Shown here: positions 1-64,000 of the stretch, piece after piece | How the letters are laid out: every line of letters begins with the position of its first letter | Position numbering within the stretch: position 1 is the first letter of the stretch | Source of the DNA: Mesobacillus subterraneus | GTDB lineage: Bacteria > Bacillota > Bacilli > Bacillales > Cytobacillaceae | NCBI RefSeq assembly: GCF_000934845.1 | Contig: NZ_JXIQ01000016.1 | Span: forward strand, 62,001 to 126,000 | Length of the DNA: 64,000 bases | Direction: 5' to 3' | Program-made: the position numbers and the translations under genes | The notes under the pieces: generated by a model | The model's input: only the letters and a program-made list of their open reading frames with translations | The model's database searches: none | What the model was told of the DNA's origin: nothing

Positions 1-678
1 TTGAATACGATTTATAGCATGCCTTTACAGGTACCTAATTTCTATAATCATTTCCGTTATTCTACATTACCAATTGGCATTTCAAGTTTTCAAACTTATG
101 TCCAACTGACTTCAGCTGCACCAGAAATTGCCGGATGGTGGGATATTGCTCCGTATCCGGGAGTAAAGCAGGGAGATGGAACGATTGAACGTTGGGCGAC
201 AGGTTCCGGCCAATCTGCGATGATTTTCAAAGGAACTAAAAATAAAGAAGAATCTTGGGAACTGTTGAAGTGGTGGCTTAATGCTGAAACACAGACGGAG
301 TTTGCATCGTCACTTCAAACGATGTACGGACCAGAATATATGTGGAATACAGCCAATCTTGAGGCATTTGCAAACCTACCATGGCCAGATGAACATAAAG
401 AGACTATTTTAAAGCAATGGAAATATTTGAAAGAAGTGCCAAAAACACCAGGTGCCTATATGGTAGAGCGTGAGTTAAGTAATATTTGGAACCGAATAGT
501 CTTTGATGGAGAAAATGCAAGATCGACAGTGGATGATTCAGTTATTGCCATAGACAGAGAAATAAGCCGAAAAATGGAGGAATTTGGTTATATGAAAGAT
601 GGCAAGATAGTAAGGTCGTATCAGGTTCCTTCCATAGAAATGGTGGAAAGCTGGGGGAGAGCAAAGTATGAAAACTAG
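1..678 (+). CDS. ABC transporter solute-binding protein, C-terminal part
   Basis: Open from the window edge, so the N-terminus, lipobox and true start are missing. The 225 visible residues resemble the C-terminal lobe of family 1 extracellular sugar-binding proteins: a [10 protein letters not shown] stretch followed by an [20 protein letters not shown] segment, typical of the helical region that closes over the ligand. In this family the protein is a lipoprotein outside the membrane that delivers oligosaccharide to MalF/MalG-type permeases. Its stop codon overlaps the next gene's start by 11 bp, so it is translationally coupled to the first permease pair. The downstream enzymes suggest beta-1,2-gluco-oligosaccharides as ligand; that is inference. 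Confidence 0.85.
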
Positions 679-1558
679 ACAGCGTGAATATAATCACTGG
701 ATATTCCTGTCACCCTATATTCTATTATTCACAACTTTCATCATTATTCCCGTTGGTGCGGCAATCTTTTTATCTTTCACCTATTTTAACGCGATTGAAG
801 CACCAAGTTTCATTGGTCTTGCCAATTACGTCAGTCTGATTACACAAGATGAAGTTTTTATGCAGAAAGTTGTTCCAAATACACTGACATTTGCCCTGAT
901 TGTCGGTCCTGGAGGGTATATTTTATCGTTTGTGCTCGCCTGGCTGCTTGCCCAGATACCAAAAGGTCCTCGTACCATACTGGCATTGATCATCTATTCC
1001 CCTTCCATGACTGCTGGCGTTGCGATGGCAGTTGTCTGGACCATCATTTTCAGCGGTGATGAAACCGGATATTTGAACAGCTTACTAATCAGCATGGGAG
1101 CATTGCTTGAACCAATCCAGTGGCTTCAGTCACCAGAATATTTGATGAAAATAATGATTGTTGTGACACTTTGGGGCAGCATGGGGGTAGGATTTTTGGC
1201 AATGCTTTCCGGTGTACTGAACATCAATACCGAAATTTATGAAGCGGGATATATCGACGGAATCAAAAATCGTTTCCAGGAGGTCATCTATATTACTATC
1301 CCTTCGATGAAGCCTCAAATGCTATTTGGTGCAGTTATGGCTGTAGTCGGAACATTCCAGGCCGGAGCGATTGGGGTCGCACTTTCAGGTGCCAACCCAA
1401 CTCCGCAATATGCCGGCCAGCTGATGGTCAACCATTTAGAGGATTATGGATTTATCCGTTATGAGATGGGCTACGCGGCTGCAATATCAGTTGTCTTGCT
1501 TCTAATTGTTTATGCCTTCTCAAAGGTAGCTTGGAAATTATTTGGTGACAAGGATTAA
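668..1558 (+). CDS. Sugar ABC transporter permease (MalF type)
   Basis: A 296-residue polytopic membrane protein with about six hydrophobic segments, the usual length for MalF-like permeases lacking an extra N-terminal domain. The cytoplasmic EAA loop, which docks on the ATPase, is visible as [21 protein letters not shown] near residues 192-212; it has Gly where the partner permeases have Ala. ATG at 668 has GGGGAG upstream and overlaps the end of the binding-protein gene. It pairs with the gene at 1578. No ATPase gene lies in the visible part of the locus, so a shared MsmK-type ATPase encoded elsewhere is likely, as is common for Firmicute oligosaccharide importers. Confidence 0.92.
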
Positions 1559-1577
1559 TTAACGGGAGTGATTAGGC

Positions 1578-2456
1578 ATGTCGGCCTTTCAAGGAACTAA
1601 AATGAATCCGTCAAAGTTTCATAAAAGCCAATTGAAATTCTATGCAATTTTAATTCCACTGGCAATTTTTATGGCTTTGCCAATCGTTTTTATTATTTTT
1701 CATGCATTTAAGCCGATAGATGAATTATTTGCATACCCGCCGAGGTTTTTTGTGGAAAAACCTACGCTTCAAAATTTCGCGGACCTGTTTGCCCAGTCTA
1801 ATGCAACCGGCGTTCCAATGTCACGTTATCTATTTAACAGTATTGTCATTACCCTGATCGTTGTATTTTTAACAGTACTGATCAGTACAATGGCTGGATA
1901 TGCTTTGTCCAAAAAAGAATTCAAAATGAAGAAAATGATTTTTGAAATAAATACTTTGGCTTTGATGTTCGTTCCTGCTGCAGTAGCGATACCGAGATAT
2001 TTATTGATTGAAAACCTTGGCTTGATCAATACTTTTATTGTTCATATCCTTCCATTGTTATCAATGCCGATCGGTCTATTCCTTGTTAAGCAGTTCATTG
2101 ACCAGATACCAGATGAATTGTTGGAAGCAGCGAGGCTTGATGGTGCGAGCGATTTTCAGATATTTCTCATGATCATTATCCCTCTAGTGAAACCTGCACT
2201 AGCAACAATCGCGATTTTGAGTTTTCAATTAGTTTGGAACAGTGTGGAGACATCTACGTTGTATGTTAATGATGAAGGGTTAAAAACTTTCTCCTTCTAT
2301 ATGTCCACACTGGCCTCCCAGGTGACGGGTAATAATGTAGCGGGTCAAGGGATGGCAGCAGCAGCATCACTGATCATGTTCATCCCTAACCTGGTGATCT
2401 TCATCTTCCTGCAGAGTCAAGTAATGAGTACGATGGCTCACTCAGGAATTAAATAA
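1578..2456 (+). CDS. Sugar ABC transporter permease (MalG type)
   Basis: A 292-residue permease of the MalG class. The EAA motif [20 protein letters not shown] is clear, with the canonical EAA..DGA....F.....P spacing. Six membrane segments are expected. ATG at 1578 follows GGGAGTG by about 9 bases; an internal ATG at 1602 is possible but has a poorer ribosome site. It lies 19 bp after its MalF-type partner in the same operon. Together with the binding protein encoded upstream they form one complete importer apart from the ATPase. Confidence 0.92.
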
Positions 2457-2474
2457 CAGATAGGAGGGAGGGAA

Positions 2475-4496
2475 ATGAACCAATTTAAAAAAGTCATCGT
2501 CAGTCTCTGCTTTATTGTAATTTTTTCTTTGCAGAGCAATGCTTTTGCTTCTGCACCCTACATTACCGAAACATTATCACCTGACGGGAACCTAATTGAA
2601 ACCCAGACGGCATTCAAACCGCTCGGCCAATTTTTACAGAATGCAGAAATTGTCGCCCCGGAAGATATCTATGCAGATAAAAAAGGCAGAATCTATATAG
2701 CAGATTCAGGAAATAAGCAAGTTGTAGTTGTGAATTTAGATGGTACAGTTAAAAAGCTAATAGGAAAAAACGTACTTGATCTGCCAACCGGTGTATTTGT
2801 AGATGAGGAAGGAGATATCTTTGTCGCAGATTACGGTAAAGAAAAGGTTTTCCGTTTCTCAAATGAAGGGGAGCTAAAAGGTGATTACGGAAGACCTGAG
2901 TCCCCACTATTCGGAAAGACATCTCCATATAAACCTCAAAAGGTAGGCATAGACCGAAGGGGAAATATTTACGTCATTGGGGAAGGATCTACTAACGGCA
3001 TTATTCAGTTGAGCAATAAAGGAGAGTTTCTTGGGTACTACGGAGTAAATTCTACAGAAGTCAGTTTCTCCTCTTTTGTTAAAAATTTATTGACTAGTGA
3101 ACAGCAAAAGGCGGGCATGTTTCTCAAAACTCCGCCTGCTCCAGATAATATTGCACTAGATGAGCGAGGTTTAATTTATTCAATAACAGAAGGTACTGAA
3201 ACCGAAGTAATCAAAAAACTGAACGTTGCCGGAAAAAATATACTAAGCGCCGATATTATGGCTGCGAATAATCTTCAGGACATTAGCATTGATACAGATG
3301 GAAATATCTTTGTAGTCACCAGCGCCGGATTAATAGCTGAATACGATAGCTTCGGGAATCTTCTGTTTTTATTTGGTGGAACAGATGATGGATCAAACAG
3401 GCTTGGCCTTTTTAAACAGCCGACTGGAGTGGCCATTGACGAGAATGGTCGACTATATGTATCGGATAAAGAACGAGGCATGATCCAAGTTTTTGAAGCA
3501 ACAGCCTTTGCCAATAAGGTGCATGAGGGAATTGGTTTGTTCAAGGAAGGACTATATGTTCAAAGCCAGAAGTACTGGGAATCTGTCCTTGAACTAAATT
3601 CATCTTTCGGTCTAGCACATACAGCAATGGGTAGAGCTTATTATAAGCAGCAGGATTATGAAAAATCGCTTGAAGAGTTCCGTTTCGCAGAAGATGTGTC
3701 AGGCTACTCAGATGCTTTCTGGGAAGTGCGCCATGCCTGGATGCAGAAATATCTCGGTTCTTTTTTTGGAGGGCTAATTGCAGCTACAGTTATTTATTTT
3801 CTTTTGAAATATATGAATGGGAAAACAGCTTTTTTGGAAAAACCCATAGATAGAATCCGTTCCATTAGACGAATCAGATTGATTAATGAACTCTTGTTTT
3901 TATTTCAATTTTTCAAACATCCGATCGATAGCTTTTATTATTTAAAAAGGAAAAAATATGCCTCGGTTTTGTCGGCAACGATTTTTTACATGGTCCTGTT
4001 CATTGAATATTTAATCAGTAAATTTCAGACTGGCTTTATCTTTACCAGCCTGAATGTAAGTGAAACGAATCTGGGAGCAGAAGCAACTAAACTCATTGTG
4101 CCAATTCTGCTATTCATTATTGTCAACTACCTAGTCAGTACCATCAACGATGGGGAAGGGAGATTTAAAGATATATACATCGGGACTATTTACTCTTTGG
4201 CACCGTATATCGTTTTCATTCTTCCAATTGTCCTGATATCCAATGTACTGACACTAAATGAATCATTCATTTATGACTTTGCAATAAGGATTGTTTATGC
4301 ATGGTGCCTGATGATTCTAACCATAATGATAAAAGAAATTCACAATTATACCTTCTCTGAGACAGTAAGAAACATCTTTATTACTCTGTTTGGAATGGCC
4401 ATTATGATTCTGGTAATATTCATTGTTTTTGTTCTTTTTGGTCAGGTTTACGACTTTGTCTATTCCATTATAAAGGAGGCTATGCTACGTGTTTAA
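2475..4496 (+). CDS. Exported NHL-repeat / TPR / Yip1-domain membrane protein
   Basis: A 673-residue protein of mixed architecture. Residues 1-25 form a signal peptide ending near NAFASA. Residues about 60-345 contain repeated blades of the form PEDIYADKKGRIYIADSGNKQVVV and PTGVAIDENGRLYVSDKERGMIQVF, typical of an NHL beta-propeller. A TPR-like helical pair follows (about 350-410, with FGLAHTAMGRAYYKQQDYEKSLEEF). The last 250 residues carry several membrane segments resembling a Yip1 domain. The propeller and TPR probably lie outside the cell, tethered by the Yip1 part. It sits between two permease pairs in one operon and overlaps the next gene. Function unknown; a scaffold or sensor tied to glycan uptake is inference. 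Confidence 0.8.
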   Translation: MNQFKKVIVSLCFIVIFSLQSNAFASAPYITETLSPDGNLIETQTAFKPLGQFLQNAEIVAPEDIYADKKGRIYIADSGNKQVVVVNLDGTVKKLIGKNVLDLPTGVFVDEEGDIFVADYGKEKVFRFSNEGELKGDYGRPESPLFGKTSPYKPQKVGIDRRGNIYVIGEGSTNGIIQLSNKGEFLGYYGVNSTEVSFSSFVKNLLTSEQQKAGMFLKTPPAPDNIALDERGLIYSITEGTETEVIKKLNVAGKNILSADIMAANNLQDISIDTDGNIFVVTSAGLIAEYDSFGNLLFLFGGTDDGSNRLGLFKQPTGVAIDENGRLYVSDKERGMIQVFEATAFANKVHEGIGLFKEGLYVQSQKYWESVLELNSSFGLAHTAMGRAYYKQQDYEKSLEEFRFAEDVSGYSDAFWEVRHAWMQKYLGSFFGGLIAATVIYFLLKYMNGKTAFLEKPIDRIRSIRRIRLINELLFLFQFFKHPIDSFYYLKRKKYASVLSATIFYMVLFIEYLISKFQTGFIFTSLNVSETNLGAEATKLIVPILLFIIVNYLVSTINDGEGRFKDIYIGTIYSLAPYIVFILPIVLISNVLTLNESFIYDFAIRIVYAWCLMILTIMIKEIHNYTFSETVRNIFITLFGMAIMILVIFIVFVLFGQVYDFVYSIIKEAMLRV

Positions 4497-6753
4497 GAAA
4501 ATGAGGATTGCAGTTATACTTCTTTTGCTGCCGATTCATGCGATAGCAGATAGTACAACTCTGCTTGAACCGGAGACGACTCCTGAAACGATGACAAATG
4601 ACAGTGAGAGCGGAATGAAATATGGATCAGCTCAATATACACTTACAGAAAGGGATCAGGAGCCTATTAAAAAAGAGGTTTCCTTTGAAGGATTCAATAA
4701 AATTGCAGAAAATATGAATCTCGCATTATATGTAGATGAAAAGTCCCTTGCTTTAAAAATCGAGAACAAACAAACAGGTTATGTGTGGGAATCGGGATTA
4801 GATTCAAAAAAGGAATACAGATTGAATGATACATGGACGGAACTGGCGCAATCCGCAATTACAATCGACTACCTTGACCGTAAAGGTAAACTGAAAACGG
4901 AAAGCATTTTGACAAATGACACACGCCCAAAGATCCAGCGGGATGATCAGGGATTCACAGCTTCAGTGAATCTGTTTCAGGCAAAGATCTCCTTCAATGT
5001 GCAAGTTGAACTAACTAAAGAAGGCATTACAGTGACAATACCTGACGAAAAGGTCAAAGAAGGCGAAAGAACTAAGATTGTCTCGATGAAGGTATACCCA
5101 TTCCTTGGAGCCGTGAATGAGAATGAAATCAATGGATACATGTTCATCCCTGATGGAAGCGGTGCTTTGATTCGATATCAGAAAAGCAGCAAGAAATCTG
5201 CTTCTCCTTTTATAGGATCAATCTTCGGCCCAGATCATGGATATAGGAGCTTCAACTCGGTAAAATATGTTAATCCTGTTCAACTTATTAAGATACCAGT
5301 ATTCGGGGCTATCCACGGTGTGAAACAAAACGGTTTTGTTTCCATCATTGAAAGTGGGCAGGAGTACGGTGAAATCGTCGCATTCCCTGCTGGTGTGTCG
5401 ACAGATTTGAATTGGGTTCATTCCCAATATAACTACAGGTATGAATATTACCAGCCAACAAGTAAAAGCATGGATGGAATTAATGTATATCAAAAAGAAC
5501 GAAATTCTTTTGATATAAAACTACAGTACAATTTTTTAAGTGGTGAAAACGCAGATTATGTAGGAATGGCAAAACGATATCAACAGTATTTGATTGAAAA
5601 CGGAATGCTGGAGAAACAAAAAGACACTGCAGATATCCGTCTTGAATTCCTTGGTGGTGAAGTAAAAAAAGGCCTCCTGTGGGATTCTGTCATTCCGATG
5701 ACGAAGGTGGGAGAGATTCCTGGATTCATTGAGGAATTGAATGGAGAAGGTCTGGTAGATCAATTCGTAATCTATAAAGGCTGGTCGAAAGGCGGATTAA
5801 CTGGGACCCTGCCGGCCAAATTTCCTTTTGAAAGAAAGCTTGGCAGTATATCCGATTTACAGGATACAGTTAATCTGTTGAGCAAAAAAGATATACCAAT
5901 GTACTTTTCCACGGATTATACAAAGGCTTACGAAGGTGCCAAAGGATTCTCCGGAAGTAAGGACGTAGCAAAAAAGATTAGCTCAGAGACAATTTCTTAT
6001 AAGGATAAAGATTTGAATGCATTTTATCTTTCCCCAGGGATGTCACTTGAAATGGCAAAGGAAGATATTGAGCATTATAGTGATTACAATATTAAGAATC
6101 TTGCCCTGGATGCAACAGGATACATCTCATTCTCTGACTATAGCAAAGATAAAAAATCAAACCGAATTGAAACACTGGAGACATATAGCCAATTATATGA
6201 AGTGCTGTCAAAGCATGTTGGCGGACTAGCGCTCTATGAACCGAATTCTTATGCTCTTGCAGCAACGGAACGCTATTTGGACATTCCAATGTATTCATCA
6301 AATTACGTTTTTGAAACGGACACAGTTCCATTTTTACAAATCGTGCTAAAAGGCTACATTCCATATTACGCCCCATTCTCCAACTTTCATTCTGATCCGG
6401 AGGATGAGCTGCTGAGGATGATAGAGTATGGAGCTTATCCATCCTTTTTGCTGACTTCAGAGCCTTCCCAATTGCTAAGGAAGACGGCTTCAAAGGATGT
6501 GTATACTTCTGAGTATTCCATTTGGAAAGATGATGTTGTGCAACAATATAACGTAATCAAAGAAAGTCTTGGTCAGGTAAAAGGAGAAGAGATTGTTTCA
6601 AGATATATTCCGGCAAAGGGTATCAGTGAGGTCACCTATGCAAATGGGGTGAAAATCGTGGTGAACTATACAAACAAACCTTACAGCAGCCAGGAAATTA
6701 ATGTTCCAGCGAAAGGGTTCGTTGTTGAAACAAATGAGGAGGGAGCAAAGTGA
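4489..6753 (+). CDS. Exported DUF5696-type protein
   Basis: A 754-residue protein with an N-terminal signal peptide (hydrophobic stretch ending HAIADS). The body matches what I recall of the DUF5696 family: a beta-rich N-terminal half including YMFIPDGSGALIRY and GYRSFNSVKY, then an alpha/beta half with LALDATGYISFSDYSKDKKSN and alternating strands and helices suggesting a TIM-barrel glycosidase fold. The fold is inference; no catalytic residues can be assigned with confidence. GTG at 4489 is preceded by AAAGGAGG with 9 bases spacing and overlaps the Yip1 gene's stop; its own end overlaps the next start as GTGA. This tight coupling implies it works with the Yip1 protein and transporters. Confidence 0.75.
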   Translation: MFKKMRIAVILLLLPIHAIADSTTLLEPETTPETMTNDSESGMKYGSAQYTLTERDQEPIKKEVSFEGFNKIAENMNLALYVDEKSLALKIENKQTGYVWESGLDSKKEYRLNDTWTELAQSAITIDYLDRKGKLKTESILTNDTRPKIQRDDQGFTASVNLFQAKISFNVQVELTKEGITVTIPDEKVKEGERTKIVSMKVYPFLGAVNENEINGYMFIPDGSGALIRYQKSSKKSASPFIGSIFGPDHGYRSFNSVKYVNPVQLIKIPVFGAIHGVKQNGFVSIIESGQEYGEIVAFPAGVSTDLNWVHSQYNYRYEYYQPTSKSMDGINVYQKERNSFDIKLQYNFLSGENADYVGMAKRYQQYLIENGMLEKQKDTADIRLEFLGGEVKKGLLWDSVIPMTKVGEIPGFIEELNGEGLVDQFVIYKGWSKGGLTGTLPAKFPFERKLGSISDLQDTVNLLSKKDIPMYFSTDYTKAYEGAKGFSGSKDVAKKISSETISYKDKDLNAFYLSPGMSLEMAKEDIEHYSDYNIKNLALDATGYISFSDYSKDKKSNRIETLETYSQLYEVLSKHVGGLALYEPNSYALAATERYLDIPMYSSNYVFETDTVPFLQIVLKGYIPYYAPFSNFHSDPEDELLRMIEYGAYPSFLLTSEPSQLLRKTASKDVYTSEYSIWKDDVVQQYNVIKESLGQVKGEEIVSRYIPAKGISEVTYANGVKIVVNYTNKPYSSQEINVPAKGFVVETNEEGAK

Positions 6754-7613
6754 AGAGCAAATTAGCATCAAGAAATAGAATGATTGGCTTGCTATTCGTC
6801 TCCCCATGGATCATCGGATTTCTTGTATTCACTGCTCTCCCCCTTCTGTATTCTTTGTATTTGAGTTTTCATCGTGTAAAGATTACGACGAGCGGAATCA
6901 GAACTGAATTTGTAAAGTTTGGAAACTATCAGTTTGCTTTTACCGGAGATTCGATATTTATGGACCGATTGACCCAGTACATTGAAGAAATGGTCATATC
7001 AGTACCGATTATTATTGTATTTTCCTTGATCATTGCCTTGCTTCTTAACCAGAAAGTTAAATTCAGGAGCTTTTTCAGGACAGTATTTTTCCTGCCGGTG
7101 ATTATTGCTAGCGGGCCGGTTATCAAGGAATTAATGGACCAGGGAGTCACAACAATACCATCAATCGAGCAATATGCAATTTATCAAATGTTAAACGCGA
7201 ACCCTGAAGGCATTTTCAACGGAATGCTTCTCTATCTGATTAAAAACTTGATTGTTATCCTCTGGTTTTCAGGTGTTCAAATTCTTATTTTCCTTGCAGC
7301 CCTTCAGAAGATGGACCAGCAAACCTATGAGGCTGCAAAAATCGATGGAGCATCGAACTGGGAAATGTTTTGGAAGGTTACACTTCCAAGTATTACACCA
7401 ATGATCATAGTCAACACGATTTATACGATTGTTATGTTCTCCATTTTTTCATTGAATCCCATTATTGAGCATATCCAGAAAAATATGTTCAAGGTGGATA
7501 CGGGTTTTGGCTATGCATCAGCCCTGTCATGGATATACTTTCTTATCATTGCAATCGCCCTGGCTCTGACCGTAGGTGCGATGTCATTCAAAGGGAAAAG
7601 TAAATACTCATAA
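6750..7613 (+). CDS. Second sugar ABC transporter permease (MalF type)
   Basis: A 287-residue permease with a typical first membrane segment (LLFVSPWIIGFLVFTALPLLYSL) and a canonical EAA loop, EAAKIDGASNWEMFWKVTLP. The start is GTG at 6750, overlapping the previous stop by 4 bp, with GGAGGGAGC upstream. It begins the second permease pair of the operon. Having two permease pairs around one propeller/DUF5696 pair suggests either two substrates (long and short oligosaccharides) or a second binding protein encoded upstream of the window. Confidence 0.92.
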   Translation: MKSKLASRNRMIGLLFVSPWIIGFLVFTALPLLYSLYLSFHRVKITTSGIRTEFVKFGNYQFAFTGDSIFMDRLTQYIEEMVISVPIIIVFSLIIALLLNQKVKFRSFFRTVFFLPVIIASGPVIKELMDQGVTTIPSIEQYAIYQMLNANPEGIFNGMLLYLIKNLIVILWFSGVQILIFLAALQKMDQQTYEAAKIDGASNWEMFWKVTLPSITPMIIVNTIYTIVMFSIFSLNPIIEHIQKNMFKVDTGFGYASALSWIYFLIIAIALALTVGAMSFKGKSKYS

Positions 7614-7627
7614 ATGGAGGGATTTGA

Positions 7628-8578
7628 ATGGAGAAAACAAAGAGGCAGCTATTTACTAATTATTATATAAAAATGAAAAGAATGATTCTTGGAATGCAGG
7701 GAACAGACGGAATTCTTTTTAAATTGCTGATTTACGGACTGCTTGTAGGAATTGGATTTGTATACATCTATCCTTTGATCTACATGGGATCATACAGCTT
7801 CAAAAGCTTGGATGATCTCCTAAATCCACTTGTTAACTGGATACCTACTCAGCTCTATCTAGAAAACTATAAAAGAGCGTATGAGGTTCTTAATTTCATT
7901 CCGACTCTTTTGGAAACGTTATATGTAGCTGCAATTCCGGCTGTAGCACAGACAGCTGTTGGGGCTGTCGTCGGTTATGGATTGGCACGTTTTGATTTTA
8001 AGGGAAAGAAAGTAATATTTATACTGGTGCTCGCAACATTCATCATTCCGCCACAGGTAACGTTGATTCCTAGATATATCTTCTTCAACGAATTGAATAT
8101 TCTGGGCAGTCTGAATGCATTCCTGCTACCTGCAGCTTTTGGTCAGGGGTTGAACAGTGCCATTTTCATCCTCATTTTCTACCAATTTTTCAGGATGGTG
8201 CCTAAAGCTTTGGAAGAGGCAGCGCAGATTGATGGTGCCGGTCATTTCAGGATTTTCTTCACGATCGCTCTGCCAATGGCAGTACCAGGAATCATTATTT
8301 CATTCTTATTCTCGTTCGTATGGTATTGGAATGAAACCTACCTGGCAGCCATTTATTTTGGAGATTCTCTAACGACATTGCCGCTGCAGCTACAGAAGTT
8401 CGTTGCAACTTATCAGCAAATGTTTCCTGCAGAAATGGGTCTTAGTGGAAATAAGCTTAATGAAGGAATCAAGATGGCAGGAACTTTGCTTTCCATACTA
8501 CCGCTGCTTATAGTTTATTTCATTACCCAAAGATGGTTTGTCGAGGGTGTGGACAGATCAGGTATTACGGGTGAATAG
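7628..8578 (+). CDS. Second carbohydrate ABC transporter permease (MalG type)
   Basis: A 316-residue MalG-class permease with a hydrophilic N-terminal extension of about 35 residues, six membrane segments, and the EAA loop EAAQIDGAGHFRIFFTIALP. ATG at 7628 is preceded by GGAGGG. It forms the pair of the permease at 6750 and is 14 bp from it. The next gene starts about 40 bp downstream and encodes the glucanase-like enzyme, so transport and breakdown are in one transcription unit. Confidence 0.92.
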   Translation: MEKTKRQLFTNYYIKMKRMILGMQGTDGILFKLLIYGLLVGIGFVYIYPLIYMGSYSFKSLDDLLNPLVNWIPTQLYLENYKRAYEVLNFIPTLLETLYVAAIPAVAQTAVGAVVGYGLARFDFKGKKVIFILVLATFIIPPQVTLIPRYIFFNELNILGSLNAFLLPAAFGQGLNSAIFILIFYQFFRMVPKALEEAAQIDGAGHFRIFFTIALPMAVPGIIISFLFSFVWYWNETYLAAIYFGDSLTTLPLQLQKFVATYQQMFPAEMGLSGNKLNEGIKMAGTLLSILPLLIVYFITQRWFVEGVDRSGITGE

Positions 8579-8617
8579 ACTCAATACTTAATATATTAGA
8601 CTTTGGAGGGAATTATT

Positions 8618-9838
8618 ATGAGGAAATTGCCGTTTGTTATTGAATTAGAAGCCAAAAGAAGCTTTGAGTTTTTCTGGAATGAAGCGAATACGAACCCTGA
8701 TTCACCAGGATACGGACTGATTCTGGATCAATCTGCAAACAAGGAAGTTGCGAGTATTGCCTCTGTAGGTTTCGGTCTTACGGCAATAATAATTGGCATC
8801 GAAAGAGGATGGATCACAAGAGAAGAAGGTTACGAAAGAACAAAAGGTACCCTGAAGACCTTCTGGAATAATGTTGAACATGAAAGAGGCTTTTTCTATC
8901 ATTTTTTAAATATGGAAACAGGCAAAAAAAATGAATCTTTTTATGATTGTGCTTCCATCATTGATACTTCTATCCTATTAAATGGAGCCATAACCTCTGC
9001 TGAATACTTTGGTGGCGAGATTGCTGAACTCTTTGAGAAAATCTACGATCGTGTTGATTGGATGATGTATTATGATCATTCAGTCAATCAGTTTTACATG
9101 GGCTACAAACCGGAGACAGGAGGCTTTCACCATTGGGACATGTATGCTGAACAAATGATGCAGTACATTCTTGGAGTTGCTTCAGAGACGCATCCTGTCC
9201 CAGTGAAGATCTATGAGGGTTTTGAGAGAAGGCTGGGGGAATATGGCGGTTATGAATTTTATAATTCACCAGGTGGCAGCCTGTTCACACACCAATACTC
9301 CCATGCTTGGTTCGATTTCAACAAATACCTCGACAGTGATGGAATCGATTGGTTTGAGAATTCAGTAAAAGCATCAAAGGCGAACCGTCAATATTGTATC
9401 AATGAACATGGAAATTTTAAAACATACCACGAAAATTCATGGGGTCTTACAGCATGCTCTACCCCAAATGGATATGGCGGTCCAGGAACACCACCTTATC
9501 ATCCGAATGTAACATCAAAAAATGATGGAACAGTTGCGCCATCGGGAGCAGCAGGATCGATTGTTTTTACACCAGAAGAATCGATTTCGGCTATGGAATA
9601 CTATTATGGCAAACATTCAAAGCTATGGGGAGAATACGGCTTTGTGGATGCGTATAATTTGGATGTCACCCCGGAGTGGTACGCAAATCATGTCATCGGA
9701 ATCGACAAAGGCATTACTCTTTTAATGATTGAAAATTACCGATCAGGCCTTGTCTGGGACTTATATATGAAAAACAAAGTTGTTCAAAAAGGAATTAAGT
9801 TGCTGGATTGGAATAAAAAGGATTCCGGATCTTTGTGA
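8618..9838 (+). CDS. Glycoamylase-like protein, likely GH144 endo-beta-1,2-glucanase family
   Basis: ATG at 8618 has GGAGGG 8 bases upstream and gives 406 residues; an in-frame start 15 bp earlier lacks a ribosome site. The protein shows hallmarks of the Glycoamylase domain (PF10091) and GH144: FFWNEANTNPDSPGYGLILDQ near residue 16, SIASVGFGLTAIIIGIERGW near 46, a central W/H/D-rich stretch FHHWDMYAEQMMQYI, and NSWGLTACSTPNGYGG near 280. GH144 enzymes cleave beta-1,2-glucan to sophoro-oligosaccharides. No signal peptide is visible, so it probably acts in the cytoplasm, perhaps on imported chains. The family call is strong; the substrate rests on family and on the GH94 and GH3 neighbours. Confidence 0.8.
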   Translation: MRKLPFVIELEAKRSFEFFWNEANTNPDSPGYGLILDQSANKEVASIASVGFGLTAIIIGIERGWITREEGYERTKGTLKTFWNNVEHERGFFYHFLNMETGKKNESFYDCASIIDTSILLNGAITSAEYFGGEIAELFEKIYDRVDWMMYYDHSVNQFYMGYKPETGGFHHWDMYAEQMMQYILGVASETHPVPVKIYEGFERRLGEYGGYEFYNSPGGSLFTHQYSHAWFDFNKYLDSDGIDWFENSVKASKANRQYCINEHGNFKTYHENSWGLTACSTPNGYGGPGTPPYHPNVTSKNDGTVAPSGAAGSIVFTPEESISAMEYYYGKHSKLWGEYGFVDAYNLDVTPEWYANHVIGIDKGITLLMIENYRSGLVWDLYMKNKVVQKGIKLLDWNKKDSGSL

Positions 9839-9959
9839 GGGAAGACTATACAAACTTGAATGCTTTTTTGGCCGCTATCTTTTTACTTAACAACGAAGTT
9901 CGAAAAAATTAGTCTATTAATTGATAAATGCAGAATGCTAAGGGAAGGAAGTGTTAGCG

Positions 9960-12371
9960 GTGATAGAAATCAAAGACAAACAAATTGTTATAGACGGTAA
10001 ACCTGAGCTTATCATGGCTGGAGAAATCCATTATTTTAGGCTCCCACCAAGTGAATGGCAGGATCGCTTAGATAAATTAAAGCTTGCCGGCTGCAACGCT
10101 GTTTCTACATATGTTCCCTGGTTGATCCACGAGCCGACAGAAGGGAAGATTGACCTTATCGGTAAAACTCGTCCCGAACTGGATTTGAAAGGGTTCATTG
10201 AGCTTTGTGAAAAGAATGATTTCTACTTTTTCCTTCGCCCGGGCCCATTTATTATGGCGGAAATGAAAAATGAGGGACTACCATTTTGGATTTATGAAAA
10301 ATATCCAGAAGTTATTCCGACAGGCTGGAACAAAAAGACAGCGACTACGAAGACTATTGATTATCTGGCTCCGCGCTTTTTAAATGCTGCAAAGAAGTGG
10401 TATAAGGCAGTTGTCGAAACGGTAACCCCCCACCTTCACCAAAATGGTGGAAAAATCATCGCTTTCCAACTTGATAATGAGATTGGTATGCTTTCCTGGG
10501 TCAGCAATACACCTGATTTGACTGAAAACGTCCTAATGGATTTTGCTGCATGGCTCGAAAAAGAATATAAGCCTGAGGTACTCTCTGAAAGGTATCCATT
10601 TGATTTACGCGAAATGCAAGCGCGAAATAATGCGATTCGGTCACCAAAGGAATCTTATGCACCGCAGCTTATGAAAGATCTTGGTTATTATATGAGAAAT
10701 CGTTTTGCCAGATATGTCGCCACCCTTCGTGGCTATGCTGAAGAGTACGGAGTGAAAAATATTCCTTTCGTTGTGAATATTCACGGGACGGGCGGCCTGA
10801 GAGGTTTCACATTCCCCATTGGCATTAGTCAGCTGTACGAGTCATATACCCAGGGACCTGGTTATCTATCAGGCTCTGATATCTATTTTGGAGATTTAGA
10901 GATGAATAACTTTCAGGATCTTTATTTGATCAATGGTTTCATGGATTCAGTCCATCTTCCGGATCAGCCGCTGACATCCGTAGAATTCAATTGCGGTGAT
11001 GGAAATTTTGGAAATACCTACGGTGGCCGATATGATCCATCAGCAGCTGATCTGAAGGCGAGAATGTGCATTGCTCAGGGAAATCGCATGATCAATTATT
11101 ACCTGTTCACAGGTGGTTATAACTTTCGGTGGGATGTCCCTCTTAATGATGGAAATGACCGAATCGCTTTTACAGGCGAAAGGCATGGTTTTGCTGCACC
11201 TGTCAGTCCTGAAGGCGAGCTTAATTATACATTCCCGAGAATGGCTAGGGGAATCAGGACGATAATGGCAGTGGCAGAAAAGGCGGCTGCCATGGATGAG
11301 GAGCGAGATGATGTCAAATTTGCTTTCATTCCGGATTATTATATGACAGAATACCGCTATGCAAAGAGTGAGAAAATGGCTGCAATTACCGCCAATCTTG
11401 AAGCTAATCGCGCCTCCGGATCATGGGAAATGATGGCGAGAGGAATGCTACTATCAGGTTATCGTTTTGGAGCTACAGATATCCAGAATAGGCCACTTTC
11501 TCCTAAAGAAACTCCGGTTCTCGCGCTGCCTTCTGCCAGGTATATGAGTGCGAATATCCAGCTAAAGCTAGTGGAGTATATGGAAACAGGAGGCGGAGTT
11601 CTTCTTTATGGAGAGGTTCCACAATATGATATGGAGGGAAAGGACTGCACGATTCTGGCAGATGCCTTTGGCGTTAAGCATAAGGGAATACTGAGGGATT
11701 CTGGGGAATTTTACTTATCCCTCTATGCAGACGGATGGGCTGCTCCAAGACCGGAGATTCGTTCATATTTTGCTCAGGTGTTTGACGTGGACAAAACCAC
11801 TCCGCTTTTCAGAGTATATGGAACCGATGAAGTTTGTGGTTTTCAGACAAGCAATGGAAAGGGAGGAGCCATTGTTATTGCCGGAGCTCTCCCTGGAGAT
11901 TTTCAGTTTATCAAGGAGGCACTAGAAAGGCTAGGCGCAAAGGCTAAGTTAACACATGATTTCAAAGATCATGGAATTTTCATGACGTCTACAGCCAACA
12001 AGGAAGGGGAAAGATTCATCCATCTGCTGAATCTAGACGGTTTTGATAAGAGCTTCCATATCTGTGAACAAGGTACAGTTTTGTTCGGTGGGAAAGAAAT
12101 AACCCTTCAGTGCAAAGAGGGCGTCATGCTTCCCTTCAATATGGCATTCGGTAACAGGAAAATCGTATGGTCTACAGCTGAAATCATAGCTATTAAGGAA
12201 GATTCAATTGAATTCCGTCTGACACAAAACCAGGATGTAATCGCCTTCAAAGCAGGAGTTGGAATAAAACCTTCTGAAAACTACGAGTTAAAGTTTGAAG
12301 AAACATTAGTGAAAGTAATTTCAAAGAATCATAGCAAGGTTAATGACCAACTGATTGTCCATTTTGCTTAA
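9960..12371 (+). CDS. GH35-family glycosidase or transglycosylase
   Basis: GTG at 9960 is chosen because AGGGAAGGAAG ends 9 bases upstream; the in-frame GTG at 9951 would overlap that site. The 803-residue product has the GH35 N-terminal barrel: MAGEIHYFRLPPSEWQDRL, then NAVSTYVPWLIHEP and FFLRPGPFIMAEMKNEGLPFW, with QLDNEIG (about 170) likely carrying the acid/base Glu and TSVEFNCGDG (about 345) the nucleophile Glu. Such proteins are normally called beta-galactosidase. In a beta-1,2-glucan locus another role is plausible, because a GH35 member from Ignavibacterium album encoded beside endo-beta-1,2-glucanase homologues transfers glucosyl units on beta-1,2-gluco-oligosaccharides. No signal peptide is seen. 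Family certain, activity open. Confidence 0.85.
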   Translation: MIEIKDKQIVIDGKPELIMAGEIHYFRLPPSEWQDRLDKLKLAGCNAVSTYVPWLIHEPTEGKIDLIGKTRPELDLKGFIELCEKNDFYFFLRPGPFIMAEMKNEGLPFWIYEKYPEVIPTGWNKKTATTKTIDYLAPRFLNAAKKWYKAVVETVTPHLHQNGGKIIAFQLDNEIGMLSWVSNTPDLTENVLMDFAAWLEKEYKPEVLSERYPFDLREMQARNNAIRSPKESYAPQLMKDLGYYMRNRFARYVATLRGYAEEYGVKNIPFVVNIHGTGGLRGFTFPIGISQLYESYTQGPGYLSGSDIYFGDLEMNNFQDLYLINGFMDSVHLPDQPLTSVEFNCGDGNFGNTYGGRYDPSAADLKARMCIAQGNRMINYYLFTGGYNFRWDVPLNDGNDRIAFTGERHGFAAPVSPEGELNYTFPRMARGIRTIMAVAEKAAAMDEERDDVKFAFIPDYYMTEYRYAKSEKMAAITANLEANRASGSWEMMARGMLLSGYRFGATDIQNRPLSPKETPVLALPSARYMSANIQLKLVEYMETGGGVLLYGEVPQYDMEGKDCTILADAFGVKHKGILRDSGEFYLSLYADGWAAPRPEIRSYFAQVFDVDKTTPLFRVYGTDEVCGFQTSNGKGGAIVIAGALPGDFQFIKEALERLGAKAKLTHDFKDHGIFMTSTANKEGERFIHLLNLDGFDKSFHICEQGTVLFGGKEITLQCKEGVMLPFNMAFGNRKIVWSTAEIIAIKEDSIEFRLTQNQDVIAFKAGVGIKPSENYELKFEETLVKVISKNHSKVNDQLIVHFA

Positions 12372-12426
12372 GCTATACAAGTCTATACCACATATGCTTT
12401 GTTCCTATTCAAGGAGGTGAAACACT

Positions 12427-13782
12427 ATGTTGCGTAAACAAAAGAAAATCTCGATCCTGATTTTAGTCTTTGTTGTTGTAGTCGCAACATCACTAATTTT
12501 GTCTGCAATAAACAAGGCGAAGGAGGAATGGAATTTTAAAAAGGAACTAAAAACGATCGCAGAAGACACGTATCGCTACTTTGAGGATTTCACGGACTAT
12601 GAAACTGGCTTGCCTTATGATATTGTCCGAATAAAAAATGAAGACCTAGAGGAAGGCAAGCATACATCTCCGACCAATATAGCTATGTATATGCTGAGTA
12701 CTATTTCAGCGGATGAACTAGGTTTTATTTCCGGGAAAGAAGCAATCAGCCGTATTCAAAAGATACTGAACACACTGGAGAAGATGGATAAATGGAACGG
12801 CCTTTACTATAATTGGTATTATACGAAAGATGGGTCAATAATGAAGGACTGGGGTCAGTTCATTTCCCAGGTTGACAATGGTTGGCTGTCAGCAGGCTTG
12901 ATTACTTCCGGCCAAGCATACCCCTCCTTGCAGAGCCAGACTAGCAAAATTGTAAAAAGTATGGATTTTTCTGCTTTATATGATCCAAAAGTTGGTCAGT
13001 TCCGCGGAGGATATTTTGTGGATAAAGGAGAATACACCGGACATCACTATGGAACTTTTTATACAGAACCTCGTCTGGGCAGTTATATAGCAATTGGAAA
13101 AGGGGATGTTAGCGCAGATCATTGGTGGAAAATGTATCGCACTCAGCCTGCAAAAGATAACTGGCAATCCCAGACTCCAAAAGGAGAAATGCGGAATTAT
13201 CACGGGATTGACTTGTTCCAAGGACATTATGAATACAACGGAGTGAAATATGTTCCCACATGGGGCGGAAGTATGTTCGAGGCTATGATGCCCGGGATGA
13301 TCATGAAAGAGAAAGAACTTGGGAAGAATGGGCTTGGTTTGAACAATCAGCATTACGTCAACCTTCAAATTGCATATGCCAAGGAGAAGGGATACTCTGC
13401 CTGGGGTTTATCTCCGGCAGCCACTCCTGATGGGTATAGTGAATTTGCTGCTACTCCGTTAGGAATTTCCGGCTATAAGGATGATGGCACCGTTACAGCA
13501 TATGCATCATTTCTTGCCCTTGAATATGCAAAGCAAGATGTCATGGAAAATATAAAGGTGCTAAAGGAAATGAAAATCTACGGCAAGTATGGATTCTATG
13601 ATTCTGTCAATTTGAATACCAATAGGGTTACAGAAGCCTATCTTGCTCTGGACCAGGGAATGATCATGGTTTCAGTTACGAATTATCTTTTGGATGGAAT
13701 AATACGTGACCATTTCCACAGTAATAAGATTGCCAGCGAGGCTGAATATCTGCTTTTAGAAGAGGATTTTATGATCCGATAG
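12427..13782 (+). CDS. Membrane-anchored DUF3131-type putative glucanase
   Basis: A 451-residue protein with one N-terminal membrane segment (residues about 9-29, rich in I/V/L) that would anchor the rest outside the cell. The body shows a DUF3131-like pattern: TSPTNIAMYMLSTISADELGF, WNGLYYNWYYTKDG and FISQVDNGWLSAGL, which also resembles the glycoamylase module of cyclic beta-1,2-glucan synthases and the wider GH144-related clan. It is plausibly the extracellular enzyme that starts glucan breakdown, with the protein at 8618 acting inside; this is inference. ATG has AAGGAGGTG upstream. The gene ends the operon at a strong terminator. Confidence 0.7.
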   Translation: MLRKQKKISILILVFVVVVATSLILSAINKAKEEWNFKKELKTIAEDTYRYFEDFTDYETGLPYDIVRIKNEDLEEGKHTSPTNIAMYMLSTISADELGFISGKEAISRIQKILNTLEKMDKWNGLYYNWYYTKDGSIMKDWGQFISQVDNGWLSAGLITSGQAYPSLQSQTSKIVKSMDFSALYDPKVGQFRGGYFVDKGEYTGHHYGTFYTEPRLGSYIAIGKGDVSADHWWKMYRTQPAKDNWQSQTPKGEMRNYHGIDLFQGHYEYNGVKYVPTWGGSMFEAMMPGMIMKEKELGKNGLGLNNQHYVNLQIAYAKEKGYSAWGLSPAATPDGYSEFAATPLGISGYKDDGTVTAYASFLALEYAKQDVMENIKVLKEMKIYGKYGFYDSVNLNTNRVTEAYLALDQGMIMVSVTNYLLDGIIRDHFHSNKIASEAEYLLLEEDFMIR

Positions 13783-13805
13783 CAGCTTGACATTGTTAAT
13801 TAGAG

Positions 13806-13835
13806 AAAAAGCTTGCTCAAATGACCAAGCTTTTT
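13806..13835. terminator. Bidirectional intrinsic terminator
   Basis: AAAAAGCTTG and CAAGCTTTTT form a 10-bp perfect stem with a 10-base loop, T-rich on both sides. It lies between the convergent glycan operon and lacI-type gene. Confidence 0.85.
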
Positions 13836-13865
13836 CCCATTATCCCACAATTTTAATGAGATTTA

Positions 13866-14831
13866 TTATTTTACCGAATCACCTTCAAAAAGGCTTACCT
13901 GGATGACTTGCTTTTTCTGAGCTGCTTCCACTCCGCTGATGGTAGCCAGTAAGGCATCTGAGGCAAGAGCACCCCAGCTTTTCTTTGAATAGGCAATCGT
14001 TGTCAGTCTCGGAACAATATATGCCGATACTTCAATATTATCGAAACCAATGATATTGATATCTTTGCCGATTTCATACTCTGTTTTAGACAAATAATCG
14101 TACATGCCGATGGCCATTTCATCGTTGAAACAGAACACTCCAACAGGCCCATTAAATCCAGTGGTAATTTGTTTCGCCGCCTGTTCCCCTGATTCTTTGT
14201 TGAAATGACCAGGAATCTCGGTATACTGAATGTCTTTATGCTGAGTCATCAAGCTCCTGACTGATTCAAGACGTTTGATGGAATCATAGGAATCAGATGG
14301 GCCTGTTACTGCGTAGATTTTTTTTAATGCTGCTTCAATAAGCCTGCCAATCGCCAGTGCTGCTCCGGTTTTGTTGTCAAGGAGGACCTGGGTGATATTA
14401 GGGTGATCGAGCTCACGGTCCAACACAACAATTTTATGACCCCGCTCCGCATATGAAATTAATTCAGAATTATCAAAATTCGCATCCAAAATGATTGCTC
14501 CATCAATCATCCGTTCAGGTAAGAATCTGTGGGATTGTTTTCCAGTGCAAACAATCAACTCATAACCATTTTTGGTAAGTGCTTCACGCATTCCCTGCAG
14601 AAGTTGTCCATAAAAGGATCCGCTATAGTCTGTTAAAAATGCTCCTATAATCCTTGTTTCCCGCTTTTTTAAGTTACGGGCAGCTGCATTAGGAATATAA
14701 TTTAATTCCTTTGCAACTGCCAATATCTTTTTTCTCGTCTCCTCTGTGACTTTAGAGCTGCCATTTAAAGCATATGAAACAGTAGAAATTGAAACACCCG
14801 CACTCTTCGCGATATCTTTTATGCCTGCCAC
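13866..14831 (-). CDS. LacI-family transcriptional regulator
   Basis: A 321-residue repressor. Residues 1-22 are the classic LacI helix-turn-helix, IKDIAKSAGVSISTVSYALN, followed by the hinge helix (NYIPNAAARNL) and a periplasmic-binding-like ligand domain with GAFLTDYSGSFYGQLLQG and VFCFNDEMAIGMYDYL. It most likely senses a sugar from beta-1,2-glucan breakdown and controls this locus. A perfect 20-bp palindrome with the central CG typical of LacI-family sites lies just upstream of the GH3 gene at 20539-20558 and is the best candidate operator in the window. Confidence 0.93.
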   Translation of the reverse strand: MAGIKDIAKSAGVSISTVSYALNGSSKVTEETRKKILAVAKELNYIPNAAARNLKKRETRIIGAFLTDYSGSFYGQLLQGMREALTKNGYELIVCTGKQSHRFLPERMIDGAIILDANFDNSELISYAERGHKIVVLDRELDHPNITQVLLDNKTGAALAIGRLIEAALKKIYAVTGPSDSYDSIKRLESVRSLMTQHKDIQYTEIPGHFNKESGEQAAKQITTGFNGPVGVFCFNDEMAIGMYDYLSKTEYEIGKDINIIGFDNIEVSAYIVPRLTTIAYSKKSWGALASDALLATISGVEAAQKKQVIQVSLFEGDSVK

Positions 14832-14916
14832 TTCGTTCTCCCCTATCTATTGCATGAACTATCCTTTTATTATAACTCTGTTTCCATAGTTTCATACAGT
14901 ATTAGAGTGCATAGAG

Positions 14917-14945
14917 AGCCGGCAGCAAAACAATGGCTGCTGGCT
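14917..14945. terminator. Hairpin between GH94 and lacI-type genes
   Basis: AGCCGGCAGC and GCTGCTGGCT pair with one mismatch around a 9-base loop, just after the stop of the GH94 gene. It has only a weak T tract, so it may be a poor terminator letting some GH94 message read into the regulator gene. Confidence 0.45.
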
Positions 14946-14963
14946 TGAATTTATCCTAAAAGA

Positions 14964-17900
14964 TTACAAAGCTTCATTACATATATATATATCAATCATA
15001 TTGTTTTTTGCCAAAAGCTTTTCGTCAAGCAATTCCTTGCTGATTAGGAAGCCTCCTTGACGATAACGGTTTGATAGAGCAATTGCTTCGATTTTTTCAC
15101 CATTAATTTCGACAGTTTGATTTTGGCTGCCTTTTAAATGGTAGTTAAAGGTTATCGGCTTGTTTTGATAGGTGAATTTAAACCTTAAGCCATCCAACTC
15201 GGAAGGAAGAATTGGGTCAATGATAAGATCCCCTGATTTCCTGCGTATTCCCAAGCTATTTGAGACCAACTGATTCATATAGATCCCAGGACCGCTAGAA
15301 TAGATACGCCATCCGCCCTTTACAGGGACAGTACCTTTTCTTAATTCATCGAATCGTTCTTGTGCCTCGTAGCGGTTATTAAATTTACCATCTGAACTGC
15401 TGAAATATGCATTGCTTTGGCGTAATTCTGCATTTGGTACAGCATCCTGGAGACGGACTGGATTGATCATTTCCAACCCTTTCCATACTTCGTTAGTCTT
15501 GCCGAGTTTCGCCATTGCTTCAACAAAGCGGATGTGAGCATGCACATATTGAAGCCCGATTTCACGTCCGAAATTCGCTGCCTGTTCTGCCCGTTTAAAG
15601 TTGGTACTAACGCCGCCTTCATATTGGGCAGGACGATTCATCAGGCGAACGCCATCCGGGCAGTACAATTTTTCCTTTATCAACTTATAATGGTTCTCTG
15701 CCTGTTCTGGTGTCAGTAATTCACTGATTATGCTTCTTGTCATTGGCAACAGGCGATAATGGATACCCGTTTTTGTGTCCTCTGGATGAACCATCAATTC
15801 TAGCTTTCCGGGCTCCTCCATATAGACGAACCCAGGAACCACATCGGTTTGCAGCAAATATTTGTTAAAGTCTGTCTCAATGCCATCAGCCAGTGCCTTT
15901 AATTCCCTTGCCTCATCTGCTTCAACGCTTTCAAGAACACTCGAAAGAGTATTCAGTGCTTGATACGTAAGGGATACTGTCCAACTGCTGATCATATATT
16001 GCTTCAATTGTGCGTTTGCAGGCTGAAGCGTATCATCCCAATCACCGTCTCCATAGGAAGAAAGGAAAGTATCATGCAGGAAGTGGTCCTTAATATACTG
16101 GATTTCCTTCTTCGCATGCTCAAGAATCGTCGCTTCCTCTTCAGTGAACAGGAAGCTGCCTCTTATCGTATAAGGAACTTTTTCCTTTAAAAAAGCAAAA
16201 TCACTGGTTACCCTTAAATAATCTGCGAGGACCTTTAATGGCCAGACAATAATATCCCCGTGGCTTTCATCTGCTTGGATCCGGAAATAATTATCGAACA
16301 TAAACCATTGCGGCCAGTTCCCATCATCCTCAAATTGGTGTTTATAAACAGTTTTAATAATTTCTTTTACCGTATAGTCATTTTGGTTTGCCAGAAAGTA
16401 TTCCACTGGCCCCTGGCAAACATCCCGGGTTCCCCAAGCGGCGCCGCCATATTGTTCAAGGCCGTGGGGGACAGAGAAGTGAACAAGCATATTGTGTGTA
16501 TACCACCATGCCAGCGCATTAACTTTTTCGATTGAATCTCCGGAATTATCTTTTGATAACTTAAAGTCGTTCATCACTTTTTTGAAATAGCTGCGGTACT
16601 TAGCAATCTCTTCGCCCTTTGTTCCTTTGAACAGAGGGATTTCTTCACCATGAAGAAGTCCTTGGATGGTCATTGTCCATTGGGAGGACTTCTCCAGTTT
16701 CAATACAACCAAGCTTGAGACATCGGTTGCAAAGTCTGGAGAAAATACTTCTTCGCCTGCCAAGTTCATCTCTGCACCAACCAAATGGAGGCGATAACTA
16801 AGATTAGGGTATGTTTGGCCACTATCAGATCTTTCGTCAGCACGGAAGGTAATTGTCTGGCCTTCATTTTCGATATGGAAAGGCACTTCGTACTCATTTC
16901 CGTTCATCGTCACCTGATTCGTAACAATGAAACGGTAATCTTTTCCTAGTGATGATTTCACGTTCAGGATCAGCTCTGGTGAATCGACAGCAGTGAAGTT
17001 CGTAACAATGATGGTGTCTGCAGCAAATTTGTAATACCAGCGTGTGTAATTGAATCCCATTTCAAACAGTGAAGGCATAGTTAATTGTCGAAACTTGCCT
17101 TCAAGCTCGATATAGAGTCGCTGACCACTGGTTTTCAGAACGTTTAACGCGTTGCGTGCATTTGTCACCATTTTATTGAAGGATGTATTTCCAACAACGA
17201 TTTGGGAATTGAAAATTCCATACATATAGGATGTTGTCGTCAAAGTGTTGGATTTTATGGAATCATTGTTTCCTGTCATCACGATTGTTCCATGCGGGCG
17301 CTCAACTAAAAGTTCCTTTTCTTTTAGAACGATATGTTCATATGTTGCAGTAAAGAAACTGAGCAGAGTGCCGTCTTTAGATTCCTCGAGGATCCGCTTG
17401 GGGAAAAGGTTGTCTATTTCTTCACTGGTGAACTTTTCAGTTTTAATTGGGCTTCCAAAGGTCTCTGATAAATGAATCTGTGGAACATCATTCCAATTAC
17501 TATCAGTAGTTTGTATTGCTTTCCATGTCTTTTCAACTTCATCTCGAAATTCAATTTCAGTAACTGCTTCAGTGTGATTTTCTTTGAATAAACTGTAAAA
17601 AATGAATTGTTCCTTGCCATCGATCAAAACTTTGGCAGATTGTAATGCAGCGAATGCAAATTCATACTGATATACATAATTTGGCAATTCTAATTTTTTC
17701 AGCGCTTCTGGCTTATTAGTTTCCTTGTAGGATAATCCGTAAAACTGGAAACCGTCTGTTAAATAGCCGGTTGTCTTTGTAAGCGAACCTTGCTGCAGGT
17801 AGGGAAATCCTCCTGGCTGTGGCATATTCTGTCTTGAACAAATGACATAACCATTATTATCATTAAATACTTGATGATCAATATATTGCGACATATAAGA

Positions 17901-18317
17901 TTCATTGGATCTTACTGCTCCCTGGCTGGCAAGGCCGATATCTTGTGCGTAAATTACATCTACCTCCGCACCTGAACCTTCTAGTTCGACATTCCAGAAC
18001 CACACGCCGGATTCGCTAAGAATGAACGTGACTTTATATAATATCTGTCTCGCTGTGCCTTCCCAGACAACCTTCTTGTCTGAGTGTTTTAATGTGCTTT
18101 TTGACTTTACTCCTAATAATGGAACTGCATCTACAACCTCCCGCTCATCAAAAAAACGTAAGTAGAGATTATTTAGCGATCCGTCCACCGGGTTGCCAAT
18201 GATCTGGTTTAGCATAATATGTTCATGTGTTGCAATGTAGAGGTCACCTGTGTTAAGAAATGTGAAACAGAACTTGCCTTCTTCAATTGTAAACATTGAT
18301 TCTTTTAGGATTGGCAT
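14964..18317 (-). CDS. GH94 1,2-beta-oligoglucan phosphorylase (SOGP-type)
   Basis: An 1117-residue protein, nearly the length I recall for the Listeria innocua sophoro-oligosaccharide phosphorylase and longer than cellobiose phosphorylases (about 800). Features: a beta-sandwich N-terminal half, then the alpha/alpha barrel with WWYTHNMLVHFSVPHGLEQYGGAAWGTRD-type sequence near 604-632, GDIIVWPLKVLADY near 687-700 and the GH94 catalytic motif YGDGDWDDTLQP at 755-766. The family splits beta-1,2-glucosyl chains with phosphate, giving glucose 1-phosphate and a shorter chain in the cytoplasm. ATG has TGGAGG upstream and lies 14 bp after the GH3 gene, so they are co-transcribed. Specificity is inferred from length and context. 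Confidence 0.85.
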   Translation of the reverse strand: MPILKESMFTIEEGKFCFTFLNTGDLYIATHEHIMLNQIIGNPVDGSLNNLYLRFFDEREVVDAVPLLGVKSKSTLKHSDKKVVWEGTARQILYKVTFILSESGVWFWNVELEGSGAEVDVIYAQDIGLASQGAVRSNESYMSQYIDHQVFNDNNGYVICSRQNMPQPGGFPYLQQGSLTKTTGYLTDGFQFYGLSYKETNKPEALKKLELPNYVYQYEFAFAALQSAKVLIDGKEQFIFYSLFKENHTEAVTEIEFRDEVEKTWKAIQTTDSNWNDVPQIHLSETFGSPIKTEKFTSEEIDNLFPKRILEESKDGTLLSFFTATYEHIVLKEKELLVERPHGTIVMTGNNDSIKSNTLTTTSYMYGIFNSQIVVGNTSFNKMVTNARNALNVLKTSGQRLYIELEGKFRQLTMPSLFEMGFNYTRWYYKFAADTIIVTNFTAVDSPELILNVKSSLGKDYRFIVTNQVTMNGNEYEVPFHIENEGQTITFRADERSDSGQTYPNLSYRLHLVGAEMNLAGEEVFSPDFATDVSSLVVLKLEKSSQWTMTIQGLLHGEEIPLFKGTKGEEIAKYRSYFKKVMNDFKLSKDNSGDSIEKVNALAWWYTHNMLVHFSVPHGLEQYGGAAWGTRDVCQGPVEYFLANQNDYTVKEIIKTVYKHQFEDDGNWPQWFMFDNYFRIQADESHGDIIVWPLKVLADYLRVTSDFAFLKEKVPYTIRGSFLFTEEEATILEHAKKEIQYIKDHFLHDTFLSSYGDGDWDDTLQPANAQLKQYMISSWTVSLTYQALNTLSSVLESVEADEARELKALADGIETDFNKYLLQTDVVPGFVYMEEPGKLELMVHPEDTKTGIHYRLLPMTRSIISELLTPEQAENHYKLIKEKLYCPDGVRLMNRPAQYEGGVSTNFKRAEQAANFGREIGLQYVHAHIRFVEAMAKLGKTNEVWKGLEMINPVRLQDAVPNAELRQSNAYFSSSDGKFNNRYEAQERFDELRKGTVPVKGGWRIYSSGPGIYMNQLVSNSLGIRRKSGDLIIDPILPSELDGLRFKFTYQNKPITFNYHLKGSQNQTVEINGEKIEAIALSNRYRQGGFLISKELLDEKLLAKNNMIDIYICNEAL

Positions 18318-18331
18318 GATATAGCCTCCAT

Positions 18332-20522
18332 TTATGTTTTTTTAAGAGTAAAAGAAAGGGATTTGACGTCCAGGCTGTTTGGCCCTATATATGCTGTAAA
18401 TAATCCTGGATCACTTTTATACTCCGTGTTGGCATGATGATATTTAAGCATATCTTCAGTAATGGTGAATGTAATTTTCTCCAACTGCCCTGGTTCCAAT
18501 CCAATTTTTTTAAATGCTTTCAATTCTTTGATAGGTCTAACTACCTCACCTGACATGTCTCGGAGATAAAGTTGAACAGTTTCTTCACCGAAAACACTAC
18601 CTGTATTTTTTATAGTCACAGAAACAGTGATTGATGAATCAGGATTGAATTCGTCTGATGAGATAGCAGGATTACTGTACTCAAAGCATGAATAACTTAG
18701 ACCAAATCCGAAAGGAAACAGTGGGCTATTAGGTATATCAAGATATTTTGAGACATAAGCCTGATCATCTTCATCATTTGCCTTTGGGCGGCCAGTGTTA
18801 AAGCTATTATAGTAAACAGGAATCTGACCAACTGAATAAGGGAATGACATTGACAAGCGTCCAGAGGGATTTATATCGCCGAATAAAATGTCAGCAACTG
18901 CTACGCCACCCTCAGTTCCAGGGTACCAAGCTTCAAGAACTGCATCTGCTTCATCAATTACTCCATGAAGATCAAGCGGCCGCCCATTGAAGAGGACTGC
19001 TACCATTGGTTTTCCAAGTGCATGAAGCTTCCTGACCAGTTCAATCTGGACTCGCGGCAGTTTGATATTAGCCCTGCAGTTGGCTTCTCCGCTCATTTCT
19101 GATTTCTCCCCGAGTGCTAGGACCAGGATATCTGCTCCCTTTGCAATTTCAATAGCAGCTATTAATTGTTCTTCAGTCCCCACATCTATTTCACAGCCTT
19201 TGGAGCTGAGAACGAGAGAGGTATCAATTTTTTTCAAGACACCTTCACGGAGTGTCACTGCGTCTTCTCTTTTACCATGCCAAGACCAGGATCCCAGAAT
19301 ATCGCTGTTTTCAGCAAACGGACCAATAAGTGCAATTTTCTGATTAGACTTTAATGGAAGTACTCCATTGTTTTTTAACAATACACAGGATTTTGCTGCA
19401 ACTTCTCGTGCTATCTTCCTATTAGTATTAGAAAGAACGACTTCTTTTTCCTTATCTACGTCGGCTCCTCTGTATGGATTCTCGAATAATCCTAATTTAG
19501 CTTTTAACTGAAGAATACGGAGAACGGCTTCATCTATGAGATTCTCCTCTAACACTCCATTGTCGATAAGCTTTTTCAGGTTGTTTACATAGCAGTGTGT
19601 CATCATGTCAATATCAACACCCGCTTCGATTGCAAGCAAGGCCGCTTCCGTTTCATCGCTTGCGACACCATGGTCGATCATCTCTCTGATGGCATCCCAA
19701 TCGGATATCAAAACCCCTTCAAAACCCCTTCAAAACCCCTTCAAAACCCCACTCATCTCGCAAAATACCACGCATCAGGGGTTTATTTCCAGTTGCCGGA
19801 ATTCCGTCTACAGTATTGAAAGAAGTCATGACCATCTCACAGCCTTCCTCAAGAGCAGCCTTATAGGCAGGAAGATATTGTTCACGAAGTGTTCTTTCAG
19901 ACATATCGACTGTATTATAATCACGTCCTCCTTCAGCGGCACCATATGCTGCGAAGTGCTTGACACATGCGGCAACCCGTGTATAGTCATTTGTTAAATC
20001 AGAACCCTGGAAACCACGTACGAAGGCTCTTGCAAATAGACTGTTTAAGTATGGATCTTCACCGGTAGATTCCATTACTCGTCCCCACCGCGGATCGCGA
20101 ACCAAATCAACCATGGGAGCGAAGGTAACATGAACTCCGGATACTGCTGCTTCATGCGCCGCAATTGATGCTGACTTTTCGGCTAATTCAGCATCCCATG
20201 AACAGCCGATTGCAAGCGGAATGGGGAAGATGGTTTTGAAGCCGTGTACTACATCAGCCATAAATAATAAAGGAATGCCGTTTCTGTTTTCTTCTAAATA
20301 TTTCTTTTGGATTCTAATTATTTCTTTTGCACCTGATGCACCAAGCACAGAACCTGAATTTCTAACTATTTCTTCTGATATCCCCATTTCTTCAAGTGGT
20401 CCTGTTATTTTCCCTCCATCAGAAGCTCCCTTATAAAACGGAGTTGCTAATTGGATAAGTTGGCTAATTTTTTCCTCTAAAGTCATTTTATTTAATATTT
20501 CTCCGATTTTAACGTGAGCCAT
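18332..20522 (-). pseudogene. GH3 beta-glucosidase gene interrupted by tandem-repeat frameshift
   Basis: Two adjacent reading frames, 20522-19719 (267 residues) and 19711-18332 (459 residues), make one GH3 enzyme. The first ends RDEWGFEGVLKGF then stop; the second resumes as ISDWDAIREMIDH. The unbroken motif would read GFEGVLISDWDA, where the Asp of SDW is the GH3 nucleophile. The break is 22 extra bases (two surplus 11-bp units); removing them leaves exactly 723 codons. Other GH3 signs are FAPMVDLVRDPRWGR, KHFAAYGA and the C-terminal fibronectin-like domain. In beta-1,2-glucan pathways the GH3 enzyme hydrolyses sophorose. As written the protein is inactive unless the repeat contracts. An assembly or sequencing error is possible. 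Confidence 0.88.
19710..19750. repeat. 11-bp tandem repeat inside the GH3 gene
   Basis: Three contiguous copies of AAAACCCCTTC (plus strand) at 19710-19720, 19721-19731 and 19732-19742, then 8 bases of a fourth. In the GH3 reading direction the unit is GAAGGGGTTTT. One copy gives an open frame; each extra copy shifts the frame and brings in TGA. Confidence 0.95.
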
Positions 20523-20538
20523 CTATATTCCTCCAATC

Positions 20539-20558
20539 TTATCGAAACGTTTCGATAA
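20539..20558. promoter_or_regulatory. Candidate LacI-family operator
   Basis: TTATCGAAACGTTTCGATAA is a perfect 20-bp palindrome with a central CG, the usual form of LacI-family sites. It sits 16 bp before the GH3 start and just downstream of the -10 box, so a bound repressor would block transcription of GH3 and GH94. The LacI-type gene at 13866 is the obvious candidate regulator. Confidence 0.75.
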
Positions 20559-20562
20559 TGAA

Positions 20563-20591
20563 ATTATAAACGCTTACACATATGCAGTCAA
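20563..20591 (-). promoter_or_regulatory. Sigma-A promoter of GH3-GH94 operon
   Basis: Read on the minus strand: TTGACT, 17 bases, TATAAT, a near-consensus vegetative promoter. The palindromic operator starts about 4 bp after the -10 box. Confidence 0.8.
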
Positions 20592-20773
20592 CGAATTATC
20601 AACGGTTTTATTATGTTTTTAAACAGTTCAAAATTGCGTCACAAAATAGTCGTTAATTAATTCTAATGTCTGGAATATTTGATTTGACCATTAAATAAAA
20701 ACTAACAAATTACAAAAATCAAGTTCCTTAACTTTCAAAATTTTAGGTGTTCTCGTTATTCCAAGAAGCTTGA

Positions 20774-20808
20774 AAAACAGCCCGAATTCACAGAATTCGG
20801 GCTGTTTT
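20774..20808. terminator. Strong bidirectional terminator
   Basis: A 16-bp perfect stem (AAAACAGCCCGAATTC with GAATTCGGGCTGTTTT) around a 3-base loop, with T runs in both directions. It ends the minus-strand reductase gene at 20815 and insulates it from the GH3 promoter region. Confidence 0.92.
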
Positions 20809-20814
20809 TTCCTG

Positions 20815-21828
20815 CTAGAAGTCGGTTGGGTTAATCTTCACAATGGTTCTGCCGCGGTTTTCGCCTTTTAAAATGCGTGTAAGGACGGCTGGCAATTCTT
20901 CCAATGACACTTCACTTTTGATGGTATCCAACAGTCCCTCCGGCTTCAAATCTGTGGCCATTCGCTGCCATAGAAGCTTTCTTGTTTTCATCGGGCAGTA
21001 TACGGAATCGATGCCAAGGAGGTTGATTCCTCTCAGGATGAACGGGAATACCGTTGTTTGGACGTCTGTTCCGCCGGTCAACCCGCTGACTGCGACTGAA
21101 CCGTTGTAATCGAGCTTAGGCAGGATGGCCGACAATGTCTTGCCGCCAACTGGGTCGACAGCCGCTGCCCATAACTGCTTATCAAGAGGTTTTATTTTTT
21201 CTCCGACTAATTCTTCCCGGCTGATGATCTCTGCTGCCCCGATTTTACGGAGGTATTCATGCTCTGATTGTTTTCCTGTGCTCGCTACCACGTGATACCC
21301 GCGTTTGGCGAGCATCGCGACTGCTACGCTGCCAACTCCGCCGGTTGCTCCTGTCACAAGGACTTTTCCTTTTTCCGGAGTTAGACCGTTTTCTTCCAGT
21401 CGATGGACAGACAAGGCTGCCGTAAATCCCGCGGTTCCGAAAACCATTGCTTCTTTTAAAGTAAGACCTTCAGGCAATGGGACAATCCAATCCCCTGGTA
21501 TCCTCGAATACTCGCTGTACCCACCATAGTGGGAAACACCTATCTCATAGCTGGTCGCAATCACTGCCTCCCCTTCCTTGAAACGGCTGTCGTCAGAGGA
21601 GACAACTGTCCCGGCAAGGTCGATTCCAGGGATGAAAGGGTAAGACCTAACAATCTTGCCGTTTGGGATGCTCGCCAGCCCATCCTTATAGTTGACACTG
21701 GAATAGGCGACTTTGATCAGCACATCTCCTTCAGGAAGGTCCTTCTGTTGAATCATCCTTACTTCAGCAGAAAAATCCTCTTCCTTTTTGTTTACGATAA
21801 AAGCTTTGAAATTGTCCATAATTCCCAA
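20815..21828 (-). CDS. YhdH/YhfP-family quinone oxidoreductase (acrylyl-CoA reductase-like)
   Basis: A 337-residue zinc-independent medium-chain dehydrogenase. The N-terminal GroES-like part has YKDGLASIPNGKIVRSYPFIPGIDLAGTV, and the NADPH-binding fold has VLVTGATGGVGSVAVAMLAKRGYHVVASTGK (about residues 150-180). This signature belongs to the YhdH/AcuI/YhfP family; AcuI reduces acryloyl-CoA to propionyl-CoA, and others reduce quinones or enones. The physiological substrate here cannot be told. It stands alone, facing away from the redox operon, with its own terminator. Confidence 0.9.
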   Translation of the reverse strand: MGIMDNFKAFIVNKKEEDFSAEVRMIQQKDLPEGDVLIKVAYSSVNYKDGLASIPNGKIVRSYPFIPGIDLAGTVVSSDDSRFKEGEAVIATSYEIGVSHYGGYSEYSRIPGDWIVPLPEGLTLKEAMVFGTAGFTAALSVHRLEENGLTPEKGKVLVTGATGGVGSVAVAMLAKRGYHVVASTGKQSEHEYLRKIGAAEIISREELVGEKIKPLDKQLWAAAVDPVGGKTLSAILPKLDYNGSVAVSGLTGGTDVQTTVFPFILRGINLLGIDSVYCPMKTRKLLWQRMATDLKPEGLLDTIKSEVSLEELPAVLTRILKGENRGRTIVKINPTDF

Positions 21829-22145
21829 CCTTTCTTGGCTTGATAGTTCTAGTATAAGGAAAACTTTGCCTTGCTACTAATAACTCCACTTTACTAAATA
21901 GAATTGTTAACTCCGACGAAAACTTATTACGATTTTGTGTCCAGTTAGAATGGTGTGACGGACTTCACATATCTTTTAATCTGCCTCCCTTAAGATTTAG
22001 GTACGTAAGGTGTTCAGTGAGGGTAGGGCTGGAAAATAGGAGCCTATCAATTTTTCACTATCCACAATTTATTTACAATTTCACCCTATTTTATCTGTTT
22101 TTCCTATTTTTTAAATCGAGTACGATTTTACTGGAGGTAGCAAGC
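21829..22145. promoter_or_regulatory. Intergenic region between divergent genes, with Fnr-type site
   Basis: This 317-bp stretch separates the reductase gene (minus) from the redox operon (plus). It contains the Fnr-like site and -10 box described separately, then an untranslated leader of about 140 bases before TTG 22146. An upstream in-frame GTG at 22017 was rejected because it lacks a ribosome site and adds a non-homologous Phe/Leu-rich stretch. Confidence 0.6.
21954..21996 (+). promoter_or_regulatory. Fnr/Crp-type box with class II promoter spacing
   Basis: TGTGA-CGGACT-TCACA at 21954-21969 matches the Bacillus Fnr consensus TGTGA-N6-TCACA in both half sites. TAAGAT at 21991-21996 can serve as the -10 box, putting the start near 22003 and the site centre at about -41.5, the classic activating position. 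Expression under oxygen limitation is the natural reading. Crp-family paralogues with the same consensus are an alternative. Confidence 0.7.
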
Positions 22146-23315
22146 TTGTATAAATTCGAGAAATCCTTTTACTCCAAAACAAGTATGTATTCCTTTGTCG
22201 CTGTGATGATTTTATTTTTCTCTATGTGGTTTTCCACTTCAAACTTTGTCCATATTGACATGGCGCTTTTGGGATATGCCATTTCGTCAGCGGTTTTCGC
22301 GATTGGCTTGACAATCAGGATGAGCTTCTGGATGTGGCGCAAAGCGACGAACAGAGTGGCTAAACGAAGCATCGGGAATCTTTTTACGAAAGAAAGAATG
22401 AAACGGAATGGAAAAGCGCTAGTCAGAACATTGATCGATAACATCATCTTGCAGAAATTCATTTTTAAGCGCGGATTATACCGTGGGATTCAGCACTTGA
22501 TGATTTCATGGGGCTGTATCATTTCATTTGGGATCACTTTCGGATTGACGTTTGGATGGATGCGCTTCGACTTGATCGATTCGGAAACATACCAAATTAT
22601 CGTGTTCGATATGCCAACCATCACGATGGCAGCGGACGGGATTTTTGCAGAAATAGTCTACAACGGCCTGAATATCGGAGCGATTATGGTGTTAATCGGC
22701 ACGGGGATGGCCCTTTACCGACGGATTACTGACTACGATGTAAAGGTCACACAGCGCTTCGAGTTCGATATTTTGCCATTGATTATTCTGTTGGCAGTAA
22801 CAGTTACAGGGTTGTTCTTAACCATCATGTACACTTTCCTGGGTGGCTGGATGCACCATTATATGTCATTGATTCACCAGGTTACAGTTATCATTATGCT
22901 AATGTACTTTCCGTTTGGTAAATTATTTCACGTGCCAATAAGACCGCTCGCTACAGCTGTACCAATGAGTTATCAAGAGGTGATAAAGGTGGATACAAAA
23001 TCATGTAAAAGCTGCGGACAGCCATACAGCAATGATGACCAGATCGCGGATGTCCAGGCTATTTTAAAAAGCCAAAATTTCGATTTGCAGCTTGCTGATG
23101 GCACCTATCTTTCCGATTACTGCACAGGCTGCCGCCGGAGGATGAGGGCAATGAAGCAAATGAATCTTGAATCTCCACAAGGAAACCCATACGGACCAGT
23201 AAACACAAATAATGGAATTCACTTATCAGGCTTCAGCAAAAAACGCTCGGAAGAGTTCTATGGACTTGACCAGGATGCAAAGGAGGAAAAAATCGATGAA
23301 CCAATATCTCGTTAA
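22146..23315 (+). CDS. Cytochrome b-like membrane subunit with C-terminal Cys motifs
   Basis: TTG at 22146 follows GGAGG by 9 bases and starts a 389-residue protein. It has about six membrane segments and histidines placed like heme ligands (RGIQHLMISW, GGWMHHYMSLIHQ, FGKLFHVPI), resembling NarI/HdrC-type quinone-reactive subunits. The cytoplasmic C-terminus carries two CxxC pairs, SCKSCGQ and YCTGCRR, about 45 residues apart, which could bind zinc or an iron-sulfur centre. It overlaps the catalytic gene by 20 bp, so it is probably the membrane anchor passing electrons to or from quinone. The heme assignment is inference. Confidence 0.75.
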   Translation: MYKFEKSFYSKTSMYSFVAVMILFFSMWFSTSNFVHIDMALLGYAISSAVFAIGLTIRMSFWMWRKATNRVAKRSIGNLFTKERMKRNGKALVRTLIDNIILQKFIFKRGLYRGIQHLMISWGCIISFGITFGLTFGWMRFDLIDSETYQIIVFDMPTITMAADGIFAEIVYNGLNIGAIMVLIGTGMALYRRITDYDVKVTQRFEFDILPLIILLAVTVTGLFLTIMYTFLGGWMHHYMSLIHQVTVIIMLMYFPFGKLFHVPIRPLATAVPMSYQEVIKVDTKSCKSCGQPYSNDDQIADVQAILKSQNFDLQLADGTYLSDYCTGCRRRMRAMKQMNLESPQGNPYGPVNTNNGIHLSGFSKKRSEEFYGLDQDAKEEKIDEPISR

Positions 23316-25425
23316 AGAAGGCGTAAAGAACCAGATTCGCAAAGGGGAAAAGCTTGTCTCAACGCATTGCTGCTATTGTGGCATGCAGTGTGGCATGCAC
23401 ATTCGTGTTGATGAAAAGAACAATAAGGTTGTCGGTGTGGAACCACGTTATGACTGGGTTTTAACAAAAGGGAAAATGTGCCCAAAAGGGGTAACGGCTT
23501 ACCAGACAATTGATCACCCAGACCGCATTAAGACCCCTTTGATTAAAAAGAACGGCCAGTTCGTCGAAGCAACTTGGGAGGAAGCGCTGGACTTGATTGA
23601 AAGCAAATATCGAGGACTCCAGGAAAATTACGGGAAAGATGCAATCGGCGTTTACGGCGGCGTATCGATGACGAATGAAAAATGTTACCTTGTCGGCAAA
23701 TACGCCCGCGTAGGTCTTGGAACTCGCTATATTGATTACAATGGTCGCTATTGCATGAGTTCTGCTGCTGGTGGTTTTAACAAAACGCTTGGAATGGACC
23801 GCGGCTCAACACTTCCTTGGACGGAGCTTGAGCATTCAGATACCTTTTTTATGGCAGGATCCAACACTGCGGAATGCCACCCGACAAGCATTCAGTGGTT
23901 TTGGAAAGCGAAGGATAAAGGTGCGAAATTTATCGTCGCTGACCCTCGGGAAACGACAACTGCCCGCTTGGCAGACGTTCACCTCGATCTTCTGCCAGGA
24001 ACAGATGCAGCGCTGGCAAATGGCATCATGCATCTTTTGATTAAGCATGATTATGTCGATCACGAGTATGTCCGGGAACGCTGCAATAATTTCGAAGAAC
24101 TAAAAGAAATGACAGCCAAATTCACCCCAGAATATACGGCGAAAATTACCCGTGTGGCAGAAGAAAAAATTATCAAGGCTGCACACATCTTTGGGAAATC
24201 TCCTCGTTCAGTCGTCATGTTTGCGCGCGGAGCGGAACAGCAGACTGCGGGTGTTGATAACGTAAGCTTATACACATCCATGGCATTACTAAGAGGACAA
24301 ATCGGAAAATTCGCTTCAGGTGTGGCTACTTTTACCGGTCAGGGCAATGGCCAGGGCGGTCGCGAACACGGACAGAAGGCAGATGCTCTTCCCGGATACC
24401 GTAAAATTGCAAATCCTCAGGATGTGGAGCATGTTGCAGGAGTTTGGGGCATCAAGCCAGAAGAAATGCCGAAAGAGGGCGTATCTGCATATGAAATGTT
24501 CCATCTAATGCAAAACAAGACGATCCGCGCTTTGCATGTCATCTGCTCGAATCCGGTTGTTTCATCGCCAAATATCAACTATGTCCAAGATTCATTAGAG
24601 AAGCTCGACTTCTTGGTTGTAAATGATTTCTTTATGTCAGAAACAGCGGAGCTAGCGGATGTCGTACTTCCGGCTGCAACCTGGGCTGAAGATGAGGGAA
24701 CAACAACGAACATCGAAGGACGTGTGATCAGAATTCGTAAAGTAGTCGAGCCACTTGGCGAATCGAAGACTGACTGGGAAATCATGAGCTTGATTGCAGA
24801 ACGGCTAGGAAAAGGAAAATACTTTGACTACAACGAACCAAGAGAGATTTTTGACGAGCTTCGGCTTGCTTCAAAAGGCGGAAAAGCAGACTACTTTGGG
24901 GTAACTTACGAAAAAATTGATGAGCAGGATGGCGTTTTCTGGCCAGCACCTACGGAAGACCACAAAGGAACTCCATCGGTATTCCAGGAGCGTTTCGCGA
25001 CGGAAGATGGAAAAGCTAACTTGGCGGTCTGTGATTTTAAAGGACCGTCAGAAGTTCAATCCAAGGATTATCCATTATGGCTGACAACAGGACGTGTCGT
25101 CTATCACTATTTAACTGGCAATCAGACAAGACGCGTTGATTTCCTGATGGAGCAATGCTCTGAGCCATTCGTAGAAATGCATCCTGAATTAGCTAGCCGG
25201 TACCAGGTCGAGAACGGGGAAAAAGTGAAGCTTTCCACCCCGCGCGGCGAGATGATCACTCCGGTAAAAATTACAAAAGCAATCCGTAAAGACACAATGT
25301 TCGTCCCTTACCATTGGGGGAAAAAGCTATCAGTCAATCAATTGACCAGTCCGGCCTTGGATCCATATTCGCGGATGCCTGAATTTAAAGTCTGTGCTGT
25401 AAAACTCGAAAAGCTGACTAAATAG
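23296..25425 (+). CDS. Molybdopterin oxidoreductase, NasC/Fdh-like catalytic subunit
   Basis: ATG at 23296, with AAAGGAGG upstream, gives 709 residues. The N-terminus binds one [4Fe-4S] cluster: CCYCGMQC at 25-32 and C62 in GKMCPKG. The Mo ligand is probably Cys153 in GRYCMSSAAGG, the form found in assimilatory nitrate reductases and related formate dehydrogenases. Other bis-MGD family signs are VADPRETTTARLADVHL, TGQGNGQGGREHGQKADALPGYR-type sequence and a C-terminal molydopterin-binding fold (LTTGRVVYHYLTGNQTRR). No Tat signal is present, so it is cytoplasmic. Substrate is unknown: nitrate and formate are both possible. It is translationally coupled to the cytochrome gene before and the ferredoxin after. 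Confidence 0.88.
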   Translation: MNQYLVKEGVKNQIRKGEKLVSTHCCYCGMQCGMHIRVDEKNNKVVGVEPRYDWVLTKGKMCPKGVTAYQTIDHPDRIKTPLIKKNGQFVEATWEEALDLIESKYRGLQENYGKDAIGVYGGVSMTNEKCYLVGKYARVGLGTRYIDYNGRYCMSSAAGGFNKTLGMDRGSTLPWTELEHSDTFFMAGSNTAECHPTSIQWFWKAKDKGAKFIVADPRETTTARLADVHLDLLPGTDAALANGIMHLLIKHDYVDHEYVRERCNNFEELKEMTAKFTPEYTAKITRVAEEKIIKAAHIFGKSPRSVVMFARGAEQQTAGVDNVSLYTSMALLRGQIGKFASGVATFTGQGNGQGGREHGQKADALPGYRKIANPQDVEHVAGVWGIKPEEMPKEGVSAYEMFHLMQNKTIRALHVICSNPVVSSPNINYVQDSLEKLDFLVVNDFFMSETAELADVVLPAATWAEDEGTTTNIEGRVIRIRKVVEPLGESKTDWEIMSLIAERLGKGKYFDYNEPREIFDELRLASKGGKADYFGVTYEKIDEQDGVFWPAPTEDHKGTPSVFQERFATEDGKANLAVCDFKGPSEVQSKDYPLWLTTGRVVYHYLTGNQTRRVDFLMEQCSEPFVEMHPELASRYQVENGEKVKLSTPRGEMITPVKITKAIRKDTMFVPYHWGKKLSVNQLTSPALDPYSRMPEFKVCAVKLEKLTK

Positions 25426-25439
25426 GAGGAACGGCTGTT

Positions 25440-25991
25440 ATGAATAAAATTATGTACCTGGAATTTGAACGCTGTATTGGCTGCCGTGCCTGCCAGGCAG
25501 CCTGCCGAGAGTGTGGCGACCATGATGCAAAAGAACGGAACTTTGTAGAATATGTTGACTTTACCGAATCCCGCCAGACCTTCCCGATGCTGTGCATGCA
25601 ATGTAAAGACCCGGCATGTGCCCGCGTCTGCCCGGCAAACGCGATCCAGATCACGGAAGAAGGCGTCGTGCTTTCGGCAATGGAAGAAAAATGCATCGGC
25701 TGCCGCAACTGTACGTTCGGCTGTCCATTCGGTATCCCTAAGTTTGATTTCGAAACGAACAAAATGTACAAATGCGATATGTGCTATGATCGAACACGTA
25801 ACGATATCGCGCCAATGTGTGCATCTGTTTGTCCAAGTGATGCAATTCGCTTCATCGACTTTGAAGAAATGCAGCAATTGCGCAGAAAACGTACGCAGAT
25901 GAATCTTGTCGAAGGCAAAAAGCCGCAAGAAGGCAACAAATGGGATTATGTACCGGAATTTTTCGGTGTTTATACAGATTCACAATCATAA
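25440..25991 (+). CDS. Four-cluster [4Fe-4S] ferredoxin subunit (DmsB/NrfC type)
   Basis: A 183-residue protein with four Cys clusters: CIGCRACQAACREC, CMQCKDPACARVCP, CIGCRNCTFGCPFG, and CDMCYDRTRNDIAPMCASVCP. This is the electron-wire subunit that joins the Mo subunit to a membrane quinone protein in DMSO-reductase family complexes. No signal peptide, in keeping with a cytoplasmic catalytic subunit. ATG has AGGAGG upstream, 14 bp after the catalytic gene. Confidence 0.92.
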   Translation: MNKIMYLEFERCIGCRACQAACRECGDHDAKERNFVEYVDFTESRQTFPMLCMQCKDPACARVCPANAIQITEEGVVLSAMEEKCIGCRNCTFGCPFGIPKFDFETNKMYKCDMCYDRTRNDIAPMCASVCPSDAIRFIDFEEMQQLRRKRTQMNLVEGKKPQEGNKWDYVPEFFGVYTDSQS

Positions 25992-26020
25992 TTCATAAGA
26001 TTCGTCTCCGTCTTTTATGA

Positions 26021-26160
26021 TATTGGCGAAAATCTGATTTTATTGGCGGTTTTCACAAGTTTATTGGCGAAAAAATAATTTTATTGGCGAAAACCAAGAT
26101 TTATTGGCGAAAATAAAATTATATTGGCGAACTGGAAATTTTCAATGATTTTTTCCAGTT
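26021..26160 (+). repeat. 140-bp element: six phased TATTGGCGA copies plus hairpin
   Basis: TATTGGCGA (second copy ends GGCGG) begins at 26021, 26041, 26062, 26082, 26102 and 26122, a spacing of 20 or 21 bp or two helical turns. The element ends in a hairpin, AACTGGAAA at 26130-26138 with TTTCCAGTT at 26152-26160. A same-length inverted copy lies at 46699-46838. Here it fills the gap between the ferredoxin and Mrp genes inside the operon, where it could act as a protein-binding array or shape the mRNA. Confidence 0.93.
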
Positions 26161-26194
26161 TGATTTTAAAGAAAGTCAAAAAGAGGTGGTTAAC

Positions 26195-26935
26195 ATGCTT
26201 AAAGGTAATGTCCTGGCGGTGGCAAGCGGAAAAGGTGGAGTCGGCAAGTCTTCGTTATCGGTTAATCTTGCACTCGCATTGCAAAAGCTTGGCAAGTCAG
26301 TGGCGATCATTGACCTTGATATATATGGATTCAGTATCCCGAAAATCCTGAATATAGATACCAAACCAAAAACGTTCAACGGAAAAATCATCCCGGTTGA
26401 GGCGTACGGCATTAAAGTAATGTCCATGGGCTTCCTTGTGAAGGATAATGAACCGATTGTTTGGCGCGGACCGATGCTTGGAAAAATGATTCAGCACTTT
26501 ACCGAGGATGTGCTGTGGGGAGAAATGGATTATTTTATCCTCGATATGCCGCCTGGAACGGGGGATGTTGCGCTTGATATGCACCTGATGATCCCGCAGA
26601 GCAAGGAACTCGTCGTGACCACTCCGCACAAAGCGGCCTCCTTCGTTGCGGAACGCGCAGGTTCGATGGCGATCAAGAGCAAGCATGAGGTCATCGGCGT
26701 GGTTGAGAATATGTCCTACTTCAAACCGGAAGACAGCGAACAGAAGTATTATATTTTCGGCAAAGGCGGCGGGGAGGAGCTGGCTGCACAGCTTGGCACG
26801 GAATTGCTGGGGCAGCTGCCGATCCAGGAAGCAGATGGAGAGAGTGAGACTCCAGCGATTGCGGCGGAAAACACGCTGCTTTTCAAGGAATATCTGAATC
26901 TGGCAGAAAACATCGATGCGAGGTTTCAGCTTTAG
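26195..26935 (+). CDS. Mrp/NBP35-family P-loop ATPase
   Basis: ATG at 26195 (GAGGTGG upstream) gives a 246-residue protein with the deviant Walker A AVASGKGGVGKSSLSVNLA near residues 7-25, DLDIYGFSIPKIL, and WGEMDYFILDMPPGTGD near 110. This is the Mrp/ApbC/NBP35 group, which carries Fe-S clusters to apo-proteins. The CxxC metal pair found in many members is not evident, so it is a compact form. Its place among Fe-S and Mo genes points to a dedicated maturation factor for this complex; that is inference. Confidence 0.88.
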   Translation: MLKGNVLAVASGKGGVGKSSLSVNLALALQKLGKSVAIIDLDIYGFSIPKILNIDTKPKTFNGKIIPVEAYGIKVMSMGFLVKDNEPIVWRGPMLGKMIQHFTEDVLWGEMDYFILDMPPGTGDVALDMHLMIPQSKELVVTTPHKAASFVAERAGSMAIKSKHEVIGVVENMSYFKPEDSEQKYYIFGKGGGEELAAQLGTELLGQLPIQEADGESETPAIAAENTLLFKEYLNLAENIDARFQL

Positions 26936-26953
26936 GAACAGGAGGATTTACCG

Positions 26954-27478
26954 ATGAGTGAGGAAAAAAAGAACCATCATGAAGATGATACAGATATGAT
27001 CAAGCTGATCGATAACCTGAACAGGAAAGACGATGTCCACTTGAACAGAAGGGCGTTCCTGAAAGCTTCCTTTGGTGCAACCGTTGCGATCGGGCTGGCG
27101 ACGACTCCATTCGGAATCTTCACATTCCTGCGGGATGAAAACGGCGAAGTGAAGCGCGTGGAAGTCACTGATGTGAATGATCTGGCAATCGGGGAATCAA
27201 GAAATTTCAACTATCCGACAAAGACTGAGCCAGCCATTCTTGTCAGAACACCGGAAGACAAATTCGTTGCCTATAATAATAAATGTACACACCTTCAATG
27301 TCCTGTTTTTTACGAGCATAAAGAAAATGTCCTTCTCTGCCCATGCCACAAAGGCTATTTCAATGTTGACAGCGGTCAGCCAATGGCGGGGCCGCCGCAG
27401 CGCGAGCTACCGAAAATCCTGCTAGAAATCAAGGATGGAAAGGTATTTGCGGTTGGGAGGGAAGTAAGACATGGATAA
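26954..27478 (+). CDS. Tat-exported Rieske [2Fe-2S] protein
   Basis: A 174-residue protein. NRRAFLKASFGATVAIGLA near residues 31-50 is a twin-arginine signal or anchor. The Rieske cluster motifs are CTHLQCP (about 112-118) and CPCHKGYF (about 130-137), with the expected Cys-X-His and Cys-X2-His pairs. It should sit on the outer face of the membrane, anchored by its N-terminal helix. In bc1/b6f complexes Rieske proteins take electrons from quinol; here no cytochrome bc gene is adjacent, so it may work with the cytochrome b-like protein at 22146. Ribosome site CAGGAGG. Confidence 0.92.
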   Translation: MSEEKKNHHEDDTDMIKLIDNLNRKDDVHLNRRAFLKASFGATVAIGLATTPFGIFTFLRDENGEVKRVEVTDVNDLAIGESRNFNYPTKTEPAILVRTPEDKFVAYNNKCTHLQCPVFYEHKENVLLCPCHKGYFNVDSGQPMAGPPQRELPKILLEIKDGKVFAVGREVRHG

Positions 27479-27662
27479 AAAAAGAATCGCATTCCTCTCG
27501 ATTTTTCTGTTTCTAGCGGTTAATGTCGTCGCCCTCTCAAACGCGATTGAAGGTTATTACGGACAGGAAGATGAGCGAGTATATGGCGCGGTTATTGTCG
27601 CTTTGATTTCAACCGGTTTGGCGACAACCGCTTTTTTCATCTGGAAAGGAACTACAAAATGA
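27471..27662 (+). CDS. Small two-helix membrane protein
   Basis: A 63-residue protein overlapping the Rieske stop by 8 bp, with two membrane segments (FLSIFLFLAVNVVALSNAI and VIVALISTGLATTAFFIW). No known motif. Tight coupling suggests a small subunit or assembly partner of the Rieske/cytochrome part. Confidence 0.65.
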   Translation: MDKKRIAFLSIFLFLAVNVVALSNAIEGYYGQEDERVYGAVIVALISTGLATTAFFIWKGTTK

Positions 27663-27704
27663 ACAAAGCAGCGGAATGGATGATCTGTAAAAGAGTAAAT
27701 AAAA

Positions 27705-27731
27705 AAGAGCAGCGGCTAAATCGCTGCTCTT
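27705..27731. terminator. Bidirectional terminator after redox operon
   Basis: AAGAGCAGCG and CGCTGCTCTT form a 10-bp stem with a 7-base loop; an A run precedes it, acting as a T run for the minus-strand gene at 27737. Confidence 0.8.
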
Positions 27732-27736
27732 ACTGT

Positions 27737-28246
27737 TTAACCGAACTGATTAGTTGGCACGATCTTTATTTTCTCCGCTGCAAATTTCCTTTCGCCAAAC
27801 AAGGTGATCAAGGTACAATTTTCAATTCGGAATGGAGTATCTCCGACTTGGTATTCAGCAAGAATCCCGGAACCAAGTTCTTCCCCGTTTTCATTTAAAA
27901 CTTGCACATTCTGGCCCTCTAATGTCTTGAGTTTCGCTTTCATTAGGAATGCTTTCCATTCTTCCCAATTCTTGATTAAAAAGGCCTTTTCTCCATTCTC
28001 CAAGTAACCGAGCTGACAGCCACTTTCATCGATGGCATCTTCCATCCCGTAGCTTACCTCCACGATAATATCCCGCAAAAATTGGAATTCATCCAGGTCT
28101 AGATAGGGGTCGATGTGGAATTCCACTTCCTTTCCTATTCCTTTGATAGTGGCAAGTGTTTTATTGTTCATGATCACAGTTTTGTTTTTAATATGTTCTG
28201 ATGTAATATTCTCGATGGGCGTGTCCAGTATTTTTAAAGTCAGCAT
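27737..28246 (-). CDS. Hypothetical protein, 169 residues
   Basis: ATG at 28246 is chosen because AAAAGGAG lies 6 bases upstream; a longer frame to 28321 has no ribosome site. The product is acidic and soluble, with no membrane segment, and looks like mixed alpha/beta (FHIDPYLDLDEFQFLRDIIVEVSYGMED). I do not recognise the family. It stands alone between a terminator and a 354-bp intergenic region. Confidence 0.7.
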   Translation of the reverse strand: MLTLKILDTPIENITSEHIKNKTVIMNNKTLATIKGIGKEVEFHIDPYLDLDEFQFLRDIIVEVSYGMEDAIDESGCQLGYLENGEKAFLIKNWEEWKAFLMKAKLKTLEGQNVQVLNENGEELGSGILAEYQVGDTPFRIENCTLITLFGERKFAAEKIKIVPTNQFG

Positions 28247-28600
28247 GATAATCTCCTTTTCACTCCGCTTGTACTTTTCATTATAATGGTTTTGTCCTGT
28301 CAAGAATGTGACAAACTTCATTTTATCCCCAGAAACACGAATCCTAGTTCGAAAGATATAGAAGAAACCGATGATCCGACAAAAATTGACAAAACACTGG
28401 ATGAATTATTAAAATCATTACATATTTTTCATGACTTGTAGCACAACTGAAAGCTTACTGAAATCTTGAATGAAATATAGTTTGATAGAATACAATGATA
28501 AGGTTTGAGGGCCTCCCACAAAAGGGAACAAGAATGGTATCTGAAACAAATTTCAAATTTTTTTAACGAATAGATCGTATCAAGAGGTCGGAGGAAAGCC
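28247..28600. other. Intergenic region, 354 bp
   Basis: Upstream region of two divergent genes. It holds the ribosome sites of both and A/T-rich promoter-like sequence. A 51-codon open frame at 28286-28441 has a plausible amino acid pattern but no ribosome site, and may be a gene relic. Nothing else is evident. Confidence 0.4.
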
Positions 28601-31345
28601 ATGACAGTTGAAGAGCAATTAATCAAAAAATCTTATTTTGAAATCTATACGGAATCAGGAAACCGGACACATCCAGTCCAGGTACTTGGAGAGCTTTACC
28701 TTGCTGAGCAAAAGAAGGATATGCCGGATTTAGCAAAGATTCGTTATGCGCAGGGAGAGGTTTATTTTCATCATAAAGATTATGAAGCGGCAATTTTTAA
28801 ATGGGAAAATATCACGAATGAGTTGAAGCCATGGGCAAAAAAGAACATGGGGGATGCTTTCCTGGAGCTTGGTTTGCTGACATCGGCGGAAGAGCTATAC
28901 CTTTCGATTGAGACAGACAGCGATGTCTTGAAAATGGAAAGCGGGCTGCAGCTGTTATCCGTTTACATACAGCAGGGAAAACTCGAAAAAGCAGTTGCTG
29001 TCATCAAACAGGCTGTCGCGCTAAATCCGGATTATCCGGGGGTGACTGAAATTGCCCGTACCTTTTTCGAGGAGCAAAACGATTGGGAAAATGGGGTGGA
29101 GCTTGCCGTCAATGAGGGAATCCGGACGGGGTCGCCAAAATGGTTTGATGTCTTGAACCATTATGTTGAACAGGGCTACACCGTCCAGTTCGCGCCTGAC
29201 TATTTTAGCGAGGCATTATCTGTCTTATTCCAAGTCGACAGAGGGCGATTTGAGCAGCTCGCTGTATCCCTATGGCAAAGCTACCGAAACGAGAGCACCT
29301 ACATGGCATGGATAAGGGAATTCAATCAATTATTCAGCGGGATGGACGGAAACAGGAGAGATGGCTGGATCCAGCTGTCAGCAATCTATCAGGAAAGCTA
29401 TTTCGAGTTGATTAATGGAGACAGGCTGATCAAGGAAATTTCGCCGCTGATTCCGGAATTATTGACTAATTGGCTGAAAATAACTAGCCCAGTGAACAGC
29501 CTTGTAGCAGCATCATCGATCATTGCCTGGAATGAGGTGTTCCCTGGAACCATTACCGATTCGGCAATCCACGACGCGGAGACATTAGTTCTGCATTCCA
29601 ATGAGTACCATGATGGTTATCAGGATAGCCTGATGTTGTTTGACTCGATCATGAAGTGGGCCGAAGAACATGACATTGAGGTTGGCAACAAGATTAAGTG
29701 GATGGTTCAGGAGCTACATGAGACAAATGTTCATAATATGCTGGTCGCCGGTTTGTCAGGCAATGGAAAGTCTTCCTTCATCCATACGATCTTGGGGGAA
29801 GACTTGCTTACAGCCCCGACTGCAGCTGTCATTCGTTTCATGGATCAGGGAAATCCGGTTGCCTATGAAATTACCGATACGGAAATACGGCAGATCACAG
29901 ATGTGGAAGATTTCAAGGAAGCTGCAGGTGTCAGCCGCAAGAATCATCAAAATGAAACCATTATTGATTTCAAAGCTGACTTCCCATTCCTGCGCGAACA
30001 TAACCTGGCATTAATGGATACTCCAGGGGTCAACCGCAATAATTACGATAAGCACCCGCTCTATCAGTACTTACGGTTTGCCGATAGTTTGCTATACGTC
30101 CTAAATGCCGCCGAGCCTTTTACGGAGAAAGACAAGGAAATCCTTGAGAAAATATCAGAGTATTTCCCGGATCTGCCGATTCACTTCCTGCTGAATAAAA
30201 TGGATGTAATATACGGCCAGCAGGAGGCGGCGGAAGTTTTTGACCAGACATTGGCAGAAGTCAGCCAATACTATCCGGATGCAAAAATGTTTGCTTTCTC
30301 ATCCAATTATGACAATGCTCAGGTGTTGAACGATTTTTCTCATTTCATCAAAGCAACTAGAAGTACAGTCGATCTTGACCAGGAACGGACCGCGAAACTG
30401 CAGTTCTTCGTCAGACGTGCCATTACCTATTTGCTTGATAAACGAGTTGAAATGGAGAAAAATCATCTGGAGTCGATCAGTTGGAATGAGGAAATGGTGA
30501 GCAAGCTGAATGGCGCACTCCATCAGTTAGCTGATATAGAAGAGGAGAAGGCTCGCTCTATTCAAAAGGCATTTCGGAAAATCAAGGATGAAACGCGTGC
30601 GGAAATCATCGAAAAGGTTCCAGAATTACTGCGCAGCTGCTCTGACATGGTGACGGAGGACAGCGATTTTGGGAAAATTCATTTAAAAATAGACGAGGAA
30701 ATGAACAAGCGAATCGAGGAATATCTGAAAAAAAACGTTTTGCCAAAATTCCATGCCAATTTGAATGACTGGATCCAATTTTCAAAAGAGGAATTTGACC
30801 AGAGCCAAAATTATTTGGATGAAATGGCAGAGGGGTTCAACTCGCTGTACGGAGAAGAAAGGATCAATCTTGCCTGCGATTTCAAGGTGCTCGATGACTG
30901 GCGCCGCGACGCAGACAGGATGTCGAATGGGGTACATTTTGAGAAGATCAACATCATGAACCGTTCGACGCCGCAAGCGTTTTTTCTGAAAAGTGCCGGT
31001 AAGCTATTTGGCGCGTTGCCGCAAAACAATCCAATGCTTCATACTAGATATAGATCCTACGTAGAGACAGCGGATTATTATCAAGTTGCCGTAACAATTG
31101 CTAAAAGCTTCCTGCAGCAATTCGAATTCTTCGAAAAGTCAATGGAACGCGATGTAAATCTATTCTATAAACAGCCATTCCGCGTGCTTGAAGAATCTGC
31201 AGAAGAAGCGCAAAGCGAAATCGAGCACGGAAAGAACGAATTGGAAAAATTAAGAGTTAACCCTGAATGGTACCGTGATCCATTAACACTGTTTGAAGTA
31301 AAACTTCGCCAGTACGAATGGATGACCGCAGCCGGCAGGGGTTGA
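28601..31345 (+). CDS. TPR-containing dynamin-like GTPase
   Basis: A 914-residue protein. The first 180 residues are TPR-like helices (KIRYAQGEVYFHHKDYEAAIFKW, LQLLSVYIQQGKLEKAVAVIKQAVALNPDYPG). A GTPase domain follows with G1 GLSGNGKSS near 384-392, G3 DTPGVN near 472 and G4 NKMD near 531. The remainder is long, helical and acidic, as in the stalk regions of bacterial dynamin-like proteins. It probably binds membranes or assembles on nucleotide. Some proteins of this kind help with membrane stress or phage defence, but nothing here shows which. Single gene, GGAGG upstream, own terminator. Confidence 0.82.
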   Translation: MTVEEQLIKKSYFEIYTESGNRTHPVQVLGELYLAEQKKDMPDLAKIRYAQGEVYFHHKDYEAAIFKWENITNELKPWAKKNMGDAFLELGLLTSAEELYLSIETDSDVLKMESGLQLLSVYIQQGKLEKAVAVIKQAVALNPDYPGVTEIARTFFEEQNDWENGVELAVNEGIRTGSPKWFDVLNHYVEQGYTVQFAPDYFSEALSVLFQVDRGRFEQLAVSLWQSYRNESTYMAWIREFNQLFSGMDGNRRDGWIQLSAIYQESYFELINGDRLIKEISPLIPELLTNWLKITSPVNSLVAASSIIAWNEVFPGTITDSAIHDAETLVLHSNEYHDGYQDSLMLFDSIMKWAEEHDIEVGNKIKWMVQELHETNVHNMLVAGLSGNGKSSFIHTILGEDLLTAPTAAVIRFMDQGNPVAYEITDTEIRQITDVEDFKEAAGVSRKNHQNETIIDFKADFPFLREHNLALMDTPGVNRNNYDKHPLYQYLRFADSLLYVLNAAEPFTEKDKEILEKISEYFPDLPIHFLLNKMDVIYGQQEAAEVFDQTLAEVSQYYPDAKMFAFSSNYDNAQVLNDFSHFIKATRSTVDLDQERTAKLQFFVRRAITYLLDKRVEMEKNHLESISWNEEMVSKLNGALHQLADIEEEKARSIQKAFRKIKDETRAEIIEKVPELLRSCSDMVTEDSDFGKIHLKIDEEMNKRIEEYLKKNVLPKFHANLNDWIQFSKEEFDQSQNYLDEMAEGFNSLYGEERINLACDFKVLDDWRRDADRMSNGVHFEKINIMNRSTPQAFFLKSAGKLFGALPQNNPMLHTRYRSYVETADYYQVAVTIAKSFLQQFEFFEKSMERDVNLFYKQPFRVLEESAEEAQSEIEHGKNELEKLRVNPEWYRDPLTLFEVKLRQYEWMTAAGRG

Positions 31346-31358
31346 TGGTTAGTGAAAG

Positions 31359-31393
31359 GAAGACTCCCTTTAGATTTTTTGGGGTCTTCTTTT
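31359..31393 (+). terminator. Terminator of the dynamin-like gene
   Basis: GAAGACTCC pairs with GGGGTCTTC (one G:U) across a T-rich loop, followed by TTTTAT. Confidence 0.75.
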
Positions 31394-31476
31394 ATATTTG
31401 CTTCTGGAATACGGAAATTATTTCATAATAGATTCCCTCTTCTCGTCGAAGAAGGTTGATTAATCAACTTTGCAGG

Positions 31477-31646
31477 TGAAAGATACCCTTATGCAAGCGA
31501 ACCTGTCCCCATAAGGGTACCATTCTGGATGAAAGATACCCTTATGCAAGCGAACCTGTTCCCATAAGGGCACCATTCGAGGTGAAAGATACCCTTATGC
31601 AGGTGAACCCATCCCCATAAGGGTACCATTCGGGTCGAAAGATACC
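31477..31646. repeat. 53-bp tandem repeat, three full units plus a partial fourth
   Basis: Units start TGAAAGATACCC at 31477, 31530 and 31583, each exactly 53 bp apart, with an 11-base remnant at 31636. Each full unit contains ACCCTTATG about 16 bases before CATAAGGGT or a close variant, so each can form a 9-bp stem. Units differ at several positions, so they are old enough to have diverged. No open frame runs through the array. Confidence 0.93.
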
Positions 31647-31700
31647 GTTAATTTTTTCGAATAGACTAAAAGAGGGCTATTACATAGCGATTTTTCGGTT

Positions 31701-32507
31701 TTATAGCGGCTTTTCAAAAAACGGACGATTGGCATAGTAATACATCCAGCCCATCATGATTCCGCCGCCAATCAGGTTCCCGAGCGTGACTGGGATTAAA
31801 TTGTGGATTACACCTGCAAATGTAACTGACTGTGGATCGTCAAGAACCATGCTGATCGCAAAAGTACACATATTGGCGATGCTGTGTTCATAGCCGGAAA
31901 TGAAGAAGCAGTACACAAAAAACACCATTGCGAACATTTTTGCTCCGTCACCCTTCATCGACATCGGCAGGAAGAACGCTAAGCAGACGAGCCAGTTACA
32001 AAGAATTCCCCTGAAAAATAGTTCTGAAGTTGATGCGAGGGTCTTTTTTTCAGCGACGCTTAACAAGAATCCATTTACAGAATGATCATTAAACAAACCC
32101 GTTGTATAAATTAATAAAGCAAACGCCGCTGCACCGATGATATTGCCGATATAGCTGAAAATCCACATTCTAATTACTTGCGGCCAGGACATCTTTTTCC
32201 TCAGTGCCGCAAAGGTATAATAAAAGGTATTCCCTGTGAATAAGTCTCCACCACCGTAGGCAATCAGGATGATCGCAGCTCCGAAGGTAATGGCCGCAAT
32301 AGGGTAAGCAAACGGTGAATGTTCCATGTAGAATGGATTCCCTGTCTTGAATGCAACAATTACCCCAAATCCAATAAACATCGACGCTAAAGCGGCCCGT
32401 GCAAGATAACGACTTTTGCTTTGCCTGAAAATTGCAACCTTCTTCAGGGCTAGCTTTTCAACCTCTTGAAGCGCTTGTACTTCCAAATTAAAACCACCCG
32501 TCGTCAA
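31701..32507 (-). CDS. Formate/nitrite transporter (FNT) family channel
   Basis: A 268-residue membrane protein with six helices and FNT signatures: AYGGGDLFTGNTFYYTFAAL near residues 83-102, SGYEHSIANMC near 207-217, and NLIGGGIMMGWMYYY near the C-terminus. The family forms pentameric channels for formate, nitrite or hydrosulfide. It lies about 4 kb from the Mo operon, which would fit either formate or nitrite, but it is not co-transcribed with it. Confidence 0.92.
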   Translation of the reverse strand: MTTGGFNLEVQALQEVEKLALKKVAIFRQSKSRYLARAALASMFIGFGVIVAFKTGNPFYMEHSPFAYPIAAITFGAAIILIAYGGGDLFTGNTFYYTFAALRKKMSWPQVIRMWIFSYIGNIIGAAAFALLIYTTGLFNDHSVNGFLLSVAEKKTLASTSELFFRGILCNWLVCLAFFLPMSMKGDGAKMFAMVFFVYCFFISGYEHSIANMCTFAISMVLDDPQSVTFAGVIHNLIPVTLGNLIGGGIMMGWMYYYANRPFFEKPL

Positions 32508-32580
32508 TTTGTAATAAAAGTATTTTGCCTAAAACTTTCTCTCCTATGTAAACTTCCCTAAGAGAAAAGGGAAAAAACGC

Positions 32581-32614
32581 AAAAAAAGACTGAATCTGCT
32601 TGCAAGATTCAGTC
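32581..32614 (-). terminator. Terminator of the MFS gene
   Basis: GACTGAATCT and AGATTCAGTC form a 10-bp perfect stem, 7-base loop; on the minus strand it is followed by seven T residues. Confidence 0.88.
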
Positions 32615-32624
32615 TCTACTATTA

Positions 32625-33839
32625 TTAAAAAGTATCCCTAACAAACTGCGGATGTCGCTGCATGGAAGCGAACAGGACGATCCCGCTTACTAACAGAAGG
32701 CTGCTCGTAAAGACGAATACCGACGTGAAGCCGAGGTAGCCCGAAAGGAATCCGCCGAGGACGGGTCCGATAATGTTTCCGAAGAAACGAAGACTGGTGT
32801 TATAGCCTAGTACTTCGCCCTGCATTGCGACCGGAGCCTCCTGCCTAATATAGGCAATCCTGACAGGGATGACACCTCCAATAGTAATACCAAGTAGGAA
32901 GCGAATCAGGACTAACTGCCAAATATTCGTGACAAAGCCGCCTGGAAAATAAATGATGGCGGATAAGAATAGGAGGAGGACAAGGATCTTGATATAGCCA
33001 ATTTTGTCTGCAATCTGTCCCCATTTCCGGGCCATCAGCAAGTTTCCAAGTCCCGCTGCCGAAAAAGCGATTCCGGAAAAGAATGCCAGGTTTTCATGGC
33101 CATGCAGCTCGCCGACATATAGGGAGAGAATGGGCTGGATGCTGAAATGAGCAATCTGTACGAGCATGGACATAAGCAGGACATTAAGCATGATTGGATT
33201 TTTGAGGATATGTTGAAGCACTTCTTTCCGGCTGTAATTTGTTTTGCTGCCTTCCTTTACATCAATTCGGTATTCCATGACCAGGAATACAAGCAATCCG
33301 GACACGATGATAAAGGCGGAAGTTGAATGAAAGGTAAAGGCATAGCCTGATGAGTCGGCGAGGACACCGCCAATCATCGGACCAAGCAAGGATCCAGTAA
33401 TAGAGCCAGTTTGCAGAGTCCCCAGTGTTTTACCAGCGTGTTCTTTTGGCGTCTGGGTTGAGACAAGTGCCTGAGATACCGGAATGAAGCCTGAAAACAA
33501 ACCCATGAACATTCTGAGCAAAAATAGTTGCCACACGGAAGTGGCAAAACCGAGCAAGAAGACAGATAATCCCATTCCAAAGGCCATAAAAATCAGAATG
33601 CGCTTGCGGCCGAAACGGTCACCTAGCCGTCCGATGAAAGGAGAGAAGAGAAACGCGGTAACGAATGTGATGCTGAAAGTAAGGCCTGACCAATTCTGAA
33701 CATATTTTTCCGAAAAATCTCCAAATGACTCAATGTATAAGGAGAGAAATGGCATTACCATTGTCATACTGCCTGCGATGAAGAAATTGGCGAACCACAT
33801 GATCATCAAGTTTCGTTTCGCCATTTGCTGCTGAGTCAT
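32625..33839 (-). CDS. MFS transporter, drug-efflux type
   Basis: A 404-residue major facilitator with twelve predicted helices. The loop 2-3 motif GRLGDRFGRKRILI (about residues 69-82) and motif C-like GSITGSLLGPMIGGVLAD (about 146-163) are typical of the drug:H+ antiporter 12-helix group. The substrate cannot be told. Single gene with its own terminator. Confidence 0.9.
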   Translation of the reverse strand: MTQQQMAKRNLMIMWFANFFIAGSMTMVMPFLSLYIESFGDFSEKYVQNWSGLTFSITFVTAFLFSPFIGRLGDRFGRKRILIFMAFGMGLSVFLLGFATSVWQLFLLRMFMGLFSGFIPVSQALVSTQTPKEHAGKTLGTLQTGSITGSLLGPMIGGVLADSSGYAFTFHSTSAFIIVSGLLVFLVMEYRIDVKEGSKTNYSRKEVLQHILKNPIMLNVLLMSMLVQIAHFSIQPILSLYVGELHGHENLAFFSGIAFSAAGLGNLLMARKWGQIADKIGYIKILVLLLFLSAIIYFPGGFVTNIWQLVLIRFLLGITIGGVIPVRIAYIRQEAPVAMQGEVLGYNTSLRFFGNIIGPVLGGFLSGYLGFTSVFVFTSSLLLVSGIVLFASMQRHPQFVRDTF

Positions 33840-34029
33840 TACATCAACACTTCTTTCTCAGTACGAATATTTCGCTTTTCTAAATAGTATACCAAAATTT
33901 TGCTGTCTTGAAAACCGATACATCTGCAGAAAAACTCTCGGAGCATAAGCAAACGAAGGTTTTACTTGAAACAGGAATCATACGGCGAATGCGAGGGGGT
34001 TAAAAAAATAATATAATCAATATCATGAA

Positions 34030-34070
34030 CAAAGCCTGCAGCGTTTATCACACTGCAGGCTTTGTTTTTT
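34030..34070. terminator. Intrinsic terminator hairpin
   Basis: CAAAGCCTGCAG and CTGCAGGCTTTG form a 12-bp perfect stem with an 11-base loop, followed by eight T on the plus strand. It lies downstream of the minus-strand cstA/ybdD pair, on which side the T tract is weaker. Confidence 0.75.
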
Positions 34071-34125
34071 TTATAGGTAGGCATCGCTTGTTCGAGGCTG
34101 ACCAAGGCGCCCTGAGCTTTCTTTA

Positions 34126-34329
34126 TCAGCAGCAGCGCGAAATTTTACCGCCTTTGCCGCTGTATCTTGACTCCTGTGCTTCACAGAAGAATTCTTTTCT
34201 TGATTTCACTGGTCCATTTGGATGGTGGTGCGACATGTGATCAACATATTTTTCGTAACTTGGCATACCTACAAGCAGGCTGATAAATTGTTTTCTGTAT
34301 CGAAGCATGCTTTTCACGATTTTAAGCAT
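34126..34329 (-). CDS. YbdD/YjiX-family small protein (DUF466)
   Basis: A 67-residue protein with the strongly conserved family pattern: LVGMPSYEKYVDHMSHHHP, then EFFCEAQESRYSGKGG and a terminal CC. Homologues (E. coli YbdD and YjiX) are always encoded beside CstA or the pyruvate transporter BtsT and are needed for or tune their transport. The start overlaps the cstA stop by 8 bp, so the two are co-translated. Confidence 0.88.
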   Translation of the reverse strand: MLKIVKSMLRYRKQFISLLVGMPSYEKYVDHMSHHHPNGPVKSRKEFFCEAQESRYSGKGGKISRCC

Positions 34330-36409
34330 AATGTTTCAGGTCTCCTTCATTCCGTGGGATATAAGGATCCTCATGGAGTTCATACTTCTGGTTTGTCAAA
34401 ACCTTGATCCAAATCCGAATTGCCGAAATCAATACTGTGATAACAACGATCATGAAAAATGCCGTTAAACCAGCATCAATATAATCGTTTAGCATTACTT
34501 GCTTCATTTCTCCAATAGAGGCTGCAGGTGCGAGAATTTTGCCGCTATCCAGTGCCTCTTTAATCACTTTAGAGTGGGCAAGGAATCCGATTTTCGGATT
34601 TTCATGGAACAGCTTTTGCCAGCCAGCTGTCATCGTCACGATCAAAATCCAGGTAGTCGGAATAAGAGTAACCCACACATAAGCTTTTTTCCCCATTTTA
34701 TACAGAATAGTCGTTCCTAATAACAGGGCAATTGCTGCGAGCATCTGATTGGCAATTCCGAATAGCGGCCAGAGTGTGTTGATTCCACCGAGAGGGTCAA
34801 TGACACCCTGGTATAGGAAATAGCCCCAGCCTACTACACAAAGAGTCGTAGCAATGATATTAGGGATTAATGAATCAGTTCTGGCAAATGGTTTGTAAGC
34901 AGTTCCGATGATATCCTGAATCATAAAACGGCCAACACGGGTTCCTGCATCAACCGTCGTCAAAATGAACAATGCTTCAAAAAGGATGGCGAAATGATAC
35001 CAGAAAGCCATCAAGGATGTACCACCAATAATTTTTGAGAAGATAAACGCCATTCCGATGGCAAGAGTTGGCGCTCCGCCAGTACGGGAAAGGATGCTCT
35101 CTTCTCCCACATCATTTGCAATTTTTGAAATATCGTCTGGTGTGATTGTAAAACCCCAGCTGGAAACAGTTTGTGCTGCTTGGATGACATCTGTTCCAAT
35201 CACTGCAGGGGGACTGTTGATAGCAAAGTAAATCCCTGGTGTAAGAACAGAAGCAGCAATCATCGCCATAATAGCGACAAATGATTCCGTTAGCATCGCC
35301 CCAAAACCGATCGGCTGTGCGTGTGACTCTGTCTCAATCATTTTAGGTGTTGTGCCCGATGATATTAGGGCATGAAATCCGGATACAGCACCGCAGGCAA
35401 TCGTAATAAATAAGAAAGGAAACATACTGCCTGAAAATACCGGTCCAGTTCCATCGACAAATTGAGTTACAGGTGGCATAGCGAGATCTGGTGCCACAAT
35501 GAGAATACCGATTGCAAGCGCTAAGATCGTCCCCACCTTAAGGAATGTACTTAAATAATCACGAGGAGCAAGCAGCATCCAAACAGGCAATACCGAAGCC
35601 ACAAAACCATAGATAATCATCATGATGGCAATCGTTTTGCCATCAAAAGTGAACATGGCTGCCAAAGCTGGAGTCTCCGCAACGGTTTGTCCGTACATAA
35701 TCGAGAAGAGCAGCAGGACGACGCCAATTGCAGATGCTTCCCCAACACGGCCCGGACGTATATATCTCATATAGAAGCCCATGAACACAGCAATCGGGAT
35801 GGTTGCCGCAATCGTGAACATTCCCCACGGACTTCCTGTGAGCGCTTTCACTACAACTAATGCTAATACTGCTATTAAAATAATCATAATTCCTAGTATT
35901 CCGATCATTGCGATAAAGCCTGTTACTTTTCCTATCTCATCCTTAATCATTTCACCAAGCGATTTGCCATTCCTGCGCATGGACCCGAATAGGATGATAA
36001 AATCCTGGACTGCTCCAGCTAAAACAACTCCGACAATAATCCAGAGTGTTCCTGGCAAATACCCCATCTGGGCTGCGAGAATTGGCCCTACAAGCGGACC
36101 TGCCCCAGCAATTGCCGCAAAATGGTGCCCAAAGAGAACCCATTTGTTAGTTGGTACATAGTCTTTTCCATCATTATGGATTTCCGCGGGAGTTTTCCTG
36201 TTGTCATCAAGCTCGAATACCTTCCTTGCCATGAATCGACTATAAAAACGGTAAGCGATTGCATAAACACTGACTGCTGCAGTCAATAGCCAAATGGCGT
36301 TGACGCTTTCTCCGCTGTTCAAAGCTATAACGGCAAAAGCGATGGCACCGAGAGCAGAGACTAAACCCCAAATAATGATTGATTTGATTGCTTTCAACTT
36401 TCTCCCCAC
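34322..36409 (-). CDS. cstA: CstA-family peptide/pyruvate transporter
   Basis: A 695-residue polytopic membrane protein with about 16-18 helices. CstA signatures include GHHFAAIAGAGPLVGPILAAQMGYLPG-type sequence near residues 93-119 and SSGTTPKMIETESHAQPIGFGAML near 340-365. CstA proteins take up peptides or pyruvate, usually induced by carbon starvation. The next gene is its YbdD-type partner. ATG has GGTGGGGAGAAAG upstream. Confidence 0.92.
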   Translation of the reverse strand: MGRKLKAIKSIIIWGLVSALGAIAFAVIALNSGESVNAIWLLTAAVSVYAIAYRFYSRFMARKVFELDDNRKTPAEIHNDGKDYVPTNKWVLFGHHFAAIAGAGPLVGPILAAQMGYLPGTLWIIVGVVLAGAVQDFIILFGSMRRNGKSLGEMIKDEIGKVTGFIAMIGILGIMIILIAVLALVVVKALTGSPWGMFTIAATIPIAVFMGFYMRYIRPGRVGEASAIGVVLLLFSIMYGQTVAETPALAAMFTFDGKTIAIMMIIYGFVASVLPVWMLLAPRDYLSTFLKVGTILALAIGILIVAPDLAMPPVTQFVDGTGPVFSGSMFPFLFITIACGAVSGFHALISSGTTPKMIETESHAQPIGFGAMLTESFVAIMAMIAASVLTPGIYFAINSPPAVIGTDVIQAAQTVSSWGFTITPDDISKIANDVGEESILSRTGGAPTLAIGMAFIFSKIIGGTSLMAFWYHFAILFEALFILTTVDAGTRVGRFMIQDIIGTAYKPFARTDSLIPNIIATTLCVVGWGYFLYQGVIDPLGGINTLWPLFGIANQMLAAIALLLGTTILYKMGKKAYVWVTLIPTTWILIVTMTAGWQKLFHENPKIGFLAHSKVIKEALDSGKILAPAASIGEMKQVMLNDYIDAGLTAFFMIVVITVLISAIRIWIKVLTNQKYELHEDPYIPRNEGDLKHYA

Positions 36410-36491
36410 CTTTTCTTTGATATGATCACATTATATTTTATAATTACAAATTTTTAAACAAAAAAAATTATTTAGCAGGAATAAAAAACCA

Positions 36492-36520
36492 TTGATTTAA
36501 CTAATATCATTAGTTAAAAT
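36492..36520 (+). promoter_or_regulatory. Sigma-A promoter of the MBL-tetR operon
   Basis: TTGATT, 17 bases, TAAAAT. The spacer is occupied almost wholly by the palindrome described in the next entry. Confidence 0.6.
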
Positions 36521-36540
36521 AAAACTAACGATAGTAGTTT
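36497..36540. promoter_or_regulatory. Candidate TetR-family operators
   Basis: TTAACTAAT-ATC-ATTAGTTAA at 36497-36517 is a perfect dyad of 9-bp arms lying between the -35 and -10 boxes. A second, looser dyad, AAACTA-N7-TAGTTT, lies at 36522-36540. Both precede an operon whose second gene is a TetR-type regulator, so autoregulation is likely. Confidence 0.65.
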
Positions 36541-36557
36541 AAATTGGAGGGTTCCGA

Positions 36558-37274
36558 ATGAGGATCATAAAAGAAGGCTTTTTGTATCAGTTAACATTCA
36601 TGCCAAGAGTTTTTCCAGTGAATTGTTATTTTATTGAGGAAGAGGAAGGGCTGACCTTAATTGATGCCGCGTTGCCAAACAGTGCCAAACCAATAATTCA
36701 TGCAGCAGAACAAATTGGGAAACCAATCAATCGAATTGTTTTAACCCATGCTCACAGCGACCATATTGGAGCACTTGTGGAATTGAAGAAAAAGCTGGAT
36801 GTCCCGGTTTATCTATCTGTACGTGATTCACGCCTTCTTGCCGGTGATACCTCACTAGACCCATCTGAACCTCAGACTCCGATTCGCGGAGGAGTACCGA
36901 AGAACATCAAAATAAAACCAGATGTGGTCCTAACGGAAGGGGATGAAATCGGCTCGTTAGTCGCATTTGAAACACCAGGACATACACCAGGATCGATGGC
37001 TTTTCTGGACAAAAGAACCCATTCTCTAATTACAGGTGACGCCTTCCAAACTAGAGGGGAAACAGCTGTATCTGGGGTGATAGTACCATGGTTTCCTTTT
37101 CCAGCGATGGCTACTTGGAACAGGAAACTAGCATTGAGAAGCGCAAAAAAAATTCTCGGGCTAAAACCAACAATTCTGGCTGTAGGTCATGGGGAATTGC
37201 TTCGTGAACCTGTCACTCACATGGAGAAAGCTATCCGAAAGGCAGATGCAATTTTACAAAAGAATGGAGCGTAG
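36558..37274 (+). CDS. Metallo-beta-lactamase-fold hydrolase
   Basis: A 238-residue protein with the metal-binding motif THAHSDHIGA (about residues 62-71), GHTPGSMAFLD (about 141-151) and GDAFQT near 159. These are the ligands of a di-zinc hydrolase site. Family members cleave lactones, thioesters or antibiotics; the substrate is not predictable. GGAGGG lies upstream, and the next gene begins 3 bp after the stop. Confidence 0.88.
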   Translation: MRIIKEGFLYQLTFMPRVFPVNCYFIEEEEGLTLIDAALPNSAKPIIHAAEQIGKPINRIVLTHAHSDHIGALVELKKKLDVPVYLSVRDSRLLAGDTSLDPSEPQTPIRGGVPKNIKIKPDVVLTEGDEIGSLVAFETPGHTPGSMAFLDKRTHSLITGDAFQTRGETAVSGVIVPWFPFPAMATWNRKLALRSAKKILGLKPTILAVGHGELLREPVTHMEKAIRKADAILQKNGA

Positions 37275-37277
37275 GAA

Positions 37278-37853
37278 ATGTCACCAAGGCCTAAAATTGC
37301 CCTCGATAAACAAACTATTGTAATAGCAGCAGCACAGCTTGCGAATGAGCAGGGAAGTGATCGCGTAACGCTTGCCTTGCTGGCAAAGAAGCTTAATATC
37401 AAACCACCATCGTTATATAACCATTTTAATGGCCTGCCAGGACTTAAAAGAGAGCTTGCCCTGTTTTCACTTGAAAAACTGTATAACGAACTTGAGGCAG
37501 AAGCATTGGAAAAGTCTCCCGGGGAGGAATCAGTTCTGGCGATAACAGACGCTTATTTAGCTTTTGCCAGGGAAAATCCTGGTCTTTATGAATTTGCTTT
37601 GTCAGCTCCTGACCCTTCTGATGAAAAAGTCAATCATGCTGGGGAGAAAATTGTCACGCTTGTCCTATCCAAAATCAAGCCTTTTCATTTCTCAGACGTG
37701 GAAGCGATTCATGCAGTGCGAGGATTAAGAAGTTTAATGCATGGTTTCGCTTCTCTCGAGCAAAAAGGTGGCTTTGGAATGCCCTTTGATATTAATGAAA
37801 GCTATAGGCTGGCGGTACAGACCTTTTTCCGTGGCATGAAAAAATCAGGTTAA
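37278..37853 (+). CDS. TetR/AcrR-family regulator
   Basis: A 191-residue protein with a TetR helix-turn-helix in the first 50 residues (AAAQLANEQGSDRVTLALLAKKLNIKPPSLYNHFNG) and a C-terminal ligand domain of the WHG type (residues 80-190). Co-transcribed with the metallo-hydrolase gene; probably a repressor of its own operon through the dyads at 36497-36540. Confidence 0.9.
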   Translation: MSPRPKIALDKQTIVIAAAQLANEQGSDRVTLALLAKKLNIKPPSLYNHFNGLPGLKRELALFSLEKLYNELEAEALEKSPGEESVLAITDAYLAFARENPGLYEFALSAPDPSDEKVNHAGEKIVTLVLSKIKPFHFSDVEAIHAVRGLRSLMHGFASLEQKGGFGMPFDINESYRLAVQTFFRGMKKSG

Positions 37854-37934
37854 TTTTCATCTTCTGAAATAGTTTCAATGGGTACTCACATACATATGTA
37901 TAGATGCTACTTTTAAAAGAACAGGAGGCGCGCT

Positions 37935-39125
37935 ATGGATATATATGTGAGAAGAGGAGAATCATTTTGGTATTTCAGCAACCTTTTCAATATCCCGCTT
38001 CAGTTGATCATAGATTCCAACCGCGATGTCGATCCGAACGCACTGACTGTGGGCCAGGCTGTAAAGATTCCCGGTTATGCTGCTGTTGATTACCGAATCC
38101 GTGCGGGCGATACGCTCTGGCAGATTGCCCAGAGCAGAAATATCCATTTGGATGCTCTCGTGTTGGCCAATCGAAATAGTAACCCTAATCAACTGTATAT
38201 TGGCCAGATGATCAAAGTTCCAACAAGGATTACCTGGAGGATTGTCCAGGGAAAGAAGAGTTACGATTCCCGATCTTTCATGAATGATGTAAGGCGCTTG
38301 GAAAGTATTTATCCATTTATGAAAGTGCCGTCCATCGGCAAATCTGTTTTAGGAAAAAGAATTCCTGAAGCCCAAATTGGCAATGGAAATAAAAAGGTCC
38401 ATTATAATGGAGCATTCCATGCGAATGAATGGATCACTACTCCCATCCTCATGACGTTCATTAATGATTATCTCCTGGCGCTGACAAACCATTCCTCGAT
38501 ACGAGGGCTGTCCATGCTGAACTTATACACCCAGATGGCTTTGTCGATTGTCCCGATGGTCAACCCCGATGGAGTCGACTTGGTTCTTAATGGTCCTCCT
38601 GAAGAGGAGCCATGGAATGAAAGGGTAGTAGAATGGAATAAAGGGAGCATCGACTTCAGTGACTGGAAGGCGAACATAAGAGGAGTGGACCTGAATGATC
38701 AATTTCCGGCGGAATGGGAACGGGAAAAAGCAAGAAATCCAACCGAGCCTGGTCCGAGGGATTATGTAGGAGAAAAGCCATTATCGGAGCCGGAAGCAAT
38801 CGCTATGGCAGAACTGACACGCAAGCGCGATTTCTCGAGAGTGCTTGCTTTCCATACTCAGGGAAAAGTCATCTACTGGGGATTTGAAAACCTTGAGCCG
38901 CCTGAATCGGAGGCAATCGTTCAAGAATTTTCCAGGGTAAGCGGCTACCAGCCGGTAAAATCAATCGAAAGCTATGCTGGATACAAAGACTGGTTCATCC
39001 AAGATTGGCGCCGGCCAGGCTTCACAGTCGAACTCGGTTTTGGCATTAACCCATTGCCACTGTCTCAATTTGATGAGATTTATGAGGAAGCTCTGGGGAT
39101 TTTCTTGGCAGGACTTTATATGTAA
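37935..39125 (+). CDS. LysM-M14 peptidoglycan carboxypeptidase (YqgT-like)
   Basis: A 396-residue protein. Two LysM repeats occupy residues 1-46 and 50-96 (IYVRRGESFWYFSNLFNIPLQLI and YRIRAGDTLWQIAQSRNIHLDAL). An M14 zinc peptidase domain follows: ligands HANE in GAFHANEWITTP near 155, a third His in VLAFHTQGK near 298, and catalytic Glu in GFTVELGFG near 368. This arrangement matches gamma-D-glutamyl-L-diamino acid endopeptidase I of Bacillus, which cuts peptidoglycan stem peptides, often in spores. No signal peptide, as in that family. AGGAGG upstream. Confidence 0.9.
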   Translation: MDIYVRRGESFWYFSNLFNIPLQLIIDSNRDVDPNALTVGQAVKIPGYAAVDYRIRAGDTLWQIAQSRNIHLDALVLANRNSNPNQLYIGQMIKVPTRITWRIVQGKKSYDSRSFMNDVRRLESIYPFMKVPSIGKSVLGKRIPEAQIGNGNKKVHYNGAFHANEWITTPILMTFINDYLLALTNHSSIRGLSMLNLYTQMALSIVPMVNPDGVDLVLNGPPEEEPWNERVVEWNKGSIDFSDWKANIRGVDLNDQFPAEWEREKARNPTEPGPRDYVGEKPLSEPEAIAMAELTRKRDFSRVLAFHTQGKVIYWGFENLEPPESEAIVQEFSRVSGYQPVKSIESYAGYKDWFIQDWRRPGFTVELGFGINPLPLSQFDEIYEEALGIFLAGLYM

Positions 39126-39232
39126 AGAAGGAGATTACCTGAAAAGGGGGATATAGTGAGCAGCAAAAAGCTCATTAGTAGCTCCCGACTCATAAATCGA
39201 TATCCAAAAGAAAAGGCATTTTCTGCTCTTGA

Positions 39233-39271
39233 AAAAAATTAGAAGCATCGGGCAATGGGCACGATGCTTCT
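39233..39271 (-). terminator. Terminator of the secreted M14 gene
   Basis: AGAAGCATCG at 39241 and CGATGCTTCT form a 10-bp stem; on the minus strand the stem is followed by TTTTTTT. Confidence 0.88.
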
Positions 39272-39277
39272 ACCAAT

Positions 39278-41656
39278 TTATTTTTCGAAAATACTGTTGG
39301 ACAGGAGACGGAAGAGATAGTCTGTGTGATCGCGAAAACCTGCTTCAAGGCCAATTAACGTCACATCTTTATCCTGTTCTTTTACAATCACAGCTTTTCC
39401 TTGCGCGGCAACATTGTTTTTCCAGTGTCCGGCAACAAAGAAGTCTGAGTTGTCGTCAAAAGTTGCAGAAACCTCATCGTTGCCTGTGTTTTCATACCAA
39501 ACAGGTCGATAGACGAAGCCAAAATCGTCTGAGATGTAGCCGGCAGTTACCCCTTCTCCCTGGTAATCAACTTTAGCTATACCGTTGCTGTTGTAATCTC
39601 CGACAACAACAGTGTTATCTGTAAGACATAACGTCTTCGTCGCATTCGATGCACCAGCACCAACTGCGATATATTTTCCACCGCTATTTAAGAACTCGTC
39701 TACATTAGCTTTGAAGCCATCAAACTGTGCTGGATTTTGGAAACCAAATTCTTTATTGCCAGCACGTGACTGGGTCCTGGCAATCAAGCTTTCCGTGCCG
39801 CTGTAAACAAATACATCAAAGCTGGAAAGACCTTGTTCTGCAACTTCTGCAGGAGATACTTCAGTAACAGCGAAGCCAAGGCGTTTGAGTGCGAGTTTTG
39901 TACCCGAGTGAGATTGGACCTTATTCATCCCGCCATCCTTTAAAATCGCAACCTTCATGCTTGCAACTTCAACGGCTTCGGCAGGCACCTTTGCTGATTC
40001 AATGTGCAGTCCGGATTGTTTGACTGTTGCTGAAATTGTGTTAGCGGCTGCTTCTGTATAAAAATTGCCTTTCTTATCACGTTTAACGTTGACTCCCTGA
40101 AGAAGGAGTGTATTCACCAGGTTGACAGCTTTCACGGAACTGTTTGGAATCAGGAATGGCCCTTTGCCGCTGACGCTGCCCTGGCTCTGTACTTGGTTCA
40201 CTTTCGTCGCTGTTACTTCGAAATCACTCAGGACCGCAATCGCCTCGAAGCCCCAAAGTTCCGGCAGACTCCATGCTGAAATATCATACATCGCATCAAC
40301 CTCTTCCGTGATGTCCTCGCCATCCCACAGCATCGTATTGGCAAGACCGGCCTTTGCCTGGTCCATTTTTACAATATATGTGCCTTTAGGATAAGATTGG
40401 CCGCCGGCTGTAAAATCCTTTGAAGCCTGGACAACTTCAATGTCGTTTTTCTGCAAATGATTAACGGCCTTATGAGTTACCGTTGGATCTTTAGGATCAA
40501 GAGGCAGAACGTAGGCAGAAGGGAAGAATCCTTCATCATGGAATGGGTGGTCAAAATTGATGCCGCGCCTGAACATCTCGATTTGGTCTTTGATCATTTC
40601 CTGCTTGTTATCCGTCGCATTTTTCAGCGCGCCCATGATGGCGTCATACATCCAGCGAACCCCGTCCATGTCATTCGTAGGTGTTTCAAGCGTATGACCA
40701 TATGCACCATGGTACATAGCATACATTGGCGTAAAGATTGGCGGGTAATCATCCCAGCCCTCCGCGTCATCACGCTGAGGAATGTAGGTTCCTTCCATTG
40801 ACTGATACAGGCTGCCGGTAAAGCTTCCCTTATTGGACATGATTTCGGTTTCCATCGCTTCTGCCTGGTCCATTGCCCACTTTTCATAAAGGTCATATTC
40901 ATAATTTGGATTATGGGGAACAGTACATGGTTCAATTAGCCCCTGCTTGTTCGGTGCATAATTTTTCACATAGCCATGTGTATCAAGGAAGACCATTGGA
41001 TTCCACTCTTTGATCAGTGCAACGGTTTCCTGTGTTTCCGGCTGTGACTGGGTGATGAAGTCACGGTTTAAATCAATTCCTTCTCCGTTGAATCGGGTAG
41101 CATTGATGCGCCCGTCAGGATTCTGAACGACATTGAAAATCAGAATATTATTCTCCAGAATTTCTTTCGTTGTCTCATCATTGTCAAATGAAAATCGTTC
41201 AATCAACTGAATGATCGCGTCACTGCCAACAAACTCAGTTCCATGGATCGAGCCATTGATCATGACAGGTACTTTGAAATCCGGATTGTTTGCAATCCAG
41301 TCCTGTGCTTTGTCAGGATTGTTGAACATCTGCTTTCTTAAAGCCTGAATTTTGCCGAACTTGCCCTGGGAATCTGGAGAAGCAATTGTCACGACATAAA
41401 GGGGTTGTCCTGTTGATGACTGACCTTTCACTTCAACCTTAACTCTGTTGGATTGCTTTTCTATTTCAGTAAGTTTTACGCCAATTTCTGAGAACTTCAT
41501 AAAATCATAGTTTTCACTGTTGAATAGACTTCCATCCTGCTCTTCGTATGTATTTACATAATTCCATTTTAACGATTCAGCAAGTGCCGGTGTCCAGGGG
41601 GAAGCAGCGAGCAAACTAGCAGCGACTATTCCAGAGATTATTTTTTTATGCTTCAT
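39278..41656 (-). CDS. Secreted M14-family zinc carboxypeptidase
   Basis: ATG at 41656 is chosen because GGAGG lies 8 bases upstream and it begins a clean signal peptide (KHKKIISGIVAASLLAASP, cut near ALA-ES); the longer frame to 41950 is not supported. The 792-residue product carries M14 zinc ligands HGTE in GSIHGTEFVG near 144, the substrate-binding NPDGRINATRFNGEGIDLNRD stretch near 190-210, and LDTHGY near 232 for the third ligand. The C-terminal 350 residues form a separate GATase-like alpha/beta region (GGKYIAVGAGASN). An extracellular peptidase for scavenging is likely. Confidence 0.87.
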   Translation of the reverse strand: MKHKKIISGIVAASLLAASPWTPALAESLKWNYVNTYEEQDGSLFNSENYDFMKFSEIGVKLTEIEKQSNRVKVEVKGQSSTGQPLYVVTIASPDSQGKFGKIQALRKQMFNNPDKAQDWIANNPDFKVPVMINGSIHGTEFVGSDAIIQLIERFSFDNDETTKEILENNILIFNVVQNPDGRINATRFNGEGIDLNRDFITQSQPETQETVALIKEWNPMVFLDTHGYVKNYAPNKQGLIEPCTVPHNPNYEYDLYEKWAMDQAEAMETEIMSNKGSFTGSLYQSMEGTYIPQRDDAEGWDDYPPIFTPMYAMYHGAYGHTLETPTNDMDGVRWMYDAIMGALKNATDNKQEMIKDQIEMFRRGINFDHPFHDEGFFPSAYVLPLDPKDPTVTHKAVNHLQKNDIEVVQASKDFTAGGQSYPKGTYIVKMDQAKAGLANTMLWDGEDITEEVDAMYDISAWSLPELWGFEAIAVLSDFEVTATKVNQVQSQGSVSGKGPFLIPNSSVKAVNLVNTLLLQGVNVKRDKKGNFYTEAAANTISATVKQSGLHIESAKVPAEAVEVASMKVAILKDGGMNKVQSHSGTKLALKRLGFAVTEVSPAEVAEQGLSSFDVFVYSGTESLIARTQSRAGNKEFGFQNPAQFDGFKANVDEFLNSGGKYIAVGAGASNATKTLCLTDNTVVVGDYNSNGIAKVDYQGEGVTAGYISDDFGFVYRPVWYENTGNDEVSATFDDNSDFFVAGHWKNNVAAQGKAVIVKEQDKDVTLIGLEAGFRDHTDYLFRLLSNSIFEK

Positions 41657-41824
41657 CGATTTATCCTCCAAAAAAAGTATTTGTATATTTATACATAATA
41701 ATAAATAAATATTATTTCTACAATCATACAAAATTCCTATATTAGCTTGAGGAATAAATCCTATAATTCTTGAAAATTTAGATGTTGGTAATAAATTGAA
41801 AAAGGAGATAGGTAAATAGTCATT

Positions 41825-41847
41825 AAAAAAAAGGGGCCAGAGCCCCT
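41825..41847 (-). terminator. Terminator of the DUF948 gene
   Basis: AGGGGC and GCCCCT on a tight loop with eight T following on the minus strand. Confidence 0.85.
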
Positions 41848-41849
41848 GT

Positions 41850-42209
41850 TTATAGTAGTTGCATTGTCCGCTTACGTTTCCATTTTCTTGCTTTATTTTT
41901 TTGTTCAAGTTCCGCAACTGGCTTTGCAACCAATGCATTTTTGAATTCAACGGGTGTTTGTTTTATGGAAAAGACAACCGTATTGACAGCTTTCTTTTTC
42001 TTTTCAAAATTAGTCATTAGCTTTTGCTGTTTAAACTTAAGTGAATCTGTCTCTTCTATGATCGCATTCGTTTTGTTCTGGACACGGGTAACTGTCTCTT
42101 GAAGGCTATCAATCGTAGGTTTGGTATCTTTAAATGTTTTATAAGCTACATAACCAAGATACCCAATAGCTGCCAAGATTACAGTGATGCTAATATAAAC
42201 AATGAACAC
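41850..42209 (-). CDS. DUF948-type membrane protein
   Basis: A 119-residue protein: one N-terminal membrane segment (FIVYISITVILAAIGYLGYVA), then a coiled-coil-like region (SLQETVTRVQNKTNAIIEETDSL) and a very basic tail (KARKWKRKRT). This is the DUF948 pattern common in Bacillaceae, often linked to general stress. Function unknown. AAAGGAGG upstream. Confidence 0.75.
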   Translation of the reverse strand: MFIVYISITVILAAIGYLGYVAYKTFKDTKPTIDSLQETVTRVQNKTNAIIEETDSLKFKQQKLMTNFEKKKKAVNTVVFSIKQTPVEFKNALVAKPVAELEQKNKARKWKRKRTMQLL

Positions 42210-42631
42210 AGAATCAGCCTCCTTTCCATTGCAAGATTTACCTATTTATACCCTTCTTCAGCAAAGAATAACAAATTTTAGCCGGAAGAGTAGTTTTAGG
42301 AACGATCCTGTTCTGCCTGATTGAGGCAAGAGAAAAAATTGTGTATCGCCAATAAAGTTGTGAAAATCGCCAATAAAATATATCATCATAGTCAATATCG
42401 CCAGAATGGAGACTGAACTAAGAAGAATCGCATTCGTAAACGATCGCTTTCGGGAAGAAAAGTTCGCCAGACTTTTTGAAGAAGCGAAAGTAGCAAGCAC
42501 TCGCTCCTCGGCATTTTTTTCCTCAGCATCGAACTCCCCAGCACCTTCTTTCGCGACAGTTTTTTGCTCTTGCCCTTTTTTCAAAAAAGAGTAGAATGGA
42601 AATTATCGTTTAAATGAAGGAAGGAAACATC
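42210..42631. other. Intergenic region, about 420 bp
   Basis: Holds a partial TATTGGCGA-type element (42346-42406), then 190 bp in which weak open frames run on both strands without ribosome sites. The EamA gene's ribosome site is at its right end. Confidence 0.4.
42346..42406 (-). repeat. Partial copy of the TATTGGCGA element
   Basis: TCGCCAATA (inverse orientation) at 42346-42354 and 42367-42375, 21 bp apart, and a degenerate TCGCCAGAA at 42398. The spacer between the first two, read on the minus strand, is TTTTCACAACTT, nearly identical to the spacer after copy two or three of the full elements, so this is a shrunken member of the same family. Confidence 0.8.
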
Positions 42632-43549
42632 GTGAAAAATTCGAAAATCTACCTGATTCTGATCGGTATCATGTTCCTGTGGGGATTGAATGTGTCCGCA
42701 CTTAAAGTAATAGTAGGGAATTTTCCGCCGATTACGATAACCGCGCTTCGCGTATTCACGGCCGGAGTCTCGGTGTTTATCATTCTCCTTTTTTTAAAAA
42801 AAATTCGCCTGCCATCAAGAAAAGAATGGAAATATATTATCGGTGGCAGCATCCTAAACGTAACCGGCCATCATCTGTTCCTGGGAATTGGATTGAACGT
42901 TACCTCGGCAGTTAATGGTGGTTTGATCCTTGGTTTAGGTCCGTTGTTAACCGCATTGATGGCTATTTTATTTCTCGGAAAAAAACTGACGTTTGTCCGG
43001 ACTCTGGGATTTATTTTTGGAGGAATCGGGGTCTCCCTGACTGTTCTTGCAGGGGATACCAGCCTGTCAGGCATGTCAATCGGTGACTTTTATGTGTTTC
43101 TAGCGATTGTTTCACAAGCGATCAGCTTCATTATTATATCCAAAGCAGCGAAAACACTAGATCCTCGTCTGTTGACTGGCTATATGCTAGTCATCGGCTC
43201 GATTTTGTTGTTGTTGATCGGATTATGGAAGGAACCTGAAGGATTGGCGAGCCTAGGAAATGCTTCTGTCGGAATGTGGAGCATATTTTTCGCGTCGGCA
43301 ATTTTTGCCACTGCAGTTGGGCACATGCTCTACAATTATGCGATAGGCCAGACCGGACCTGCAGAAGCGTCCATCTTTCTGAACTTGAATACATTCCTAT
43401 CCATCCTGTTCGCAGGAATCTTCCTTGGCGAGCGGATCACATCCTCCCATATGCTCGGACTAATCTTCATCGTCGCAGGTGTCATCTTCGGATCAGGAGC
43501 ACTTGAGGAACTGATGCTAAAAAACAGAGCGAAACGAAATGCAGCTTAA
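42632..43549 (+). CDS. EamA/DMT-family transporter
   Basis: GTG at 42632 has AAGGAAGG 7 bases upstream and is preferred over an ATG 18 bp earlier. The 305-residue product has ten hydrophobic helices in two EamA repeats (GIMFLWGLNVSALKVIVGNFPP..., then VFLAIVSQAISFIIISKAAK...), with PAEASIFLNLNTFLSILFAGIFLGE near the end. Such proteins export amino acids or other metabolites; substrate unknown. Confidence 0.88.
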   Translation: MKNSKIYLILIGIMFLWGLNVSALKVIVGNFPPITITALRVFTAGVSVFIILLFLKKIRLPSRKEWKYIIGGSILNVTGHHLFLGIGLNVTSAVNGGLILGLGPLLTALMAILFLGKKLTFVRTLGFIFGGIGVSLTVLAGDTSLSGMSIGDFYVFLAIVSQAISFIIISKAAKTLDPRLLTGYMLVIGSILLLLIGLWKEPEGLASLGNASVGMWSIFFASAIFATAVGHMLYNYAIGQTGPAEASIFLNLNTFLSILFAGIFLGERITSSHMLGLIFIVAGVIFGSGALEELMLKNRAKRNAA

Positions 43550-43561
43550 TAGTAGAAACGG

Positions 43562-43584
43562 GCAGGGCTTCGGCTCTGCTTTTT
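43562..43584 (+). terminator. Terminator of the EamA gene
   Basis: GCAGGGC-TTCG-GCTCTGC stem with a stable UUCG-type loop, followed by TTTTT. Confidence 0.8.
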
Positions 43585-43609
43585 GAAATGTGTCCATTCT
43601 CCAATGAAA

Positions 43610-43630
43610 ACTGTCCGAATTTTAGACAGT
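43610..43630. promoter_or_regulatory. Candidate upstream activator site for the SDR gene
   Basis: ACTGTCC-N7-AGACAGT dyad, about 38 bp upstream of the -24 element. It closely matches the dyad at 46930-46950 that precedes the other sigma-54 promoter. Confidence 0.7.
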
Positions 43631-43667
43631 TCCCCCTCTTAGTAGCTTTATTTTCCTGAAAAAATCC

Positions 43668-43686
43668 TTGGCATGATTCTTGCTTT
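43668..43686 (+). promoter_or_regulatory. Sigma-54 (-24/-12) promoter of the SDR gene
   Basis: TTGGCATGATTCTTGCTTT: GG, 10 bases, GC, the invariant sigma-54 spacing. It begins about 58 bp before the SDR start. Confidence 0.8.
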
Positions 43687-43725
43687 CTATAAAAAGATAA
43701 CTTTATAAAAGTGAGGTCAGGAAAA

Positions 43726-44493
43726 ATGAAAATGAGCGAGATAAAAGCAATGGTGACTGGAGGCGCATCCGGGTTAGGGGAAGCGACGGTGCAAAGGATT
43801 GTCGAGCAAGGGGGAAAAGCGGCCATTCTGGATTTATCTGTTGAACGCGGTGAAGCTCAAGTGCAACAAATGGGAGAGAATGTTCTTTTTATCAAAACGG
43901 ATGTGACGAGTGAGGAAGAAGTTAGGAATGCCGTTCATAAAGCAAGCGAGTCATTCGGTTCGATCAACACGGTTGTAAACTGTGCCGGGATCGGCGTTGC
44001 CGGAAAGCTGCTATCAAGAAAAGGCGTTCACTCCCTGGAGATGTTTTCAAAGGTCATTTCCATCAACTTAATTGGAACCTTCAATGTCATCAGGCTTGCG
44101 TCCGAGCAAATAGCTCAAAATGACCGAAATGATGTTGGCGAGAGAGGAGTCATCATCAATACTGCATCCGTTGCCGCGTTCGACGGTCAGATCGGGCAAG
44201 CCGCATACAGCGCTTCAAAGGGTGGAGTGGTAGGCATGACGCTGCCAATCGCAAGGGAACTTGCTGGATACGGCATCAGAGTGATGACGATAGCACCCGG
44301 TCTATTCCATACGCCAATGTTCGATTTGCTTCCAGCTGAAGCAAGGGAAGCGCTCGGAAAAACGGTGCCTTTCCCGCAGCGCCTTGGCTACCCGGAGGAG
44401 TTTGCTCAGCTCGTTGAAAGTATTATGGTCAATCCGATGCTCAACGGCGAAACAATTCGTCTGGATGGAGCAATCAGAATGCAGCCGAAATGA
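43726..44493 (+). CDS. Short-chain dehydrogenase, 3-hydroxyacyl-CoA dehydrogenase type
   Basis: A 255-residue SDR (a start at 43732, two codons later, is equally possible; AGGTCAGG is upstream). The cofactor motif [12 protein letters not shown] is near residues 11-22, NCAGIG near 90, catalytic Ser in [12 protein letters not shown] and Tyr-Lys in AAYSASKGG near 168-176. The [13 protein letters not shown] stretch resembles type 2 3-hydroxyacyl-CoA dehydrogenases (HSD10 group), which oxidise 3-hydroxyacyl-CoA in beta-oxidation. It has its own sigma-54 promoter and upstream dyad, matching those of the acyl-CoA operon at 47075, so the two are probably co-regulated. Confidence 0.85.
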
Positions 44494-44503
44494 TCATGAT
44501 ATC

Positions 44504-44534
44504 AAAACCTGCTCTTCACCTGGGCAGGTTTTTT
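44504..44534 (+). terminator. Terminator of the SDR gene
   Basis: AAACCTGC and GCAGGTTT stem with 11-base loop, then a T run. Confidence 0.85.
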
Positions 44535-44614
44535 CATGATTAAAAAGTGAAGTTTTTCTCAAAGTGTAATATAATTAAAATATTCAGAAATTTTTAACGG
44601 GAGGAGGGAAAAGA

Positions 44615-46651
44615 ATGCTGGAATTCAGGGACATCGTGACCCCTGTGGACTGTCTGGTGACAGAGACAACCACTTTGCAAGAAGCGGTCGAAATCTTCAT
44701 GGAAAAGAAATGGAATCTCCTACCCGTTACGGATCTTGAAAGGAATCTGCTTGGCGTTTTTACTCGCAGCGGTTTGTATCAAATGATCCTTGAAGGCAAC
44801 CCCCTTGAAACGGCTATCCAACCATATATAAAGAAGGAAGCGCGATCGATTCGAATCGATACTCCTTATAATGAGATCGAGCAAGCGGTAAAAACAAGCC
44901 AGGTAGGTACTGGTGTAGTGCTGGATGAACAGGATAAGGTCATCGGTTTGCTAACGAAGACCGAAATGGTGCTCGCACTGCTAAAATCTGCGAATACTCT
45001 TAAGGAACAATTGGAAACAATCCTTCAGCACTCCAATATCGGTGTGCTCATGACGGACGGCAGCCAGCAGATGATTTATGCGAATGAAGCGTTTGCGAAA
45101 ATCAGCGGACGGACTGTTGCTTCCATTATGTCCCGGAAGCTCGGCGATATTTTTCCTGGATTGCTGAATGGAGATGACATGCCTCATCATTATGAAAAAT
45201 TCAAATCAATTCTCCATGTTTCTTCCTATGAAACAGTGAATCATGAAGAAGGGAAAATCCTGTTATTCCAGGATATATCCGAACTTGAAAAGATGGCAGA
45301 AGAACTAGAGACGGTCAAAAAACTTAAACTGACAATCGAAACGACACTGGAGTATGCATATGATGGAATCTTGATGACAGATGAAAAGAATAGAATCACC
45401 ATGGTCAGTCCGCCTATGCTCGAACTGTTCAGCCTGGAAAAAAATGAAGTGCTGCACAAACCAGTCGAGCAAGTACTCCCGCAACTGAAGCTTGGCAATG
45501 TGTTCCAGTCAGAAATGGCGGAAGTCAGCGATTTTAACGAGATGAACGGAATTCGATATATTGTCAACCGAATTCCTATTAAAAAGGACGGCAAGGTGAT
45601 TGGAGCAATTGGAAAAGTGATGTTTCGCCAGTTGAATGAGGTTAGCGAGTTGTTCAAGCGACTTCAAAAGGCGGAAAACAAGGCAAGCTTTTTTCATGAG
45701 CAGCTGCAAAAATCAGAATCGGCGAGGTTCACATGGGATCATATCTTCAGCAAGGATCCTTACATGGAAAAATTAAAGAAAAGTGCAGCAAAAGCAGCGA
45801 AAGGCAGATCCACTGTACTAATCAGGGGGGAAAGTGGTACAGGAAAGGAATTATTCGCGCATGCCATCCATAACAGCAGTGCCCGCAGTGAAAGGAAGTT
45901 TATTGTCGTCAATTGTGCAGCCATCCCAGAGGATCTGTTGGAATCAGAGTTTTTCGGTTATGAAGAAGGCGCCTTTACAGGGGCAAAACTGCGCGGCAAA
46001 ATTGGCAAGTTTGATCTTGCGAATGGTGGGACGCTATTCCTTGATGAAATCGGCGATATGTCCCTGTCGCTTCAGGCAAAGCTGCTAAGAGTTCTGCAGG
46101 AACGGGAATTTTACAGGGTGGGTGGAAACGTGCGGGTGAAGGTCGATGTCCGTATCATTGCTGCTACAAACCGAAACCTGGAAGAGATGGTGAGACAGGG
46201 GAAATTTAGAGAGGACTTATATTATCGCTTGAATGTTATTTCGCTGAATATTCCGCCGCTTAGGGATCGTGTTCAAGATGTTGAATATTTAATTATGGAA
46301 TTAATGAAGGAGTTGAATTCGATGCTTGGTACGAGCATCACAGGCATTGCTTCTTCGGCAAAAACTGCACTCCTTCGCTACGAGTGGCCGGGCAATGTGC
46401 GTGAATTGCGGAACGTCCTAGAACGCGCCATGACCTTTGCCGAGCATGGAAAAATACAGGCAGAGGACCTGCCGGATTACTTGCTTTCCCCACTTACCGA
46501 ACAAATCAGCCTTGCAGAAGATGCTGAGCTTGGTGCGATCAGAAAGGCACTCTCCCAGACAAATGGCAACAAAGCAAAGGCAGCAAAACTATTGGGGATC
46601 AGCCGTTCAGGATTGTATGAAAAAATAAAGAAATACCAGCTGAGCGTGTAA
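44615..46651 (+). CDS. Sigma-54-dependent activator with CBS and PAS domains
   Basis: A 678-residue enhancer-binding protein. A CBS pair fills residues 1-120 (VDCLVTETTTLQEAVEIFMEKKWNLLPVTD). Two PAS-like domains follow (about 130-225 and 240-345; ILQHSNIGVLMTDGSQQMIYANEAFAKISG). The AAA+ domain has Walker A GESGTGKE near 405, GAFTGA near 452 (contacts sigma-54), and ALLRYEWPGNVREL near 590. A Fis-type helix-turn-helix ends the protein (NGNKAKAAKLLGISRSGLYEKI). CBS domains often bind adenosyl compounds, so it may sense adenylate or CoA metabolites. It lies between two operons with sigma-54 promoters and matching dyads, its likely targets. Confidence 0.92.
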   Translation: MLEFRDIVTPVDCLVTETTTLQEAVEIFMEKKWNLLPVTDLERNLLGVFTRSGLYQMILEGNPLETAIQPYIKKEARSIRIDTPYNEIEQAVKTSQVGTGVVLDEQDKVIGLLTKTEMVLALLKSANTLKEQLETILQHSNIGVLMTDGSQQMIYANEAFAKISGRTVASIMSRKLGDIFPGLLNGDDMPHHYEKFKSILHVSSYETVNHEEGKILLFQDISELEKMAEELETVKKLKLTIETTLEYAYDGILMTDEKNRITMVSPPMLELFSLEKNEVLHKPVEQVLPQLKLGNVFQSEMAEVSDFNEMNGIRYIVNRIPIKKDGKVIGAIGKVMFRQLNEVSELFKRLQKAENKASFFHEQLQKSESARFTWDHIFSKDPYMEKLKKSAAKAAKGRSTVLIRGESGTGKELFAHAIHNSSARSERKFIVVNCAAIPEDLLESEFFGYEEGAFTGAKLRGKIGKFDLANGGTLFLDEIGDMSLSLQAKLLRVLQEREFYRVGGNVRVKVDVRIIAATNRNLEEMVRQGKFREDLYYRLNVISLNIPPLRDRVQDVEYLIMELMKELNSMLGTSITGIASSAKTALLRYEWPGNVRELRNVLERAMTFAEHGKIQAEDLPDYLLSPLTEQISLAEDAELGAIRKALSQTNGNKAKAAKLLGISRSGLYEKIKKYQLSV

Positions 46652-46698
46652 GGGGCTTTATGAAAGATTTTTCATCTTGATTATTGAGAGTTGTACCA

Positions 46699-46838
46699 AA
46701 CTGGGAAAAACACGTGTTTTTTTCCAGTTCGCCAATAAATCCTGGAAATCGCCAATAAAATGAAAAAATCGCCAATAAAGTTGTGAACTCCGCCAATAAA
46801 TGAAAAAAATCGCCAATAAAAATAGGAAATCGCCAATA
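46699..46838 (-). repeat. 140-bp element: hairpin plus six phased TCGCCAATA copies
   Basis: The mirror image of 26021-26160 and exactly the same length. TCGCCAATA copies begin at 46729, 46749, 46769, 46790 (first base C), 46810 and 46830, spaced 20, 20, 21, 20, 20. The hairpin at 46699-46729 has CTGG and CCAG arms around a near-palindrome, AAAAACACGTGTTTTT. It lies after the activator gene and could also act as its terminator. Confidence 0.93.
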
Positions 46839-46929
46839 TCGCTTTTATTTCACGTCTGAATTAACACCAATCAGTATATTATAAGCAATTTTCCGTCGAG
46901 TTGAATCTTCTCACTATATGTCCAAACAC

Positions 46930-46950
46930 AGTGTCCAATTTCTGGACACT
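46930..46950. promoter_or_regulatory. Candidate upstream activator site for the acyl-CoA operon
   Basis: AGTGTCC-N7-GGACACT, perfect 7-bp arms, about 59 bp upstream of the -24 element. It matches the dyad at 43610-43630. Confidence 0.75.
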
Positions 46951-47008
46951 ATGCAGCACATTCTCGCCAATTCCTGCCAGATTCATCGCGTTTATCACTT
47001 TTTGAAAA

Positions 47009-47025
47009 TTGGCATAATTATTGCA
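47009..47025 (+). promoter_or_regulatory. Sigma-54 (-24/-12) promoter of the acyl-CoA operon
   Basis: TTGGCATAATTATTGCA: GG, 10 bases, GC; very close to the TGGCAC-N5-TTGCA consensus. The first gene begins 50 bp further on. Confidence 0.85.
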
Positions 47026-47074
47026 TATAAAAACATGAATGCGCTTTCAGAAATAACCAAGGAGGAAATATTGT

Positions 47075-48586
47075 ATGGATATCGGATCCTATTTAGCACA
47101 AAATGCTAGGAAAACACCGGAGAAGCTTGCGATCGAATGTGAGGGAAGGAGCTATACCTACAAGCAGTTTAACGAGGAAGTAAACAAGCTAGCCCATGGA
47201 CTGCTCAGGATGGGAATGAGCAAAGGCGATAAAATTGCGTTAATGATGAAAAACTCCGATCAATTTGTGTTTGCATTTTTTGCAGGCGCGAAAATTGGAG
47301 CGGTTATCGTACCGGTAAACTTCCGTCTGACAGCCTCCGAGGTTCATTACATACTCGAACAGTCCGGTACAGTACTGGTTATATGCGATGATGAGTATGA
47401 GGAAATCATCACTTCAGCACGTGAAGGAACAAATGTAGCTCATGTCATTACAGCTGGAACTTCCAAAACGGTTGGACATCATTCCTTTGCGAGTGTCCTT
47501 TCCACTGATGTCACCAATCCACAAATGGAGATCAGCGAAGACGATGATCTTGAAATCCTCTATACATCTGGGACGACCGGCCGGCCAAAAGGTGCCCTTT
47601 TTGACCATAAACGGGTCTTTAATGTTGGTCTGACGATGATGATCACCATGGGCATTAACCAGGAGGAACGAATCCTCCACATCGCCCCGCTGTTTCACTC
47701 GGCTCAGCTTAATTTATTCCTGGTGTCAGGCGTCGTACTTGGCGCAACCCATATCATCCATCGAGATTTCCACCCGGTGACTACTCTGCAGTCGATTCAA
47801 GAAGATAAAATTACCCACTTTTTTGGAGTCCCTGCCATGTATAACTTTATCCTTCAGGTGCCGAATGCAGCAGATTATGATCTTTCGTCGATTAAAAGAT
47901 GTGGCTATGGCGCTGCCCCAATGGCGCCGGAGCTCGTCCGTAAGAGCATGGAACTATTCAGGACGGACCAGTTTTACAATCTTTGCGGTTTGACAGAAGC
48001 TGGCCCAGGCGGTATCCTGCTTGGTCCTGAAGGCCATAAACATCACCTTGGCAAAGGAGGAAAATCAGCATTCCTGACTGAAGCGAGGGTTGTCGATGGA
48101 GAAGGAATAGACATCATGCCTGGTGCAGTCGGGGAGTTCATCATCAAAGGGGAATCGATTATGAAAGAGTACTATAAGAAGCCGGAGGAAACGGCGAAAA
48201 CAATCAAGGAAGGCTGGCTGTACACTGGTGACTTGGCAACGATCGATGAAAATGGATATATTACGCTAGTCGATCGGAAAAAAGACATGATTATTTCCGG
48301 TGGCGAAAATGTCTATTCGATTGAAGTCGAAGAAGTCCTCTATGAGCACCCCGCCGTTTTGGAGGCGGCTATAATCGGACTGCCGGATGAGGTATGGGGT
48401 GAAGCTGTCTGTGCAGTCATTGTGCCTAAAAAGGATGCAATGGTGGATGAGCAGGAGCTGAAGAGTTTTTGCCGCCAAAAACTTGCAGGCTATAAAATTC
48501 CGAGAAAAATATTTATCGAAGAAGCATTGCCTAGAAATGCTTCAGGTAAAATTTTAAAATACCAGCTTCGCCAGAAACTAGTTTGA
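47075..48586 (+). CDS. AMP-forming acyl-CoA synthetase
   Basis: A 503-residue adenylate-forming enzyme with the P-loop-like A3 motif YTSGTTGRPKG near residues 163-173, the A5 motif NLCGLTEAGPG near 302, YTGDLATIDENGYI near 383 with the conserved Asp, and GGENVYSIEVEEVL near 408. C-terminal PRNASGKILKYQLR holds the catalytic Lys. It activates a carboxylic acid, probably a fatty or aromatic acid, as its CoA thioester. First gene of the sigma-54 operon; GGAGG upstream. Confidence 0.9.
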   Translation: MDIGSYLAQNARKTPEKLAIECEGRSYTYKQFNEEVNKLAHGLLRMGMSKGDKIALMMKNSDQFVFAFFAGAKIGAVIVPVNFRLTASEVHYILEQSGTVLVICDDEYEEIITSAREGTNVAHVITAGTSKTVGHHSFASVLSTDVTNPQMEISEDDDLEILYTSGTTGRPKGALFDHKRVFNVGLTMMITMGINQEERILHIAPLFHSAQLNLFLVSGVVLGATHIIHRDFHPVTTLQSIQEDKITHFFGVPAMYNFILQVPNAADYDLSSIKRCGYGAAPMAPELVRKSMELFRTDQFYNLCGLTEAGPGGILLGPEGHKHHLGKGGKSAFLTEARVVDGEGIDIMPGAVGEFIIKGESIMKEYYKKPEETAKTIKEGWLYTGDLATIDENGYITLVDRKKDMIISGGENVYSIEVEEVLYEHPAVLEAAIIGLPDEVWGEAVCAVIVPKKDAMVDEQELKSFCRQKLAGYKIPRKIFIEEALPRNASGKILKYQLRQKLV

Positions 48587-48601
48587 GAGGGGAGAAGCAG
48601 G

Positions 48602-49747
48602 ATGAAACACCCTTATTTAACGGATGACCATGAAATTTTTCGCAGGTCACTGAGAAAATTTTTAGAGAAAGAGGCATACCCTTTCTACGACCAATGGGAA
48701 GAGGAGCGGATGATCCCACGCTCCTTCTGGAGAAAAATGGGTGATCAAGGTTACCTCTGCCCTGATATTGACGAAGCATACGGAGGAAGCGAAGTAGACT
48801 GGGGTTTTGCAGTTGTCATCAATGAAGAACTAGAGCGGGTAGGCTCAGGCCTCGTTGGCGTTGGATTGCATAATGACATCGTAGTGCCTTATATCACAGC
48901 ATACGGGACAGAAGAGCAGAAAAAACGCTGGCTGCCAAAATCTACGACGGGTGAAATCATTACCGCGATTGCGATGACAGAGCCGGGGGCAGGATCGGAC
49001 CTGGCAAATATCCAGACGACAGCAGTCCTTGACGGTGATCACTATATTTTAAATGGACAAAAAACATTCATCACCAACGGAATCCAGTCTGATTTGGTAG
49101 TTGTAGCCTGTAAAACCGATCCAAAAGCAAACCCAAAGCATAAAGGAGTGAGCTTGCTTGTCGTTGAGCGGGATACACCAGGCTTTTCACGAGGAAGAAA
49201 ACTGAATAAGGTAGGATTGCACTGCCAGGATACCGCAGAGCTCATTTTTGAGGATTGCTTGGTACCAAAGGAGAACTTGTTGGGGGAAGAAGGAAAAGGT
49301 TTTGTCTATTTAATGGAAAAGCTTCAGCAGGAACGGCTTTTGGTTGCGATTGCTGCCCAGATAACATCGGAGGTCATGCTGAAGCAAACAATCGATTATG
49401 TCAAAAGCCGAGAAGCGTTTGGCAAACCGATCAGCAAATTTCAGAACACGCAGTTCAAGATTGTCGAGATGGCGACAGAAATCGAAATGGGCAGAGCTTT
49501 CATCGACCAGCTGATTGCCGAGCACATCGAAGGAAAGGAGGTTGTCACAAAGGTTTCGATGGCAAAATGGAAGCTCACAGACAGCGCTAGGAAAATTGCC
49601 TCGGAATGCATGCAGCTTCATGGGGGTTATGGATATATGGAAGAATACGAGATTGCGAGAAGATTCCGTGATATTCCGGTTGCCAGTATCTATGCTGGAA
49701 CAAACGAAATCATGAAAACCATCATTGCTAAAAATATGGGGTTATAG
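48602..49747 (+). CDS. Acyl-CoA dehydrogenase
   Basis: A 381-residue FAD flavoprotein. Motifs: AMTEPGAGSDLANIQTTA near residues 121-138, KTFITNG near 152, and GGYGYMEEYEIARRFRDIPVASIYAGTNEI near 340-370. The last motif has Ala where medium-chain enzymes carry the catalytic Glu (EGT), so the base is probably elsewhere, as in isovaleryl- and long-chain-type enzymes. It forms the trans-2-enoyl-CoA. It starts 15 bp after the ligase gene. Confidence 0.92.
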   Translation: MKHPYLTDDHEIFRRSLRKFLEKEAYPFYDQWEEERMIPRSFWRKMGDQGYLCPDIDEAYGGSEVDWGFAVVINEELERVGSGLVGVGLHNDIVVPYITAYGTEEQKKRWLPKSTTGEIITAIAMTEPGAGSDLANIQTTAVLDGDHYILNGQKTFITNGIQSDLVVVACKTDPKANPKHKGVSLLVVERDTPGFSRGRKLNKVGLHCQDTAELIFEDCLVPKENLLGEEGKGFVYLMEKLQQERLLVAIAAQITSEVMLKQTIDYVKSREAFGKPISKFQNTQFKIVEMATEIEMGRAFIDQLIAEHIEGKEVVTKVSMAKWKLTDSARKIASECMQLHGGYGYMEEYEIARRFRDIPVASIYAGTNEIMKTIIAKNMGL

Positions 49748-49778
49748 ATAAAAAGATTTTTGGAAAGGAAGAGGAAAC

Positions 49779-50933
49779 ATGCGCGAAGTGGTAATCGTTG
49801 AAGCTGTCAGGACACCTGTCGGCAGGAGAAAAGGGTTGTTAAAGGATATCAGGTCGGATGAGCTAGCGGCACTAGTTTTGAAAGAGGTTGTCAAGCGGGC
49901 TGGCATCGACGCCGGTCTTGTCGAAGATGTCATTTTGGGGTGTGTGACACAATCAGGAGAACAGGCCGGGGATATTGCTAGGGTAGCTGCCTTGACTGCC
50001 GGTTTCCCAATTGAAGTACCAGGAACAACAATAGACCGCCAGTGCGGGTCTAGTCAGCAGGCCGTCCATTTTGCTGCACAGGCAATTCTTGCAGGGGACA
50101 TGGATGTCGTCATTGCCGGCGGCGTTGAAAATATGACTCGTGTTCCAATGGGGTCTAATTACCAGGATGCCCACCCTTTTAGTTCTAAATTAAGAGAACA
50201 ACACGAGATGATTCATCAGGGAATATCTGCAGAACGAATCGCAGAGAAATACGGTTTTACTCGCCAGGAGCTTGATGAATTCTCTGCTGAAAGTCACCGC
50301 CGTGCTTTGAAGGCGCAGGCCGAGGGTTATTTTAAAAAAGAAATCATGCCCCTTGAGGTAACACTTGAAAATGGGGAGACCACTTGGATGTCGGAGGACT
50401 CCGGCCCGCGGGAAGGAACAACACCAGAGGTATTGGCCGGGCTGAAAACGGTGTTTAAAGAGGATGGCGTCATCCATGCTGGGAACTCAAGCCAGATCAG
50501 TGACGGTGCAGGAGCACTGCTGTTGATGAACCGTGAAAAAGCAGAAGAGCTCGGCTTGAAACCGCGCTTTAAGGTCCATACAAGGGTAGTCGTAGGATCA
50601 GACCCGACACTGATGCTGTTAGGGCCGATTCCGGCAACAGAAAAGGTGCTCGAAAAAGCCGGATTGAAGCTGGAGGACATCGATGTATTCGAGGTCAATG
50701 AAGCCTTTGCACCTGTGCCAATGGCATGGCTGAAGGAAACTGGTGCGGATCCTGAAAAGCTCAATCCAAACGGCGGAGCAATTGCGCTTGGACACCCTCT
50801 TGGGGCAAGCGGCGCCCGCCTGATGATCTCGATGCTGCACGAGCTTGAACGGACTGGTGGCAGATTTGGATTGCAAACGATGTGTGAAGGCCATGGCATG
50901 GCGAACGCAACCATTATCGAGCGGTTAGATTAG
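49779..50933 (+). CDS. Thiolase (acetyl-CoA C-acyltransferase)
   Basis: A 384-residue thiolase. The acyl-carrying Cys is in DRQCGSSQQAVHF near residues 87-99, NEAFAPVP near 308, the His in GGAIALGHPLGASGARL near 334-350, and the second Cys in MCEGHGMANATI near the end. This C-terminal form (CEGHG rather than CIGGG) occurs in a thiolase subgroup. It cleaves 3-ketoacyl-CoA to acetyl-CoA. Third gene of the operon. Confidence 0.92.
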   Translation: MREVVIVEAVRTPVGRRKGLLKDIRSDELAALVLKEVVKRAGIDAGLVEDVILGCVTQSGEQAGDIARVAALTAGFPIEVPGTTIDRQCGSSQQAVHFAAQAILAGDMDVVIAGGVENMTRVPMGSNYQDAHPFSSKLREQHEMIHQGISAERIAEKYGFTRQELDEFSAESHRRALKAQAEGYFKKEIMPLEVTLENGETTWMSEDSGPREGTTPEVLAGLKTVFKEDGVIHAGNSSQISDGAGALLLMNREKAEELGLKPRFKVHTRVVVGSDPTLMLLGPIPATEKVLEKAGLKLEDIDVFEVNEAFAPVPMAWLKETGADPEKLNPNGGAIALGHPLGASGARLMISMLHELERTGGRFGLQTMCEGHGMANATIIERLD

Positions 50934-50941
50934 ATTTTTCT

Positions 50942-50986
50942 ATTGGTGACCGAAATCAGCGAAATGGAGAAAAAGAGGTCACCAAT
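50942..50986 (+). other. Intercistronic hairpin
   Basis: ATTGGTGACC at 50942 and GGTCACCAAT at 50977 are perfect 10-bp arms with a 25-base A/G-rich loop and no T run. It lies between the thiolase and the second ligase, and may be a processing or attenuation site or a short palindromic repeat. Confidence 0.6.
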
Positions 50987-51048
50987 CGGAGTTCCATATA
51001 CAGCTTCTCTGAAAAGCATAAAATGACATTTCATTAGGAGGAATGTAA

Positions 51049-52620
51049 ATGAGCACAACAATCGGCAAAATTTTTGACCTGACCGTAATGAAGTTTCCGA
51101 ACAAGGAAGCCCTCTATGATGTCCGCAGAAATGTCCGTTATACGTACAGCGAATGGAATGATGAGGTAAATCGGCTTGCCAATGCGCTTCTCGCTGAAGG
51201 GGTGAAAAAAGGAGACAGGGTTTCTACCTTCACCTTTAACACAGAGGAGCTGGGCACCGCGTTTTTTGCTTGCGCAAAGATTGGTGCTGTTTTCAATCCT
51301 ATTAATTTCAGGTTGCAGGGGGAAGAGGTCGCGTTTATTCTAAAAGACGCTGAGCCGAAGGTAGTTATTTTTGAAAAAGCAGTTGAGCAAGTGATTGCAT
51401 CGATTGAAAACATGTTTCCGCATATCTCTTTCTGGTTTATCGATGAAAATGCCCCAGAATATGCACAGAGTTATCACGAAAAAGTGAAAGCGGCTGAGCC
51501 TAAGCCAGTTGAAATGAATGTTCAAGAGGATGACCTGTACGCAATCATGTATACAAGCGGTACGACCGGCAGGCCAAAGGGAGTCATGCACAAGCATCGA
51601 AATATGGTCGAACAAAGCATGCTTGTTATCGGTTCAACGAAATTGGATGCAGGTGATAATGGCCTAGTGACTGCGCCAATGTTCCACTGCGCTGAACTGC
51701 ATTGCGCTTTCCTGCCGAGAGTCCATGTCGGTGGCAGCAATGTCATCCTCCATCAATTTGCTCCGAAGAAAGTGCTTGAACTGATAGGTTCCGAAAAAAT
51801 AACCAAGTTCTTCGCTGCGCCAACGATGTGGAATATGCTTTTACAGGAGAATCTATCAGACTATCATATTGAAAGTCTGAAGCTTGGATTATATGGAGCA
51901 GCTCCGATGGCGCCATCGCTTGTCCATGCCTGCCATGAGCGACTTGGCATCAAACTTGTTCAGGCTTATGGAATGACGGAAATGGGTCCGGCGATCACCT
52001 TCCTTTCCGAGGATGACCAACTGACTAAAGCAGGTGCAGCTGGTCAGGCTTGCCTAAACCACGAAATCAGGATTGTCCGCCCGAATGAGGAGGGTCCGTC
52101 CGAACCGGAAGACGTCCTTCCGCCTGGAGAAAGCGGGGAAATAATCGTCCAAGGTCCATGCATGATGTCCGGCTATTTCCATCGAGAAGAAGCAACAGAA
52201 AAAGCGTTATACAAGGGTTGGTACCATTCTGGAGATATCGGTTACCTTGATGAAGATGGTTTTCTGTGGGTGAAGGACAGGGTGGATGACATGATCATCA
52301 GCGGCGGGGAAAATATTTATCCGCGTGAGGTCGAGGACGTACTTCATGCCCATGAAGGGGTGCTTGACGTCGCGATTGTCGGGCAGCCTGATGACCGCTG
52401 GGGTGAATCTGTAACAGCCTTTGTTGTGAAAAAAGATCCGCAGCTGTCAGAAGAAGCTCTGGACGAATGGTGCAAAAACAGCGACAGCCTGGCAAATTAC
52501 AAACGGCCTCGCAAGTACATTTTCGTCGATGTGTTGCCGCGGAATGCGAGCGGAAAAATCCAGAAATTCATGCTGCGTAAACAGATGGAAGATATGGTTT
52601 CAAAAGGGATGCTGACTTAA
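51049..52620 (+). CDS. Long-chain acyl-CoA synthetase, FadD-like
   Basis: A 523-residue adenylate-forming enzyme: YTSGTTGRPKGVMHKHRN near residues 167-184, QAYGMTEMGPA near 305, YHSGDIGYLDEDGFLWVKDR near 393-412 and GGENIYPREVEDVL near 421; PRNASGKIQKFMLR near the end. It is clearly distinct from the ligase at 47075, so probably takes a different chain length. AGGAGG upstream. Confidence 0.9.
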   Translation: MSTTIGKIFDLTVMKFPNKEALYDVRRNVRYTYSEWNDEVNRLANALLAEGVKKGDRVSTFTFNTEELGTAFFACAKIGAVFNPINFRLQGEEVAFILKDAEPKVVIFEKAVEQVIASIENMFPHISFWFIDENAPEYAQSYHEKVKAAEPKPVEMNVQEDDLYAIMYTSGTTGRPKGVMHKHRNMVEQSMLVIGSTKLDAGDNGLVTAPMFHCAELHCAFLPRVHVGGSNVILHQFAPKKVLELIGSEKITKFFAAPTMWNMLLQENLSDYHIESLKLGLYGAAPMAPSLVHACHERLGIKLVQAYGMTEMGPAITFLSEDDQLTKAGAAGQACLNHEIRIVRPNEEGPSEPEDVLPPGESGEIIVQGPCMMSGYFHREEATEKALYKGWYHSGDIGYLDEDGFLWVKDRVDDMIISGGENIYPREVEDVLHAHEGVLDVAIVGQPDDRWGESVTAFVVKKDPQLSEEALDEWCKNSDSLANYKRPRKYIFVDVLPRNASGKIQKFMLRKQMEDMVSKGMLT

Positions 52621-52639
52621 CGGAAAGGTTTGTAAAAAA

Positions 52640-52753
52640 ATGTTGAAGGATATTAAAATTATAGACTCCACGAATTATATCCCGAGTCCGTTTGTAACAC
52701 TGAGGCTAGCGGAATTTGGGGCAGTAAGGAAGCAGGGAAATAAATATTCTTAA
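52640..52753 (+). pseudogene. Relic of a CaiB/BaiF family CoA-transferase gene
   Basis: A 37-codon frame whose product begins LKDIKIIDSTNYIPSPF and goes on VTLRLAEFGA, matching the N-terminus of class III CoA-transferases (pattern I-x-I-D-x-T-x3-P-x-PF-x-T-x-RLAE-x-GA). Homology stops abruptly after GA, where the family continues with VIKVE, and the frame ends within 12 codons. A GGAAAGG ribosome site is still present. The remaining 360 or so residues are missing, so this is the scar of a deletion. Confidence 0.75.
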
Positions 52754-52782
52754 TTTGCTTTGCGGAAGGGGAATGGTTAATT

Positions 52783-54402
52783 ATGATGAATACTCCATTG
52801 ACAGTAGGATCACTATTAGAAAGAGCTGAAAAGTTTTTCCCGAAAAAGCTGGTAGTGTCGCGGACACTATCAGGTATTCACCGGTTTACCTACAAGGAGA
52901 TTGGCGAGCGGACCCGGAGGCTTGCTAGTGCGCTTGAAAAGCTTGGTATTGAAAAAGGCGACCGGGTCGGAACTTTTGCCTGGAATCATCATCGTCATCT
53001 AGAAGCCTATTTCGCCGCACCTGGTATGGGGGCTGTGCTCCATACGATCAATATTCGATTATCACCTGAGCATGTCTCTTATATCATCAATCATGCGGAA
53101 GATAAGGTATTGCTTATCGATGAGGATTTGGTACCGCTGATTGAGCGGAACAAGGATCAATTTAAAACGGTGGAAGCATATATTATCATGACTGACAAAG
53201 ATGAGCTGCCGGAAACAACATTGGAACCTGTCTATTCCTATGAAAAACTATTGCGAGAATCCAGCCCTAAGTTCGAATTCGTAAAAAATATAGATGAAAA
53301 TGACCCTGCCGGAATGTGCTATACATCAGCCACAACAGGGAATCCAAAAGGCGTAGTTTACTCCCATAGGGGCATTGTCCTCCACAGTTTCGCGTTTGGT
53401 CTGGCTGATACTGCTGCGTTATCGGAAACAGATGTCGTCCTACCGGTTGTTCCGATGTTCCACGCCAATGCCTGGGGTCTGCCATTTGCTGCGACATGGT
53501 TCGGCTCTACCCAGGTGCTTCCAGGGCCGCTGTTCACTCCAAAACTGCTGGCAGAATTGATCGATCAGGAGAAGGTCACTTTCACCGCAGGAGTACCGAC
53601 GATCTGGCTTGGCCTCTTAAATGAACTGGAAAAAGGAAGCTATGATACATCATCGCTCAGAGCGATTGTCTGTGGAGGATCTGCTGCGCCAAGAGGGATG
53701 ATCAAAGCGTTTGAAACGAAGTACAAAATTCCATTCCTGCACGCTTATGGGATGACGGAAACGACTCCGCTGGCCACGGTTTCTCGTCTGAAAAGCTACC
53801 AGATTGGCTTGGAAGAAGAAGAAATTCTCGATATCCGTTCCAAGCAGGGACTGCTCGTTCCAGGTTTGGAAATGAAGGTCATTAGCGGAAATGGGGAAGT
53901 GAAGTGGGATGGAGAAGAAATGGGCGAACTGCTGCTGCGGGGACCGTGGATTGCGGATGGATATTACAAGGATGAACGGTCCAAAGATGCATTCCGTGAT
54001 GGCTGGCTTTATACTGGCGATGTCGCCACTGTAGATGAAGAAGGCGTCATCAAGCTTGTCGACCGAACAAATGACTTAATAAAGAGCGGTGGGGAGTGGA
54101 TTTCCTCCGTTGACCTTGAGAATGCCTTTATGTCCCATGATGCCGTATTCGAAGCAAGTGTTGTCGCTGTTCCGCATGAACAATGGCAGGAACGCCCGGT
54201 CGCCTGCGTCGTCCTTAAAGAACAATACAAAGGGCAAGTCACAAAGCAGGAGCTGCTCGAGTTCATCGCACCGCAGTTCGCTAAATGGTGGCTGCCAGAT
54301 GACGTAGTATTTATGGAAGAAATTCCGAAAACCTCCGTCGGAAAATTCCTGAAGCGGGCGTTGAGGGACCAGCTGAAAGACCATCTCGTACAAAATTCAT
54401 AA
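52783..54402 (+). CDS. Fatty-acid CoA ligase, AlkK-like
   Basis: A 539-residue ligase with the variant A3 motif YTSATTGNPKGVVYSHRG near residues 180-197, typical of the medium/long-chain AlkK group, HAYGMTETTPLA near 322, YTGDVATVDEEGVIKLVDRTND near 410-431, and PKTSVGKFLKRALR near the end. It is the last gene of the acyl-CoA region, after the CaiB relic, with a terminator downstream. Confidence 0.9.
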   Translation: MMNTPLTVGSLLERAEKFFPKKLVVSRTLSGIHRFTYKEIGERTRRLASALEKLGIEKGDRVGTFAWNHHRHLEAYFAAPGMGAVLHTINIRLSPEHVSYIINHAEDKVLLIDEDLVPLIERNKDQFKTVEAYIIMTDKDELPETTLEPVYSYEKLLRESSPKFEFVKNIDENDPAGMCYTSATTGNPKGVVYSHRGIVLHSFAFGLADTAALSETDVVLPVVPMFHANAWGLPFAATWFGSTQVLPGPLFTPKLLAELIDQEKVTFTAGVPTIWLGLLNELEKGSYDTSSLRAIVCGGSAAPRGMIKAFETKYKIPFLHAYGMTETTPLATVSRLKSYQIGLEEEEILDIRSKQGLLVPGLEMKVISGNGEVKWDGEEMGELLLRGPWIADGYYKDERSKDAFRDGWLYTGDVATVDEEGVIKLVDRTNDLIKSGGEWISSVDLENAFMSHDAVFEASVVAVPHEQWQERPVACVVLKEQYKGQVTKQELLEFIAPQFAKWWLPDDVVFMEEIPKTSVGKFLKRALRDQLKDHLVQNS

Positions 54403-54429
54403 ATGTACAATATTTTCCTCCAATAAACC

Positions 54430-54461
54430 AGCCAGCTGTCAAAGTGCAGCCGGCTTTTTTA
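54430..54461 (+). terminator. Terminator of the acyl-CoA operon
   Basis: AGCCAGCTG pairs with CAGCCGGCT (one mismatch), followed by TTTTTT. Confidence 0.82.
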
Positions 54462-54633
54462 TAAGATCAGAATTTATATATTGACCCTTTTTTGCGGGAA
54501 AATCGGGCGTGGATCCCAATATTCTTAAACGAATCTTTTTTGTTGATAAACACGAAGGCGAAAAACGTCTCGAGGAGTTAGCGGCAAACGGCTTGCCTAA
54601 GCCTTGGGCTATGTGCTAATGCTGGACAAGACT

Positions 54634-54726
54634 AGGTTTGGGGTGGTAGAGCGAAAAGTTGTCAAGAAAACCCCGTTATTTTGACAGGTTTGGGTGCTTT
54701 GAACGAAAAGTTGTCAAGAAAGCCCC
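54634..54726. repeat. Imperfect 52-bp direct duplication
   Basis: Two copies starting AGGTTTGG at 54634 and 54686. The shared core AAAGTTGTCAAGAA also occurs inverted at 62449-62462 with GCGC next to it, so a short dispersed motif is present in at least three places. Confidence 0.75.
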
Positions 54727-54890
54727 AAAAAACCGGTCTGTGAGGGGGTTGGGGTGAAATTTTGGATGGTGATAGGTTTGGTTGCGATCGGAAAGGTTTG
54801 AGCGGAGCGAGAGGAGGCTCACCTGTCGCCCCGCGGAAAGCGAGTGTCATACGTTCCAATCAACAGCCCCGATTATCCACCAAACGAAAA

Positions 54891-54918
54891 AAGACCGGGC
54901 GGTTTTTGCCCGGTTTTT
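54891..54918 (+). terminator. Terminator-like hairpin
   Basis: ACCGGGC and GCCCGGT with 7-base loop and TTTTC after. It has no gene directly upstream, so it may stop read-through into the sugar operon. Confidence 0.65.
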
Positions 54919-55037
54919 CTTGTTAGGAAATGCGCACATTTATTCGTCAATGGGCATGTACTCCATGCATCATTTCTTACCGTGCATAAATTATAGTGAA
55001 TTGCGCTATTTACTATACGCCATGAGAGGTGAAAGCG

Positions 55038-56129
55038 ATGAAGATTTTAACAATTCTGGGAACGCGGCCAGAAATCATTAGGCTGAGCCTGATTATCGAT
55101 AAACTAGACCAATTTGCTGACAAACATTTAATAGTCCATACCGGTCAGAATTTCACTGCCTCACTAAGCGATATTTTTTTTCGAGAGCTGCAGGTCAGGG
55201 AGCCTGACTATCATCTTTCGCTAAAAAAGACCTCACTTGGAGGTCAGCTTGGGTCGATGTTTTCAGAATTGGAAAAAATAATTGAGATAGAAAAGCCTGA
55301 CAAAGTCTTGCTGCTGGGTGATACGAACAGTGCCTTAAGCGCCATTCTTGCTGAACGGATGAATATCCCGGTTTATCATATGGAAGCTGGCAACCGATGC
55401 TTTGACCTTCGTGTCCCCGAGGAAAAGAACCGGAAGATTATCGACGCGGTGTCAAGCTACAATCTTCCATACACCGAAAAGAGCAGAGAGAACCTCATCA
55501 AAGAGGGGATTCCCGTTAATCGGATCTTTGTTACTGGCAATCCTATATTAGAAGTTTTGAAGTTTTATGAGCCCTCCATTGAAAATAGCAAAATTCTTGA
55601 AACCCTTGAGTTAAAAGAAAAAGACTATTTTTTAACAACCATTCACCGAGCGGAAAACGTCGATGATGACAAAATTTTGACAGGAATTATGGAAGGCTTG
55701 AACACGGTGGCTGGAACGTTTAAAAAAAGGATTATTTGCAGCCTTCATCCCCGCACTGCTTCTAAAATGCAGTCAGCATTCACAATCGGCTTAAGTGAAT
55801 TAATAGAATTTCATGAGCCATTTGGATTATTTGACTTTATTAAACTTCAGAAAAATGCCTTCTGTGTGCTTACAGATAGCGGAACGGTTCAGGAGGAGAG
55901 TTGTCTCTTGCACGTACCGGCAGTTACTGTAAGGAACTCAACAGAAAGGCCAGAAACGGTAGAATGCGGCAGCAATATCGTAAGCGGAGTGAAGGCTGAG
56001 CAAATTCTGCAAGCGGTAAAAGTGATGGTCAGCCAAAATGCTGATTGGCCATTTCCAGCTGGATATGAAGACCTGCATGTTTCTTCTAAGGTAGTTAAAT
56101 TCATATTAGGAGGGAAAGGAATTGTTTGA
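55038..56129 (+). CDS. UDP-GlcNAc 2-epimerase-like (WecB/CapG type)
   Basis: ATG at 55038 with GAGAGGTGA upstream; 363 residues. Family signs: ILGTRPEIIRLS at the N-terminus, LLGDTNSAL near 95, HMEAGNRCFDLRVPEE near 116-131, TIHRAENVDD near 200, and TDSGTVQEESCLLHVPAVTVRNSTERPET-type sequence near 283-310. These enzymes epimerise C2 of UDP-HexNAc. In the CapE/CapF/CapG route a WecB-like protein makes the last step to UDP-L-FucNAc; the neighbouring genes fit that model. Confidence 0.88.
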   Translation: MKILTILGTRPEIIRLSLIIDKLDQFADKHLIVHTGQNFTASLSDIFFRELQVREPDYHLSLKKTSLGGQLGSMFSELEKIIEIEKPDKVLLLGDTNSALSAILAERMNIPVYHMEAGNRCFDLRVPEEKNRKIIDAVSSYNLPYTEKSRENLIKEGIPVNRIFVTGNPILEVLKFYEPSIENSKILETLELKEKDYFLTTIHRAENVDDDKILTGIMEGLNTVAGTFKKRIICSLHPRTASKMQSAFTIGLSELIEFHEPFGLFDFIKLQKNAFCVLTDSGTVQEESCLLHVPAVTVRNSTERPETVECGSNIVSGVKAEQILQAVKVMVSQNADWPFPAGYEDLHVSSKVVKFILGGKGIV

Positions 56130-57108
56130 AAATAAAACCATTCTTGTAACCGGAGGTACTGGATCCTGGGGACATGAACTTGTAAGGCAACTGCTGGAAA
56201 AGACTCCAAGGGAAATCAGGATCTTTTCCAGAAATGAATCAAGTCAAGTGGCGATGAAGAGACAATTTTCGGATCCGCGGCTGACGTTTATCATTGGCGA
56301 TATCAAAGAGAAAGACGTCTTAATGAGAGCAACAGAAGGAACCGACTATATTTATCATCTTGCCGCTCTTAAGCATGTGCCAGTATGTGAAGATCAACCT
56401 TTGGAGGCACTGAAGACGAATGTGCTCGGAACGCAAAATGTCATTGATGTAGCAATTAAAAACAAAGTCGATAAAGTGATCTATATTTCAACGGACAAGG
56501 CGGCCAATCCATCTAATTTTTATGGGCTGACAAAGGCAATGGGAGAACGTTTGATCATTCACGCCAATCTGTTGAAAACTACCACGAGATTTGTATGTGT
56601 TCGCGGTGGAAATGTACTAGGGACAAATGGAAGTGTCATCCATGTATTCAAAGACCAAATTTCCAAGAACAACCAGATAAGTATTACCGACATGGAAATG
56701 ACTAGATTCTTCCTGACGATCGAGGATGCCATCAAACTTCTTTTCAAGGCATCCGCCGAGAGCATTGGCGGAGAAATTTTCGTCATGAAGATGCCTACAT
56801 GTAAAATAACAGACCTTGCGAAGGTACTGATCGCCGCATCAGGCAAGAAAAATGTCGGGATGGCACAACTTGGAATCCGGCCAGGGGAGAAGCTGCACGA
56901 AATTTTATTCTCGGAATATGAAAGTCAAAATACCATTGCCTATGATGAAAATTACTATGTCATCCTTCCAACCATTGAAATTCCTAACCTGAAAACCCAT
57001 TATCAACATTATCCTAAAGTAAAGCTGGCAAATTATAATTCAAGTGAAAAGCTGATGTCTTTAGAAGAAATCAGGACAATGCTTGTTAAAGGAAGATTTC
57101 TGCCATGA
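56122..57108 (+). CDS. UDP-GlcNAc 4,6-dehydratase/5-epimerase-like (CapE/FnlA type)
   Basis: TTG at 56122, with AGGAGGG upstream and an 8-bp overlap with the previous gene; 328 residues. NAD motif TGGTGSWGHELVRQLL near residues 11-26 (the usual TGGTGSxG form), HLAALKHVPVCEDQPLEALKTNVLG near 81-105, STDKAANPSNFYGLTKAMGE near 124-143 (here STDKAANPxNxYG replaces the classic YxxxK form). This extended SDR group starts UDP-FucNAc, UDP-QuiNAc or pseudaminic-type sugars from UDP-GlcNAc. Confidence 0.9.
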   Translation: MFENKTILVTGGTGSWGHELVRQLLEKTPREIRIFSRNESSQVAMKRQFSDPRLTFIIGDIKEKDVLMRATEGTDYIYHLAALKHVPVCEDQPLEALKTNVLGTQNVIDVAIKNKVDKVIYISTDKAANPSNFYGLTKAMGERLIIHANLLKTTTRFVCVRGGNVLGTNGSVIHVFKDQISKNNQISITDMEMTRFFLTIEDAIKLLFKASAESIGGEIFVMKMPTCKITDLAKVLIAASGKKNVGMAQLGIRPGEKLHEILFSEYESQNTIAYDENYYVILPTIEIPNLKTHYQHYPKVKLANYNSSEKLMSLEEIRTMLVKGRFLP

Positions 57109-57926
57109 AAATTTTGATATTGGGCGGAAAAGGAATGGCTGGCCATATGGTTACTGACTATTTGAGCAGAATCGATCGCTACGAGGTCTCTTTTACCAGC
57201 AGGACAGGGGAGGGGATTCCACTCGACGCAGCTAATTTTGATGAGGTTAAGGGGCTGATATCTGATAAGCAGCCAGATGTCATCATCAACTGTATTGGTC
57301 TATTGAATGATCAAGCAGCCGCAAACCTTGTTGAAGCCATAAAGGTGAACAGCCTTCTTCCGCATGTACTGGCGGAGACCGCTAGTCTGTACGGAGGCAA
57401 GGTGATCCATATCAGTACTGACTGTGTTTTTTCAGGCGAAAAGGGATCGTATGCGGAAACCGATTTACTCGATGGAACTTCCATTTATGCAAAAACAAAA
57501 GCGCTTGGTGAAATAACACATGCTCCACACTTAACCATTCGTACTTCGATCATTGGCCCGGAACTCAAAGAATCAGGCATCGGGCTGTTCCACTGGTTTC
57601 AGCAACAAACAGGCATGGTAAACGGCTTCACAAATGTATGGTGGAATGGAGTCACGACATTGGAGCTGGCAAAAGGGATCGACCACGTTATACAGAAGAA
57701 TATTACTGGACTACTTCACTTAACAGCTCCACAACCAATTTCAAAGCATGATTTGTTGATGCTTTTACAGCAATCCTTTCAAAAAAATGATGTAAAAATT
57801 ATCGAAGATGGACGTCTCTCGATCGATCGGACATTGGTGAACACAAGAAAGGATTTCGATTACCAAGTGCCAGATTATCCGGAAATGATATCTGCTCTTG
57901 CTAATTGGATGAAGCAGGATGGATAG
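57105..57926 (+). CDS. RmlD-like sugar-nucleotide reductase
   Basis: A 273-residue SDR overlapping its neighbour by 4 bp. ILGGKGMAGHMVTDYLS at the N-terminus, INCIGLLND near 62, ISTDCVFSGEKGSYAETD near 102-119 and YAKTKALGE near 128. This matches RmlD-type 4-keto reductases. In the present operon it would reduce the 4-keto product of the CapE-like enzyme, the role of CapF/FnlB, but it lacks the C-terminal cupin of CapF. Confidence 0.87.
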   Translation: MKILILGGKGMAGHMVTDYLSRIDRYEVSFTSRTGEGIPLDAANFDEVKGLISDKQPDVIINCIGLLNDQAAANLVEAIKVNSLLPHVLAETASLYGGKVIHISTDCVFSGEKGSYAETDLLDGTSIYAKTKALGEITHAPHLTIRTSIIGPELKESGIGLFHWFQQQTGMVNGFTNVWWNGVTTLELAKGIDHVIQKNITGLLHLTAPQPISKHDLLMLLQQSFQKNDVKIIEDGRLSIDRTLVNTRKDFDYQVPDYPEMISALANWMKQDG

Positions 57927-58839
57927 AAACAAAAAAGTACTCATTACTGGTGCAAACGGGTTCACAGGCAGGCATGCTTGCCAATTCTTTGCGGATTGTG
58001 GCTACGATGTGACAGGGATGGTAAGGAGCCTTCCTTCCAAGCGTTCAGACGTAAAGCTGATATACGGGGATCTAGGCTGCCAGCAAAGAATAGAGGAAGT
58101 AATAAAAGAAATCAAGCCCGAACTTATTCTCCATTTAGCAGGCTTAAATAATGTCGGGGAATCATGGGTGGTTCCAGATGAATGTATTTCCACGAATGTC
58201 ATGGGGACAGTCCACTTATTGGAGGCTGTCAGAAACAGTTGTCCGGAAGCCAAAATGATTGTCGTTGGCTCCATGCTCCAGGAGCAGCCGGAAGAAATAC
58301 CAGCCAACCCATATTCCTTATCGAAAACAATTCAATTTCAGGTAAGTAAGGCCTGGGAGCATTTATATGAAATGAATATTCTGTTTGTCAAGCCGACCAA
58401 CTTGATTGGACCAGGACCTGCAAATGGAATTTGTTCGATCCTTGCACAGAAAATTGTCCAGATGGAGAGTGGAAAACAAAGCGGGACCATCTCCCTCGAT
58501 TCCTTGGATGCCTCCAGGGATTTTCTGGATGTGAGGGATGCGGTAAAGGCATTCGCCATTCTGGCAGAGCTCGGACAAAAAGGCCATGTGTATGAGCTGG
58601 GAACAGGTGTTAAGAGACCCTTGAGGGAAGTGATTGAAGAACTCAGGCAGTTATCTGTCATAGAATTTGAAGTAAACGAGCAAAAGCCGCAAAAACGAAC
58701 AATGACACATGTAAGTGGATATTCAACATTACAAGATCTTAACAATTTGGGATGGGAACCGTCGATCAGTTTGCAAACATCCTTACGGGATATTTTAGAA
58801 TATCACCGCCGAAGAAAAGGGGAGAATATGGATGAATAA
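57919..58839 (+). CDS. NAD-dependent epimerase/dehydratase (GDP-mannose 4,6-dehydratase-like)
   Basis: A 306-residue extended SDR: ITGANGFTGRHACQFFADCGYDVTG at residues 8-32, HLAGLNNVGESW near 72-83, and NPYSLSKTIQF near 131 (Tyr-x3-Lys). It overlaps the previous gene by 8 bp. It resembles the GDP-mannose dehydratase/GDP-6-deoxy-lyxo-hexulose reductase group but is shorter at the C-terminus. Probably a second modification step or supplies another sugar for the same glycan. Confidence 0.85.
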   Translation: MDRNKKVLITGANGFTGRHACQFFADCGYDVTGMVRSLPSKRSDVKLIYGDLGCQQRIEEVIKEIKPELILHLAGLNNVGESWVVPDECISTNVMGTVHLLEAVRNSCPEAKMIVVGSMLQEQPEEIPANPYSLSKTIQFQVSKAWEHLYEMNILFVKPTNLIGPGPANGICSILAQKIVQMESGKQSGTISLDSLDASRDFLDVRDAVKAFAILAELGQKGHVYELGTGVKRPLREVIEELRQLSVIEFEVNEQKPQKRTMTHVSGYSTLQDLNNLGWEPSISLQTSLRDILEYHRRRKGENMDE

Positions 58840-59575
58840 AAAAGTATCCATTATTATTCCATTTTATAATTGTGCGTATGTGGAAGAGGCAGTTGAGAGT
58901 GCACTGAACCAGACATATCCCCATATCGAGGTCATCGTTGTCGATGATGGATCGACTCAGCATGTGGAAAAGCTGGAAAAATACATTGACACTGGCCGGA
59001 TTAAGTATTGTAAAAAAGAAAATGGCGGAACCGCGAGTGCGCTCAATCAAGGAATTAGAGCTGCTGACGGAGAATATTTTTGCTGGCTAAGTTCAGATGA
59101 TGTTTTTCTTCCGGATAAAGTCTTGCGGCAGGTAGAATTTATGGAACAAACAGGGAGCATGGCTTCCTTCATGTCCTTCTATTTCATAAATGAAAATAGC
59201 CAGGTCATCAGCGAAGCGATGGCGTATCCATTCACAAACAAGCTCCTCTTTTATAAAATGTTACGCGTCAACTGCCCGATTAATGGCTGTACTGTCATGC
59301 TGGATAGCAGAGTTTTTGACGAAATTGGTTATTTTGACGAGTCCTTGCCATATACACATGACTATGATTTCTGGCTCAGGCTGATACAAGTTTATGACTT
59401 CTTGTATATCCCGCTTGCCTTGTTATATTACAGGGTTCATGGGGAAATGGGAACAAAAAAGCATGCAATTACCATTAAACTAGAGATTGAGAAGGTGAAA
59501 AATAAACATAGTGCAGCGATGAAGAGCCTGATTAAACAGGAAATTGCTGCTATCGTGAATAAAAATTCAAATTAG
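58832..59575 (+). CDS. GT2 family glycosyltransferase
   Basis: A 247-residue GT-A enzyme: VSIIIPFYNCAYVEEAVESAL at the N-terminus, VVDDGSTQ near 36, NGGTASALNQGI near 64-75, and SSDDVF near 90 as the DxD-like metal site. A late HDYDFWLRL motif near 177 is typical of spore-coat or teichoic-type sugar transferases. It ends the five-gene operon, all overlapping by 4-8 bp, and presumably transfers the sugar made by the preceding genes. Confidence 0.9.
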   Translation: MNKKVSIIIPFYNCAYVEEAVESALNQTYPHIEVIVVDDGSTQHVEKLEKYIDTGRIKYCKKENGGTASALNQGIRAADGEYFCWLSSDDVFLPDKVLRQVEFMEQTGSMASFMSFYFINENSQVISEAMAYPFTNKLLFYKMLRVNCPINGCTVMLDSRVFDEIGYFDESLPYTHDYDFWLRLIQVYDFLYIPLALLYYRVHGEMGTKKHAITIKLEIEKVKNKHSAAMKSLIKQEIAAIVNKNSN

Positions 59576-59577
59576 CT

Positions 59578-59610
59578 AAAGGTCCGCTACCAATTTGCGG
59601 ATCTTTTTTT
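59578..59610 (+). terminator. Terminator of the sugar operon
   Basis: AAAGGTCCGC and GCGGATCTTT stem, with seven T in the tail. Confidence 0.85.
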
Positions 59611-59698
59611 GATCAAAATGTTCCTAAATAGGCAAGCAAAGTTAGCGATGGGAATAAATGGACTCCTTGGTGAAGATAGAAAAATAAATAATTTACTG

Positions 59699-59729
59699 TG
59701 AACAAGTGAAAAATAGAATCAACATAGTG
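59699..59729 (+). promoter_or_regulatory. Candidate sigma-G forespore promoter
   Basis: TGAACA, 18 bases, CATAGTG. This is close to the sigma-G consensus (TGAATA-N17/18-CATACTA) and lies at a sensible distance from the operon start. Confidence 0.55.
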
Positions 59730-59759
59730 TCAAAATTTTAGAATGGGAAGGGTAACGAG

Positions 59760-60242
59760 ATGAATCAGAGAAGATGGCAGTACCTTTTTATTGTGTTAAT
59801 TGTTACTTTGACAGCAGCAGGTTGCTCATTCGGCAAGACTTCCCCAGACAGCAGGAAATCGATGATCCAATCGGTCAATCCAGAACCCGGTGCCGTTGCT
59901 CTTTATGAACAAAAGAATAAAGAGTTGGCAGAAAAAGTAGAAAAAGATATACAGTCCTTTGACGCTATTTACGATGTTGCGGTGATTAAAGGAAAGGAAG
60001 AAACGTTGGTTGCCTATAAGGTGAAGCATTTAAAGAGATTTGGCATGAAGAAAATTGAAAAGGATATCAACAAGCTCCTAGAAGACCATTACCCAAATGA
60101 AGATTTCGTTGTGTCGAGTGATTATAAAATTTTTATAGAGACGATCGAATTGCTGGAGAGAATGAAGGATCCATCCTTTTCAGAAAAAAAGGCAGAACAG
60201 CAATTGCAACGTGTAATCTCTTTAAAAAAAGAAATGACATAA
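59760..60242 (+). CDS. YhcN/YlaJ-type sporulation lipoprotein
   Basis: A 160-residue lipoprotein: hydrophobic signal then lipobox LTAAGC with Cys22. The mature part shows the YhcN/YlaJ pattern (KVEKDIQSFDAIYDVAVIKGKEETLVAYKVKH). Such proteins sit in the spore inner membrane and are often encoded with SpoVA proteins. First gene of the spoVA-type operon. Confidence 0.85.
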   Translation: MNQRRWQYLFIVLIVTLTAAGCSFGKTSPDSRKSMIQSVNPEPGAVALYEQKNKELAEKVEKDIQSFDAIYDVAVIKGKEETLVAYKVKHLKRFGMKKIEKDINKLLEDHYPNEDFVVSSDYKIFIETIELLERMKDPSFSEKKAEQQLQRVISLKKEMT

Positions 60243-60257
60243 GAAGGAGTGAACGAA

Positions 60258-60731
60258 ATGGGGAAGAAGAAAAATTTAACGCCAGTACAACAGCAGTATC
60301 AACAGCTTGAACAAAAACATGAGATCAAACGGCCGGTATGGAAGAATTGCCTGAACGCTTTTTGGGTTGGCGGACTGATCTGCGCAGTTGGACAAGCGAT
60401 CACTTATTTTTATATTTACTTCTTTGATTTTACCGAACAAACAGCAGGGAATCCGACTGTTGCAACGATGATTTTCATTTCGATGCTTTTGACTGGGTTC
60501 GGAGTGTATGACCATATCGGCCAATTTGGCGGAGCTGGCAGTGCAGTTCCAGTAACAGGGTTCGGAAACTCAGTCATTGCAGCAGCGATTGAACATCGGA
60601 CGGAGGGCTTTGTCCTTGGTGTTGGGGGAAATATGTTTAAGCTTGCCGGGAGCGTCATATTATTCGGAGTCTTTGCAGCCTTTATCGTTGCGCTGATCAA
60701 AACTTTATGGACAATGATGGGGGTGCTGTAA
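60258..60731 (+). CDS. spoVAC: Stage V sporulation protein AC
   Basis: ATG at 60258 follows AAGGAGTG; 157 residues. SpoVAC signatures: ALNAFWVGGLICAVGQ-type start of helix one, and GVYDHIGQFGGAGSAVPVTGFGNSVIAAAIEHRTEG near 84-119. SpoVAC is a membrane channel protein that moves Ca-dipicolinate across the spore inner membrane. Confidence 0.93.
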   Translation: MGKKKNLTPVQQQYQQLEQKHEIKRPVWKNCLNAFWVGGLICAVGQAITYFYIYFFDFTEQTAGNPTVATMIFISMLLTGFGVYDHIGQFGGAGSAVPVTGFGNSVIAAAIEHRTEGFVLGVGGNMFKLAGSVILFGVFAAFIVALIKTLWTMMGVL

Positions 60732-61745
60732 ATGTTGACTGGAAAGCAGACGTGGCAATTCAGCAATAGTCCGGTCATTGAATCCTGGGGTACATCTGGA
60801 GGACCCTTTGAGGCAGAAGGAAAACTTGCAGCAGATTTTGATGTCCTTCATGATGATCTTTGGATGGGGCAGGATTCCTATGAAAAAGCGCACCGAGTCT
60901 TGCTGGAAGAGGCAATCCATTCAGCCTTACAAAAAGGAGAATTCCAAAAGGAAGAAATCCAATTCATGCTCGCTGGGGATCTGATTAATCAAATCACCCC
61001 TACCAGCTTTGCTGCAAGGACAATGGCAATCCCTTATTTTGGACTATTTGGCGCATGCTCCACCTCAATGGAGGGTCTCGCACTTGCATCCTTTATCATT
61101 AATTATCAGGGTGCAAAAAAGGTGGTAACGGGAGCATCCAGCCATAACGCTGCAACGGAAAAACAGTTCCGATACCCGACAGAATATGGCGGTCAAAAGC
61201 CCCCGACTGCACAATGGACCGTTACAGGTGCTGGGGCGGTAGTTTTGACAGATAACCAGGATAAACAAGGGAAAATTGTCACAACATCGGCTACGATTGG
61301 GAAGGTAGTTGATTTAGGGATTTCTGATCCGTTTAATATGGGAGGAGCTATGGCCCCTGCTGCCGCTGATACGATCATTTCTCATTTACAGGATTTACAT
61401 CGGCACCCGTCTTATTATGACTTAATCGTTACGGGAGATCTTGGAAGGATCGGCCAGGCTACTACATATGAACTTCTTCAGCAGGCTGGACTAGAAATTA
61501 CAAGAGAACAATTTCAGGATTGCGGACTGTTAATCTATAACGAAGATCAGCCTGTCCAATCAGGAGGCAGTGGTGCAGGATGCTCGGCGTCGGTTGTATA
61601 TGGCCACCTATTGAATCATATGAAAAAGGGTGTTTATAGAAAGATACTGGTAGTTGCAACCGGAGCATTGCTTTCGCCGCTTTCATTCCAACAGAAAGAA
61701 ACCATCCCTTGCATCGCACATGCAGTTGCGATTGAAAGGAATTAG
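60732..61745 (+). CDS. spoVAD: Stage V sporulation protein AD
   Basis: A 337-residue protein of the thiolase fold without thiolase catalytic Cys use: SWGTSGGPFEAEGKLAADFD near residues 17-36, FGACSTSMEGLALAS near 98-112, SSHNAATEKQFRYPTEYGGQKPPTAQWTVTGAGA near 130-163. SpoVAD binds dipicolinic acid during spore formation and germination. It starts immediately after the spoVAC stop. Confidence 0.95.
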   Translation: MLTGKQTWQFSNSPVIESWGTSGGPFEAEGKLAADFDVLHDDLWMGQDSYEKAHRVLLEEAIHSALQKGEFQKEEIQFMLAGDLINQITPTSFAARTMAIPYFGLFGACSTSMEGLALASFIINYQGAKKVVTGASSHNAATEKQFRYPTEYGGQKPPTAQWTVTGAGAVVLTDNQDKQGKIVTTSATIGKVVDLGISDPFNMGGAMAPAAADTIISHLQDLHRHPSYYDLIVTGDLGRIGQATTYELLQQAGLEITREQFQDCGLLIYNEDQPVQSGGSGAGCSASVVYGHLLNHMKKGVYRKILVVATGALLSPLSFQQKETIPCIAHAVAIERN

Positions 61746-61760
61746 AAAGGAGGAATCATC

Positions 61761-62117
61761 ATGTTGCCAATGTTTTTCTGGGCTTTTGTCATTGGAGGTT
61801 TGATTAGTGTATTTGGTCAGTTGATGTTTGATGTTGTAAAACTAACTCCGGCCCATACGATGAGCTTGCTAGTGGTGATTGGAGCAATCCTTGATGGCTT
61901 TGGACTGTACGAGCCTTTAATTGACTTTGCAGGAGCCGGCGCAACCATTCCAATCACCAGCTTCGGAAATTCCCTGGTTCACGGTGCATTACAGGAAGCC
62001 GAGCAGCATGGACTCGTAGGCGTCCTAACGGGAATGTTCGAAATTACAAGCTCCGGTATGTCGGCTGCTGTCATTTTCGGTTTTATCGGTGCACTGATTT
62101 TTAAACCTAAAGGCTAA
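61761..62117 (+). CDS. spoVAE: Stage V sporulation protein AE (AEb type)
   Basis: A 118-residue membrane protein with [16 protein letters not shown] and [30 protein letters not shown], both standard for SpoVAEb. Together with AC and AD it forms the minimal dipicolinate channel. GGAGG upstream. The operon lacks AA, AB, AEa and AF. Confidence 0.95.
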
Positions 62118-62169
62118 ACTAAATAGGTAAAACTCTACATTCCTCAAAAAATGATAGGAACTCGCCCAT

Positions 62170-62197
62170 ACAATTCGGAAGCACCTCTCATATATTG
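62170..62197 (+). promoter_or_regulatory. Possible sigma-K promoter of the YjcZ-like gene
   Basis: AC, 17 bases, CATATATTG. The -10 box differs from the consensus CATANNNTA at the last base. Confidence 0.35.
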
Positions 62198-62228
62198 TTA
62201 ATGAGCAATCAAAAGTGAGGTGATAAGA

Positions 62229-62369
62229 ATGGGCTACGGTTATGGTGGCTTTTGTGGCGGCGGTTGTGGCGGCGGCTACGGCGGTGGCGGCTATTACGGC
62301 TCCACATTTGTATTGATCGTCGTGTTATTCATTTTGTTGATTATTGTAGGAGCCAGCTTCTACAACTAA
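62229..62369 (+). CDS. YjcZ-family sporulation peptide
   Basis: A 46-residue peptide: a Gly/Tyr/Cys-rich head ([19 protein letters not shown]) and a single membrane helix ([18 protein letters not shown]) ending YN. This is the form of the YjcZ/SscA-like small spore proteins of Bacillaceae, associated with spore assembly. GAGGTGA upstream; own terminator. Confidence 0.88.
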
Positions 62370-62383
62370 TTGAAAACAATGGC

Positions 62384-62412
62384 AAAGGCTGTTCCGTGTC
62401 GGAACAGCTTTT
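62384..62412 (+). terminator. Terminator of the YjcZ-like gene
   Basis: GCTGTTCC and GGAACAGC with 5-base loop, then TTTTG. Confidence 0.7.
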
Positions 62413-62658
62413 GCTGTTTTAGGCGCCACGCGCTGTTTATAATATGCCTTCTTGACAACTTTGCGCCTTTTCCTCTCAAAGCCTGTTAGACCCCGCCAGC
62501 CAAAGTGGCGTTATTATGTAGGCAACGTTTGTCGGATTTGAACAAGGAGTCTGTCCGACGGAGTGAAATTCACGTATTTTTTTTCAAAATGAATGTTTTA
62601 ATACAATAAATTGGATGACAGACTTCAAAGAGTTTGCGCCTTTTCATCACTGCCTTTC
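62413..62658. other. Intergenic region with short dispersed motifs
   Basis: No gene seen. TTTGCGCCTTTTC occurs twice (near 62460 and 62632), and 62449-62462 is an inverted match to the duplicated core at 54634-54726. Confidence 0.45.
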
Positions 62659-62685
62659 ACCATTTTTGTATCTCTTCATACAATA
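62659..62685 (+). promoter_or_regulatory. Sigma-K promoter of spoVIF
   Basis: AC, 16 bases, CATACAATA, a full match to the sigma-K pattern AC-N16/17-CATANNNTA, 31 bp before the start codon. spoVIF of B. subtilis is known to be expressed late in the mother cell. Confidence 0.65.
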
Positions 62686-62715
62686 GAGTAGGGAAAGAAG
62701 GAGGCGTGATTTTAT

Positions 62716-62970
62716 ATGGATAATCATTTCTTTAAGAATATAGAAAAAAAGACGGGCGTAAATATGAAAGATGTGTTTGAGCTGGCAAATTCATTACAAA
62801 ATGCAAACTTTAAAGATGAGCAAACGGTAAGAGGGGTAATTCGCCGTGTTTCACAATTGGCCAACAAGCCGGTGAACAAAGAAATGGAAGACAAGATTGT
62901 TGAATCGATTGTAAAGGATGGAAAGCAGCTTGATTTCGGCCAGATTTCCAAAATGATCAACAAGAAATAG
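62716..62970 (+). CDS. spoVIF: Stage VI sporulation protein F
   Basis: An 84-residue helical protein with FFKNIEKKTGVNMKDVFELANSLQNANFKDEQTVR, and the C-terminal LDFGQISKMINKK, matching SpoVIF (YjcC) in length and sequence. In B. subtilis it is needed for late coat assembly with GerE. AAGGAGG upstream. Confidence 0.88.
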   Translation: MDNHFFKNIEKKTGVNMKDVFELANSLQNANFKDEQTVRGVIRRVSQLANKPVNKEMEDKIVESIVKDGKQLDFGQISKMINKK

Positions 62971-62988
62971 CTAAAATCAGGAACAACA

Positions 62989-63018
62989 AATCAGGACTCG
63001 AAGTTGGTCCTGATTTTG
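62989..63018 (+). terminator. Terminator of spoVIF
   Basis: AATCAGGAC and GTCCTGATT, 9-bp stem, 9-base loop, then TTTGG. Confidence 0.75.
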
Positions 63019-63294
63019 GTATTTATGTTTATCTTGGTTAACAAAAAATTCCGAAAATTTTCGTGGTGCGTCCTTTCCTATGATTCTCCGCAAATACTAG
63101 TTATGTTGAATTGTATAAGGTAAAATCATCTTATATATGAAAAAGCACTTTACCTAAATAGACGGGCTGACTAATGAATTCCGCTATGCCAAGAGCAGAA
63201 AACATTCTGGAATAATTGAAAAAGAAGGCCCAAACATCTTTGAAGTGTTAAAGAATGGAGTAGGATCATCATCATTGAAAATCAATTTGATAAA
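63019..63294. other. Intergenic region before the methyltransferase
   Basis: A/T-rich, about 276 bp, with no gene evident. The methyltransferase frame is open back to about 63244 without any ATG, GTG or TTG before 63295, which bears on its start. Confidence 0.4.
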
Positions 63295-63870
63295 TTGCTG
63301 AATATCAAAACAACTGGTGAACAAAAAGGATTCATGACTTCCATACATTACCATCGATATGAGCCCACTCCATATAGTGCGCTTGAGACATTTTTCAATG
63401 AATACAATATGAGCAGTCATGATCATATTGTCGACTTTGGATGTGGAAAAGGGAGATTGAATTTTTATCTACACCACCATTTCAAGGCAAGTGTAGTCGG
63501 AGTTGAAATGAATGAAACATTCTACATGGAAGCTCTAAAAAATAAACAAAGTTACTTAAACAACTATCGAAACAGAGGAGATAGGATCACTTTTAATTAC
63601 CTGCTGGCAGAGGAATACGATATTTCACCTAATGAAAACAAGTTCTATTTTTTTAACCCTTTTACGGTTCAAATCTTCATGACTGTAATAAAGAACATCA
63701 TGATTTCTTTTGAAAAACATCCAAGGGAGATTGACGTGATTCTATATTATCCATCTGAAGATTATATATTTTTTTTGGAGAATCAGACAACGTTTGAACT
63801 GGTAAAGGAAGTGAATCTGCTGGAAAATAACCCGAATGAAAGGTTTTTAGTTTATAGATTGAAAAATTAA
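63295..63870 (+). CDS. Class I SAM-dependent methyltransferase
   Basis: A 191-residue protein from TTG 63295, though the frame continues upstream and the homologous-looking sequence ENQFDKLLNIKTTGEQKGF spans the TTG. A rare ATT at 63274, 13 bases after GGAG, may be the true start. The SAM motif HIVDFGCGKGRLNFYLHH is near residues 43-60; an acidic VGVEMNE follows. The C-terminal half has KFYFFNPFTVQIF in the place of motif IV. Substrate unknown. No operon partner. Confidence 0.8.
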   Translation: MLNIKTTGEQKGFMTSIHYHRYEPTPYSALETFFNEYNMSSHDHIVDFGCGKGRLNFYLHHHFKASVVGVEMNETFYMEALKNKQSYLNNYRNRGDRITFNYLLAEEYDISPNENKFYFFNPFTVQIFMTVIKNIMISFEKHPREIDVILYYPSEDYIFFLENQTTFELVKEVNLLENNPNERFLVYRLKN

Positions 63871-63872
63871 AT

Positions 63873-63893
63873 GCCCCGGTATATTACCGGGGC
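63873..63893. terminator. Bidirectional terminator
   Basis: GCCCCGGTA-TAT-TACCGGGGC, a perfect 9-bp stem between convergent genes. Confidence 0.8.
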
Positions 63894-63902
63894 AAAAATG
63901 AA

Positions 63903-64000
63903 CTATTTTATACTCTGAGGATGGTTATCATCGGTCAGCTGTGCTGCTTTTGCGTTCAGTTCCACTTGTTCAGGTGTCTTGCAGCCTGGGATGACGGCAG
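63903..64000 (-). CDS. Aldo/keto reductase, C-terminal fragment
   Basis: The minus strand at the window edge translates as AVIPGCKTPEQVELNAKAAQ and then LTDDNHPQSIK-stop. VIPG-x-K/R-x-PEQV-x-x-N is the hallmark C-terminal NADPH-binding stretch of aldo/keto reductases. The rest lies outside the window. Confidence 0.75.
   Translation of the reverse strand, partial: AVIPGCKTPEQVELNAKAAQLTDDNHPQSIK

Follow-up and report, generated by a model that had tools for sequence, protein, structure and literature searches.

An 11-bp tandem repeat splits a GH3 β-glucosidase gene of Mesobacillus subterraneus ahead of its nucleophile, most likely by a recent slippage mutation

Results

The split GH3 gene and its neighbours

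The window, a stretch of 64,000 nucleotides from Mesobacillus subterraneus, lies inside contig C68 of a 3.9-Mb draft genome of 208 contigs. It carries a gene that, judged from its sequence, is a GH3 β-glucosidase of the Lin1840 (sophorose) type, split by a tandem repeat tract (Table 1). The gene adjoins that of a 1,2-β-oligoglucan phosphorylase (SOGP), which is followed by a LacI-family regulator gene, and the genes beyond these encode a GH35-like protein and two PF10091 proteins. We take the PF10091/DUF3131 protein encoded at 12427-13782 to be probably an endo-β-1,2-glucanase of the GH144 type, and the second PF10091 protein (8603-9838) is presumably of that type as well. The SOGP, LacI and GH35 genes of the window match their homologues over nearly their whole length, and a SOGP neighbour was found in all eight related stretches (L035, L037-L043).

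A promoter-like site and a perfect palindrome precede the GH3 start. The scanned region holds 35 promoter-like sites against 21.2 (sd 4.7) in shuffled sequences, so such a site by itself says little. The palindrome recurs with 0-2 mismatches in eight of the eight related stretches scanned, a count that has no shuffled control beside it, and is probably a LacI-type operator.

Table 1 Features of the GH3 locus, with positions in the window.
Feature	Position	Strand	Description	Method
Second PF10091 protein	8603..9838	+	411 aa	
GH35-like protein	9951..12371	+	806 aa; beside LacI-SOGP-GH3 also in sister locus L040	
PF10091/DUF3131 protein	12427..13782	+	451 aa	
LacI-family regulator	13866..14831	-	Full-length, 321 aa	
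SOGP	14964..18317	-	1,2-β-oligoglucan phosphorylase, full-length, 1117 aa, adjoining GH3 downstream	
Downstream GH3 half	18332..19711	-	459 aa from TTG; nucleophile SDW, remainder of N-terminal domain, C-terminal and Fn3-like domains	
11-bp tandem tract	19708..19750	-	3.9 perfect copies of GGGGTTTTGAA	Tandem Repeats Finder
TTG	19709..19711	-	Candidate restart of downstream half, 7 nt past TGA, AGGGG 2 nt ahead	
Premature TGA	19719..19721	-	Within third unit, after TTT (19722-19724) and AAGGGG (19725-19730)	
Upstream GH3 half	19719..20522	-	267 aa; GH3 N-terminal domain, profile positions 1-247 of 316	Pfam
Palindrome	20541..20556	.	ATCGAAACGTTTCGAT, perfect, 16 bp, between promoter-like site and GH3 start	
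Promoter-like site	20563..20591	-	TTGACT-17-TATAAT, 11/12 matches, upstream of GH3 start	

The tract breaks one reading frame at the nucleophile

Tandem Repeats Finder assigned the tract (19708-19750) a period of 11, 3.9 copies and 100% matches; it is the same tract that the first-pass annotation had placed at 19710-19750. Read on the minus strand from 19750 to 19708, it consists of four copies of GGGGTTTTGA with a single A between copies and zero mismatches. The upstream frame (20522-19719) terminates in ...EWGFEGVLKGF-stop and the downstream frame (19711-18332) opens with (M)ISDWDA. As that annotation had stated, two surplus 11-bp copies lie between GFEGVL and ISDWDA, and the tract is thus 22 bp longer than an open frame permits. 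Their deletion leaves 2169 of the 2191 nt, i.e. one frame of 723 codons including the stop. Apart from the tract, no other stop or frameshift was found in the gene.

The two halves complement each other. In the Pfam comparison the GH3 N-terminal domain runs to profile position 247 in the upstream half and resumes at position 249 in the downstream half, where the GH3 C-terminal domain and then the Fn3-like domain follow. The domain set required of a GH3 enzyme of this type (N-terminal, C-terminal and Fn3-like) is therefore complete, spread over two frames instead of the single open frame expected of a Lin1840-type gene. For both halves the best solved relative is Lin1840 of Listeria innocua (PDB 4zoa), and against it the break falls between L267 and I268 with no residues missing between the halves, just ahead of the nucleophile D270, which is the D of SDW in the downstream half. 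Equivalents of D91, R149, K191, H192, D270, E473 and R572 are present across the two halves, and that of Y583 was also counted in the Lin1840 alignment; the roles of the catalytic and subsite residues are taken from PMC4757417. There, D270 is described as the nucleophile and E473 as the acid/base, mutants of either had no detectable activity on pNP-β-glucoside, and sophorose was the β-1,2-glucooligosaccharide on which the enzyme acted best, with laminaribiose hydrolysed too. The window gene thus shares with Lin1840 its active-site residues, including R572 and Y583 of subsite +1, and a SOGP neighbour; it differs in being cut, whereas the frame of Lin1840 is uninterrupted.

The tandem pattern is confined to this gene. 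Pattern GGGGTTTTGANGGGGTTTTGA had three matches in the 3.9-Mb genome, each within the GH3 tract, which rules out a mobile or dispersed 11-bp repeat. The 23-mer AAGGGGTTTTGAAGGGGTTTTGA had no match in the genome contigs searched, a set from which the genome itself is possibly absent. We also scanned 90 stretches (the window, L035-L043 and L055-L134; 750,004 bases with some overlap) for perfect arrays of at least three copies of a 5-25-bp unit. Four such arrays were found, and only the tract of the window falls in a conserved gene; around the other three (one in L040 and two in L089) all stop-to-stop frames are of 137 codons or fewer.

Repeats of other kinds occur elsewhere. Arrays of TATTGGCG with a spacing of 20-21 bp occur in the window at 26021-26131 and, in the opposite orientation, at 46729-46838, and also at about 42346-42374. 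The paired TATTGGCG pattern was matched 60 times across 13 contigs of the genome, with 33 matches forward and 27 reverse, whereas the reversed control had 0; the matches form short clusters of a repeat that is dispersed and evenly spaced. An intergenic region of the window (31477-31650) holds 3.3 copies of a 53-bp unit, each with inverted arms CCCTTATG...CATAAGGG, and a degenerate 13-bp array, GGTAGTACAGGGT, lies downstream of the Cohnella thailandensis GH3 gene (L089, 5519-5620).

Homologues are open across the site

The site was compared in 110 loci, namely the 30 best genome-search matches (one of them the genome's own paralogue) and 80 of at least 560 relatives; 51 of the 193 genomes of the family had some match. 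Of the 110 rows, 105 could be scored by a motif search; the five unscored ones, inspected separately, are open too. Five other rows are duplicates, leaving 105 distinct genes. All 105 distinct homologues among the matches listed are open across the site with no extra unit, and none carries the tract. Matches were also found in 21 plasmid records, all at 60-80% identity and none covering 80% of the query.

The two 10-mers that correspond to the repeat were compared with each other in the 105 scored rows. They agree at 3 (5 rows), 4 (26), 5 (32), 6 (23), 7 (17) or 8 (2) positions, against 10 of 10 in the expanded state of the window gene. Among the compared loci only the window gene has a perfect repeat, and only it is broken. 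Since its copies may have been evened out, the full agreement describes the expanded state and need not hold for the state that preceded it.

A second locus with an intact GH3 gene

GH3 N-terminal domains are encoded at four places in the genome, on contigs C185, C144 and C34 and, in two pieces, in the window. The C34 paralogue has an intact frame of 723 residues with 78% identity to the N half of the window gene and 64% to the C half. Its locus (L035, C34:30000-47000) also contains a full-length SOGP gene, one of two in the genome, a LacI gene, a gene for a GH13-type protein and ABC-importer-like genes. FastTree phylogenies of each half (106 rows) place the window gene as sister to L010, which also appears as L079 (Bacillus sp. 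FJAT-27445), with supports of 0.949 and 0.998. The C34 paralogue, in turn, is 89% and 85% identical to two genes of its own genus (L004 and L006, respectively). The two loci thus differ in ancestry, and by their sequences one genome would hold two presumed β-1,2-glucan loci of different origin.

The first-pass annotation had read the break as the only lesion of the pathway and predicted the loss of sophorose hydrolysis. The first part stands as far as the gene is concerned: the tract is the only lesion seen in it, lies at the nucleophile and looks as a product of slippage would be expected to look. The predicted loss does not follow. An intact GH3 gene sits beside the second SOGP and LacI genes, so we would not expect sophorose hydrolysis to be lost, the activity of the C34 enzyme being itself predicted from its gene, and we dropped a loss of sophorose use as an interpretation.

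Age of the lesion and the case for an artefact

The synonymous distances are mostly saturated, that to the sister gene included, so a dN/dS test of decay was dropped and decay was judged by relative rates alone, which cannot date the lesion. With five outgroups per half, the relative-rate tests against the sister were not significant (chi2 0.04-2.46 for the N half and 0.05-3.28 for the C half). The sign is mixed across outgroups in the N half; in the C half all five comparisons lean to the window gene (changes window:sister 40:38, 38:30, 41:29, 47:31 and 44:31), a non-significant lean that points towards relaxation. In both trees the window gene ends on a long terminal branch, of 0.186 against a median of 0.078 (rank 93 of 106) in one and 0.283 against 0.096 (rank 95 of 106) in the other, as is also expected of a gene with one near relative. 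These rates fit a lesion that arose long after the gene parted from its sister, and they do not separate a natural mutation from an artefact of culture or assembly. The homologues examined are open, no other lesion was seen in the gene, and its promoter-like site, operator-like palindrome and the active-site residues checked are in place, so the lesion is probably either recent or an assembly error.

The main rival to a natural mutation is accordingly an artefact of assembly or library, or a mutation of the laboratory culture, the natural allele having two units and an intact gene. The assembly is a draft in many contigs, the break is a singleton against all distinct homologues among the matches listed, and the rest of the gene lacks significant decay. 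A survey of frame transitions in prokaryotes (PMC3711429) attributes unclustered cases either to a recent indel or to a sequencing error, and for singletons with BLASTp support it expects the latter and not a genuine indel.

The setting of the tract speaks for a correct assembly. It lies at 81708-81750 of the 127,540 bp of its contig, far from either end, and its 43 bp are shorter than common short-read lengths. Assemblers collapse repeat units more often than they add them. The change amounts to two whole units, a size that, like the place of the tract inside a long contig, would speak against a plain error, and the neighbouring SOGP, LacI and GH35 genes match homologues nearly end to end. 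We therefore regard an artefact as unlikely, while giving it more weight than any other alternative.

Only two units are readable

The number of units was varied from one to seven and the frame followed through the tract. Only two units (strictly 1.9) can be read through; one unit shifts the frame, and each of three to seven units leads to the TGA in the third unit. The earlier proposal that the gene could switch back on with one unit left is thus contradicted, one unit being out of frame and two in frame. The codons of the two-unit state, TGG GGT TTT GAA GGG GTT TTG ATA, hold GGGGTTTTGA twice, 11 bp apart, so that even this state would offer slippage a direct repeat in tandem to start from.

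In reversible phase variation, slippage would alter the unit number and so switch the gene in some cells. Like repeat contingency loci, the window gene has a perfect in-frame tandem repeat with a unit that is not a multiple of three, and a promoter-like site and an operator-like palindrome stand ahead of it. It departs from such loci in most other respects. As two is the sole readable count among one to seven units, the tract would make a poor switch: a slip of one unit from four to three is still OFF, and getting from four to two takes either a deletion of two units or two slips with a further OFF state between them. Four units are few, and the tract is absent from all homologues examined among the matches listed. 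The product is a metabolic enzyme and apparently cytoplasmic, the N-termini of the window and C34 proteins showing by eye no evident signal sequence, and an intact paralogue stands as backup. With one readable unit number and no tract in the homologues, phase variation was rejected as the leading reading and we hold it to be improbable; a switch is not demonstrated here.

Slipped-strand mispairing reportedly occurs in the Gardnerella sialidase gene nanH3, going by the title of a 2021 study by Kurukulasuriya. The likeness would be repeat slippage in a glycosidase gene; enzyme and organism are unrelated to those studied here. A literature search on repeat-driven frameshifts gave no matching report under strict terms, which says little, and one on duplication and reversion gave only loosely related reports.

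Residual translation across the tract

The third unit reads AAG GGG TTT TGA, and the downstream frame is the +1 frame. The added units might thus supply both a Shine-Dalgarno-like AAGGGG and a slippery TTT_TGA: tRNA-Phe in the P site would move on by one base and pair with UUU again, the +1 slip would absorb the 22 bp, and a low level of full-length GH3 enzyme would result, down-tuned and with a seven-residue duplication before the nucleophile strand. Read from codon 31 with a single +1 step at the third unit's TTTT, the gene does stay free of stops to its end and gives 699 residues, the seven of KGFEGVL being surplus. The fold is kept in a model built for this product on 46 aligned sequences, which has a mean pLDDT of 81.2 and a pTM of 0.85; its residues 231-234 are of low confidence and its nucleophile strand spans 240-242, while the control model of the C34 paralogue (45 sequences) reached 83.9 and 0.86, with that strand at 264-266. 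Such a model shows neither a frameshift nor enzyme function.

The prfB gene of the same genome offers a comparison. Its site, AGG GGG TCT CTT TGA C, has AGGGGG 3 nt before CTT_TGA_C. Both sites have a slippery P-site codon followed by TGA, a Shine-Dalgarno-like sequence upstream and a downstream frame at +1. In the tract, however, AAGGGG abuts TTT (a spacing of 0 where prfB has 3 nt), TGA is followed by A and not by C, and the site is unconserved (0 of the 105 distinct homologues among the matches listed). The terms tried in PMC5009743 and PMC12421855 yielded nothing on UUU UGA. Lacking the 3-nt spacer and the C of prfB, the tract is very unlikely to recode. If it did, a slippage mutation would have created its own recoding signal.

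Least credible of all is a two-piece enzyme, in which the downstream half restarts at the TTG and associates with the upstream half. The TTG is in the correct frame and close behind the TGA. The suggestion that AGGGG serves as its ribosome site is at best weak: the nearest copy is 2 nt and the preceding one 13 nt ahead, and the usual spacing to the start is about 5-9 nt. The split also parts the equivalents of D91, R149, K191 and H192 from those of D270 and E473, and in the paralogue model it falls in the strand leading to the nucleophile.

Discussion

The split is genuinely present in the sequence as assembled, and we consider it most likely to be a recent slippage mutation. In the reading that we prefer and hold to be probable, a recent slipped-strand expansion inactivated a redundant GH3 β-glucosidase of the sophorose type. 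The codons for WGFEGVL would have happened to give two like 11-bp stretches in tandem, and replication slippage at this direct repeat would have added two units (+22 bp). Ribosomes in frame would then reach the TGA of the third unit and release a fragment of 267 residues, which would have neither the nucleophile nor the last part of the N-terminal domain nor the C-terminal domains. The breakage is probably tolerated because the second locus carries an intact GH3 gene and a SOGP gene. We infer that slippage was the mutational event, that its cost is low and that the assembly is correct at this site.

A broken enzyme gene with a backup would be an ordinary case. It would show that codon choice alone is able to build a slippage-prone repeat, and it is a reminder to scan the whole genome before predicting that a pathway is lost.
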